A DNA stretch of 43,498 nt from Bacteroidales bacterium (lineage in GTDB: Bacteria; Bacteroidota; Bacteroidia; Bacteroidales; UBA932), in the NCBI GenBank assembly GCA_017546585.1, contig JAFYWC010000082.1:1-43498 (forward strand), written 5' to 3'. Positions 1-43,498 of this stretch are shown in pieces. The stretch's first letter is position 1. Each line of letters begins with the position of its first letter. The notes beneath the pieces are model-generated. The model was not told the DNA's origin. It ran no database searches and saw only the letters and a program-made list of their open reading frames with translations. The position numbers and the translations under genes were made by a program.

Positions 1-1
1 G

Positions 2-235
2 GTAAAACGTTGCTACAGCTATATGTTCAATGATTGTAAAAAGTTGGATAATATTACGATGTTGGCAACGGATATATCGGCACCTAATTGCTTAAATGTA
101 TGGGTAAGTGGTGTAGCAAGTACAGGTACATTTACCAAAGCGGCCAGCTTAGAGCAGGGAACGGAAAGTGGTCAAATACCTACTGGAATTTATGGTATCC
201 CAGAGGGCTGGACAGTAAAGAACTACGGAGAATAA
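2..235 (+). CDS. C-terminal end of a BspA-like surface protein (5' partial)
   Basis: The reading frame is open from the first bases of the window and ends at TAA 233-235, so only the last 77 residues are seen. The ending, with a VWVSGVASTGTFTK stretch followed by GIPEGWTVKNYGE, matches the recurrent C-terminal block of Bacteroidales BspA/leucine-rich-repeat surface proteins and similar cell-surface proteins of unknown ligand. No catalytic or anchoring motif is present in this piece. The ATG at 23 is internal and is not the true start. The assignment is by recalled pattern of the tail only; the repeat region that would confirm it lies outside the window. Confidence 0.6.
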   Translation, partial: VKRCYSYMFNDCKKLDNITMLATDISAPNCLNVWVSGVASTGTFTKAASLEQGTESGQIPTGIYGIPEGWTVKNYGE

Positions 236-292
236 GGTAAAAGATGTGTTTTTTGGAGCATGCGGGTTAGACCGCTCTCCTAATAGAGCAAT

Positions 293-343
293 ATTAGCCT
301 CCACTAAAGGGTTCTACCCAATAGTGGAGGCTAATGTTTTTGT
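293..343 (+). terminator. Rho-independent terminator of the surface-protein gene
   Basis: A perfect 14-bp stem (293-306 with 322-335) has a 15-base loop and is followed by GTTTTTG. It lies 58 bases after the surface-protein stop codon. The rest of the 236-611 gap holds only the regulatory site at 519-583. Confidence 0.85.
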
Positions 344-518
344 TGCTTGCTATGGACTACTGCCTGCAATCTATAATCTACACACCTTATGGATGTCTGT
401 TTAATTATTTTATGATATTCTTAACTTGTTAGCTGCTATTTTGTTTTGATTCTTTTACTTGAAAATATAGGGTGATTGTGTGATTTTATATACTGATGTT
501 GGCTTGTTCTCTTCCTGC

Positions 519-583
519 TCGGTGGACAAAACCACCATTCGGTGGATTGTTGGTAGCCCTCTCTTTGATTTATGCTACACTTG
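519..583 (+). promoter_or_regulatory. Candidate LytTR operator and promoter of the LytTR unit
   Basis: The octamer TCGGTGGA occurs exactly twice with a 20-bp period (519-526 and 539-546). The intervening CCACC (532-536) could pair with either copy of GGTGG. Two direct repeats about two helical turns apart is the known layout of LytTR-domain sites such as those of AgrA. A -7-like box TACACTTG (one mismatch from TAnnTTTG) follows at 576-583, about 30 bases after the second repeat. A related site with the same geometry lies at 1993-2056. That LytTR binds here is inference. Confidence 0.5.
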
Positions 584-611
584 AGTTTGTAATCAACAAC
601 ACGATATAGTC

Positions 612-1004
612 ATGAGCATGAAATCAACCAAGAGAAAGACATCTAAGGGTAGTTTCTGCCCTGAACATGTATTTATCCTGCAAGGAAAAGGCGTATACAT
701 ACGCATGGCCGTTGATGATATCACATTTCTCAGAGCAGCTCGGGATTATTGTGAGATTCACATCAAAGGTCAAGACCCCATCCTCGTATCTGTACCGATG
801 ATTGATGTATATCATTGCATTCCGCCAAATAAGTTCATTAGGATTAGTCGTTCAATCGTATTGAATCTCAACTTCATCACGAAAATTGTCGGCAATCAGA
901 TAGAACTGGCAGATGGTACGAGATTATTGATAGGAAAGACCTATCGAGAGGACATACTTTCCGGATTTACTCTGATTGGGTCAAGAAAAAGGTTTGGGAG
1001 ATGA
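612..1004 (+). CDS. Stand-alone LytTR-type DNA-binding regulator
   Basis: This 130-residue protein is essentially only a LytTR DNA-binding domain. It opens with a basic N-terminus, then shows the family pattern DDITFLRAARDYCEIHIK, VSVPMIDVYHCIP, the FIRISRSIVLNLNFI segment (equivalent to the usual RVHRSYIVN) and a final ELADGTRLLIGKTYRE. There is no receiver domain and no membrane segment, so it cannot be a classical response regulator. Its stop codon overlaps the start of a 30-codon membrane-protein gene (ATGA at 1001-1004), implying translational coupling. A direct-repeat site of LytTR type lies in its own promoter, so autoregulation is plausible. The ATG at 612 is used; a second ATG two codons later is equally possible. 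Domain call is firm; partner logic is inferred from the layout. Confidence 0.88.
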   Translation: MSMKSTKRKTSKGSFCPEHVFILQGKGVYIRMAVDDITFLRAARDYCEIHIKGQDPILVSVPMIDVYHCIPPNKFIRISRSIVLNLNFITKIVGNQIELADGTRLLIGKTYREDILSGFTLIGSRKRFGR

Positions 1005-1093
1005 TTGTAATGGTTATCTTTGCTATTGTAAGAATTGCCTTGCTGCTATTCGTATTTATACGCAGAACCATGAAAAGGAAGAATGAAGAATAA
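1001..1093 (+). CDS. 30-residue single-span membrane protein
   Basis: A short gene runs from ATG 1001 to TAA 1091-1093. The product is one hydrophobic helix (roughly residues 2-20, MIVMVIFAIVRIALLLFVFI) followed by a strongly charged tail with RRTMKRKNEE. The positive-inside rule would put the C-terminus in the cytoplasm. It overlaps the stop of the LytTR gene by four bases and the start of the next gene by 11 bases, which is hard to explain unless it is translated. No family is recognised. The position, coupled to a LytTR regulator, suggests it controls or senses for that regulator, but nothing in the sequence proves it. Confidence 0.6.
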   Translation: MIVMVIFAIVRIALLLFVFIRRTMKRKNEE

Positions 1094-1364
1094 AAGACGA
1101 CAGATAGGAATTTCAAGGAAGACTGCGAACAATCTGATATACGCAGTTGCCATATTATATACCCTGATGAATGTTGTAGTGATAGCATTGACCGCACTTG
1201 ACGGCATCGCAGATAGGGAGGAAGTAGCGCATCTGGTGGCACACGCTATCGGTATGGCCGGAGGTCTGTGGCTGTGCTTCTTCATTCCAAAGGAAAGCCG
1301 AAGAGCAGAAGCAGAATGGAAGATGTGGGAGGAGGAACTGGAGGCTATGCCTGAAGAAGACTAA
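1083..1364 (+). CDS. 93-residue two-span membrane protein, possible regulator partner
   Basis: The product has two predicted membrane helices, about residues 16-39 (NLIYAVAILYTLMNVVVIAL) and about 48-67 (VAHLVAHAIGMAGGLWLCFF), joined by a short acidic loop. A basic N-terminus and a highly charged C-terminal tail (KESRRAEAEWKMWEEELEAM) flank them. The gene starts inside the 30-codon gene upstream, so three genes are linked by overlaps. It ends tail-to-tail with the RibD_C-like gene, overlapping by four bases. No named family is recognised. In Firmicutes LytTR Regulatory Systems (HdrRM, BrsRM) a LytTR regulator is co-transcribed with a membrane protein that inhibits it; this pair has that layout, with no demonstrated homology. 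Confidence 0.75.
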   Translation: MKNKRRQIGISRKTANNLIYAVAILYTLMNVVVIALTALDGIADREEVAHLVAHAIGMAGGLWLCFFIPKESRRAEAEWKMWEEELEAMPEED

Positions 1365-1714
1365 CCGATAGGCTCATATCTGTACACAGAGCATACGACA
1401 TCCTCGCGGAAGACCTTCATGCCTTCCAGCACCCAGTGAGTTGGTGACAACTCCGTGCTGAACAGCCTGCATCCCCCTCCGGAAAGATACGGCACTGTAT
1501 AAACAATCAGACGCTCCACCTTGCCATCAGCAAGAAGTCCGCACACATATTCGGCATTCTCAACATCAGCCTCCACAAGAGAATCTTCGCCTATGGCATC
1601 ATAGAACTCATCGATGCCGTACACATCAGAGCGCAGCATCCAACTCCTTTCTGTCCTGTTGTCAGAGAGGCATCCGTCAATTGAAAGTGTTGCCAGGACT
1701 GTTTTCTTCGCCAT
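1361..1714 (-). CDS. Short RibD C-terminal/dihydrofolate-reductase-like protein
   Basis: The 117-residue product carries both ends of the RibD_C (bifunctional deaminase-reductase, DHFR-fold) pattern: ATLSIDGCLSD near the N-terminus, and RLIVYTVPYLSGGGCRLF followed by THWVLEGMKVF and a final VVCSVYRYEP at the C-terminus. The GGG-C-LF segment is the nicotinamide-nucleotide loop of this family. Members are usually about 170-190 residues, so the central part of the fold is shortened here to a ESWMLRSD-like region with DEFYDAIGEDSLVEAD. Either this is a genuinely small variant or an internal deletion product. Substrate unknown. It is transcribed towards the LytTR unit and is preceded by the self-complementary segment at 1745-1886. 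Confidence 0.65.
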   Translation of the reverse strand: MAKKTVLATLSIDGCLSDNRTERSWMLRSDVYGIDEFYDAIGEDSLVEADVENAEYVCGLLADGKVERLIVYTVPYLSGGGCRLFSTELSPTHWVLEGMKVFREDVVCSVYRYEPIG

Positions 1715-1744
1715 AATGAAAATCTCAACTACCGGAGCATAAAA

Positions 1745-1886
1745 ATAGCGTGCTGATCACACTATCTCTAATGGAGGCCCTGGAATGCCTTGAAAGAAAA
1801 TAGGTGACTGCACGCTATGCGTAAGCATAACACAAGCAGTCACGCAGTGTCTTCTTTCAATGTAAATTTTCCAGATTTCCATTAGA
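1745..1886. other. Strongly self-complementary intergenic segment, possible structured RNA
   Basis: Five helices nest co-linearly: 1767-1775 with 1878-1886 (9 bp), 1780-1785 with 1869-1874 (6 bp), 1790-1798 with 1852-1860 (9 bp), 1804-1811 with 1836-1843 (8 bp) and 1816-1820 with 1825-1829 (5 bp, loop GTAA). All are perfect Watson-Crick pairs. A competing 9-bp pairing exists between 1745-1753 (ATAGCGTGC) and 1810-1818. No reading frame covers it. It lies upstream of the RibD_C-like gene on the minus strand and of the HExxH gene on the plus strand. It may be a leader, a small RNA or a palindromic mobile remnant; the transcribed strand is unknown. Confidence 0.5.
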
Positions 1887-1992
1887 AACACCTCGCGGTC
1901 TTATGTATGTATATTGTATATCTTGCTGATTCTGATACAAAAGTAGTGAATTTCAAGCAAACATAGCCCATCCCTCTCAAAAAATCTCCCCT

Positions 1993-2056
1993 TTGGTGGA
2001 CGAATCCGTCATTCGCTGAATCCATTTCACGATCCCATTCCCTCCCTCTATCTTCG
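1993..2056 (+). promoter_or_regulatory. Second copy of the LytTR-type site, upstream of the HExxH gene
   Basis: TTGGTGGA (1993-2000) and TCGCTGAA (2013-2020) match TCGGTGGA at 7/8 and 6/8 positions and sit 20 bp apart, as at 519-546. The bases between them are also similar. A -7-like TATCTTCG (one mismatch from TAnnTTTG) follows at 2049-2056, 29 bases after the second repeat, the same spacing as in the LytTR promoter. This suggests control of the downstream gene by the neighbouring LytTR protein. Confidence 0.4.
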
Positions 2057-2113
2057 CAAGCGTAGGTTTACACGGCGGATCCGAAAAGCCGAATAGGAAA
2101 TAGAGTAGGGAAA

Positions 2114-2674
2114 ATGGATCAATATAGTATGATAAAATATGAAATTGCATCTTATTTACATAGGTTGAAAATCCATGTAATAAATAACAGAAGCGAATAT
2201 CCGTCATATTTAACTGATGACGCAATAATGGGTATCACAATTCATTTTGATGATAATGTAGATTCTGCACTTCTGTCAAATGGAATAACAGGATTATGTC
2301 TCAAAGACGGTTTGTCAAGGGAGTGGACGGGTACAAAAGAGAATGATATGCTTATTAGCCTTTCTGCAATCTGTGTGGAGGCTGATGATGCAAAAAAAAC
2401 CAGAGAAGCAGTGATGAAGTCAATCATTACTCACGAGTTTATGCATTCAATATCAGTTGGTTTCGCTGTGGAGAACAATAGCAAAGAGAGTTATTACAAG
2501 GATGAAGCTTATACAGATCATCTGGCACAGAAACTCTTTAATAAACTTTGCACAAGTGAGTTCTACTACACACCGTATCCGTCATTGAGGATTAATGAAT
2601 ACAGCATGGTGAACATTACCGATGAGGGAATACAATGCTATTTCAAAGGTAAAATTAATAGGCCAATGAAATAG
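2114..2674 (+). CDS. Putative zinc metallopeptidase-like protein (HExxH)
   Basis: The 186-residue product has a classic HEFMH zinc-binding motif at residues 107-111, preceded by a helix-like AVMKSIIT and followed by the acidic DEAYTDHLAQ about 23 residues later, which could supply the third ligand as in gluzincins. No signal peptide or membrane helix is visible, so it is probably cytoplasmic. No named peptidase family is recognised; an anti-sigma/ImmA-like regulatory protease or a toxin-type protease are both possible. It is a single gene, with its own terminator at 2697 and an upstream site shared with the LytTR unit. The ATG at 2114 follows GAGTAGGGA, a plausible ribosome contact. Confidence 0.55.
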   Translation: MDQYSMIKYEIASYLHRLKIHVINNRSEYPSYLTDDAIMGITIHFDDNVDSALLSNGITGLCLKDGLSREWTGTKENDMLISLSAICVEADDAKKTREAVMKSIITHEFMHSISVGFAVENNSKESYYKDEAYTDHLAQKLFNKLCTSEFYYTPYPSLRINEYSMVNITDEGIQCYFKGKINRPMK

Positions 2675-2696
2675 ACCTTTGTTAAAGCACGAATAG

Positions 2697-2730
2697 AGAG
2701 GAGAGTATATAGATGATATTCTCCTCTTTT
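2697..2730 (+). terminator. Terminator of the HExxH gene
   Basis: Stem AGAGGAGA (2697-2704) pairs with TCTCCTCT (2720-2727), followed by TTTTG. It starts 22 bases after the stop codon. Confidence 0.7.
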
Positions 2731-2758
2731 GTGTCTCGTTTTCGTGTGGATTTTTCTT

Positions 2759-2868
2759 TTACCTCTCCCTCTCAATCAGTTCCTGCGGCGTACATCCGAA
2801 ATGCGTTCTCGTGAATCCGCATCAAAATTGGTCTCGCTCAAGATGTCTTTTTCAAAAGCTATCATCCA
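2759..2868 (-). pseudogene. Possible frameshifted gene remnant
   Basis: On the minus strand two frames join into a protein-like tail: one reads ...MIAFEKDILSETNF and, shifted near 2822, the next reads CGFTRTHFGCTPQELIERER followed by TAA (2759-2761). The second piece looks like a helix-turn-helix protein C-terminus, but no family can be named and no start is present. Nothing else is seen between 2731 and 3004. Confidence 0.2.
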
Positions 2869-3004
2869 CAAGCTATGTAAAGACAGAGAAATCTCAAATC
2901 TTGTAGAAATGGACACAAGAGATCGAAAAAATCGGCAGTTTCCGAAAAACTTTTTGCAAGATAATTGTCAGATGTGGGGAAAATGTGGGGAAAATCTTAT
3001 ATAA

Positions 3005-3034
3005 AAATGGCCTACAGGTGTCTGTAGGCCATTT
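3005..3034 (-). terminator. Terminator of tRNA-Leu
   Basis: A perfect 13-bp stem (3005-3017 with 3022-3034) with a GTGT loop. Read on the minus strand it follows the tRNA 3' end by five bases and runs into a short T-rich stretch. Confidence 0.85.
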
Positions 3035-3039
3035 GAGGG

Positions 3040-3121
3040 TACCCGGAGCCGGGATCGAACCGGCACGGATTGCTCCACTGGTGTTTGAGACCAGCGCGTC
3101 TACCGATTCCGCCATCCGGGC
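3040..3121 (-). tRNA. tRNA-Leu (anticodon CAA)
   Basis: Read on the minus strand the gene opens GCCCGGA and closes TCCGGGT-A, giving a seven-pair acceptor stem. The anticodon arm is CTGGT-CTCAAAC-ACCAG, so the anticodon is CAA and it reads UUG leucine codons. A class II variable arm follows, then a T arm with GGTTCGATCCC. Total 82 bases; CCA is not encoded (the next bases are CCC). It is a single-gene transcript with promoter at 3228-3259 and terminator at 3005-3034. Confidence 0.95.
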
Positions 3122-3227
3122 TGGTGTGCTGTTTCGGTTGCCTGTGGGCGCTTGGCTTCGTGTGAAGCGGACGCTTAAACCAGGTCTGAAAGAGGCACTG
3201 AAGGATAAACCTTCTATTTAAGGAATG

Positions 3228-3259
3228 CAAAGGTATCGGAAATTTCGGAATTTGCAAAA
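3228..3259 (-). promoter_or_regulatory. Bacteroidota-type promoter of tRNA-Leu
   Basis: On the minus strand TTTTG (3255-3259) and TACCTTTG (3228-3235) are separated by 19 bases, a full match to the TTTG-N19-21-TAnnTTTG consensus. The tRNA begins about 100 bases further on. Confidence 0.8.
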
Positions 3260-3287
3260 TAAAACGGTCATTCTGTAAACATCTGGT

Positions 3288-3379
3288 ACGGAAACCTATG
3301 GAAACCGTGCTCAATCCCCACTGCAAAGGGGGTATCTTCCACGGAAAACCCAGAAAACCGTGCTCAATCCCCACCGCAA
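3288..3379. repeat. Two diverged 39-bp direct repeats
   Basis: Units 3288-3326 and 3341-3379 agree at 33 of 39 positions and share the core AAACCGTGCTCAATCCCCAC. They start 53 bp apart. Only two copies are seen and the function is unknown. The rest of the 3122-3434 gap holds the tRNA promoter and the aroB -7 box. Confidence 0.65.
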
Positions 3380-3405
3380 CCAAGCTGTCTAGTGCAAAAG
3401 ATTGC

Positions 3406-3413
3406 TATATTTG
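3406..3413 (+). promoter_or_regulatory. -7 box of the aro operon
   Basis: TATATTTG matches TAnnTTTG and lies 21 bases before the aroB ATG. No clear TTTG -33 element is seen at the expected distance. Confidence 0.5.
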
Positions 3414-3434
3414 TAGATTGTAAACAAGAAATTT

Positions 3435-4571
3435 ATGGAGCGGATAAATATATACGAGGGTGACAATGTCATCAGCCACATCCTGGTGGAGGATGGAATC
3501 CAGTCACTCGAGGCAAGTCTGGAGCAGTATGCGCACGTATACGCAGTTATGGACAACAATGTTGCGATGACAAGCGCTGTCGCTGCAGAGGTGGCGGATA
3601 TGCTCAACCGCAGAGGCGTTCCCGGAATGCTTCTGGATGTGTCTGAGAAGACAAAATGTATGGACACAGTGATGGATATCTGTGGATGGCTCCTCGATTC
3701 AGGAGCAGACAGAGATGCTCTCGTGCTCGCCATCGGAGGCGGAATCACATCGGATATGGTGGGCTTTGCCGCATCGATCTACAAAAGGGGAGTGCGCTTC
3801 GCCTATGTGCCTACGACCCTCCTCGCACAGGTAGACGCTGCCATAGGAGGAAAGACCGGCATCAACTTCGAAGGCTACAAGAATATGCTCGGAACCATCC
3901 GCCAGCCGGAGTTCACATACATCTGCCCGCAGTTCCTTGAGAGCCTTCCGATGGAAGACTTCCAGGCGGGAGCGGCAGAGATGCTCAAGACATTCATCAT
4001 CGAGGACAACGGAGAATATGAGGCTGCGATGACCCTTCTCAAGGGACTGACAGCAGACTTCATCGCAAGCTGCGAAGGCGCCGCGACCCTCAGCTACAAC
4101 GAGGAGCGCTGGCCTGAGGTGATATCTGCAAGAATCTCCGAGATGACTCCTCTCATCGCTGCAGCCGCCAAGGTGAAGGCGGGCGTCGTTTCACGCGACC
4201 AGTTCGAGAACGGTGAGCGCCGCAAACTCAACCTCGGCCACACATTCGGCCACGCGATCGAATCCCTCGCACACAAACACCACAACGACATCGACCACGG
4301 CCACGCAGTTGCCCTCGGAATGGTATATGCTGCCAAACTCTCCGAGAAACTGGGCCTTGCGGAAGAAGGCTTTGCTGCAAAGATCGAGAACGACCTTGAC
4401 AGCTGCCTCCTCCTGATCATCAGTCCATACGGCATCAATGATCTCTCCGGAGCGATGGCAAAGGACAAGAAGGCAGAAGACGGCAAGGTGCATTTCATCC
4501 TTCCTTGCGCAGTAGGCAACGTCATTGTCCGTGACTTGACCGTAGAAGAAGTAGTTGCACTTTTGAAATAA
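3435..4571 (+). CDS. aroB: 3-dehydroquinate synthase
   Basis: AroB converts DAHP to 3-dehydroquinate, the second shikimate-pathway step, using NAD and a divalent metal. The 378-residue product has the NAD-binding LAIGGGITSDMVGFAAS segment, the conserved PTTLLAQVDAAIGGKTGIN block, AGAAEMLK, and the metal-ligand helix NLGHTFGHAIES followed by HGHAVALGM. Length is close to the family norm. It is the first gene of a three-gene operon, with only five bases to the aroD-aroA fusion. Neighbouring pathway steps aroE and aroK are not in the window. Cytoplasmic. Confidence 0.96.
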   Translation: MERINIYEGDNVISHILVEDGIQSLEASLEQYAHVYAVMDNNVAMTSAVAAEVADMLNRRGVPGMLLDVSEKTKCMDTVMDICGWLLDSGADRDALVLAIGGGITSDMVGFAASIYKRGVRFAYVPTTLLAQVDAAIGGKTGINFEGYKNMLGTIRQPEFTYICPQFLESLPMEDFQAGAAEMLKTFIIEDNGEYEAAMTLLKGLTADFIASCEGAATLSYNEERWPEVISARISEMTPLIAAAAKVKAGVVSRDQFENGERRKLNLGHTFGHAIESLAHKHHNDIDHGHAVALGMVYAAKLSEKLGLAEEGFAAKIENDLDSCLLLIISPYGINDLSGAMAKDKKAEDGKVHFILPCAVGNVIVRDLTVEEVVALLK

Positions 4572-4576
4572 AGACT

Positions 4577-6613
4577 ATGATTTGTACAACCATACAGAAC
4601 AAGACAGCAGAGCAGATTCTTGAAGCTCTGGAAAAATGTGAGATGGCGGAGATCCGTCTGGACAGCTGTGTGCTGTCTGCACGCGAGACAGAGGATGTCT
4701 TCACTTCCGACGTTCCGCTCGTTGCGACAGCGAGAATCTCCGAGATTATGAAGAACGAGCCTGCGATTCAGGACCTTCCTGAGGCAAGCCGCGAGGCAAA
4801 GGCGGTGCAGATCGCCGAGAAGAGGCTCGTCAGAGCCATCGAGGCGGGAGCACGCTATGTGGACGTGGAGATCGAAGCCCCTAAGCAGATGTCCAAGAGA
4901 GTCCGCAGCGCAGCCCACGAAAACGGAACAGTATTCATCCGCTCATACCACGACTTCGAAGGCACAGACTCGCTTGAGGCTCTCAAAGCGGTTGTGGAGA
5001 AGTGCAAGTACCACGGCGCAGACATCGTGAAGATCGTGACTTCCGCAAGTTCGGAGGCCGATGTGGAGAAGGTGATGGCCCTCTACGACTGGAAGGGCGA
5101 GGAGGCCCCTGCAGCCGGTGAACTCATCGCATTCTGTATGGGTGATGCCGGAAGACAGTCGCGCATCGAGTGCCTTAAGAAGGGCGCACCATATACCTAT
5201 GCCGCTTTGTCTGAGGAAGATGCGGCTGCACCAGGCCAGTGGCCGACCGAAGAAATGTGCAAGGCGGTATATTCAGACTTCCACTTCATCGAGTCGTCAG
5301 AACCATTGTATATGCCTGTGTCAAAGAGCTTTGCCCAGCGTGCAATCATCGCTGCCGCATTGGCTGAAGGCACATCGCATCTTAAAGGATACACCCACTG
5401 CGGTGACAACGAGGCCGCACTCCAGGTTGCACGCAACCTCGGAGCCGAGGTGGAACTCAACGGAAATGAACTCACCATTACAGGTATCTCAGCATCTCTC
5501 GGCAGCCTCGATATGCCGGAACTCCACGTAGGAGAGTCCGGACTCCTCACAAGAATGCTCATCCCGGTTATGGCTCAGCTGAGTCCTGCTCCGGTGAAGT
5601 TTACAGGTGAGAAGACCCTTCTCAACCGCCCTCTCACCGGTGCGAAAGAGATAATGGAGGCATTCGAATCTACAGTGACGTCAGATACTGACCCTGTACG
5701 TGTTCCGTTGACAGTCAACGGACCTCTCAAGGCCGGACGTGCCGAGATTTCTGGAAAGCACGGCTCCCAGCTCATCTCAGGCCTCCTTATGGGCCTTCCG
5801 TTCGCAGAGAAGAACTCTTCGCTCATAGTCCGTGAGCCGAAGAGCATTCCATATATGTTCATCACACTTGAAGTCCTCAAGAAGTTCGGAATCAAGATCG
5901 GCAACGATATGCTCGGCGGTCCTGAATTCCTTGCATCAGGCGGTGACTGGTCGCTTTGCACAGAGATGGTGTTCAAAGTGAAGGGTGGACAGAAATACAA
6001 GGCTGCGGACATCGATCTCGAAGGAGACTGGAGCGCAGCGGCCAACTTCCTCGTGGCAGGAGCCATCTTCGGAAGAGCAGAAATCGAAGGACTCGACACC
6101 ACATCGCTTCAGGCAGACCTCTCCATTATGGACATCCTTATGGATGCCGGTGCGAGCCTCTCGCAGATGGACGGCAACAAGGGCAGCATCACAGCCCAGC
6201 GTGCTCCTCTGAATGCCTTCCAGGTGGATGCGTCAAACTGTCCGGACCTCTTCCCGATCCTCGCCGTGCTCGCGGCCTTCTGCCAGGGCACAAGCCGCAT
6301 CGCCGGCGTCGGCCGCCTGGCAAACAAGGAGAGCGACCGTGCAAAGGCCATTCTCGAGATGCTGACACAGATGGGAGTGAAGGCTGAGATCGAGGGCGAC
6401 GAACTTGTAGTGGAAGGAAGCACATTGGTACAGCGTCTGCTCAACGGCAACCTTCTCAAGGGAGGCGAGTACACATCCCACCACGACCATCGTATGGTTA
6501 TGGCCCTGAAGGTGGCGTCGTTCGGTGCCGACGGTCCTATAACTGTCGATGACGAGGAATGCGTGGCAAAATCATTCCCGCAGTTTCCTGACACATTCTC
6601 GCTTATGAGGTAG
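4577..6613 (+). CDS. aroDA: Fused type I 3-dehydroquinate dehydratase / EPSP synthase
   Basis: One 678-residue chain holds two shikimate enzymes. Residues about 1-225 are a type I (Schiff-base) dehydroquinase: E25 in AEIRLD, H125 in SYHDFEGT and the imine-forming lysine K152 in ADIVKIVT are all present. After a short linker (about 226-240) an EPSP synthase begins, with PVSKSFAQRA at 247-256 (the PxSKS phosphate/shikimate site), VGESGLLTRM, a KESDRAKA segment and the C-terminal HHDHRMVMAL. The two enzymes are steps 3 and 6, so they do not act consecutively. No stop codon or slippery run interrupts the junction, so it is a true fusion. It lies 5 bases after aroB and 32 before aroC. Confidence 0.95.
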   Translation: MICTTIQNKTAEQILEALEKCEMAEIRLDSCVLSARETEDVFTSDVPLVATARISEIMKNEPAIQDLPEASREAKAVQIAEKRLVRAIEAGARYVDVEIEAPKQMSKRVRSAAHENGTVFIRSYHDFEGTDSLEALKAVVEKCKYHGADIVKIVTSASSEADVEKVMALYDWKGEEAPAAGELIAFCMGDAGRQSRIECLKKGAPYTYAALSEEDAAAPGQWPTEEMCKAVYSDFHFIESSEPLYMPVSKSFAQRAIIAAALAEGTSHLKGYTHCGDNEAALQVARNLGAEVELNGNELTITGISASLGSLDMPELHVGESGLLTRMLIPVMAQLSPAPVKFTGEKTLLNRPLTGAKEIMEAFESTVTSDTDPVRVPLTVNGPLKAGRAEISGKHGSQLISGLLMGLPFAEKNSSLIVREPKSIPYMFITLEVLKKFGIKIGNDMLGGPEFLASGGDWSLCTEMVFKVKGGQKYKAADIDLEGDWSAAANFLVAGAIFGRAEIEGLDTTSLQADLSIMDILMDAGASLSQMDGNKGSITAQRAPLNAFQVDASNCPDLFPILAVLAAFCQGTSRIAGVGRLANKESDRAKAILEMLTQMGVKAEIEGDELVVEGSTLVQRLLNGNLLKGGEYTSHHDHRMVMALKVASFGADGPITVDDEECVAKSFPQFPDTFSLMR

Positions 6614-6645
6614 TGCTTAATCTTTGATTATAAAAGAATTACAAT

Positions 6646-7683
6646 ATGAATACATTTGGAAGAAGATTCAGAGTGTCGATATTCGGTGAGTCACACGGTG
6701 AACTTATCGGAGTGGTTCTGGATGGAGTTCCGGAAGGACTTGAACTCTCAGAGCAGGACTTCGAATATGATATCCAGCGCCGCAAGAGCGGAGCGAAAGG
6801 TACGACTCCTCGAAGAGAGGAGGACCGTCCGGAGCTCGTCAGCGGCGTATATGAGGGCCACACTACAGGCGCTCCTCTTACTATAGTATTCAGAAACAAC
6901 AACACCAGATCGGCGGACTACAGTCTTTTCGAGGCTATGCCAAGACCTGGTCACGCGGATCTCACTGCAGCCCTCAAATGGGAAGACTGTCAGGATCCAC
7001 GCGGCAGCGGCCACTTCTCCGGAAGGCTGACGCTTCCGGTCGTCGCCGCCGGAGTCGTAGCAAAGAAAATGCTCCAGGATGCTACCATCCTCGATGAAAC
7101 TCCGCTCAATTCAGTTGAGGCGAAGATCGTTGAACTCGGTGGAATCGCCAGGGACTTCTCTACTGCGCTCGAAATGACAGAGGTGATGCCTCAGGAATGG
7201 CAGGATGCCATCGACAAGGCCATCGAAGAGGGCGACAGCCTTGGTGCTGTGATCGAATGTACAGTGCCGGACATCGATCCAGGCTACGGCGAGCCGTTCT
7301 GGGACAGCGTAGAGTCTGTGATTGCACACGCAATCTTCTCTATCCCGGGAGTACGTGGTCTCGAGTTCGGAGACGGCTTCAAGGCATCTGCAATGAAGGG
7401 TTCTGAACACAACGACCCGATCGGTCCGGACTGCAGACCGCTGAAGAACGGAGCCGGCGGAGTAAACGGCGGCATCACAAACGGTGCACCTCTGAAGTTC
7501 CGTGTGGCCTTCAAGCCGACATCAAGCATCAGCAAGCCGCAGCAGACCTTCAACTTCGCTACCGGCGAGATGGATACACTCGAGGTGAAGGGTCGTCACG
7601 ATGTCTGCTTTGCTCTCCGCGCACCGGTGGTTGTAGAGGCAATGACAGCCATCGCTCTTGCAGATCTCGTCCGCCTGAAATAA
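6646..7683 (+). CDS. aroC: Chorismate synthase
   Basis: AroC converts EPSP to chorismate using reduced FMN, the last common step to aromatic amino acids and menaquinone. The 345-residue product opens with NTFGRRFRVSIFGESHG, which contains the family GESHG signature, then shows RRKSGAKGTTPRREED, RPGHADLTAALKW, RGSGHFSGRLT and, near the end, GRHDVCFALRAPVVVEAM. All major signatures are intact. It closes the aroB-aroDA-aroC operon and converges with the MscS-type channel gene, leaving one base between the two stop codons. Confidence 0.96.
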   Translation: MNTFGRRFRVSIFGESHGELIGVVLDGVPEGLELSEQDFEYDIQRRKSGAKGTTPRREEDRPELVSGVYEGHTTGAPLTIVFRNNNTRSADYSLFEAMPRPGHADLTAALKWEDCQDPRGSGHFSGRLTLPVVAAGVVAKKMLQDATILDETPLNSVEAKIVELGGIARDFSTALEMTEVMPQEWQDAIDKAIEEGDSLGAVIECTVPDIDPGYGEPFWDSVESVIAHAIFSIPGVRGLEFGDGFKASAMKGSEHNDPIGPDCRPLKNGAGGVNGGITNGAPLKFRVAFKPTSSISKPQQTFNFATGEMDTLEVKGRHDVCFALRAPVVVEAMTAIALADLVRLK

Positions 7684-7684
7684 T

Positions 7685-8860
7685 TTAAGGACGCTGATAG
7701 ATGCGAAGACCGAATTCAGGGACAATGGTCATCAGGTGGTCGAATATGTCCGACTGCTTCCTTTCGAATGATGCCCACGCCTTGTCCTTCAAAAAGAAAT
7801 AGACTTGCACAGGGAGGCCATAATGAGTGGCCTCCTTTTGTGTTATTATGATGTCAAGTGAAGAGTTTATCTCGGGATTGGTACGCAGAAAAGTCTCGAT
7901 ATAAGCCCTGTACAGCTGAACGTTTGTGACATCCTTCTGCCCGGATTTTGACTTGATGTGGTCTGCGATTATCGGAAAGGCCTTGGCAATGTCTTCCATC
8001 ATTTCCTCTCCGCAGACCTCCAGGCTGTTTACATCTATATATATGCATTTGTCCGCTCTGCGGCCTCCGCTCTCCTGCATTCCGCGCCAGTTCTTGAAAG
8101 GAGTGCTCACAAGAGTATATGGAGGTATCATTGTCAGGGTGTTGTCCCAATTGCGCACCTTCACTGTGTTGAGGGTGATCTCCTCCACAGTTCCGTTCGC
8201 ACTTCCGTCCGGCATCTGTATCCAGTCTCCGATCTGCACCATCCTGTTCTGCGACAGCTGCACACCGGCCACGAAGCCCAATATGCTGTCCTTGAATATA
8301 AGCATCAGCACAGCCGCAGATGCTCCAAGTCCCGTCAGCAGCACGGTAGGTGACTTGTCTATCAGCACTGCCACCACTATGATTGCGCCCACAAAATAAA
8401 GCACGACCTGCAGACCCTGGATCACTCCCTGCATCGGATGTCTTCTATGCTTGTCAGTCTTGCTGTATACATCCAGAAAAGACATCAGCACAGAATTGAG
8501 TACCATAACGACCACAATGATCATATAGGCTATATCTATCCTGTGCAGAAACCTGACAGTCGGGTTCCCTTTGCCGAAGGCAACCCATACAAGGGCATAG
8601 AACACAAGGCCGGGAATCAGAAGAAGGATGTTGTGGCCCAATTTGCGTTTCGACAGATAGGGACGCCACTTGGAGCCGTCCTCCTTGCCGTCTCTCTTGG
8701 TGGCCCATCTGAATATGCTCTGGCATAGCCAGTTGATGCCTATCGACACCATTAGGATAAGTATGCCTCCCGCCAGCCCGTCTACGGCATTGGCGATCTC
8801 CGGCTTCATCTTGAGGCTTCCTGTCATCACTCCATTCAGCCATTCAATAACAGTGGTCAT
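7685..8860 (-). CDS. MscS-family mechanosensitive channel (YbdG-like)
   Basis: The 391-residue inner-membrane protein has several hydrophobic helices in the first 200 residues and the MscS core GASAAVLMLIFKDSILGFVAG. This is followed by IGDWIQMP, NGTVEEITLNTVKVRNWDN, FKNWRGMQESGGRR. The last signature is characteristic of the YbdG/miniconductance branch, which protects against osmotic downshift. It is the last gene of a minus-strand run, 36 bases after a lipoprotein gene. The start codon ATG (8858-8860) sits inside a perfect 14-bp inverted repeat (8851-8882), so initiation may be structurally controlled. A later Met (residue 12) is an alternative start. Confidence 0.9.
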   Translation of the reverse strand: MTTVIEWLNGVMTGSLKMKPEIANAVDGLAGGILILMVSIGINWLCQSIFRWATKRDGKEDGSKWRPYLSKRKLGHNILLLIPGLVFYALVWVAFGKGNPTVRFLHRIDIAYMIIVVVMVLNSVLMSFLDVYSKTDKHRRHPMQGVIQGLQVVLYFVGAIIVVAVLIDKSPTVLLTGLGASAAVLMLIFKDSILGFVAGVQLSQNRMVQIGDWIQMPDGSANGTVEEITLNTVKVRNWDNTLTMIPPYTLVSTPFKNWRGMQESGGRRADKCIYIDVNSLEVCGEEMMEDIAKAFPIIADHIKSKSGQKDVTNVQLYRAYIETFLRTNPEINSSLDIIITQKEATHYGLPVQVYFFLKDKAWASFERKQSDIFDHLMTIVPEFGLRIYQRP

Positions 8861-8882
8861 AAACTCGCGTTTATGACCACTG
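8851..8882 (-). promoter_or_regulatory. Perfect 14-bp hairpin covering the MscS-type start codon
   Basis: CAGTGGTCATAAAC (8851-8864) pairs with 8869-8882 around a four-base loop. In the minus-strand transcript the ATG of the channel gene lies in the 3' arm. It begins 14 bases after the stop of the preceding lipoprotein gene. There is no T-run, so it is more likely to affect translation or mRNA ends than to terminate transcription. Confidence 0.6.
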
Positions 8883-8896
8883 TTTCAATATCTGTG

Positions 8897-10252
8897 CTAC
8901 CTGAATCGTTTTACCGGTTTGGTTGCGGCTGATTTAGTTGAGGCTGACGGGGTGACGGTGAGCGGGAAGGTAGGGAAGTCGGAAGTAGCCGTGATGCCGC
9001 CGACGCCGTCGCTCCATACTCCTGCAAATCGCATATGCGTATACAACGCCCTGTCACCCTCGGAATATCCGAGCACCATCTTCTCTCCATTCGGCATATC
9101 ACATCCGATGCAGATCGGAACTCCGTCAGTAGTATAAACCTCCTGACCGCCTCCGTCCACAAAATTCGCCGGACAGAAATAGAGATCGAAGTCACCGTAA
9201 CCTGCAGATGTGAATGTACCTATATACTGTGACCACAGAATCCAGGTGTTCTCAGTCGGATACCAGTACACGATCACCTCGTGCTGCTCCGCCTCCTTGC
9301 CCTCCCATCCGGTCATAATATATGTATCGTTGCTCTTCATCTTCTCAAAGGTCACATCGAATGCAACGCCGTTCGCTCCTGTGAACTTCCAGGTTCCGAT
9401 CCACGAAGCATACTCAGGAGTCATCTCCTCCTCATAAGGCAGGAACTCCTCCGACACTGCATAATGTCCTGTGAGCTCGCTGTTATGCGTCACTCCGATA
9501 GCCATCGCCACATATTTCCTGCCGAGTTCAATGCCGAACGCATCGATGCCGTCTCCGATATGGCTCCAGTCCTTTATCGTCGTATGCTCTCCATAATATC
9601 TGTTATACTCAGATATGAACTGCTCCAGCGATGCCATCTCCTCGCCGATCAGATCTCTGATGGCAGTGTTGTCATACCTGTCCTTGGTTACGACAGTGAT
9701 GAAATAAGGATTCTTGTCGGAACTTTCCACAGTGACAGTGTGCTCATACTCGTTCTCGCCGATGAACTGACGTCCTGTGTACTCCACGCTCCACTCTGCG
9801 TTTGGTGCAAAGCCCATAGGAGTCGTGAAACTCACGTCCTGGTGCGATCCGTACACATCGCCCTCCGCTGTCATCGCAAACACGATATAAGTGTAGTCAG
9901 TGCTATGTTCCAGACCGTCCACAGTGACAGTCTGCTTTGTTCCGCTGCTCAGCCCGCTGACCTTGCCGCCTCCGGCTGTGAGTTCTTCAACCGCCTTGTC
10001 AATGGACAGACTGACGTTTGAGGAAGTTGTAGCGAAAGCATACCAAGTGTCATCCTCGTGTCCGTTATGTGAAATCGTGATCTCTGCGGCATTCGCAGTG
10101 ACAGACTTCACCTCAAGCTCGAATTCGATATCTTCAGTGTATTCGATGACCTTGTCTATGTCAGTGTTTCCATTGTTCTGCGGAACCTCTTCGCATCCGA
10201 AAAGGCCGAGAAGCGCAGCAGCAACGGCTATAGTTTTGAAAATTCTTTTCAT
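8897..10252 (-). CDS. Lipoprotein with Fn3-like domain, paralogue of the 13837-15303 gene
   Basis: The 451-residue product has a signal peptide and lipobox ending LLGLFGC (Cys20), so it is exported and lipidated, probably on the outer membrane. A fibronectin-like domain (about residues 40-145, ending in TDYTYIVFAMTAEGDVYGSHQ and SFTTP) is followed by a larger domain with EYASWIGTWKFTG and VPICIGCDMPNGEKMVLGYSEG. The same landmarks (AYASWVGNWVITG, VPICIGGTF) occur in the lipoprotein at 13837-15303, so the two are paralogues. Function unknown; a surface-exposed binding role is plausible. Its start lies four bases after the stop of the SUMF-type lipoprotein gene, so it is co-transcribed. Confidence 0.8.
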   Translation of the reverse strand: MKRIFKTIAVAAALLGLFGCEEVPQNNGNTDIDKVIEYTEDIEFELEVKSVTANAAEITISHNGHEDDTWYAFATTSSNVSLSIDKAVEELTAGGGKVSGLSSGTKQTVTVDGLEHSTDYTYIVFAMTAEGDVYGSHQDVSFTTPMGFAPNAEWSVEYTGRQFIGENEYEHTVTVESSDKNPYFITVVTKDRYDNTAIRDLIGEEMASLEQFISEYNRYYGEHTTIKDWSHIGDGIDAFGIELGRKYVAMAIGVTHNSELTGHYAVSEEFLPYEEEMTPEYASWIGTWKFTGANGVAFDVTFEKMKSNDTYIMTGWEGKEAEQHEVIVYWYPTENTWILWSQYIGTFTSAGYGDFDLYFCPANFVDGGGQEVYTTDGVPICIGCDMPNGEKMVLGYSEGDRALYTHMRFAGVWSDGVGGITATSDFPTFPLTVTPSASTKSAATKPVKRFR

Positions 10253-10256
10253 AAGT

Positions 10257-11435
10257 TTAATTGTCTTTGAGAACTACTCGGAAACCGACAAAGAAGAAGT
10301 GACTGCCAGGCTCTCCTCCGAAACGGCTTGAAACGCGACATTCCTTGTAGAAGTTGATTACTGAACCGCCGCGCATCACGCGGAATTGTCCGGAATCGGG
10401 ACCTGCAGGGTTGGTCTGATCTTCGTTCGAATAATAATCATACCAGTCATAGCACCATTCGTTGACGTTGCCGGTCATATCGTACAGTCCCAGTTCATTC
10501 GGTGTCTTTGTCGCAACGATGGTTACTGTAGTTGCAGCGTTTTCGTAGCACCAGCCCACTTCCTCGGCATCATCGCTTCCGGAGTATGTGTATCCGCGAC
10601 CCTTGTGGCCACCTCGTGCGGCATATTCCCACTGAGCCTCGGTAGGCAACGAGAACTCAAGTCCGGTATGGGCATTGAGCTTGTCTATGAACTCGAAGCA
10701 TTCATCATACGACACCATCGTTTTCGGCAGGAATCGCTCGTTATTGTACCAAAGAGGGTCCTCCAGGGGGCCAGGGACACGACCGTTCACAACGGCTTCC
10801 CACTGCTCGTTTGTCACCTCGCACAGTCCGATGTAGTAGTCGTCGAGTGTGACATTGTGCACGGGCTTTTCATATTCCTGTGCATTTTCGTCAGAACCGC
10901 CCATCTGGAATGTACCGCCTTCCACACGCACCATAGTCAGCACTGCACTGTTGATGTTGAAGTTTTTGACAGCTTCTGCCTTGGTGGTAAATGTTAGTTC
11001 CTCGCCGTAAGCGGTGCCTTGTGAGTTTGTCGCGTATGCCTTGAAGTGATATGTAGTGTTGGATTTCAAGCCTCGCACTGTGGCAGAGTAGCTGCCCAGG
11101 CCACGTCCGGACTCGCACTTGACGGCATTCTCGATGTCTGGATTCTTCGAAGTGGAATAGACGAATCCGCGCTCGATTACGCGATATCCGTTGTCAGCTG
11201 TCACTTCTCCTGAAAGATCGACGGTAGCTTCGGTGATGTTCAACGCTTCTAAAGTGGTCACCTGCGGCACCTGCTTCTCCTCGGGAGCAGGCGGCGTGTC
11301 AGGTTTCTCCTGCGTGTCCGGAGTCTCCGATGTGTCCGGTGGAGTCGGCGTAGGATCATCCAGTACACCAGAACAAGCCGGCAATGCCAACAGCATTGCC
11401 AGCATTATGAGACTGATGGATTTTCGTAAATTCAT
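10257..11435 (-). CDS. Lipoprotein with Fn3-like and SUMF1/FGE-type domains
   Basis: The 392-residue protein has a lipobox (LLALPAC, Cys21), a Pro/Asp/Thr-rich linker with TPTPP and DTPPAP, then an Fn3-like domain (about 58-150) ending in KAYATNSQGTAYGEELTFTTK. The rest is a formylglycine-generating-enzyme/SUMF1 domain: MVRVEGGTFQMGGSDE, YYIGLCEVTNEQWEAV, LPTEAQWEYAARGG, NELGLYDMTGNVNEWCYDWY and VMRGGS. The catalytic Cys pair of true FGE is not evident; only one Cys (in KECRVSSR) is in that region. It is therefore more likely a binding or structural member of the fold. It lies between the double-module lipoprotein (13 bp upstream) and the 451-residue lipoprotein. Confidence 0.88.
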   Translation of the reverse strand: MNLRKSISLIMLAMLLALPACSGVLDDPTPTPPDTSETPDTQEKPDTPPAPEEKQVPQVTTLEALNITEATVDLSGEVTADNGYRVIERGFVYSTSKNPDIENAVKCESGRGLGSYSATVRGLKSNTTYHFKAYATNSQGTAYGEELTFTTKAEAVKNFNINSAVLTMVRVEGGTFQMGGSDENAQEYEKPVHNVTLDDYYIGLCEVTNEQWEAVVNGRVPGPLEDPLWYNNERFLPKTMVSYDECFEFIDKLNAHTGLEFSLPTEAQWEYAARGGHKGRGYTYSGSDDAEEVGWCYENAATTVTIVATKTPNELGLYDMTGNVNEWCYDWYDYYSNEDQTNPAGPDSGQFRVMRGGSVINFYKECRVSSRFGGEPGSHFFFVGFRVVLKDN

Positions 11436-11448
11436 ATGAAAATGTCAG

Positions 11449-13707
11449 TTATTCTACGTTGAGGACGAGACGCAATCCGAGGTCCAGCTGAGAATGAGTC
11501 TCAGCATATCTGTTTCGTTTGGTGTTGCGGCTCCATTTTGCACATTCGTCCCAATATCCGCCTCCACGTACTACGCATACATTATAGTCTGAGCGCTCTC
11601 CGCCGGTAGGGTTGATCTGAGCCTCTTCTGTATATGGCGCATAAACGTCGTAGCACCATTCCATCAGGTTTCCGGTCATATCATAGATGCCGAGTTCGTT
11701 AGGAGCTTTTGTACCGCCAGGGCGCTGTCCGTAATCGGACCAGTCGATGTTTTCATATACCACGCCTACCTCAGTCGCGTCATTGCTGCCGCTGTAAAGG
11801 TAGCCCTGTGACTTGTTGCCGCCTCGTGCAGCATACTCCCACTGCGCCTCTGTTGGCAGGCTGAACTTCATACCTGTGCGCTCGTTGAGTTTCTCGATGA
11901 ACTCGAGGCATTGTATATGAGACATACCGTCAACAGGACGGGCGTTGTCCTTGATCATCTGGCTTGGGTTGGATCCCATTACCTCAATCCACAAGGCCTG
12001 AGTTACCTCGTATTTGGCCATATAATAGCTGTCAAGCGTCACCTTGTGTGCTGGCAGCTCGTCATCGTCGTATGGACCAAGATCCATAAGATCTGAAGTC
12101 GCTCCCATCTGGAATGTACCGCCTTCTACAAGAACCATCTCAATTGTGAGGCCGTTTATCTCAACGTTCAGCGCCGACTCTGACGGTGTCGCCTTGCGTG
12201 TAGTAAATGAATGCTCCTCACCGTATGAAGTTCCAACTTCATTGGTAGCAAAAGCGCGATAATAGTAAGTTGTGCCTGCGTCAAGGCCTGTCAACTGGCA
12301 AGTGTAATCGTTTGCAGTGCCGTCGAAGGTTATCTTGGTCGAAAGGGCTTCTGTCGGGTTTGGCGCAACATCCCAGACAATACCGCAAGCTGTTACTGCA
12401 GCTCCGCCGTCAGATGTGATGCTGAGGCTTGTTGTTGCAGAATTTTCAGTTACATAGGAAACTTCTCCGGTTGTAACAGAAGGAGCAAAAATTGCTGGCT
12501 CCGGCTCTGGTCTAGGTGCCGGTTCTGATTCAGGAGTGTTGAGGACGAGACGGAATCCGATGTCCATCTGTGCAAAATTCTCCGGGTAGCTCTGGCGCTT
12601 GGTGTTTCTGCACCATCTTGCACTTTCACACGAATATGCACCTCCGCGGACTACATAAAGAGAGTAGCTGCTGCTGATCGCAGCACCGGAAGGGTTTGTC
12701 TGCGGCTCTTCCGAATATGCGCCGTAGAAGTCATAGCACCATTCGTTTACGTTTCCTGTCATATCGTAGATGCCGAGCTCGTTAGGCGCTTTCTCTCCGC
12801 CAGGATGCTGGCCGAATGTGGACATATTTTCCATTACCCAGCCGACCTCAGTGGCGTCGTTGCTTCCGCTGTAAAGATAGCCCTTTGATTTGTTGCCGCC
12901 GCGCGCAGCATACTCCCACTGAGCCTCTGTCGGAAGGTTGAAGTTCAAGCCGGTGCGCTCATTGAGCTTTTCGATGAACTGGAGACACTGCAGATAAGAC
13001 ATTCCGTCCACCGGACAGTTGTTGTCACGGATTATCTGGCTTGGGTTTGCTCCCATTATCTCGATCCACAATGCCTGAGTCACCTCATATTTGCCCATAT
13101 AATAGGTGCCGAGTGTCACCTCGTGTGCAGGCAACTCGTCAGCGTCGTATTTGTCATATATAGCAATGAGGTCTGGGGTTGCTCCCATTGTGAATGTGCC
13201 GCCTTCTACAAGAGCAAGTTCAATGGTAATGCCGTTCACGTCAACGGTCATTGTTGTCGCAGTGCCGGTTGTGAACGAGTATTCCTCGCCATAGGCTGTG
13301 CCTGCTTCATTTATGGCATATGCACGATAGTAGTAGGTTGTGCTTGGGTCGAGGTCTGTCAACTGAGCGGTATAGCTTGCTTCTGTACCGTCGAAAGTGA
13401 CCTTGGTCGGAAGGTCCTCTGTAGGATTTGCCTCTTCGTCCCAAACGATACCGCAGACGGTTATCGCAGCTCCTCCGTCAGATGTGATGGTTAAGCTTGT
13501 CGCAGCAGAATTTTCAGTTACATCAGTAACCTCTCCGGTTACAACGGCAGGTACTGAAATCTCAGGCACTGGGTCCGGATCCGGATCAGGTTCAGGCTGG
13601 ACTATAGGGTCGTCTGGTTTAGGCTGCTCCACCTTGTTACAGCCAAAGAACGTAAGGCTGGAAACTACTGCCAATACGCATAGCATCAGGAAATTTATAC
13701 GTTTCAT
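11449..13707 (-). CDS. Lipoprotein with two tandem Fn3-like + SUMF1/FGE-type modules
   Basis: The 752-residue lipoprotein (lipobox SSLTFFGC, Cys23) has a PEPDPDPDPVPE linker, then two repeats of the same two-domain module. Each has an Fn3-like part with TTYYYRAYAINEAGTAYGEE or TTYYYRAFATNEVGTSYGEE, and a SUMF1 part with VEGGTFTMGAT or VEGGTFQMGAT, LPTEAQWEYAARGGNKS and NELGIYDMTGN. A second Pro/Glu-rich linker separates them. The modules are very similar, indicating an internal duplication. The first has two Cys (SCESARWC, five residues apart rather than the four in true FGE); the second has one. It is the first gene of a lipoprotein operon, with a -7 box at 13745-13752. Confidence 0.9.
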   Translation of the reverse strand: MKRINFLMLCVLAVVSSLTFFGCNKVEQPKPDDPIVQPEPDPDPDPVPEISVPAVVTGEVTDVTENSAATSLTITSDGGAAITVCGIVWDEEANPTEDLPTKVTFDGTEASYTAQLTDLDPSTTYYYRAYAINEAGTAYGEEYSFTTGTATTMTVDVNGITIELALVEGGTFTMGATPDLIAIYDKYDADELPAHEVTLGTYYMGKYEVTQALWIEIMGANPSQIIRDNNCPVDGMSYLQCLQFIEKLNERTGLNFNLPTEAQWEYAARGGNKSKGYLYSGSNDATEVGWVMENMSTFGQHPGGEKAPNELGIYDMTGNVNEWCYDFYGAYSEEPQTNPSGAAISSSYSLYVVRGGAYSCESARWCRNTKRQSYPENFAQMDIGFRLVLNTPESEPAPRPEPEPAIFAPSVTTGEVSYVTENSATTSLSITSDGGAAVTACGIVWDVAPNPTEALSTKITFDGTANDYTCQLTGLDAGTTYYYRAFATNEVGTSYGEEHSFTTRKATPSESALNVEINGLTIEMVLVEGGTFQMGATSDLMDLGPYDDDELPAHKVTLDSYYMAKYEVTQALWIEVMGSNPSQMIKDNARPVDGMSHIQCLEFIEKLNERTGMKFSLPTEAQWEYAARGGNKSQGYLYSGSNDATEVGVVYENIDWSDYGQRPGGTKAPNELGIYDMTGNLMEWCYDVYAPYTEEAQINPTGGERSDYNVCVVRGGGYWDECAKWSRNTKRNRYAETHSQLDLGLRLVLNVE

Positions 13708-13744
13708 ATCAGGTTGTGTTTATTTCGGGTTAGCATATATTCTT

Positions 13745-13752
13745 CAAATTTA
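13745..13752 (-). promoter_or_regulatory. -7 box of the SUMF lipoprotein operon
   Basis: On the minus strand TAAATTTG matches TAnnTTTG and lies about 38 bases before the start codon of the 752-residue gene. No convincing -33 box is seen at the right distance. Confidence 0.45.
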
Positions 13753-13789
13753 CGCAAATTTTCCAAAACAATACCCTATATATACAAAT

Positions 13790-13817
13790 AAAGCCCGACT
13801 GGAAACAGTCGGGCTTT
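13790..13817 (-). terminator. Terminator of the 488-residue lipoprotein gene
   Basis: An 11-bp perfect stem (AAAGCCCGACT at 13790-13800 with 13807-13817) lies 19 bases after the stop codon; on the minus strand the stem ends in TTT and runs into ATTTGTATATA. Confidence 0.8.
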
Positions 13818-13836
13818 GTTATAGTGATTTGCTTGA

Positions 13837-15303
13837 TTAGCGAATCTGGAATGAAGTCTTGAATGTGTTTACTACATTGTATGACTGAAGTGGCTGAGCA
13901 GCCTTGGTTGCCTTCACCTCCTTTGCAGTAGCCTCAGTTGTGCTTGCTGAGCGAGTTGCAGGAGTGAATGTCATAGGGAATGTAGGGTAACCTGTCTCGT
14001 AAGTTCCAGTGATGTATGAGAGCTGCTTGTAGTCCAAGAGGTATGCAAGGTACTCCATAGTCACTACTTTGTATGAACCAGGAGTTCCGTCCTCATTTGT
14101 CCACTCCTCTGCGTAACCTACTGCTCCAAGTGAACCGTCCTCGAATGTGCCTCCGATGCAGATAGGAACTGAGTCTTCGAGATAGATGCTCTCGTCTTCG
14201 CCCTCGCCGAGGAACCAGATCTCACCGTTGCCATAAGAGCCGAAGCTGTATGTTCCGAGGTTCTGGTTGTAGATGTACCAGCACTCGCTCTCAGCGTCCC
14301 ACTGTACAAGGACGTCAAGACCAGCGGCGTCATCACCCTCATAGCCTGTCATTACGAATGACTTGTTGGATACACCCTTAGAGAATGTCACGTTCTGAGT
14401 GAGGCCATTTGAACCTGTGATAACCCAGTTGCCTACCCAAGAAGCGTAAGCTGATGTCATTTCCTCCTCCTCTACTGTGATAGGAGCAGAAACTGCGTAG
14501 TGTCCGGTAGCAGTACCTGTTGCGTCAGCTCCGATAGCGATGGCAACCCAAGTGTAGCCAGGCTCAAGGTTCCAACCCTCCTCGATGCTTCCGCTGTAAA
14601 GGATAGCAGAGAAGTCGTAGCTTGTTCCGTTCTGAGCGTTGAATCCTGCGATGTACTCTGTCCAATATGCGATCTCCTCAGCTGCAATAACCTCGATTCC
14701 GTACTCGTCAAGAACCTCCTGAGGGTAAACTGAAGTGAAGTATGTGTTGTTGTCCGTGCTTGTCACTCTGATGACGTGCTCGTATGACTTGCCGTCAACA
14801 ACGCCTGCGCCTGCATACTCAACCTTCCAAGCAGGGTTCTCCGCGAATACAGCAGCAGCCTTGGCAGTTGTGAAATCAACTGAAACCGGCTCGCCATATA
14901 CCTGACCCTGGTCTGAAAGACCGAATACTACATAAGTATATGCAGTCTCTGCCTCAAGGTCTCTTAATGTAACAGTCTTTGAAGTTGACTTCTGGAGAGA
15001 AACCTTACCTGAAGCTACGAGAGCAGCAACCTCGTCATCGATAGCCTGCTCGATATCTGACTCAGTAGTTACGAAGCCGTACCAAGTATCTGTTCTTGCA
15101 CCGTCGTGCTCAACCTTTACCTTAGCCTGATCTGACTCAACCTCAGACACTGTGAGAGTGAACTTGATGTCTACGTTGAGCTCTGTGTTACCTGTTCCCT
15201 GGTTCTCGTCACCTGTTCCTGGATCTGGAGTTACAGGCTCCTGGCAGCTGAACAAAGCTGCAGCAGCTGCTACCATAGCAGCAAATCTGAAAATCTTTTT
15301 CAT
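13837..15303 (-). CDS. Lipoprotein with Fn3-like domain, paralogue of the 8897-10252 gene
   Basis: The start is taken at ATG 15301-15303, giving MKKIFRFAAMVAAAAALFSC with the lipobox Cys at 20; the longer frame to 15348 would put extra residues before the signal peptide and overlap the promoter. The 488-residue product has an acidic linker (PDPGTGDENQGTG), an Fn3-like domain ending AYTYVVFGLSDQGQVYGEPVS, and a larger domain with AYASWVGNWVITG and VPICIGG shared with the lipoprotein at 8897-10252. An Ala/Thr/Lys-rich tail (STTEATAKEVKATKAAQ) ends it. It is a single-gene unit with a full promoter (15346-15377) and a terminator (13790-13817). Function unknown; probably outer-membrane anchored. 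Confidence 0.82.
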   Translation of the reverse strand: MKKIFRFAAMVAAAAALFSCQEPVTPDPGTGDENQGTGNTELNVDIKFTLTVSEVESDQAKVKVEHDGARTDTWYGFVTTESDIEQAIDDEVAALVASGKVSLQKSTSKTVTLRDLEAETAYTYVVFGLSDQGQVYGEPVSVDFTTAKAAAVFAENPAWKVEYAGAGVVDGKSYEHVIRVTSTDNNTYFTSVYPQEVLDEYGIEVIAAEEIAYWTEYIAGFNAQNGTSYDFSAILYSGSIEEGWNLEPGYTWVAIAIGADATGTATGHYAVSAPITVEEEEMTSAYASWVGNWVITGSNGLTQNVTFSKGVSNKSFVMTGYEGDDAAGLDVLVQWDAESECWYIYNQNLGTYSFGSYGNGEIWFLGEGEDESIYLEDSVPICIGGTFEDGSLGAVGYAEEWTNEDGTPGSYKVVTMEYLAYLLDYKQLSYITGTYETGYPTFPMTFTPATRSASTTEATAKEVKATKAAQPLQSYNVVNTFKTSFQIR

Positions 15304-15345
15304 ATTCTTTTTGTTTTGGTTTGTTTTTCGAATTGAACGGAATTC

Positions 15346-15377
15346 CAAAATTAAGCATTTTCATCAGTAAATGCAAA
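15346..15377 (-). promoter_or_regulatory. Promoter of the 488-residue lipoprotein gene
   Basis: On the minus strand TTTG (15374-15377), 20 bases, then TAATTTTG (15346-15353): a full consensus match. It begins right after the stop codon of the efflux outer-membrane gene. Its placement rules out the longer start at 15348. Confidence 0.8.
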
Positions 15378-15378
15378 T

Positions 15379-16725
15379 TTAATACCCTCCGCCGAGTGCC
15401 TGATAGAGGTTTACAAGGCTCTGGAACTCGTCAAATCTGTCGGAAGCCTCCGTAAGTTCGGCCTGAAGAAGGTTCTTCTGGGCAGTGAGGACCTCGAGAT
15501 ATTCCGCGTTTCCGTGCTTCATAAGCAACTGAGTGTTCCATACTGCAGCCTGAAGATTCAGAATCTGCTTCTTGCCGAGTTCCACACGCTTCTTCGCTGT
15601 TTGCCAAAGAGTAAGAGCATTGTTCACCTCCACTCCGGCATCGAGAAGGCTCTGGCGGAAACGGTAGCCTGCCTGCTCAAGCTGCGCCTGCGCAGTCTGG
15701 AGGCGGGCCTTGTTGACGCCACGGCCGAAGACCGGCTGTGTGAGACCGGCGATCAGATTGGCGATTATGCTGCCCGGATCCACAGATATGGTTCCGTTGC
15801 CGGTCGTCCATCCCAATGCTCCGCTCAAAGTCAGGTTAGGATAGAACGATGCACGTGCTGAGTTGACGTTGTAGAATGCCTGTGCGAGGGCGAGCTCCGC
15901 CTGGCGCACGTCAGGGCGGCGGCTGAGGAGCTCGGCTGGTACGCCTGCAGAAAGGGTCTCCGGGAGTTCCTGGTCATTGAGCGTGCTTCGCTCGATCGAC
16001 ATAGGAACGATACCCAGAAGGGCGCAGAGAGAATTCTCGACAGCAAGGACCTCCTTCTCGAGAGTCAGGATGCTTGCCTCCACGCTGAGCTTGTTGGCCT
16101 TTGCCTGGAGTACGGCAGCCTCGTTAGTCTTGCCTGCACGCTTGAGAGCCTCGAGAGTCCTGATGCTCTCGTCCCAGGTCTTCATTGTTCTTGTGCTGAT
16201 GGCGAGCTTCTCGTCAAGCATCAGCAGAGTATAGTAACTGTTGGCGATTGTGGCCACGAGCTGTGTCTGGACAGCCTGCCTGTATGCTTCGCTCTGCTCG
16301 AGTGCGGCCTGTGCCTTCCTCTTTGCATTGCGCTGACCTCCGAAGATGTCTGCCTGCCAGCTTGCTCCGACGCTTGCTGAGAACTGCCCCGGCAGTCCTC
16401 CCTGCACAGTGAAGTCCGCTCCGGGAAGGAGTGCCCAGCGTGCCGCGAGCAGCGCCGCTTCAGCCTCCTGCACCTTGAGTCGTGCTATGTGAAGGTCGGT
16501 GTTGTAGTCAAGGCCTGTCTGAATCCACTCCTGAAGGAGAGGGTCAGTGAATATGCGGTCCCACGAAGTTGTCGCTGTCGAAACCGCGTTCGTAGGGACT
16601 GACATTCTTCTGTAGAGACTGTCCACGAAGAACATCTCCTCTCTCTCGTACTTCTTGTAGATGCCGCAGCTGCTGAGAGACAGGACCGCTATGATGACTG
16701 ATAATATCTTATATGTATTCTTCAT
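15379..16725 (-). CDS. RND efflux outer-membrane factor (NodT/OprM-type lipoprotein)
   Basis: The 448-residue product is a TolC-like channel with an N-terminal lipoprotein signal (VLSLSSC, Cys20), as in OprM. Family landmarks include the WDRIFTDPLLQEWIQTGLDYN region, repeated Ala-rich coiled-coil helices (LKVQEAEAALLAARWALLPG and its duplicate), LLSRRPDVRQAELALAQAFYNV and PNLTLSGALGW. Two internal repeats of about 200 residues are typical. It is the third gene of the efflux operon, three bases after the pump gene, and would extend the pump across the outer membrane. Confidence 0.93.
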   Translation of the reverse strand: MKNTYKILSVIIAVLSLSSCGIYKKYEREEMFFVDSLYRRMSVPTNAVSTATTSWDRIFTDPLLQEWIQTGLDYNTDLHIARLKVQEAEAALLAARWALLPGADFTVQGGLPGQFSASVGASWQADIFGGQRNAKRKAQAALEQSEAYRQAVQTQLVATIANSYYTLLMLDEKLAISTRTMKTWDESIRTLEALKRAGKTNEAAVLQAKANKLSVEASILTLEKEVLAVENSLCALLGIVPMSIERSTLNDQELPETLSAGVPAELLSRRPDVRQAELALAQAFYNVNSARASFYPNLTLSGALGWTTGNGTISVDPGSIIANLIAGLTQPVFGRGVNKARLQTAQAQLEQAGYRFRQSLLDAGVEVNNALTLWQTAKKRVELGKKQILNLQAAVWNTQLLMKHGNAEYLEVLTAQKNLLQAELTEASDRFDEFQSLVNLYQALGGGY

Positions 16726-16728
16726 ATT

Positions 16729-19700
16729 CTACTCCTTTATGCGTTTAGGCATTACCTTCTCCTCTATATACTGGAACACAATGAAAAGTGCCGGCACCAC
16801 GATGATGAGGGCGATGGTACCGATGAGCATACCTCCGACTGTGCCCACACCGATGGAGATGTTTCCGTTCGCACCTACGCCGGTGGCGAACATAAGCGGA
16901 AGCATACCGAAGATCATAGTGAGTGACGTCATAAGGATAGGTCTCAGACGGGCCTTTGCCGCCGCCATTGCTGCCATTGTGATCGACATTCCCTCGGCGC
17001 GCTTCTGTGACGCATACTCCGTGAGGAGAATCGCTGTCTTTGCAAGGAGACCGATGAGCATCAGGAGACCGATCTGGAGATAGATGTTGTTCTCAAGACC
17101 GAACATCCTTGCGAAAAGGAAACTTCCTGCAAGTCCGAACGGAACAGAAAGGATGATAACGATCGGAATGAAGATGCTTTCGTAGAGAGCACACAATATA
17201 AGGAAGATGAACACCACGCAGATTCCGAAGATCATTGCAACCGAGTTGCCTGTCTCCGCCTCCTCGCGTGACATACCTCCGAACTCATAGCCGTATCCGG
17301 CAGGGAGCACCTCGGCAGCCACTTCGCGCACAGCCTTGATAGCCTGTCCCGAGCTGTAGCCGTCAGCCGCCTGTCCGTTCACCGAAATCGCAGTGAAGAG
17401 GTTGAAGCGGGAAATCGACTGAGGACCGTAGATCCTGGTAAGCTTCAGATACTGGTTGATAGGCGACATCTCGCCCTGCGAGTTGCGCACGAACATATTC
17501 TGAAGCGACTCTGTGTCAAGACGGAACTCAGGGGCGGCCTGGTACATAACTCGGTAGAGTTTAGAGAAGCGGTTCATATTCGATGAGTAGCTTCCTCCGA
17601 CGTAGCCTGACAGTACGCTGAGCACGTCACTTGGAGATATTCCGTTTCTCTTGCATTGAACGGCGTCCACTTCCACGAGATACATAGGGAACTTGGTGTC
17701 GAAAGATGTCTTTGCACGTGTTACCTCAGGTCTCTTGTTCAGTTCGATGATGAAGTCGTCTGTGATCTTCTGGAGATCCTCAAGCTTGCCTCCCTTCTGA
17801 TCCTGAATGTATACCTCGAATCCGTTGCTTGATCCGTATCCCGGAATCATACCTCGGGTGTAGATCATAATGTCTGCGGATGTGATGTCGGCGGTACGCG
17901 CATACATCTCCTCGATGATCGAGTCGATGTCGTCGCCCTTGCCTTCACGCTCAGCCCAGTCCTTGAGACGGAACACGAAGTTACCGGTAGAAGAACCCTG
18001 GCCGAACATCATACCCCAACCTGTGGTTCTCGAATATGCCTCGACCTGCGGGATGGTGCTCATTCTGCGGTCGATTTCTGCCATAACCTTCTCAGTCTCA
18101 GCAATATTGGTTCCTGGAGGAGTGCGGAGGTCCATATTGATGGTACCCATATCCTCCTTAGGAACGAGACCTGTCTTGGTGGTGTTCATCAGGTACACAA
18201 GGCCGCCGCAGGCAACCACCAGAAGGATGACTGTCAGCCACTTGCGCTTGAACATAAACATCACGAGATGTTTGTACTTCCTTACCACTGCTCCAAATGC
18301 AGTGTCGAACGCCTTGTGGAAACGGCTCGAGAAACTTGCCTTCTGGCCAGGGATCACCTCCTCGTGAGGAGTCATAATGAGGGCGCAGAGGGCAGGGGAG
18401 AGGGTGAGCGAGTTCACGAGCGAAATACCCACGGCCACTGCCATCGTCAGACCGAACTGCGTGTAGAATGTACCTGTGGTTCCTCCCATAAAGCTCACTG
18501 GGATGAACACTGCCATAAACACGAATGTAGTAGCGACAAGGGCGGTCGAAATGCCTCCCATCGCGTCCACAGACGCCTTATATGCTGACTTGTATCCTTC
18601 GTCAAACTTCGCCTGCACTGCCTCCACGACCACGATGGAGTCATCCACCACTGTACCGATGACCAGCACGAGAGCGAAGAGTGTGATCATATTGAGACTG
18701 AATCCTGCCACATACAGGAAGGCGAAAGTTCCCACGAGAGATACGATGATCGAAATCGTAGGGATTACTGTCGAGCGGAGACTCTGGAGGAAGATGAACA
18801 CCACGAGGATCACGAGGAGAATCGCCTCGAAGAGAGTCTTGATGACGTTCCTGATGGATGCGTCAAGGAAGTCCTTGGTACTCATAAGGTCCACGATCTC
18901 CAGACCCTTAGGAAGGTCGGCGCGGATCCTTTCCACCTCGGCGTCCACTGCCTCGATGATCTCGTTGGCATTGGATCCTGATGTCTGTGAGATGTTGATA
19001 GTAGTACCTGGGTGTCCGTTCACCAGACCCACATAGTCGTATGTTCTTTCACCGAGCTCGATTGTGGCCACATCCTTGAGCCTGAGCACGTTACCGTTGG
19101 CCTCAGCGCGGATGACCATATTCTCGTAGTCGGTCACGTTCTCGTAGCGTCCGCGATACTTCAGTACATATCTGAAAGTGTTCTCTGACTCTGCTCCGAG
19201 GGTACCTGTAGGAGCCTCGAGGTTCTGCTCCGAAAGCACTGTCGAGATGTCCGAAGGCATAAGGCTGTACTTGGCCATCTTGCCGGGATCCAACCAGATT
19301 CGGAGAGAGTAGTCACCGCCTCGCACGTCCACCTCGCCGACTCCGGCAATACGTGAAAGTCTTGGTTCGATGTTGATTTTCAGATAGTTGGTGATGAACT
19401 TCCTGTCGAATGAATTGTCCGGACTATATACGGCCAATGTCTTGATGCGGCTGGTCTGGCGCTTGCGCACAGTCACTCCGCTTCGGGTCACCTCGGCCGG
19501 GAGAAGGCTCTGTGCAGACGCGATGCGGTTCTGTACGTTCACCATCGCCATATCTCCGTCTGTACCCTGTCTGAAGTAGATCTGGATACTTGCAGAACCG
19601 GAGTTGGTGGCCGATGACACCATATACATCATATCTTCAACACCGTTGATAGCTTCCTCGAGCGGCACAAGCACACTCTTCTGGACGGTCTCCGCGTTCG

Positions 19701-19857
19701 CTCCCGCATATGCCGCGGAAACGCTCACTGTCGGAGGCGCGATCTCCGGGAACTGCTCAACAGGCAGCTGCACCAGTCCGATGAAGCCCACGAGAAGGAT
19801 CATCACCGAAATGACACCCGCGAATATCGGGCGGTCAATGAAAGTCTTTACGTTCAT
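16729..19857 (-). CDS. RND multidrug efflux pump, inner-membrane subunit (AcrB/HAE1 type)
   Basis: The 1042-residue protein has the size and order of AcrB-type transporters: an N-terminal helix (FIDRPIFAGVISVMILLVG), a porter domain with VQNRIASAQSLLPAEV, the TM4 proton-relay pair in GTVVDDSIVVVEAVQ, a second TM-porter half and the closing ALIIVVPALFIVFQYIEEK. Proton-driven export of drugs, bile salts or detergents is the family role; the substrate cannot be read from sequence. Its ATG overlaps the stop codon of the membrane fusion protein (TAATG), showing tight coupling. Confidence 0.95.
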   Translation of the reverse strand: MNVKTFIDRPIFAGVISVMILLVGFIGLVQLPVEQFPEIAPPTVSVSAAYAGANAETVQKSVLVPLEEAINGVEDMMYMVSSATNSGSASIQIYFRQGTDGDMAMVNVQNRIASAQSLLPAEVTRSGVTVRKRQTSRIKTLAVYSPDNSFDRKFITNYLKINIEPRLSRIAGVGEVDVRGGDYSLRIWLDPGKMAKYSLMPSDISTVLSEQNLEAPTGTLGAESENTFRYVLKYRGRYENVTDYENMVIRAEANGNVLRLKDVATIELGERTYDYVGLVNGHPGTTINISQTSGSNANEIIEAVDAEVERIRADLPKGLEIVDLMSTKDFLDASIRNVIKTLFEAILLVILVVFIFLQSLRSTVIPTISIIVSLVGTFAFLYVAGFSLNMITLFALVLVIGTVVDDSIVVVEAVQAKFDEGYKSAYKASVDAMGGISTALVATTFVFMAVFIPVSFMGGTTGTFYTQFGLTMAVAVGISLVNSLTLSPALCALIMTPHEEVIPGQKASFSSRFHKAFDTAFGAVVRKYKHLVMFMFKRKWLTVILLVVACGGLVYLMNTTKTGLVPKEDMGTINMDLRTPPGTNIAETEKVMAEIDRRMSTIPQVEAYSRTTGWGMMFGQGSSTGNFVFRLKDWAEREGKGDDIDSIIEEMYARTADITSADIMIYTRGMIPGYGSSNGFEVYIQDQKGGKLEDLQKITDDFIIELNKRPEVTRAKTSFDTKFPMYLVEVDAVQCKRNGISPSDVLSVLSGYVGGSYSSNMNRFSKLYRVMYQAAPEFRLDTESLQNMFVRNSQGEMSPINQYLKLTRIYGPQSISRFNLFTAISVNGQAADGYSSGQAIKAVREVAAEVLPAGYGYEFGGMSREEAETGNSVAMIFGICVVFIFLILCALYESIFIPIVIILSVPFGLAGSFLFARMFGLENNIYLQIGLLMLIGLLAKTAILLTEYASQKRAEGMSITMAAMAAAKARLRPILMTSLTMIFGMLPLMFATGVGANGNISIGVGTVGGMLIGTIALIIVVPALFIVFQYIEEKVMPKRIKE

Positions 19858-21002
19858 TATTCCTGTTCCTCCTCTTCGTTCTGTTCTTTCAGAAGATCGT
19901 TCTTGCTCTTGATTGCTGTACCCTCCTTGATGAGGCCGGCTCCCTCGGCAACGATGATGTCGCCTACCTCGAGGCCGTCAGTGACGATATACTCCACTCC
20001 GTTGTTCTGTGACGCGATGCGGATCTCTGTAGAAGATGCCTTTCCGTCGATGACCTTGTAGACGAATACGCGGTCCTGGAGTTCGTATGTAGCGGATTGC
20101 GGGATGATGATGCAGTCGTGGAGGGTTGTAGGGATGATGATGGTACCGCTGCCGCCGTTGCGGAGAAGGTGGTTCCTGTTGGTGAACACGGCTCTGATGC
20201 TGACAGAACCTGTGCTCTCGCTGATGGTACCGCTGATCGCATTGATCTTTCCGGTGTGCTCGTATTTCTGGCCGTTGCTCATAATGAGCTCTACCTCAGG
20301 CATCTGGCGGATCGCATTGTTCAGCGAACCGTATTCCTGCACCATATCGAGCATCTGGTTTTCGGCCATCGAGAAATATGCATATACGTGGCTGTCGTCA
20401 GACACGGTCACGAGCGGCTGTGTGATGTTGCTGCTTACAAGCGCTCCCACACGGTACGGAATCATCGATGCCACTCCGTTCACCGGAGAACGCACCTCTG
20501 TGTACGAAAGGTTGTTGCTTGCGTTCACCTCCTCGGCCTTGCAGAGAGCCAGACGTGCCTCTGCCTCGGTCAGGTCGTTCTGAGCGGTCATAAGGTCAAA
20601 CTCCGACACTACGTCCTGCGCATAGAGGTCCTTGTTGCTGGCAAGGATGAGCTTCGCTGTAGAGAGGGCGGCCTCTGCGCTCTTCACATTTGCGACAGCG
20701 ATTTCGTATGCCGCCTTGTATGGGGTCTGGTCGATGACGAAAAGCACCTGTCCCTTGGTCACGTTCTCACCCTCTTCGATGAGGATGTCAGTGATCATTC
20801 CGCTCACCTGAGGGCGGATTTCGACGGTCTGTACACCGCTGATGGCAGCCGAATAACCGGTGGTCAGTGTTCGTTCTCCGAGTGTGACCTCCATAGTCTC
20901 GTAATAGTTCTCTTTCTGTGTCTTTGTTTCCTGAACCTGCCTGCAGGATGTGAGTGCGATTGCGCTGATGGCCAGAATAGCCGGAATTGTCCTTAAGGTC
21001 AT
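19857..21002 (-). CDS. RND efflux membrane fusion protein (AcrA type)
   Basis: The start is placed at ATG 21000-21002, giving MTLRTIPAILAISAIALTSC, a good lipoprotein signal; the longer frame adds 13 poor residues and overlaps the leader. The 381-residue product has the lipoyl-like half motifs QTVEIRPQVSGMITDILIEEGENVTKGQVLFVID and VRSPVNGVASMIPYRVGALVS-type segments around a coiled-coil hairpin, then beta-barrel and membrane-proximal domains. It bridges the pump and the outer-membrane channel. First gene of the operon; promoter box at 21028-21035. Confidence 0.94.
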   Translation of the reverse strand: MTLRTIPAILAISAIALTSCRQVQETKTQKENYYETMEVTLGERTLTTGYSAAISGVQTVEIRPQVSGMITDILIEEGENVTKGQVLFVIDQTPYKAAYEIAVANVKSAEAALSTAKLILASNKDLYAQDVVSEFDLMTAQNDLTEAEARLALCKAEEVNASNNLSYTEVRSPVNGVASMIPYRVGALVSSNITQPLVTVSDDSHVYAYFSMAENQMLDMVQEYGSLNNAIRQMPEVELIMSNGQKYEHTGKINAISGTISESTGSVSIRAVFTNRNHLLRNGGSGTIIIPTTLHDCIIIPQSATYELQDRVFVYKVIDGKASSTEIRIASQNNGVEYIVTDGLEVGDIIVAEGAGLIKEGTAIKSKNDLLKEQNEEEEQE

Positions 21003-21027
21003 ATCGTTTTTTACTTTATTTATCCGG

Positions 21028-21057
21028 CAAAGATACTTCATATTTTTATTACTTTTG
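21028..21057. promoter_or_regulatory. Divergent promoters between the efflux operon and the 196-residue gene
   Basis: On the minus strand TATCTTTG (21028-21035) matches the -7 consensus for the efflux operon. On the plus strand TACTTTTG (21050-21057) does the same for the gene at 21072, leaving a leader of only about 8 bases. The two -7 boxes are 14 bases apart, so each promoter's -33 region overlaps the other's -7 region. No separate operator is recognisable. Confidence 0.55.
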
Positions 21058-21071
21058 TAAAAATTTTTGGT

Positions 21072-21662
21072 ATGATGGACGATATGATAGCACTATGTGC
21101 TAATGATATACAGGCGGCGTCAGCTGCCGGAAAGATAAGCCTTGAGGCTCAACTCAGGGCGTATGATCTTCTGGAAGAACTTCTGGCGACTCCGGACGGT
21201 CTGGAAAATGTGGCTGCGGATGATGCTTCAGCCGCTTTCCGCAAAGCTTATGAAGCGGCTGCGGAGAGGCTGCCGGAACTGTTTGACGAGGCTGCACTCA
21301 AGGCTGAAATGCAGGCTGCATTGAAACCCCTCAAGGAGGCTATGAACGAGACCCGTTTCGAGGCGGCAGCCGCTGCCAGTCTCCACGAATTCGCCAAGGC
21401 GACATTCGAGACCTGGCAGACCGCGGGCATATTCGCCCGCCGCAGGGCGCTCCGTGACCTCCGCGACCGCGCCGGCTTCCGCCTGGAGAGTCATCGCATC
21501 GGCAACTATGTGGCCAAGACATACGACCTTATGAACGAGGCCCAGTCGCGTTTCGCAAAGGCTCAGCAGAAGGTCTTTGCCGCAGATATGACATACAAAT
21601 GCAAGGCGGAAGCCTACACCGGCATCCATAATGTTCTGTTTGGCAGAAAAAGTCAGGAATAA
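21072..21662 (+). CDS. Alanine-rich helical protein of unknown function
   Basis: The 196-residue product is almost entirely predicted helix, rich in Ala, Glu, Leu and Arg, with heptad-like stretches (AAERLPELFDEAALKAEMQA; ARRRALRDLRDRAGFRLE). There is no signal peptide, membrane segment or recognisable domain, so it is probably cytoplasmic. Codon use is similar to the chromosomal neighbours. It starts divergently from the efflux operon and is followed by a hairpin at 21700-21723 and the outer-membrane barrel gene. No function is proposed; location beside an efflux operon is the only hint. Confidence 0.7.
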   Translation: MMDDMIALCANDIQAASAAGKISLEAQLRAYDLLEELLATPDGLENVAADDASAAFRKAYEAAAERLPELFDEAALKAEMQAALKPLKEAMNETRFEAAAAASLHEFAKATFETWQTAGIFARRRALRDLRDRAGFRLESHRIGNYVAKTYDLMNEAQSRFAKAQQKVFAADMTYKCKAEAYTGIHNVLFGRKSQE

Positions 21663-21699
21663 GTTTAAACTTTTGCCTGCTTTCATTGTCACATATTAC

Positions 21700-21723
21700 C
21701 GGAAAGCCGAAGGGCCTTCCGGA
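21700..21723 (+). terminator. Short GC-rich hairpin, weak terminator candidate
   Basis: CCGGAA pairs with TTCCGG, with one mismatch and then GCC/GGC around a GAAG loop. No T-run follows, so it may equally be a leader structure of the next gene. Confidence 0.3.
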
Positions 21724-21747
21724 CTTCAAATTGTATAATACGAATTT

Positions 21748-24700
21748 ATGAACATATCCAATCTCCGTCTCAGGTCCATTGTCTGTACATTGTTCCTGAT
21801 CTTTGGTTTTTCGGCATTCGCCCAGAACTCTTTTACCGTATCCCTCTGTCTCGTAGACGAAAAGACTGACGACCCTGTAGGCTTCGCTACCGTATCTCTC
21901 ACCCTGAAAGGCGAGAAGGCAGCGGCGAAGTATGCCCTCACCGACAGCGAGGGTGCTGCAACTGTGGCCAAGGTAAAGAAGGGTACATATACCCTCAAGG
22001 CTGAAATGCTTGGCTACAAGCTTCATACTCAGGATATAACAGTCGAGAAGAACCTCGATCTCGGAGCCATAAAGATGAAGGAGGATGCCAAGGTCCTTGA
22101 CGCTGCAAGCGTGTCGGCTGTCGGCAATCCGATCATCGTGAAGAAGGATACCATCGAGTATAATGCGTCTTCATTCAAGACTTCGGACAACGATATGCTC
22201 GAAGACCTCCTGAAGAAGCTCCCTGGAGTGGAAGTGGCGTCTGACGGTACCGTCACAGCTAACGGTGAGACCATCAAGAAGATCACCATCGACGGAAAGA
22301 CATTCTTCCTTGACGACCCTCAGCTTGCGACAAAGAACCTTCCTGCGAACATCGTGGAGAAGGTCAAGGTAGTGGAGAGAAAGTCTGAGCAGGCTCGCTT
22401 TACCGGCATCGATGACGGACAGCAGGAGACCATCATCGACCTTTCGATCTACAAGGGAATGATGAACGGATGGTTCGGAAACGTGACTGCAGGAGGTGGT
22501 CACGATGTTCCTGCAAAGGGATATTATACAGCAGACAAGACATTCTGGAATGACGGCTGGCGTTACCAGGGAGCAGGTATTCTCGGAAACTTCAAGGAAA
22601 AGAGCCAGATCAGCCTCATAGTCAATGCGAACAATACCAACAACCGTGGCTTCAATGACCTCGCCGGTGGAATGATGCAGGGAATGCGCGGCGGCGGTGG
22701 CGGAATGGGCCGCGGAATGAATATGTTCGGAGGCGGAAACGGCATCACAAGCTCTTGGATGGGCGGATTGAACGGTGCCTGGGACCTTCTGGACGGCGAT
22801 ATGGAACTTTCAGGAAACTACCTCTACAACGGTTCTGACAAATACGTTGAGGAGACAAGTTCGAAGGTTACATTTATGGAGAACGGAAGCCGTCTCCTCA
22901 ATGATAATTCAGGTTACAGTACCACAGGTTCTCAGGGACACAGATTCGGTATCAGACTCGACCATAAGTTCAGCGAGGCCATCTCACTCCTCTTCGAGCC
23001 TCAGATCAACTTCGGTACAGGAAACTTCTCAGAGCGTTCTGACTTCTCTACAAGAACGGCAATGGATGATGTGACTTCGTTCACAAACGACGGTTTCAGC
23101 AGCAGCAACGGTGCCAACCAGAACTGGTCGACCAGCGGCCGTCTCCTCTACAGACACCGTCTCGGCAAGGCAGGAAGAACCCTCTCCGCTATGGTGAACT
23201 ACAGCTTCAGCAACAACGAGATGCAGGGCCTTAACCAGTCGCTTACACGTACTGACATCGACGCAAACGGTGAATATGAGTACGAAACTGTAAACCAGAG
23301 ATATGACCAGCTTTCAAAGAGCTCATCAGTAAGCGGCCGTCTCGTCTATACTGAACCTCTCACAGATCACCTCTTCCTTGAGGCGAACTACGAGTATGCG
23401 TGGAATATGAACAGGAGCGGCAAGGATACATTCAACAGCGGCAGCACAGACATCAGCGACAATGCGACTGCTCTCAGCTACAATACTGATGGTGAGGTCT
23501 TCGATCCGACATATTCAAGCTCGATCCTCAACAGATATGCAAACCAGCGTGCAGGCGTAAGCTTCACTTGGCAGAACGATAAACTCAATGCACAGCTCGG
23601 TGCGCAGGTCAATCCTACAAACACCCATAACGAGACCAACGGCGAGTCGTACGACAGCAAGGTCATCAACTGGTCTCCGACAGCAAGAGTAAGATATGCG
23701 CTGGGTGACAACGCCCACCTGATGTTCAACTATGACGGACGTTCGTCACAGCCTTCGACTTCACAGTTGATGCCTGTACCTGACAATACAGACCCTCTCA
23801 ACATCTCGTTGGGTAACCCTTATCTGGAGTCATACTTCACCCATAACATCCGCACTATGTTCAGATTTACCGATATGAAGACTTTCACATCGGTGAATGC
23901 CAACATCAGCGGAAACTACGTTCAGGATGCAATCACCAACGCACAGTGGTATGACAAGGCCGGTACACAGTACTCTATTCCTGTAAACGGCCCTGGAACA
24001 GGCTCTGTGAACGGAAGATTTATGGTAAATTCTCCTATCGGAAAGTCTAACTTCTCTATTATGTCCAACACCAGTGCGCGCTATAACCAGTCGACTTCAT
24101 ATATCGGCAACGGAGCCCTTGATTCGGACAAGTATTATGATTCTGAGAATGCGGAGTTCGACTATGGTCTCTTCAATGCGGACTATCCGAACCTTGGCAA
24201 GGCTGATGCATTCACTACCAACAAGATCCAGACGATGAATATCTCTGAGATGCTCCGCTTGACCTACAGAAACGACTTCGTGGAACTCGTTGCAGGCGGA
24301 CGTACAAATGTGTCAAAGTCTTGGTATACGATGAATTCTGCCAATACCAATGCGACCTGGAACAACAACGTGTCGTTCGAGATGAACTGGACTCTTCCTT
24401 TCGGAATGAACCTCATCAGCGACCTCAACTACAACTGGTACAACGGATACACCACTCAGCAGGATCCTGAGTTCGTTCTCAATGCAGAGATCACTCAGCT
24501 CGTGTTCAACAAGAAGGCGACTATCGCACTTCGTGCATACGACCTCCTCAACCAGGCGAAGAACCTGATGGTGACCGATGCGTCAAACTACCACCAGGAG
24601 GTAAGAAACAATACTCTCGGAAGATACATCATCGTATCGTTCACCTACCGCTTCGGTACATTCAACAACCGCCGCGGTCCTGGTGGAGGAATGCGCGGCG

Positions 24701-24762
24701 GTATGGGTGGCGGCCCTATGGGCGGCGGCAGACCTCCGATGATGGGTCCGCCTATGATGTAA
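21748..24762 (+). CDS. TonB-dependent-receptor-like outer-membrane beta-barrel protein
   Basis: The 1004-residue product has a signal peptide (FLIFGFSAFAQ), a carboxypeptidase-regulatory-like domain (about 28-110: DDPVGFATVSLTL, AEMLGYKLHTQDI), a plug-like region (DMLEDLLKKLPGVEV; TIDGKTFFLDDP) and a long beta-barrel ending in an aromatic strand (YIIVSFTYRFG). It resembles the outer-membrane beta-barrel family of Bacteroidota rather than SusC, since no SusD partner follows. Two Gly/Met-rich low-complexity stretches stand out: one at about 311-330 (GGMMQGMRGGGGGMGRG) and the C-terminal tail after the last strand (GGGMRGGMGGGPMGGG). Substrate unknown. It converges with the radical SAM gene, eight bases apart. 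Confidence 0.85.
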   Translation: MNISNLRLRSIVCTLFLIFGFSAFAQNSFTVSLCLVDEKTDDPVGFATVSLTLKGEKAAAKYALTDSEGAATVAKVKKGTYTLKAEMLGYKLHTQDITVEKNLDLGAIKMKEDAKVLDAASVSAVGNPIIVKKDTIEYNASSFKTSDNDMLEDLLKKLPGVEVASDGTVTANGETIKKITIDGKTFFLDDPQLATKNLPANIVEKVKVVERKSEQARFTGIDDGQQETIIDLSIYKGMMNGWFGNVTAGGGHDVPAKGYYTADKTFWNDGWRYQGAGILGNFKEKSQISLIVNANNTNNRGFNDLAGGMMQGMRGGGGGMGRGMNMFGGGNGITSSWMGGLNGAWDLLDGDMELSGNYLYNGSDKYVEETSSKVTFMENGSRLLNDNSGYSTTGSQGHRFGIRLDHKFSEAISLLFEPQINFGTGNFSERSDFSTRTAMDDVTSFTNDGFSSSNGANQNWSTSGRLLYRHRLGKAGRTLSAMVNYSFSNNEMQGLNQSLTRTDIDANGEYEYETVNQRYDQLSKSSSVSGRLVYTEPLTDHLFLEANYEYAWNMNRSGKDTFNSGSTDISDNATALSYNTDGEVFDPTYSSSILNRYANQRAGVSFTWQNDKLNAQLGAQVNPTNTHNETNGESYDSKVINWSPTARVRYALGDNAHLMFNYDGRSSQPSTSQLMPVPDNTDPLNISLGNPYLESYFTHNIRTMFRFTDMKTFTSVNANISGNYVQDAITNAQWYDKAGTQYSIPVNGPGTGSVNGRFMVNSPIGKSNFSIMSNTSARYNQSTSYIGNGALDSDKYYDSENAEFDYGLFNADYPNLGKADAFTTNKIQTMNISEMLRLTYRNDFVELVAGGRTNVSKSWYTMNSANTNATWNNNVSFEMNWTLPFGMNLISDLNYNWYNGYTTQQDPEFVLNAEITQLVFNKKATIALRAYDLLNQAKNLMVTDASNYHQEVRNNTLGRYIIVSFTYRFGTFNNRRGPGGGMRGGMGGGPMGGGRPPMMGPPMM

Positions 24763-24770
24763 TTGCAAGA

Positions 24771-25664
24771 TTACTGGACTCTGAGCTTCAGGCCGGCGAA
24801 GATCGTGTCCGGTCTGAAGGAGAATACAGAAGCCATCTCTCCTGACATACAGAATCCGCACTTGTCGCAAGTGTCGGTTCCGTGTCCGATGCAGAGACCT
24901 CTGCTGCCGTCAGGGTAGACAAAGTCTGTCACCCAGCAGCGACGTGTGAACTTGTTGGACTTCATAAGCTTAAGTCCTGATACAGAGTTCATTATCGGAT
25001 ATCCTTTCTTTTTGTACTCTATCACCTTGTCGATGATTTCAGCCCTCTTTTCCATATCGATGGCGAGGTACTCTGTGCCCTCGAACGGTGTGTGGAAATT
25101 GATTGAGATGCACTCGATCGCAGGGTTGTTCTTAGCGTATTCGATAGTGTCTTCGACTGCTGTGTAGTTGAGGGTATTCACAACCATATTTACGCTGAGG
25201 TGCTTGTGGCCGCACTCGGCGATGTTCTTTTCCAGTTTTGCGAATGTTCCCTTTCCACGCACTTCCTCGTGGTAGCCGCCTACGCCGTCAAGGCTCACCC
25301 AGATGGAGTCCGCATTGCAGCCGGCGAACGGGATCTGTGCGTTTGTGGTAATGGTGCAGGAGAAGAATCCGATCTCCTTTGCGAGGTCGATGAGGTCGTT
25401 TATCCTCTTGTCTCCATCCTTCCAGATGGTTACTTCTCCGCCTTCGAAATCCACGAATCTGGAGCCTGCATCATAAGACTTCTGGAGGTGTGCACGCACT
25501 TCCTCATATGTCATATTGTGCGGATTCTTAAGCTCGTATACGCTGCAGTGCTTACATCTGAGGTTACAGATGTCTGATATGAAAAGAACGGTCTGGAGTG
25601 GGGCTTTCCTTCCGAAAAGGCGGGCTCTCATAAACCACCAGCCGAGATAAAACATTTTCTTCAT
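24771..25664 (-). CDS. Radical SAM enzyme with C-terminal Cys-rich motif
   Basis: The 297-residue protein has the radical SAM cluster motif C33-x3-C37-x2-C40 (CNLRCKHC), a FEGGEVTIW segment (the GGE-type SAM contact) and SLDGVGGYHEEVRG, typical of the SPASM/HpnH-like branch. A C-terminal Cys set (C-x14-C-x7-CDKCGFC) could hold a second iron-sulfur cluster. It is shorter than most SPASM maturases. The start codon lies one base after the UbiA stop, so the two are coupled. The role may be modification of a prenylated or lipid product, or of a peptide, but no substrate gene is seen nearby. Cytoplasmic or membrane-associated (hydrophobic N-terminus with GWWFMRARLF). Confidence 0.88.
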   Translation of the reverse strand: MKKMFYLGWWFMRARLFGRKAPLQTVLFISDICNLRCKHCSVYELKNPHNMTYEEVRAHLQKSYDAGSRFVDFEGGEVTIWKDGDKRINDLIDLAKEIGFFSCTITTNAQIPFAGCNADSIWVSLDGVGGYHEEVRGKGTFAKLEKNIAECGHKHLSVNMVVNTLNYTAVEDTIEYAKNNPAIECISINFHTPFEGTEYLAIDMEKRAEIIDKVIEYKKKGYPIMNSVSGLKLMKSNKFTRRCWVTDFVYPDGSRGLCIGHGTDTCDKCGFCMSGEMASVFSFRPDTIFAGLKLRVQ

Positions 25665-25665
25665 A

Positions 25666-26661
25666 TTATCCGAAAATCAGGTTTACTACTATAATGATTG
25701 TACAGAAGAAGGTCACAATGTTTCTTGCTGTGAGCCATCTGAGGAGGAACCAGTCGATGCCGGCCTTTCTGTATTTGTCGAAATCTCCCATCGGACCCAT
25801 CCACTTCTTAGGCTCTATAGGAACTTCGCGGTTGTTTACGAAGTCGTTGAGAGAGCCGACAAGCCACATCGATACAGGGAACACAAGCAGGACTGCAAGA
25901 TATGCAGGATGCATTTTTCCGAAGATTACAGCTGCTGCGACGATGAGATAAGGAAGAGTGTTCAGCAGTGCTGAGAACACGATCTGTCCCTTTGCGGAGC
26001 CCATAAGGTGAGCCATTGTCTTCTTGCCCATCTTCTGGTCAGGAACCGAGTCGAGAACCGAATGTGAATAGACGATGTTTGTGACGAGCAGTCCTACGGC
26101 GATCGAGAGGCTGCCGATCTTCCAGTCGACAGTGCCGGTGATCGCATAATATGCTCCTGTCATAAGGAGCGGACCGAACATAAGGAAGATCACGAGCTCA
26201 CCGAGGCCGCGATAGCCGAGCTTTAGCGGGCCTCCGGAGTATGATACGCCGATGACCAAGCCCGCAGCCACCCACCAGAGGATCCTGAGGTCTCTTGCCA
26301 GGATGGCCACTGCTCCCATTGTGGCGGCAATGCCCATAAACACGGCAATCGCCTTGAGCAGCTGAGACGGTGTGGCCTCATTTGAGGTGAGGTACGGATA
26401 TTTGATCATCCTTCCTCTGAATCCTTCGTTCGCCACCTTGGCTCTTGCCTCGGCAGAGCCTTCTTTGTAGTCGAACCAGTCATCCATAAGGTTGAGGCCG
26501 AGATGAAGGAAAATCACTCCGGCCACTGATGCCAGTGCGGCGATCCAGTTGAACTCCGATGCGCCGATGGACAGCGCCACGGCAGTCAAAGCCGGCAGGA
26601 GAGACTGTGGCAGAGAAATCGGACGAGCATTGCTCCACCAGAATGAAATACTCTTTCGCAT
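25666..26661 (-). CDS. UbiA-family prenyltransferase (MenA-like)
   Basis: The 331-residue integral membrane protein has 8-9 hydrophobic helices and the two Asp-rich sites of UbiA enzymes: NLMDDWFDYKEG (NxxxDxxxD, about residues 57-68) and HSVLDSVPDQKMGKKTMA (DxxxD). These bind prenyl diphosphate through magnesium. The N-terminal ARPISLPQSLLPAL resembles MenA (1,4-dihydroxy-2-naphthoate prenyltransferase), but the middle is divergent and no other menaquinone gene lies nearby. It is in the middle of a three-gene minus-strand operon (LytTR, UbiA, radical SAM), 29 bases after the first and one before the last. Acceptor unknown; a MenA role remains possible. Confidence 0.85.
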   Translation of the reverse strand: MRKSISFWWSNARPISLPQSLLPALTAVALSIGASEFNWIAALASVAGVIFLHLGLNLMDDWFDYKEGSAEARAKVANEGFRGRMIKYPYLTSNEATPSQLLKAIAVFMGIAATMGAVAILARDLRILWWVAAGLVIGVSYSGGPLKLGYRGLGELVIFLMFGPLLMTGAYYAITGTVDWKIGSLSIAVGLLVTNIVYSHSVLDSVPDQKMGKKTMAHLMGSAKGQIVFSALLNTLPYLIVAAAVIFGKMHPAYLAVLLVFPVSMWLVGSLNDFVNNREVPIEPKKWMGPMGDFDKYRKAGIDWFLLRWLTARNIVTFFCTIIIVVNLIFG

Positions 26662-26690
26662 AGTTTAATGGTGTTTATTATGTAATTGTT

Positions 26691-27497
26691 TTACAGTAGT
26701 TTGGTGATCACGTCCTGGTATTTGCGTGAGATCGGGATGCTCTCGTATCCCTCCTGGCTGAGGTCGGCTACAATGAGTCCCGAACTGTCTCTGTGGACGA
26801 TTCTGATGAACTCGGGATTGATGAAGTATGACCTGTGGCATCTTACCAGACCGTGTCTTGAAAGTGTGTCCTCTAATGCCCTCATAGATGAGCGGAGGAT
26901 GAATTTCTTCGGCTTGTTTCTGTCGAGATAATGTATCTGGACGTAGTTGTCTTCTGACTTGATGAACATCACCGCTTCTGCTGCTATGACTATGCGCAGT
27001 TTCCTGTACTCGTCATAGAAACGGATCAGCGAATTGTCCTCCAGACTTTCCTGCGCCTCCTCTGTCTTTGAAAAGAGTTCGAGGCCGAGCCAAAGGAATG
27101 CGTATGGATAGACGCAGGTAGCAGAGAGCATAATGAACGCAGAACCTACAAATTCGAAGAATGATACGGCGTCCTTGTACATAAGTACGATATACAGCGA
27201 CATCAGGAGAGTTGCCACAAGCATCTCTCCGATGCACCACGCAAGGTAGGCTGTCTTGGAGATCTTCCTGTATTTTCCGATCAGGTACAGCCAGCCTCTC
27301 AGGATTGATACGGTGACAAGCACGATGCAGAAGAGAATGGTCACATTGAACGCGAACGAAGCCTGTTCTGTCTGCAGAAATTCATATACGCCGTGCGGCT
27401 TGTAGTAGATCGTGAAGATAAGAGCGAACAGCGGCACTATTATCGAATGCATTATCGTGCTGGCTCCTGAAGTTATGGTGTTTGCGCTGTTTTTCAT
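26691..27497 (-). CDS. Membrane-anchored LytTR transcriptional regulator
   Basis: The start is taken at ATG 27495-27497, since the longer frame uses TTG. The 268-residue protein has four hydrophobic helices in the first 140 residues (such as IIVPLFALIFTIYY and FEFVGSAFIMLSATCVYPYA) and a C-terminal LytTR domain (about 165-268: FIKSEDNYVQIHYL, LRSSMRALEDTL, LVRCHRSYFINPEFI, IPISRKYQDVI). There is no receiver domain, so it senses through the membrane or a bound ligand. It is first in the operon with UbiA and radical SAM, so it probably controls or reads out their product. A -7 box TATATTTG lies 18-25 bases before the start. Confidence 0.88.
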   Translation of the reverse strand: MKNSANTITSGASTIMHSIIVPLFALIFTIYYKPHGVYEFLQTEQASFAFNVTILFCIVLVTVSILRGWLYLIGKYRKISKTAYLAWCIGEMLVATLLMSLYIVLMYKDAVSFFEFVGSAFIMLSATCVYPYAFLWLGLELFSKTEEAQESLEDNSLIRFYDEYRKLRIVIAAEAVMFIKSEDNYVQIHYLDRNKPKKFILRSSMRALEDTLSRHGLVRCHRSYFINPEFIRIVHRDSSGLIVADLSQEGYESIPISRKYQDVITKLL

Positions 27498-27514
27498 ACC
27501 CAAAATTTTAGGTA

Positions 27515-27522
27515 CAAATATA
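27515..27522 (-). promoter_or_regulatory. -7 box of the LytTR-UbiA-radical SAM operon
   Basis: On the minus strand TATATTTG matches TAnnTTTG with about 11 bases of leader before the ATG. The -33 region is not a clear match. The segment from 27523 to 27608 holds no other recognisable element. Confidence 0.5.
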
Positions 27523-27608
27523 TAAATTATCTGTCAAATCCCCCTAAATAGCAACTTTTATCCCTATTTCGTGTCATTTGCCTCATATTATTCATACCTA
27601 CAACATAA

Positions 27609-27641
27609 TTTGTCTTAATTCAGGATTTTGTTCTATTTTTG
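27609..27641 (+). promoter_or_regulatory. Promoter of the acyl-CoA synthetase gene
   Basis: TTTG (27609-27612), 21 bases, TATTTTTG (27634-27641) fit the Bacteroidota consensus. The apparent upstream ATG at 27628 lies inside it, which fixes the start at 27685. Confidence 0.75.
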
Positions 27642-27684
27642 TTGCTTTGTAATTAAATGGAATACCAGATTTAAACGAAATATT

Positions 27685-29370
27685 ATGATTCAGGTTTACA
27701 AGAGAATGAAGAAGATGAGGGAGAAGTACATCGATACTATCACCAAACTCTACGACTATGCGACCACTGTGTACGCAAAGAAGCAGTATACTCAGTGGTA
27801 TGACACAAAGGAGGGCGGATACACTTTCTCGTCTTTCAAGAACAGATGTGACGCCCTTTCGAAGACGCTTACTCAGTATGGCATCGGCGTTGGAGACAAG
27901 GTTGCGATACTTTCGCAGAGTATGCCTAACTGGTCTGTGGCTTTCTTCGCTACAGTTTCATTCGGCAGAATCTCGATTCCGATTCTTCCGGACAGTTCGG
28001 AGAATGAGGTTACCAACATCATCAACCACTCTGAGAGCAAGGTGATCTTCGTGTCGAAGAGACTTGCGTCGAAGGTCAGCCAGGAGGTTATGGACAAGAT
28101 GACTCTCGTGATCGACCTTGACACTCTCGAGATCATCAAGGAGGATGAAGATAAGTTCACCTGCGACGGCAGAACTGCGACACCTACTCCGGAAGACATC
28201 GCAACAATTATCTATACATCAGGAACAACAGGCAGCGCAAAGGGTGTAGTGCTCAGCCACAGAAACCTCACGTCAAATGTGATCACCTGCTACCACGCCT
28301 GCAAGAGAACAGACAAGGACAGATGGCTTTCTATCCTTCCGATGGCGCACACTCTCGAGATGACTCTCGGTATGCTCTATCCTATGTATGCCGGTGCGAC
28401 AGTATACTACCTTCCTAAGCCGCCTGTGGCATCGCTTCTCCTCAAGGCTATGCAGATTGTAAGACCTACTACAATGCTTACAGTTCCTATGATCATTGAG
28501 AAGGTGTACAAGGGAAGCGTTCTTCCTACAATCAAGAAGAGCCGTACACTCAGCTGGATGAACGAGCATATGAATACGCTTATGTGCAGAATCATCGGTA
28601 TGAAGCTCAAGAAGACATTCGGTGGTCGCGTGACATTCTACGGAATCGGTGGCGCGAAGCTCGATCCTGAGGTTGAGAGCTTCCTCCTCAAGGCGAAGTT
28701 CCCATATGCGATCGGCTATGGTCTTACAGAGACTTCTCCGCTCCTCGGTTATGCAATGCACGGCTGGAGAGCTGTCGGCTCATTCGGTTATCCGGTATAC
28801 AACGTAAAGCTCAAGCTTTACAATGTGAACCCTGAAACCGGTGAGGGTGAGGTTGTTGCAAAGGGACCTAACGTGATGCTCGGATATTATAAGGACCCTG
28901 TACGTACAAAGAGCGTATTCACAGAGGACGGATGGTTCCGTACAAGTGATATTGCAGTTGTCGACGAGAAGGGACGTTACTATATCAAGGGACGTAACAG
29001 CAATATGATTCTCGGACCTTCTGGTGAGAACATCTATCCGGAGGAGATCGAGAACGTGCTCAACAATGTTGAGGGAGTGAGCGAGTCTATCGTCGTAGAA
29101 CGTGACGGACGTCTTGTAGCTCTCGTTCAGCCGATGGAGAACTTCATCCAGTGGGACAAGGCTTCAGAGGACAAGTTCTATGAGAACCTCAACAACTGGA
29201 AAGCGAAGATCCTCAGCGTTACCAACAAGAATGTGAACAAGTCTTCACAGGTAAGTTCTGTCGAGGTGATGAAGGAGCCGTTCGAGAAGACAGCGACTCA
29301 GAAGATCCGTCGCTTCAAGTACAAGGACTCCGCTCCGACAGTCGAAGAACAGAAACGTAACGAGAAATAG
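27685..29370 (+). CDS. Long-chain acyl-CoA synthetase / AMP-binding enzyme
   Basis: The 561-residue protein activates a fatty or other carboxylic acid with ATP and loads CoA. It has the P-loop IIYTSGTTGSAKGVVLSH (about residues 175-192), ILPMAHTLEMTLGM, YGLTETSPLLGY, GWFRTSDIAVVDEKGRYYIKGR, and the catalytic C-terminal lysine region EKTATQKIRRFKY. It belongs to the FadD/FAA1-like group. The start at 27685 is chosen because the upstream ATG at 27628 falls within the promoter. It is a single-gene unit ended by a strong terminator at 29414-29451. Divergent from the LytTR-UbiA operon. Confidence 0.92.
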   Translation: MIQVYKRMKKMREKYIDTITKLYDYATTVYAKKQYTQWYDTKEGGYTFSSFKNRCDALSKTLTQYGIGVGDKVAILSQSMPNWSVAFFATVSFGRISIPILPDSSENEVTNIINHSESKVIFVSKRLASKVSQEVMDKMTLVIDLDTLEIIKEDEDKFTCDGRTATPTPEDIATIIYTSGTTGSAKGVVLSHRNLTSNVITCYHACKRTDKDRWLSILPMAHTLEMTLGMLYPMYAGATVYYLPKPPVASLLLKAMQIVRPTTMLTVPMIIEKVYKGSVLPTIKKSRTLSWMNEHMNTLMCRIIGMKLKKTFGGRVTFYGIGGAKLDPEVESFLLKAKFPYAIGYGLTETSPLLGYAMHGWRAVGSFGYPVYNVKLKLYNVNPETGEGEVVAKGPNVMLGYYKDPVRTKSVFTEDGWFRTSDIAVVDEKGRYYIKGRNSNMILGPSGENIYPEEIENVLNNVEGVSESIVVERDGRLVALVQPMENFIQWDKASEDKFYENLNNWKAKILSVTNKNVNKSSQVSSVEVMKEPFEKTATQKIRRFKYKDSAPTVEEQKRNEK

Positions 29371-29413
29371 TTTCCTGGCGTGGCAAGCAACTTGCTGTGC
29401 TTCAATATTATGC

Positions 29414-29451
29414 AAAAACCTCCTGCTCCCCTTTGGCGGCAGGAGGTTTTT
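29414..29451 (+). terminator. Strong terminator after the acyl-CoA synthetase gene
   Basis: A perfect 13-bp stem (29414-29426 with 29439-29451), A-rich on one side and T-rich on the other, so it can work in both directions. The bases from 29452 to 29543 show nothing recognisable. Confidence 0.9.
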
Positions 29452-29543
29452 ATATAATATTGTGCTTCATTGGGTTAAGTGCCACGCGTTGAGTCTCGGG
29501 GAGGCACGGGATCCTAGTTGAGCTGTCTTGAGAGTATATAAAC

Positions 29544-29572
29544 AAAAAAAGCACAGCGATGTGCTGTGCTTT
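29544..29572 (-). terminator. Terminator of the interrupted tRNA gene
   Basis: AAAGCACAG (29548-29556) pairs with 29564-29572, and seven A bases at 29544-29550 give a T-run on the minus strand. It lies just past the 3' end of the tRNA fragment. Confidence 0.8.
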
Positions 29573-29576
29573 CTTG

Positions 29577-29620
29577 TAGCGGGACGCAGGATTGAACTGC
29601 GGACCTCATGATTATGAATC
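29577..29620 (-). pseudogene. 3' half of a tRNA(CAU) gene: left attachment site
   Basis: Read on the minus strand this holds an anticodon loop TTCATAA (anticodon CAU), the 3' anticodon stem TCATG, a variable loop, a T arm CGCAG-TTCAATC-CTGCG and the acceptor strand TCCCGCT plus discriminator A. The matching 5' half is missing: two stem bases past the loop the sequence changes to unrelated DNA. That is what integration of an element into the 3' part of a tRNA gene leaves at one end. It may be elongator Met or Ile2, both with CAU. CCA is not encoded. Confidence 0.8.
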
Positions 29621-29660
29621 CACATAGAGTGGAATTTGTGAAAAATCCATAAATAATATA

Positions 29661-29690
29661 TTGCTGAAAATCAATTATTTAATATCTTTG
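29661..29690 (+). promoter_or_regulatory. Integrase promoter
   Basis: TTG (29661-29663), 19 bases, TATCTTTG (29683-29690). It is just inside the element, upstream of the arm-type repeats and the integrase. Confidence 0.6.
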
Positions 29691-29734
29691 TGGAAATCTT
29701 GAAAATACGTGAAAATGTATAAATAAATAATTTC

Positions 29735-29768
29735 AAGTTCCCTTAAAGTTCCCCTAAAGGTTCCTTTA
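29735..29768 (+). repeat. Three tandem 11-12 bp repeats, likely integrase arm sites
   Basis: AAGTTCCCTTA, AAGTTCCCCTA and AAGGTTCCTTTA follow each other directly, one helical turn apart. Their place between the attachment site and the integrase gene fits arm-type binding sites for the integrase or for an excisionase. Confidence 0.65.
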
Positions 29769-29889
29769 AAAGTGGAATAGAAGTTGATGGAGATAGGATT
29801 TATGAAAGATATTGAATTGAACAAAGGTAATGAAAGTTCCCGATTTCCGGTTTTAAAGTCGCAAAAAAATAGGTGATTGCTTTATTCGT

Positions 29890-31236
29890 GTGACTTTGGA
29901 CACTCGTCACGCCTCTCGAGAAGGTAAGCTTCCTGTGGCCATATGTTTCCATCAACAAGGTAAGAAGTGGTACTATCATCTGGATATGAAGCTCACAGGT
30001 GATGAGTTTATCAGTGTCTGTAAAGCCACCGGAAGAGGACGCGTTCCAGCAAATTTTGTCGGAGATAGGCCATACGATATCAAGCTTAAGCTTGAGGCGG
30101 AGTTTGATAAGTATTATAGTATGGTGGAATCTCTGAGTCACTCTAAGAGATTGACCATTCCCGCAATCAAGACAATGATAACAGGCGTTGGAGATGAAAT
30201 CAGTTTCTTGAAGGTGTGGGAAGCGGAGTGTAAGAAGAAGTCTATAGGTACCGAGGCCAACTATCGTGCAGCTAAGAATTCGTTCGTGAAGTATCTTGGC
30301 GAGATAAAAGGTTTTAGAATTACAGCTGCTGATATCCAGAAGTGGTGTGATTCATTGGTTGCAGATGGCATATCCAAATCGACAATAGGAATGTATCTTC
30401 GCTCGTTTCGAGTGGCTTGGTATGCTTGTGAAAAACTTGGGTATGTTCTTCATGTTGATTATCCTTTCGGCAAGGATGATGAGCTGGTTTCAATACCAAA
30501 GGGTAATACTCGTAAGTCATTTTATCTTACAGTGGAGCAGATGACAGAGCTGTATAACTGTTTCCTTGAAAAGCGTTATCCGGAAGAATGGGATGTTGAT
30601 TGGAGAGAGAACACCCATTACTCTCTTGGTCTTTTCCTTGTCCAGTATCTTGGCAATGGATTCAACTTGGCTGATGCTGCTCACTTGACATATAATGATC
30701 ATTATTTTCAGGGTGGAAAGAAGTCGTTCCAGTTTGTCCGCCAAAAGACGGAGGACAGAAGTGATAACGAAGTTGTGATTCCAATCATTCCTCCATTGCA
30801 GGCTATCCTTGATCAGATTGCTGCCCCTCCTATCAAGGGATCTTTGGTGTTTCCTGGCATTTATGGTGATGCACAAACGCCAATCGAAAAGAGGAAGCGT
30901 GTTGCTATGGAGAACCAGAACATTAAGAAGCGTATCCGTCGTCTTGTCAAGAGTATGGGCTGGGAAGTACAACCGAGCTGTACGTGGTGCAGACACTCTT
31001 TCGCAACCAACCTCACCCATGCCGGAGTTCCTCACAACTATATATCCGAGAGTATGGGTCACTCTGTAGACAATAATATCACTAATCGTTATATTGATGC
31101 CTTCCCTCTTGCCCAACAGATGGAGTTCAACTCGAGACTCTTGAAGTTGAATGGTGAGCCGGATATCATGGAGGAACTCAAAGGCCTTACTCCAGAGCAA
31201 CTGAAGGTCTTGATTGCATTGGCGAAGAATGCTTAA
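29890..31236 (+). CDS. Tyrosine recombinase (integrase), 5' end disrupted
   Basis: The 448-residue frame from GTG 29890 holds an arm-binding start (RVTLDTRHASREGKLPVAIC), a SAM-like core-binding domain and a catalytic domain with Arg368 in TWCRHSFATNL, MGHSVDNNITNRYID and nucleophile Tyr401. The first catalytic Arg position appears as Asn in YLGNGFNLADAAHL, as in some Bacteroidota members. The coding signal continues upstream of 29890: the same frame has ATG 29830 but a TAA at 29854-29856, while ATG 29802 reads MKDIELNKGNESSRFPVLKS in another frame and would join this one if the A7 run at 29863-29869 lost one base. So the gene is frameshifted, uses slippage, or restarts at GTG. Terminator at 31265. 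Confidence 0.85.
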   Translation: MTLDTRHASREGKLPVAICFHQQGKKWYYHLDMKLTGDEFISVCKATGRGRVPANFVGDRPYDIKLKLEAEFDKYYSMVESLSHSKRLTIPAIKTMITGVGDEISFLKVWEAECKKKSIGTEANYRAAKNSFVKYLGEIKGFRITAADIQKWCDSLVADGISKSTIGMYLRSFRVAWYACEKLGYVLHVDYPFGKDDELVSIPKGNTRKSFYLTVEQMTELYNCFLEKRYPEEWDVDWRENTHYSLGLFLVQYLGNGFNLADAAHLTYNDHYFQGGKKSFQFVRQKTEDRSDNEVVIPIIPPLQAILDQIAAPPIKGSLVFPGIYGDAQTPIEKRKRVAMENQNIKKRIRRLVKSMGWEVQPSCTWCRHSFATNLTHAGVPHNYISESMGHSVDNNITNRYIDAFPLAQQMEFNSRLLKLNGEPDIMEELKGLTPEQLKVLIALAKNA

Positions 31237-31264
31237 TTGCTAACACGCTGTATTTTTAATAGGG

Positions 31265-31323
31265 CGATACTCAGCCAAAATCGATGTGTTTGATGCGATT
31301 TTGGCTGAGTATCGTATGTTTTT
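31265..31323 (+). terminator. Integrase terminator
   Basis: A perfect 19-bp stem (31265-31283 with 31296-31314), 12-base loop, then TATGTTTTT. It separates the integrase from the cargo gene. Confidence 0.93.
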
Positions 31324-31335
31324 CGTAAAAATCAC

Positions 31336-31343
31336 TATCTTTG
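31336..31343 (+). promoter_or_regulatory. -7 box of the ATPase gene
   Basis: TATCTTTG lies 16 bases before the ATG at 31360. The expected -33 position falls in the terminator tail and shows no TTTG. Confidence 0.45.
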
Positions 31344-31359
31344 AAGAAAAATTAAGACC

Positions 31360-32784
31360 ATGAGAGACAGTATCGTAGGACGTAAGATTGAAAAAGCGGA
31401 GTTGGATAAGATTTTCAATTCTGCAAAGGCGGAATTTCTGGCAGTTTGCGGTAGACGTAGAGTCGGAAAGACCTTTCTTATCAAAGAATATTTTGAGAAA
31501 GAGTTGGTTTTTTCCGTGTCTGGTCTAGCAAAGGCTAATACGCAAAAGCAGATAAAGAATTTTTATTCTACTCTGAAACTCTATGATTCGTCATTGACAG
31601 AAAAGCCAAACGATTGGCTGGATGCCTTCAACCTCTTGATTAAATACCTGACCTCTCTTCCGCAAGAGAGGAAAGTGATCCTTTTGGATGAGCTTCCATG
31701 GATGGATACCCCAAAGTCTGGGTTTATATCTGCGTTGGAACATTTCTGGAACGGCTGGGCGTCTTCTCGTCGTGATATTGTTCTGATAGTGTGCGGATCT
31801 GCAACCTCATGGATGATGGACAACCTGATCAATAATCATGGTGGACTTCATAATAGATTGACACGACAGATATTCCTGGAGCCGTTTACTTTGAATGAAA
31901 CGGAACAGATGCTGGAATCTTTAGGATTCAATCTCTCTCGCTATGAGATTGCTGAGTATTATATGATACTTGGAGGAATTCCTTATTACATGACATTGTT
32001 GAATCCTGATGAAAGTGTTGCACAGAATATAGATAGACTGATTTTCAAACGTAATGGTGAACTTAAGAATGAGTTTGATAATCTTTATGCTGCTCTCTTC
32101 AGAAATTCGGAAAGCTATATAAAGGTAGCCTCCATCTTAAACTCAAAGCGTTCTGGACTTACTAGAAACGAGATTAAGGAAGAAGCTAAACTTCCTTCCG
32201 GAGGCACTCTTACAAAGATTCTGAAGAATATGGAGTCTTGTGGTTTCATACGCAAGTTCAACTGCATCAGTTTGGGTAAGACGCAGACTCTATATCAACT
32301 TGTGGATTTCTTTTCCCTCTTCTATTTCAGATTCATGCAGCACGAAACCAGCAACAAGACAAATTACTGGAGTGCAATACAAGGCACTCAGAAGTTCTAT
32401 GCTTGGGCAGGACTAGCGTTTGAAAATGTGGCCTTATATCATATCAGTCAAATAAAGCACACACTGGGAATCAGCGGGATTGATTCCGAAGAATATACTT
32501 GGCGTAAAGACTCGAATGAGACAGACGGTGCTCAGATTGACCTACTCATTGATAGAAAGGATAATACTATAAACCTTTGTGAGATGAAGTTCTGCGAAAG
32601 TGTATATGAACTTAAGGCAGACGAGGAGATGAAGCTTAGAAATAGAATAAGTGCCCTTAGGTCATCTTTGAAGAAAAAGACTAAATCAATCCAACTTACT
32701 ATGATTACTTCTTTTGGCGTTGCCAAAGGTAAGCATTCCGGTATTGTTCAAAGCCAGGTGGCATTGGATGACTTATTTGCTTAA
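31360..32784 (+). CDS. AAA ATPase fused to a DUF234/nuclease-like domain
   Basis: The 474-residue protein belongs to the archaeal-type ATPase (ATPase_2) plus DUF234 family. It has a P-loop at residues 31-38 (GRRRVGKT), Walker B KVILLDELPWMD, a sensor-like IVLIVCGSATSWM and a winged-helix region (SGLTRNEIKEEAKLPSGGTL). The C-terminal part has GAQIDLLIDRKDN followed by CEMKF, a D...ExK pattern like PD-(D/E)XK nucleases. Members are common on mobile elements of Bacteroidota and archaea; their role is unsettled. Here it is a single gene between the integrase terminator and the iterons, so it looks like cargo or a defence/maintenance gene. Cytoplasmic; no membrane segments. Confidence 0.85.
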   Translation: MRDSIVGRKIEKAELDKIFNSAKAEFLAVCGRRRVGKTFLIKEYFEKELVFSVSGLAKANTQKQIKNFYSTLKLYDSSLTEKPNDWLDAFNLLIKYLTSLPQERKVILLDELPWMDTPKSGFISALEHFWNGWASSRRDIVLIVCGSATSWMMDNLINNHGGLHNRLTRQIFLEPFTLNETEQMLESLGFNLSRYEIAEYYMILGGIPYYMTLLNPDESVAQNIDRLIFKRNGELKNEFDNLYAALFRNSESYIKVASILNSKRSGLTRNEIKEEAKLPSGGTLTKILKNMESCGFIRKFNCISLGKTQTLYQLVDFFSLFYFRFMQHETSNKTNYWSAIQGTQKFYAWAGLAFENVALYHISQIKHTLGISGIDSEEYTWRKDSNETDGAQIDLLIDRKDNTINLCEMKFCESVYELKADEEMKLRNRISALRSSLKKKTKSIQLTMITSFGVAKGKHSGIVQSQVALDDLFA

Positions 32785-32835
32785 TTCAATGATTCAGAGA
32801 TAAAGTGACTTTAATGTTTAGGACTTGTTGGAATT

Positions 32836-32926
32836 TTGTCCCAAGTCTATCATATTGTAAATCAGTGGGATAACGGTAGTTTGTCCCAAGTCTTGTCCCA
32901 AGTCCGGAACAAGTTGTCCCAAGTCT
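32836..32926 (+). repeat. Four 13-bp iterons
   Basis: TTGTCCCAAGTCT occurs at 32836, 32881 and 32914, and TTGTCCCAAGTCC at 32893 (sharing one base with its neighbour). All are in the same orientation, ending eight bases before the ATG at 32935. Shorter related copies (AGTCCCAATT at 33971, TTGTCCCAATT at 33991) lie after that gene. They fit an origin or an autoregulatory operator. Confidence 0.85.
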
Positions 32927-32934
32927 GAAATAAT

Positions 32935-33966
32935 ATGGAAAACGCTAAAAATAGTAAGGAGAGAGAAACCTATTTCTGCACTCTGTGCAATATGATCTCC
33001 ACTTGTACCTCAGACATATCCTTGATATTGGATCAGGGACGGCATTATCTGGTAACCCAGGTTCATGTATATAATTTGTATCGTGAGCTGGGTAATCTGA
33101 AGTATGCCAGAGACGAGTGGAAATTCTTTAGTGAATATGAAGATCCTGTCAGAGTCAAGACGGGTAGGGATGTTATTTTACAGGCAATAGAGGTCTTCAA
33201 AAACACCTATGAGGAAAACAAAGACAAACTGTCAGCCTTGTTTAGTGTTGACGATGTGAGGGATGATTTTGAAGAGGCTACTGACGAGTTGCGTATAAAT
33301 GTCGGTGCAGCACTGACGTATGGCTATCGGGCAAAAGTTGTGGACCTTTTAGATGTACTATATCGATTTATTGAAAGGAGCCCTATAGCTGAATATGACA
33401 TTTTGGCGGAGCTAGAACAATCTAAACCAGAGGAGACCCCTGATATCATAGAAAACTATATAAAGGAAGAGATAGTCGAGGATGAAATAGATACAGAGGT
33501 TGATGTAGACGATGACGATACAACTGAAACAGATGACACGTCTTGGATGCTACCTGCTGGTGAGTATTTCTCCGCTGAATTCCTAAGTAGGTTATTGGAA
33601 GCTCTTAACGATGACCTGGAGGATAATTATACAGTTTTTGGGTGGACATGTATATGGAATCTCTATAATGTCAATGGTCCTATCAGTATGAAGACTTCTC
33701 AAAGGGGACCGAAGGGCACTGGAACGACCAAGCTATATTATCTGATTTATAAAATGGCAGAACACTTGAGTAAAGACAATTCTAAAAAGGCAAAACTTTG
33801 GGAACAAACCATTGTTGCCAAGATGGGATTGAGCTGGAGAACCTATAAGAAAGGAGCTGCCAAATGTGCCAATCCGAAAGAGCAATCTGACAAACCGTCA
33901 TATATAGTCTATGCCAAAAAGCTTCAGGAATTCTTTAAAACCGGCGGAATGTCAGTTGAGCCATAG
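32935..33966 (+). CDS. Unknown protein encoded directly after iterons
   Basis: The 343-residue protein has a helical N-terminal half with YFCTLCNMISTCTSD, a very acidic middle (EEIVEDEIDTEVDVDDDD, about residues 180-197) and a basic C-terminal part (TSQRGPKGTGTTKLYYLIY; KKAKLWEQTIVAKMGLSWRTYKKG) that could bind nucleic acid. No family is recognised; it is not a RepA or RepB type by eye. The iterons that end eight bases before its ATG, and similar ones after it, suggest that it binds them and controls its own expression or element replication. It ends with a terminator at 34091. No membrane segments. Confidence 0.75.
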   Translation: MENAKNSKERETYFCTLCNMISTCTSDISLILDQGRHYLVTQVHVYNLYRELGNLKYARDEWKFFSEYEDPVRVKTGRDVILQAIEVFKNTYEENKDKLSALFSVDDVRDDFEEATDELRINVGAALTYGYRAKVVDLLDVLYRFIERSPIAEYDILAELEQSKPEETPDIIENYIKEEIVEDEIDTEVDVDDDDTTETDDTSWMLPAGEYFSAEFLSRLLEALNDDLEDNYTVFGWTCIWNLYNVNGPISMKTSQRGPKGTGTTKLYYLIYKMAEHLSKDNSKKAKLWEQTIVAKMGLSWRTYKKGAAKCANPKEQSDKPSYIVYAKKLQEFFKTGGMSVEP

Positions 33967-34090
33967 TTGGAGTCCCAATTACTGTCTTAGTTGTCCCAAT
34001 TAGAAAATAAAGTTCATTGATTATCAATAAGATACGTTTTTAAAACATTCGCATTTTTCCCAATTTGCTCCCAGTAAATGCGTCGCTTCT

Positions 34091-34126
34091 TGCATGGTAA
34101 GACCACAAACTTATCATGCATTTTTT
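34091..34126 (+). terminator. Terminator of the iteron-associated gene
   Basis: TGCATGGTAAG (34091-34101) pairs with CTTATCATGCA (34110-34120) with one G-T pair, then TTTTTT. Confidence 0.85.
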
Positions 34127-34155
34127 GTTTTAAAACTAATTAACATTAAAAAACA

Positions 34156-34458
34156 ATGGACAATAAGATTTTTACCAACCCAGCCATTGTCACTGTCCAG
34201 ATGAGTATCGAAGAATACATGGAGAGAGAGGCACAGAAGGCTCAGCAGCAGGAAGCTGCGAAGCCTCGCAATCTGGTCTACGGACTCAAAGGAATCGAGC
34301 AGCTTTTCAACTGCAGTACCACAACTGCGTGGCGCATCAAAAACAGCGAATGGATCAAGCCGGCAATCTCCCAGGTGGGAAGAAAGATTGTCGTAGATGC
34401 TGATCTTGCTCTCGAACTTGCTCATCAGAATACCGAGCGTATTACCTATAAGAAATAG
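34156..34458 (+). CDS. DUF3853-type helix-turn-helix protein (excisionase-like)
   Basis: The 100-residue product has a variable N-terminal 40 residues, then the DUF3853/MerR-like helix-turn-helix pattern: YGLKGIEQLFNCSTTTAWRI, the recognition helix region IKNSEWIKPAI, then QVGRKIVVDADLALELA. Such proteins sit beside mobilization genes in Bacteroides elements and resemble excisionases in size and fold. It may direct excision by the integrase or regulate the mobilization genes that follow. It is preceded by a terminator and followed by a non-coding segment that looks like oriT. Confidence 0.82.
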   Translation: MDNKIFTNPAIVTVQMSIEEYMEREAQKAQQQEAAKPRNLVYGLKGIEQLFNCSTTTAWRIKNSEWIKPAISQVGRKIVVDADLALELAHQNTERITYKK

Positions 34459-34500
34459 GTTGCGCTCGGGCAGAAAATCACTGACAAATATGGTAATTGT

Positions 34501-34598
34501 CTCCACTTTATGTGGAGCAAGAGGGAATGGCACTCAGCGTACCATTCTGTCTCTTGCCTTGCAGGTGCAAAACAGCGCTGCGCTACCTTCTGACGGTG
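34501..34598 (+). other. Candidate origin of transfer (oriT)
   Basis: The 189-base gap before the mobilization genes holds a hairpin CTCCAC/GTGGAG (34501-34517), a nested one with GCAAGAG/CTCTTGC (34517-34523 with 34551-34557) enclosing GAATGG/CCATTC (34525-34530 with 34542-34547), and a GC-rich palindromic CAGCGCTG in GTGCAAAACAGCGCTGCGCT. Inverted repeats directly upstream of relaxosome genes are the usual oriT position. The nick site cannot be read. Confidence 0.4.
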
Positions 34599-34647
34599 AT
34601 TTGACTGCCGGAATGAGCACATCTAGGAACTATAAAAGTTTTATAAG

Positions 34648-35052
34648 ATGGGAAAGAGATCCAAAAGCAGAAAAATGACCAGTGTCAGTGCGTATGAACA
34701 TACGCGTGACTTGATCAATCGAGAGGCAAAAAAGCTCAATATGACCCAGGCCGATTACCTTTCTGATCTGATGGAACGTCAGGTCAGAAAGAACAAGGCT
34801 GAGGCAATCAATGGGTCATCGTCTTCGGATGACGACAAGGTTGCGACCATAGGAGATATCAAGAAAATCTTCAAGAAAGGGATTCAGGATATCGAGCAAT
34901 CCAACAAGGGACTCATCGAGAGAAGAGAGAAAAGTAACGATTCTCTCAAGTCAAGCATCGATGCGAGCACAGCGGTCCAGAAGGAATTAATGAAAATAAT
35001 CAAAGGAGAAGACAATGAACGTAAAGATCCAGAACAAGGCACCCTTTTCTAG
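34648..35052 (+). CDS. Relaxosome accessory / mobilization protein (BtgA/MobC-like)
   Basis: The 134-residue basic protein has a ribbon-helix-helix-like N-terminus (KMTSVSAYEHTRDLINREAK and LNMTQADYLSDLMERQVRK), then a Ser/Asp-rich linker and a long charged helix, ending in EDNERKDPEQGTLF. This pattern is that of small DNA-binding partners of Bacteroides relaxases such as BtgA. It would bind oriT (probably 34501-34598) and help the relaxase. Its 3' end overlaps the relaxase gene by 38 bases, so both are translated together. Confidence 0.7.
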   Translation: MGKRSKSRKMTSVSAYEHTRDLINREAKKLNMTQADYLSDLMERQVRKNKAEAINGSSSSDDDKVATIGDIKKIFKKGIQDIEQSNKGLIERREKSNDSLKSSIDASTAVQKELMKIIKGEDNERKDPEQGTLF

Positions 35053-36769
35053 TGATAACAACACTGGGACATGCAAAGGATATGTGACGTATCTGCAGCA
35101 TGAAAAGGAAGACAAGGAGAAGGCCGGTATCCTGGGAGAGGATATCCCGTTCTTCGATGCATTTGGAGATGAGGCCGACGCGAAGTCGGTAATAGACTCC
35201 ATAGACGGCAACAAGAAGCAGCTTCACAAGACAGACACGAAGTACTACTCCAACATCATCAGCTTCTCAGACGAAGAAACTGCTCTCATGGGTGATACCA
35301 GAGAGCAGAGGTTGAAAGCGACTCATGCCCTCGTGGCAAAGATGATGGACGCGTACGCACGTAACTTTAATCATGACGGAGTGAGGTCCAGAGAAGATTT
35401 GCTGTTCTATTACACCATTCATGAGTATAGAGGCAATGCTTCTGCACTTAAGCCAGGCTTGCATGTGCACATGATCATCAGCAGAAAGGATAGGAGCAAT
35501 ACCTATAAGCTTTCTCCGATGACCAACCATCGCAAAGGTACCTCCGGAGTTATCAAGCATGGCTTTCATAGGAATGACTATTACAGGGAGTGCGAGCGCA
35601 TCTTTGACGAACACTTCAAGCATGAGCGTTCCGTAGAGCAGAGCTTCGACTACTGCAATGCTATGAGGCACGGTACTGAGGAGGAAAGGGCGGAGCAGCT
35701 CAGGCGTTATGTCGCAGAAATGAACCTAGAAAAGCTGATTACCGAAGAAAAGGTGCAGCTTTGGAGAAAATATGCGGAAGAAGCAGCATCCCAATACTCT
35801 CGTAAGGGAGATACTCCTGAAGAGCAGGAGAAGATCCGTATGAATCTATTCTGGAATACTTACCACAGCCATTATAAGCCAATGCTGGATTCCTTGAAAG
35901 CTGATTGTCAGATGGCATTCAAAAGATATGATGTTGCGAAGAATAGCGGTGCCATGAATGCGGAGCATCTTGATGCGGAGGTACATAAACTAAGGAGATG
36001 TTATGCTCAGATTGAGTCCCTAACGGACGAAATTACCAGAGCAAACAACAGTAAGAAATTCCTTGCAGTGTTCTCTCTTTTGATTTCTGCCATCAATCCA
36101 GTACCAGCAATCTTGCTGATGGTTATGGGTGGCCTAGTGCTAGGATTTCAGAAGAACGTTGCATTCAGAAGTCGATTGATTCTGTATAATAATGCGAGAT
36201 CAATAAGACGTAATGTGATGTCACTCAAAGAAAAGCAAGAGGCATTGCGACATTCCAAGAATGATGCTCTCCGCAAGTACATTTCTGTAAAAGATCAGCG
36301 AAATGATCTGAAGAATGAACTCAGGAATCTTGATAAGACCCTTATGGAGACAGGAATCAATCTTGAGATTAATCCTGCTAGGGAAAGGGCGAGAGATGCA
36401 AAACTGTCTAATCCTCTCAGAGGAAATCTTCTCCTTGAAGATATGCTGCGTACTATATTCAATGCCAGTTATGATAGTGACAGCCTAGATAGAGAATTGT
36501 ATTATAACGCTTTGGCGTGCTTGCCTGTAATCCATCCTAATGGAGGTATCGCAGATTTAGAGTTCATACGAGGAGAAGAGCGTATTCTGGTTAGTGAACT
36601 CAAGGATCATCGCATAGCAACATTCTTTGTGGACAGGTGGTGTAGCTTGAGGGGATTAACCCCGGCTTACAAGAAACAGACAGAGCGGCCAAGGAACCAG
36701 CAGCAGGCGCAGAAACCAGTACAACAACAAATTAACAAGCAGAACAATGGACCGAAACATAAACGCTAA
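35015..36769 (+). CDS. Relaxase/mobilization protein with an internal membrane hairpin
   Basis: The 584-residue protein resembles Bacteroides mobilization relaxases of the BtgB/DUF5712 type. The catalytic part has KYYSNIISFSDEE (candidate tyrosines) and the metal-binding His set H136 in TIHEYRG and H150-V-H152 in LHVHMIIS. From about residue 349 to 378 there is a strongly hydrophobic pair of segments (FLAVFSLLISAI and AILLMVMGGLVLGF) around NPVP, so it may be membrane-associated. A coiled-coil region and a C-terminal domain (LRGNLLLEDMLRTIF...) follow, then a Gln-rich tail. It overlaps the accessory gene by 38 bases and the primase-like gene by 23. Function by motif; the membrane hairpin is unusual. 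Confidence 0.8.
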   Translation: MNVKIQNKAPFSSDNNTGTCKGYVTYLQHEKEDKEKAGILGEDIPFFDAFGDEADAKSVIDSIDGNKKQLHKTDTKYYSNIISFSDEETALMGDTREQRLKATHALVAKMMDAYARNFNHDGVRSREDLLFYYTIHEYRGNASALKPGLHVHMIISRKDRSNTYKLSPMTNHRKGTSGVIKHGFHRNDYYRECERIFDEHFKHERSVEQSFDYCNAMRHGTEEERAEQLRRYVAEMNLEKLITEEKVQLWRKYAEEAASQYSRKGDTPEEQEKIRMNLFWNTYHSHYKPMLDSLKADCQMAFKRYDVAKNSGAMNAEHLDAEVHKLRRCYAQIESLTDEITRANNSKKFLAVFSLLISAINPVPAILLMVMGGLVLGFQKNVAFRSRLILYNNARSIRRNVMSLKEKQEALRHSKNDALRKYISVKDQRNDLKNELRNLDKTLMETGINLEINPARERARDAKLSNPLRGNLLLEDMLRTIFNASYDSDSLDRELYYNALACLPVIHPNGGIADLEFIRGEERILVSELKDHRIATFFVDRWCSLRGLTPAYKKQTERPRNQQQAQKPVQQQINKQNNGPKHKR

Positions 36770-38978
36770 AATAATCTCCTTCTATCGGGCTCCCATTTCC
36801 AACTGCAAGCCCGAGAAGGAAATGTCCCTTAAGGAAATATGCGACTTCATTAAGAATGAACGCTTGGGGATTCTGATTAAATTTCGAGGCATAAAGGATG
36901 AGAGGGAGGCAAGGTCATATAAGGCAAGCAAGTTTGATCATTGCACATTCTCTGGACTCTTTACTTATCGTAAGGAGGAATGTTTGGTGCAGCATTCGGG
37001 ACTTCTGTGCTTGGATTTTGATCATCTGGATGATGTGGAGTCCGTCTTTCAGCAGCTGATTGCAGATCCGCGATGTCCGACGGCACTCCTCTTTAGAAGT
37101 CCATCAGGGGATGGGCTGAAATGGGTTGTGCCTATAGATGTGACTCATATGTCTCATGAAGGCTGGTTCAATGCGCTGTCGTCCTATGTTCACGACACCT
37201 ACGGATTGGAGGCGGACGGTCATTGCAAGGATGTCTCTAGAGCCTGCTTCCTTCCGCGAGATCCGGATGTATACATGGATGAGCATGTCTTTGAAAAGCC
37301 GATTTTTGTGCCAGATCTTACGGAGGAAGAGCCTGAGGATGCTGCGTGCGAACTTGCAGAAGACCACTTTGAGACAGTCGTCAGGAAGATTGAGGAAGCT
37401 CAAGTTGATATCGCTCCAGGATATTCAGAATGGCTCAGTCTTGGCTTTGCCCTCAGCGATTGCCTCGGAGAGGATGGCCGTGAGTACTATCATAGACTAA
37501 GCCGGTTCAATGAAGAGTATGATGAGCAGAATACTGATAAGCAATACGACAGCTGTCTGAAAGCCAAGAAGGATGGAATCACCATCGGAACCTTCTTTTA
37601 CTTGGCGAAGAAAGCAGGGATTGATATAGGAAAGATAGAGGTCCAAGTACCGGCTTTTACTCCACAGGTATATGATAACCTGCCGTATCTGCTGCAACAG
37701 ATCTGCGACAAAAGCCAAAATGCCGATGAAGCGGATATGATGATCTTAGGTGCCATATCCGCAATCGCTTCAACCATCAGTAACGTTTCAGGTCTGTATG
37801 GTGGTAGGAAAGTCTTTCCTAATCTTTTTACCTATGTGGTGGCTCCGGCCTCGGCAGGTAAAGGACGATTGGCTCTAATCAGAAATTTGGTTCAACCTAT
37901 ACACGACCAGTTGCGAGAGCTGAATAAGTTGGAATTGGAGCGATACTATGAAGAGTTTTCTCAGTACAAGCAAGCCAAAGATCCTGATATGGAAAAACCT
38001 GTTGCTCCACCAATGAGGATGCATATAATCCCTGCTAATACTAGCGCGACAGCTATGTGTCAGATACTTCATGACAATGGAGGAGTGGGGTTTATGATGG
38101 AGACAGAAGGTGATACCCTCACCAATACGCTGTTGTCGGATCATGGAAACTATTCTGATGTGCTGAGGAAATCATTTCATAACGAGCCGGTATCCTATCT
38201 GAGGAGAACGAATCATGAATATGTCGAAGTGCTTGAACCGCAGCTCTCGGCCTTGCTTTCTGGTACTCCAGGGCAGATTAGAAAGCTGATTCCAGATCCC
38301 GAGAACGGTCTGTTCAGCAGATTCATGTACTACTATCTTCCGATGAAACCCGATTGGAACGATGTCTTTGCGGACTCATCGGATGTTTCTTTGGATGATG
38401 CGTATGCTACCCTTGGAAGGGAGTGGCATGATGTCTATCATAGGATTTCAAGGTTTGAGCATATTCGCTTCTCATTTACCCCTCAGCAGCAGGCACAGTT
38501 CAATGACCATTTTGCTATCCTTCATGAAGAATACCTTCAACGTTACGGGGAAGGGTTTCTTTCTTCCGTTCGCAGGATGGGCTTGATTGTATTCAAGATT
38601 TCAATGGTCTTGTCGCTCATAAGATGTATGGAGTTTGCAGACGAAAGTGCGGAATTCATATGCGAGGATGCCGATTTCAGTGTTGCTCTGACCATTGGAG
38701 ATGTCCTTCTTGAGCATTCTGCCAAATTCTACCTTACATTTCCATCTACTTCAAGTGAAAGAAAAAGAAGTTCCTATCGACAAAGAGAAGTAGAAAACAA
38801 GAAAAGGATAATAGCTGAACTACCGAATGTATTTCAACGTAAGGAGGCCATTGAGTTGGGTAAAAAGTATGGAGTTTCACCGAGCACTATCAAGCGCTTG
38901 CTTGATACGCCTCAATTTGTCCACTTAGGATTAGGAAAGTATGCTAAAGTGTCTGCTTCTGATCCAGTGAACCAATGA
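36747..38978 (+). CDS. VirE_N / PriCT-2 / DUF3987 primase-helicase-like protein
   Basis: The 743-residue protein has three parts. Residues about 25-190 are a VirE N-terminal (BT4734-like) domain with SGLLCLDFDHLDD and FRSPSGDGLKWVVPID, similar to the catalytic Asp sites of primases. About 205-290 is a PriCT-2-like helical region (YSEWLSLGFALSD; CLKAKKDGITIGTFFYLAKKAG). About 310-650 is DUF3987, with APASAGKGRLALI resembling a P-loop and ETEGDTLTNTLLSDHGNYSD. The C-terminus has a helix-turn-helix-like AIELGKKYGVSPSTIKRLL. Likely role: element replication or a transfer primase. It ends at TGA 38976-38978, inside the hairpin at 38972-39013. Confidence 0.85.
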   Translation: MDRNINAKIISFYRAPISNCKPEKEMSLKEICDFIKNERLGILIKFRGIKDEREARSYKASKFDHCTFSGLFTYRKEECLVQHSGLLCLDFDHLDDVESVFQQLIADPRCPTALLFRSPSGDGLKWVVPIDVTHMSHEGWFNALSSYVHDTYGLEADGHCKDVSRACFLPRDPDVYMDEHVFEKPIFVPDLTEEEPEDAACELAEDHFETVVRKIEEAQVDIAPGYSEWLSLGFALSDCLGEDGREYYHRLSRFNEEYDEQNTDKQYDSCLKAKKDGITIGTFFYLAKKAGIDIGKIEVQVPAFTPQVYDNLPYLLQQICDKSQNADEADMMILGAISAIASTISNVSGLYGGRKVFPNLFTYVVAPASAGKGRLALIRNLVQPIHDQLRELNKLELERYYEEFSQYKQAKDPDMEKPVAPPMRMHIIPANTSATAMCQILHDNGGVGFMMETEGDTLTNTLLSDHGNYSDVLRKSFHNEPVSYLRRTNHEYVEVLEPQLSALLSGTPGQIRKLIPDPENGLFSRFMYYYLPMKPDWNDVFADSSDVSLDDAYATLGREWHDVYHRISRFEHIRFSFTPQQQAQFNDHFAILHEEYLQRYGEGFLSSVRRMGLIVFKISMVLSLIRCMEFADESAEFICEDADFSVALTIGDVLLEHSAKFYLTFPSTSSERKRSSYRQREVENKKRIIAELPNVFQRKEAIELGKKYGVSPSTIKRLLDTPQFVHLGLGKYAKVSASDPVNQ

Positions 38979-39013
38979 TCCAATGAACTTCTATGGGTTC
39001 ATTGGACCATTGG
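38972..39013 (+). repeat. Long hairpin with repeats at the presumed right side of the element
   Basis: CCAATGATCCAATGAAC (38972-38988) pairs with 38997-39013 at 16 of 17 positions around an eight-base loop. The left arm is also part of a tandem GATCCAGTGAAC/GATCCAATGAAC repeat. It holds the stop codon of the primase-like gene. No T-run follows. It may be a terminator, a recombination end or an RNA structure. Confidence 0.6.
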
Positions 39014-39034
39014 CTCATAGGGTCAATATGACTT

Positions 39035-39187
39035 CTAAATCCTTACTCCCACAGTAAACTCAAAATTTTCAGCACATAAATTATGAGCCTTGATAGCGAA
39101 ACCTACGAAGGTGTCTCTTAAACGAGGGAAATAATATCTCAGTCCTGCCTTCTGATAAATCTTCTCCTGACATCCGCTGATTATCAT
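39035..39187 (-). CDS. Short open frame, possible gene remnant at the element boundary
   Basis: A 50-codon frame runs on the minus strand from ATG 39185-39187 to TAG, with a protein-like composition (GLRYYFPRLRDTFVGFAI). The open frame continues upstream for over 30 codons without another ATG (AAQHFDECLVLFDQNRLA). It may be the tail of an inactivated gene, or chance. Nothing else is seen in 39014-39258. Confidence 0.2.
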   Translation of the reverse strand: MIISGCQEKIYQKAGLRYYFPRLRDTFVGFAIKAHNLCAENFEFTVGVRI

Positions 39188-39258
39188 TGCTAGTCGGTTT
39201 TGGTCGAATAAAACTAGGCATTCGTCGAAATGCTGTGCTGCAATAGTGAGGACTGCTA

Positions 39259-39266
39259 TATATTTG
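39259..39266 (+). promoter_or_regulatory. -7 box of the outer-membrane barrel operon
   Basis: TATATTTG lies 18 bases before the ATG at 39284; no clear -33 box. Confidence 0.5.
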
Positions 39267-39283
39267 CGGCAAATGTCCAGGTT

Positions 39284-41755
39284 ATGAAAAAGATTCTATT
39301 TGCATCATTGCTGCTTCTGGCAGCTGTCGTATCGCAGGCACAGACTGCATCGGTGACGGGAGTTATTCTCGATTCTCTGACAAGGGAGTCTGAGGCTGCC
39401 GCTGTTGTCCAATTCTTCAAGGTCGACGACCCGTCCAAGCCGATTGCCTACACGACCACAGACCAGACCGGCCGCTTTACCCATGCGTTCAGCACCGCAG
39501 GAACTTACAGACTCCATTTCAACAATATGGGCCGCAAGCAGGTGAACATCAATTTCACTTTGGAAGTGGACACTGTGCAGGACCTTGGAGTGATACTCGT
39601 GGAGGATGATGTCCAGAGCCTTAAAGCAGGAACTGTGGTCGCGCAGAAGACTTTGGTCGTGATGGAGGTGGACAAGCTCACCTACAAAGTGGAGGATGAT
39701 GTGGATTCCAAGACGAGCACAGTCCTGGATATGCTCCGCAAGGTGCCTATGGTGTCTGTGGACGGCATGGACAATATAACTGTCAACGGAAGCAGTAATT
39801 TCAAGGTGTATGTGGATGGCAGACCGAACTCCATGATGTCTTCGGCTCCGGCTCAGATATTCAAGTCGATGCCGGCAAGTTTCGTCAAGAAGATCGAAGT
39901 GGTGACGAATCCAGGTGCAAGATATGATGCGGAAGGTGTGGGCGGAGTCCTGAACATCACTACAATATCAGATAAGCATGATGGGACAAGGCTTGCAGAC
40001 GGTCAGTATGGCACTGTCAATGCAAAGGGAACCACACGAGGAGGTGGAGGTGGCGTCTTCTACACAATGCAGCGCGGCAAGTTTGCATTCAGCCTTAACG
40101 GCAATGCGATGTATAATGTCAACAAGGACATGGTCATCGATGTGGAAAGGGTCCAGATTCTGGAACATGGCAATATATCTACAAATTCTCACAGTGAGAC
40201 AGATGTCAATATCCCAATGTATTCTGGTACAGTTAACCTTAGTTATGAGATTGATTCTCTTAATCTTATAACAGCCAGTGCGGGTGTGATGCATTTTGGA
40301 ATGGAGTCGGAAGGATTGAGTTCCACCCATATTTCAAGTGATGCTTTCGAACTGTCGTATGGCGGTGAGACATACAATAAGATGGCCCGCAACGATATCG
40401 ATGCAACCGTCAATTATCAGCACACTTCTGCTGTAAATCCCGAGAGACGTCTTGCGCTTTTATATCAGTTTGTTGCAGATCCTTCCGTCAACAATACTGC
40501 AAACACGTTCAACAACGCTGTCAGCAATATTTATGACCTGACGGACAGACGTACAGATGCCCTAGTCAACTCGGCCACGCACACTGTTCAGGCTGATTTC
40601 ACTACCCCTGTTGCTGCTGGCCATTTCTTCAATTTGGGCGCCAAGTATATAGCCAGACACAACTACTCTGATCAGCAGAACTATCTGTATGACGGTAATG
40701 AATACCTGTATGATGAGTTGGGAAGCATGAAATATGACTTCTACAACAATATCGGTGCGGCATACGCGGAATATGAAGGAAAGACAGATCGATTAGGTTA
40801 TAAGGTTGGTGCAAGATATGAACATACATGGCAGAATGTGAGGTATTCCGAAGGGGACGGAGAGGATTTCAGATTGAATTATGGCAATCTTGTGCCTAAT
40901 GCCAGTGTGCAGCTTAACATCAACCGTCAGCAGAATGTTGGCTTGTCTTATAATATGAGGATAAGCCGTCCGGGAATCACATATCTGAACCCATATGTGA
41001 ATACATCGGATCCGACTGCGCTTTCATATGGTAATACAAATCTTAAAACAGAGATGGCGCACAATGTCAATCTTGTATATAACTATTTCAGTCAGAAGTG
41101 GGTAATGAATCTAACACTGAGGGATACCTTCCTTGGTAATGGAGTAAGCGGATATAGTTTCTATGCTCCGGACGGCCTTCTTCACTCCACATATGGAAAC
41201 ATTGTCCAGTCAAATAATATAGGTGCCAATCTTTTCTTGACCTGGATGCCAGGAAACAAGACACGAGTGATCTTCAACGGAGGAGGAGGCTACAACACAT
41301 TTTTAAGCAGGGAACTTTCGCAAAAGAATAATGGTTTTGATTATAATGCCATGCTTGGATTCCAGCAGACTCTGCCATGGGATCTCAGGTTCAGTGCCAA
41401 TGTCATTATGACCGGAAGGTCTGTGAATCTTCAAGGCTGGCATTCCGGAATGGCTTTGGGAACTGCTGGATTGACAAAGAGCATCCTGGATGACAGATTG
41501 ACCTTCAGCATCAGCGGAGCAACCCATCTGACTGGTGGAAACGGTATGAGGCAGATCACCTGGACTCAGGGACCTGGATTCACCAATAAGGTGGTCAATA
41601 CAATCAAGATGCAGACTCTTACCTTCGATATAAGTTTCTCTTTCGGAAAACAGGACAATGCCAAGGTGAAGACGACTCGAAAAACCATCACAAACGATGC
41701 TCAGCTCAACACTACCAACATGGCTGAAGGACTTGGAACAATGATGCGAATGTAA
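39284..41755 (+). CDS. TonB-dependent-receptor-like outer-membrane beta-barrel protein
   Basis: The start is taken at 39284, where MKKILFASLLLLAAVVSQAQ forms a signal peptide; the in-frame ATG at 39230 lies upstream of the promoter box. The 823-residue product has a carboxypeptidase-regulatory-like domain (about 22-110), a plug with LDMLRKVPMVSVDGMDN, VYVDGRPNSMM, KKIEVVTNPGARYDAEGVGGVLNI (the conserved family block) and a large barrel (ISRPGITYLNPYVN; LGFQQTLPWDLRFSANV). It belongs to the outer-membrane beta-barrel family of Bacteroidota without a SusD partner. It is followed 12 bases later by a histidine kinase gene, so all three downstream genes form one operon. Ligand unknown. Confidence 0.88.
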   Translation: MKKILFASLLLLAAVVSQAQTASVTGVILDSLTRESEAAAVVQFFKVDDPSKPIAYTTTDQTGRFTHAFSTAGTYRLHFNNMGRKQVNINFTLEVDTVQDLGVILVEDDVQSLKAGTVVAQKTLVVMEVDKLTYKVEDDVDSKTSTVLDMLRKVPMVSVDGMDNITVNGSSNFKVYVDGRPNSMMSSAPAQIFKSMPASFVKKIEVVTNPGARYDAEGVGGVLNITTISDKHDGTRLADGQYGTVNAKGTTRGGGGGVFYTMQRGKFAFSLNGNAMYNVNKDMVIDVERVQILEHGNISTNSHSETDVNIPMYSGTVNLSYEIDSLNLITASAGVMHFGMESEGLSSTHISSDAFELSYGGETYNKMARNDIDATVNYQHTSAVNPERRLALLYQFVADPSVNNTANTFNNAVSNIYDLTDRRTDALVNSATHTVQADFTTPVAAGHFFNLGAKYIARHNYSDQQNYLYDGNEYLYDELGSMKYDFYNNIGAAYAEYEGKTDRLGYKVGARYEHTWQNVRYSEGDGEDFRLNYGNLVPNASVQLNINRQQNVGLSYNMRISRPGITYLNPYVNTSDPTALSYGNTNLKTEMAHNVNLVYNYFSQKWVMNLTLRDTFLGNGVSGYSFYAPDGLLHSTYGNIVQSNNIGANLFLTWMPGNKTRVIFNGGGGYNTFLSRELSQKNNGFDYNAMLGFQQTLPWDLRFSANVIMTGRSVNLQGWHSGMALGTAGLTKSILDDRLTFSISGATHLTGGNGMRQITWTQGPGFTNKVVNTIKMQTLTFDISFSFGKQDNAKVKTTRKTITNDAQLNTTNMAEGLGTMMRM

Positions 41756-41767
41756 TATATTTGTGAT

Positions 41768-42835
41768 ATGCAAGTGAATAAGGGAAAATTGATAATAGAA
41801 GTCACTCAGGCTCTGATCTGGGCCTGTCTGTGTCTGCTGCCGTCAGTCTTGGTCTTCATGGTTTTTCATGATATATGGACATCCTGGTGGACTTTCAAGG
41901 TCATGTTGATTTTCGTTCTTCCTCCGCTTGTGGTCTATTTCGTAAACTACTATCTGTTGATTAACAGATATCTGTTCACAGCTCAGTACGCCAAGTATAT
42001 TTTCCTGAACATTTTTCTGCTGCTGTTGACAACAATTGTAAATAATAATCATCAGGAATGGACAACTGCAATCCCTGAAAAGATTTCCGGAGATGTACCT
42101 GCAAATATCATCAATGTCGGAATATCCGGCTTTCTTGTCCTGGAACTGATATTTCAGGTAATGGTCATTCTGATGGCAGTGGGAATGAAGAGTGTGATCA
42201 GGTGGAATGAAGAAAAGCATGCGATGGAGGAGGAGAGAAGGCGCAACGCAGAGGCAGAATTGAACTGGCTCAAAAATCAGCTTAATCCTCATTTTCTCTT
42301 CAATACCTTCAATAATATATCGTCGCTCACTCTTATTAACCCGGACAGGGCTCAGGAGTGTATAGGAAAGTTGAGTGAACTGCTCAGGTATGCTTTGTAT
42401 GATACCAATGCCGGAAGGGTAAGGGTTGTCGATGAGGTGGTATTCATGAGGAATTACATCGACCTTATGTCCCTGAGGTGTAATGAGCATACAAGGATAT
42501 GCACAAAATTTGATGACTTCGACTCAGGATTGACAATGCCGCCTCTGATGTTCATCTCTCTGATAGAGAATGCATTCAAGCATGGGTCATCATCTCATGT
42601 CGATTCGTTCATCAGGATTGATATGGGACTCGATGGTGACGACCTTGTCTTTTCATGTGAGAATACCTATCACGAAAGGGAGGCTGAGATGCAGAGCGGA
42701 TCCGGAATCGGTCTGGAAAATATGTTGAGAAGGTTTGAATTGCTGTATCCTGACATGTATTCATATACTCAGTTTGTGGAAAATGGCAGTTATGTCGCGA
42801 TAATGAGAATAAAGAATATGATCAGTCATGACTAA
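41768..42835 (+). CDS. LytS-type sensor histidine kinase
   Basis: The 355-residue protein has four membrane helices (about residues 14-32, 43-64, 76-94 and 118-140), a charged linker (EEKHAMEEERRRNAEAELNW) and the His_kinase domain QLNPHFLFNTFNNI with the phospho-accepting H175. The ATPase part has PPLMFISLIENAFKHG (N box) and GSGIGLENMLRRFELLYPD (G box). This is the LytS/YehU class that pairs with LytTR response regulators. It lies 12 bases after the barrel gene and overlaps the response regulator by eight bases. The signal could be state of the envelope or barrel protein; that is inference. Confidence 0.92.
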   Translation: MQVNKGKLIIEVTQALIWACLCLLPSVLVFMVFHDIWTSWWTFKVMLIFVLPPLVVYFVNYYLLINRYLFTAQYAKYIFLNIFLLLLTTIVNNNHQEWTTAIPEKISGDVPANIINVGISGFLVLELIFQVMVILMAVGMKSVIRWNEEKHAMEEERRRNAEAELNWLKNQLNPHFLFNTFNNISSLTLINPDRAQECIGKLSELLRYALYDTNAGRVRVVDEVVFMRNYIDLMSLRCNEHTRICTKFDDFDSGLTMPPLMFISLIENAFKHGSSSHVDSFIRIDMGLDGDDLVFSCENTYHEREAEMQSGSGIGLENMLRRFELLYPDMYSYTQFVENGSYVAIMRIKNMISHD

Positions 42836-43498
42836 GATCAGTTGCATAATTGTTGATGATGAGCCTCTTGCTGTAGAGATGCTGTCGGTCTATGTTCAAA
42901 GGACAGAGACTTTGCAGCTGCTGTCCACATTCACTGATTCTGTTCAGGCTTTCTCGGTCATATCCCAGCAGAAACCGGATCTTGTCTTCATGGATATACA
43001 GATGCCGGACCTCAATGGTATGGAATTGTCACGCCTTCTCCCGGAAGACACTCGTGTGATATTCACGACTGCATTCAAGCAGTTCGCCTATGATAGCTAC
43101 CAGGTGGAGGCTGTCGATTATCTCCTGAAACCGATCAGCTATCAGAAGTTCCTGGAAGCAGTGGCAAAGGCTGAAAAATGGTTCCAAGTGAGCCGTGCAT
43201 CAGGGTCTGATTCCAGGGAGAGGAGGTCTGCCTTCATCAAAGTCGACGGCGGATACAGGAACATATACTTTGATGACATCGCATATGTCTCCGGAATGAA
43301 GGATTATGTAATGATACATCTTGATTCAGATCCGACTCCGCTTATCACACATATGACCTTGAGGACCGTGGAAGATATGCTCCCGTCTGAAATGTTCATG
43401 CGTGTCCACAGATCTCACATTGTCGCCCTGGACAAGATCATGTCGATTGACAGTTTCGGAGATATCATGCTGGCTGGGTCGACTGTCCCTGTCTCAGA
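42828..43498 (+). CDS. LytTR-family response regulator (3' partial)
   Basis: From ATG 42828 the frame runs off the window, giving 223 residues. A receiver domain (IIVDDEPLAVEML; phospho-accepting Asp56 in VFMDIQMPD; TTAFKQFAYDSY; DYLLKPI) is followed by a linker and a LytTR DNA-binding domain (AFIKVDGGYRNIYFDDIAYV; HMTLRTVEDML; FMRVHRSHIVALDKI). It overlaps the kinase gene by eight bases, so the two are translationally coupled. It is presumably activated by that kinase. It is likely only about 20-30 residues short of complete. Confidence 0.93.
   Translation, partial: MTKISCIIVDDEPLAVEMLSVYVQRTETLQLLSTFTDSVQAFSVISQQKPDLVFMDIQMPDLNGMELSRLLPEDTRVIFTTAFKQFAYDSYQVEAVDYLLKPISYQKFLEAVAKAEKWFQVSRASGSDSRERRSAFIKVDGGYRNIYFDDIAYVSGMKDYVMIHLDSDPTPLITHMTLRTVEDMLPSEMFMRVHRSHIVALDKIMSIDSFGDIMLAGSTVPVS

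Follow-up and report, generated by a model that had tools for sequence, protein, structure and literature searches.

A LytTR regulator gene with an overlapping 30-codon membrane ORF and shared repeat sites in a Bacteroidales genome: a candidate LytTR Regulatory System-type switch

Introduction

Near the start of the window (the whole 43,498-nt stretch of Bacteroidales DNA analysed here), a gene for a LytTR-only regulator runs into two small ORFs for hydrophobic proteins. This raises the question of whether the locus is a switch of the LytTR Regulatory System (LRS) type, which of the small proteins would be the partner of the regulator, and which genes would respond. In the accessible part of Zou 2018 (PMC6193735), LRS regulators are described as activators held by a membrane partner, and LRS without homology to the Streptococcus mutans proteins are admitted as types; for HdrRM, the available part of a second report (PMC13384398) gives membrane sequestration as the mode of inhibition. 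An earlier note on this DNA proposed LRS-like logic, with both membrane proteins as one unit.

Results

Genes and coding evidence in the LytTR operon

The three genes that the note had described and their overlaps of 4 and 11 nt are confirmed, in agreement with the Pfam match (PF04397) and with hydropathy. G451 below is a second genome of the same genus.

612..1004, plus strand: LytTR-only regulator, 130 aa; Pfam PF04397; 51% alike orthologue in G451
1001..1093, plus strand: 30-residue single-span membrane peptide; ATGA overlap with the regulator gene; counterpart in G451
1083..1364, plus strand: 93-residue two-span membrane protein; codon usage supports coding; so far in this genome only
1361..1714, minus strand: convergent 117-aa gene; weak RibD_C-like match (23.4 bits, cut-off 24.1); 69% identical and in the same position in G451

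PF04397 matches residues 30–115 of the regulator with 38.8 bits (cut-off 22.6), and no second Pfam family is found at E<=0.1. With PF04397 alone in 130 aa and no receiver domain found by Pfam, the protein is a receiver-free LytTR-family regulator, as in LRS, and not a two-component response regulator. The ATG of the ATGA overlap is the start codon of the 30-codon ORF, which in turn shares 11 nt with the 93-codon ORF. All membrane spans given here are read from Kyte-Doolittle hydropathy in place of a dedicated TM predictor; the scan finds one hydrophobic segment in the 30-mer (peak 3.16) and two in the 93-mer (peaks 2.42 and 1.74). The 30-mer is very short and strongly hydrophobic, with a basic tail that the positive-inside rule puts in the cytoplasm. 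Codon usage supports the 93-aa frame as coding (score 0.17, against 0.26 +/- 0.12 for real 93-codon stretches and -0.12 +/- 0.14 off-frame). It favours neither the 30-mer frame (-0.04) nor the LytTR gene itself (-0.06).

Several other features of the window were recorded. Upstream of the 117-aa gene, positions 1737–1925 form a strong hairpin (z -4.65; equalled by 0 of 200 shuffles) with no Rfam match, and the 379-nt stretch around it, which also contains a 44-codon minus-strand ORF nearly unchanged in G451, is 83.9% identical to that genome. There are six other LytTR genes in this genome. A second LytTR protein in the window (26691–27503) has a hydrophobic N-terminal half, and at 41768–43498 a histidine-kinase-like gene precedes a third LytTR gene interrupted by the contig end. 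The region 29890–38978 looks like an integrated mobilisable element, with integrase-like and ATPase-like ORFs and one resembling a DUF5712 protein on contig C29, all named by eye.

The regulator and the 30-mer in a second genome

At a threshold of 1e-10, LytTR matches occur in 24 of 400 same-genus genomes, this one included; the collection contains over 400 of the genus. Only G451 stands out, with a 128-aa orthologue (51%, 7.9e-38); the best other match among 150 relatives, this genome counted, reaches 2.3e-13. The G451 gene lies on a 4.6-kb contig that reads, in order, period-20 repeats, LytTR gene, 30-aa ORF (TAATG overlap), convergent 117-aa gene, a repeat-bearing site equivalent to P2 (below), DUF805b leader and HExxH gene. 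Matches in named genomes were set aside, as they fall in frames of 236–867 residues that look to us like response regulators or a longer protein. No LytTR match was found in phages, and 30 plasmid records carry distant LytTR genes. Downstream of a 172-aa LytTR gene in another genome (G029), no small membrane ORF was seen.

At the G451 locus, the 93-aa gene is missing between the 30-aa ORF and the 117-aa gene, and the 93-mer has no relative in 150 genomes, viral contigs, the examined loci or plasmids. One viral match (L080) was rejected, as it covers 14 residues only. The 30-mer and its G451 counterpart share a weak similarity beyond composition (10 of 2000 shuffles as good); in an ungapped comparison, 36 of 90 nucleotides are identical, with 12, 13 and 11 of 30 alike at the three codon positions and no excess at any of them. 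What speaks for the 30-mer is instead that its position, length, overlap and hydrophobic pattern recur in the two genomes and that such an ORF is rare after other LytTR genes. Among 31 LytTR loci (those with enough downstream sequence of 46 taken, the window's own locus excluded), a small hydrophobic ATG-started ORF with a start-stop overlap follows the LytTR gene at one, the G451 orthologue; another locus (L123) has only GTG/TTG-started ones.

These observations bear on the simplest alternative, a plain autoregulated LytTR activator or repressor with small ORFs that are incidental or serve another purpose. The codon usage of the 30-mer frame, the weak similarity of the two peptides and the isolation of the 93-mer are all compatible with it. 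That length, position, overlap and hydrophobic pattern should be the same in two genomes whose regulators are 51% alike, and that the single comparable ORF among the other loci should belong to the orthologue, argue against it, and we consider this alternative quite improbable. Judged by sequence, the conserved core is the LytTR gene with the 30-mer, and the 93-aa protein is a lineage-specific addition. The expectation in the earlier note that the small genes would be conserved is borne out for the 30-mer, which keeps its place, length, hydrophobicity and overlap in the sole orthologue, and fails for the 93-aa gene, which leaves the idea of the two membrane proteins as a unit unsupported.

Repeat sites and promoter geometry

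The exact octamer repeats at a 20-bp period that the note had described upstream of the operon are present: TCGGTGGA occurs at 519–526 and again, 20 nt on, at 539–546. They belong to longer repeats (site P1), and a second site of the same kind (P2) lies beyond the 117-aa gene.

518..546, plus strand: P1 direct repeats CTCGGTGGA (518–526) and TTCGGTGGA (538–546), period 20; kept in G451
576..583, plus strand: P1 -7-like box TACACTTG, 55 nt after the first GGTGGA; identical in G451; putative promoter element
about 1992..2021, plus strand: P2 direct repeats TTTGGTGGA (1992–2000) and TTCGCTGAA (2012–2020), period 20; kept in G451
2049..2056, plus strand: P2 -7-like box TATCTTCG, 54 nt after the first GGTGGA; putative promoter element

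The P1 repeats have a 9-11-9 layout in both this genome and G451, with the probable promoter position taken from the -7-like box. A single octamer pair is weak evidence; what lifts it beyond chance are three exact composite sites in the genome and the period-20 pair upstream of the G451 orthologue. The assembly (2.49 Mb, 95.6% complete, 163 contigs) was searched with the 29-nt composite TYGGTGGA-N12-TYGSTGRAT at up to three mismatches, a pattern drawn from the two window sites, so that only the third exact match is independent. It occurs at 51 places (3 exact, 1 with one mismatch, 1 with two and 46 with three). The reversed pattern matched at 25 places in total, and an off-register control with an 11-nt gap gave 54, the best with two mismatches. 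By an order-1 Markov model 0.007 exact sites are expected, against the 3 observed. The third (P3) is on contig C29, with a DUF5712 gene on one side and a DUF2589 gene on the other. The DUF5712 product is, in our reading, a mobilisation protein; ORF names given without a family search are likewise ours. When all 51 places were inspected, a box TAnnYTYG was found 54–55 nt past the first GGTGGA at all three exact sites and at none of the 48 others, one of which has it at offset 51; the chance of a box at one given offset is 0.0008. A site with one mismatch (C45:20630) was rejected, having no -7-like box at the offset and resembling an ordinary promoter of its own, as were two places with three mismatches to the first pattern (on C155 and C64) in what is apparently coding sequence.

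The three exact sites precede the LytTR operon (P1), the adjacent HExxH gene (P2) and an unlinked DUF2589/N-acetylmuramidase operon (P3). The two sites beyond P1, which the earlier note missed, therefore point to a small regulon and not to self-regulation alone. In three promoter pairs (P1 and P2 against G451, P3 against another genome, G358), repeats and box are identical at 69 of 78 positions and the intervening DNA at 56 of 118. The associated Fisher p of 1.4e-9 overstates the difference, because the footprint core was chosen after the promoters had been seen, and the useful part is the drift of the spacer. In alignments of the promoters within this genome, shuffles did equally well or better in 1 of 1000 cases for P1/P2, 5 for P1/P3 and 930 for P2/P3, so that P2 and P3 have only the repeat cores in common. 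The first pattern was matched in 68 of 300 same-genus genomes, and the reversed control likewise matched many; composite plus box was found at none of 19 loci examined from those 300 genomes, the remaining places being judged from the matched letters. Across 160 records examined (636 kb), the strict composite pattern picks out only the six promoters that make up the three pairs.

Genes behind the second and third sites

2072..2111, plus strand: DUF805b RNA (RF02914) leader, 37.9 bits, gathering cut-off 35.6
2114..2674, plus strand: HExxH protein, 186 aa as listed, HEFMH motif; behind P2 and the DUF805b leader

The true start of the HExxH gene is perhaps the ATG at 2129, because the remaining 26 DUF805b copies that precede an ORF have its start 18–43 nt on. 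The protease-like protein has no match in Pfam, NCBIfam, PHROG, PADLOC or PDB sequences and no relative among 60 other genomes, and its structure model (mean pLDDT 32.7) is of no use. The protein in the same position in G451 (272 aa) gives a global alignment no better than chance, equalled by 52 of 500 shuffles; over a local stretch of 36 residues, HExxH and DEA are identically spaced in the two (score 50; 4 of 1000 shuffles as good). The G451 leader scores 34.8 bits, just under the cut-off. DUF805b is present in 49 of 80 genomes, 30 of them over the cut-off, and such a common leader is therefore not specific to this switch. Among 30 loci read, it stands mostly (28) 18–24 nt ahead of start codons of unrelated genes, and several copies in one genome (L166, G060:C125) precede short ORFs with a GG-type leader look. 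A literature search found nothing under DUF805b.

Behind P3, the gene order is DUF2589 (273 aa, 98.8 bits), a 259-aa protein with no Pfam match, DUF2589 (202 aa, 67.6 bits) and a PG_binding_1 plus N-acetylmuramidase protein (238.3 bits; a PHROG endolysin). The end of contig C29 cuts the 259-aa gene, and C2 carries a gene with the same start, so the operon is presumably continuous across the two. A near-identical operon is present in G056, on a contig that stops short of the promoter, and in G358 the first gene is 95% identical and preceded by repeats at period 21 and the same box. In MT839761.1, a faecal clone of 4,044 bp, the first gene is 78% identical, the rest of the operon is present and the site is absent. 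Although this record (L119) was deposited as phage (‘Bacteriophage sp.’), it contains the DUF2589–muramidase operon alone. The composite site was not found at the DUF2589 clusters of five further genomes (G060, G003, G130, G148 and G304). A six-match PF11655 array stands behind an endonuclease/exonuclease/phosphatase-type gene in G003 (L116, G003:C63), and on a Deltaproteobacteria and a Vibrio tubiashii plasmid (L203 and L204) DUF2589-like genes and genes annotated as peptidoglycan-binding are no more than about 3 kb apart. From one DUF2589 cluster to another, the partner genes seem to change.

This genome alone combines the LytTR gene with the muramidase operon: no LytTR orthologue was detected in G358 or G056, both 74% complete, and G451, at 95% completeness, yielded no muramidase operon of this type. 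The presence of the target operon in two genomes with no detected orthologue, and the six other LytTR genes here, would suit a different regulator reading the repeats in place of this LytTR protein. The modest completeness of G358 and G056 weakens the first point. Direct repeats of ~9 bp with 11–13-bp spacers are what LRS LytTR proteins bind, and the LytTR gene lies between P1 and P2 in each of its two genomes, which makes a different regulator a very improbable explanation.

Discussion

Based on gene order, repeat geometry and conservation in a second species, we propose an LRS-type switch, to which we would give an even chance: the LytTR protein would activate three transcripts and the 30-mer would most likely inhibit it, the 93-mer being lineage-specific. 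The regulator is predicted to bind the ~9-bp direct repeats (TTCGGTGGA type, period 20–21), the second copy of which lies 34–35 nt upstream of the -7-like box. It would activate its own operon, giving positive feedback, as well as the neighbouring HExxH gene through the DUF805b leader and, in this genome, the unlinked DUF2589 / 259-aa / DUF2589 / N-acetylmuramidase operon; the shared sites suggest such control of both. The 30-residue peptide most likely keeps the regulator inactive at the inner membrane via its basic tail, and a membrane or envelope signal would free the regulator from the peptide.

The muramidase in the putative regulon lends real weight to the main rival, in which the 30-mer, perhaps with the 93-mer, is an output and not an inhibitor. 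Like a holin or a small hydrophobic toxin, it would perturb the membrane while the co-regulated muramidase cuts the wall, in a lysis or release programme. Small membrane toxins are short, hydrophobic and basic-tailed, and the 30-mer, a short and strongly hydrophobic peptide with a basic tail, resembles them. The muramidase behind the third site is of phage type, and a cell-death pathway is under LRS control in S. mutans. Against this, the overlap with the regulator gene and the conserved order fit an LRS regulator–partner pair, and the peptide is kept in G451, where the muramidase operon of this type was not found; on balance we regard the output role as rather unlikely. A broader version, a programmed lysis-and-release circuit, appears more doubtful still: the 30-mer would be its whole sensor or holin-like arm, and the regulon would join the phage-type muramidase/DUF2589 operon to a fast-changing HExxH protein. 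With the same low confidence, the 30-mer would in that version be the smallest LRS-type partner known to us.

If the LRS-type switch is correct, a LytTR switch can have a membrane partner of only 30 residues. Gene finders usually pass over genes this short, and such circuits in Bacteroidota may therefore have been missed. The shared site would also propose a regulator for the DUF2589 proteins and for the family-less HExxH protein, and would tie both to a muramidase, so that their role becomes testable.

Comparison with known systems

As for HdrRM and BrsRM, in the account available from Zou 2018 (PMC6193735), a soluble LytTR regulator is encoded upstream of a membrane protein, and the repeats, ~9 bp with an 11-bp spacer just upstream of the promoter, are of the same length and spacing class. 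A membrane protein directly downstream of the regulator is found here in two genomes, namely the 30-mer, its span given by hydropathy. The LRS-like logic suggested in the earlier note holds in these respects: the regulator is soluble and LytTR-only, a membrane ORF overlaps the downstream end of its gene, and the repeats are present. It does not extend to the form of the partner: the LRS partners in the published material at hand are larger and have DUF3021 or DUF2154 or 3–4 spans, whereas the proteins here have no such Pfam match and one (30-mer) or two (93-mer) spans. The HdrRM/BrsRM sites, as given in the same portion of that report (PMC6193735), read ACCACTTAT-like, in contrast to TTCGGTGGA on the coding strand here, perhaps in the other orientation.

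The LRS-like operons of Bacteroides thetaiotaomicron and B. ovatus, as far as covered in the same source (PMC6193735), are closer in taxonomy, belonging to the class Bacteroidia, and share the 11-bp repeat spacer and a TATCTTTG-type -7 box. They differ in gene order, the membrane protein (NfeD-like and DUF2154) preceding the regulator, and in a LytTR regulator that itself contains membrane segments. In Caulobacter HigX, a transmembrane LytTR regulator described in the accessible part of PMC13384398, LytTR output is likewise tied to the membrane, but in one fused protein, where the present locus has separate overlapping genes.
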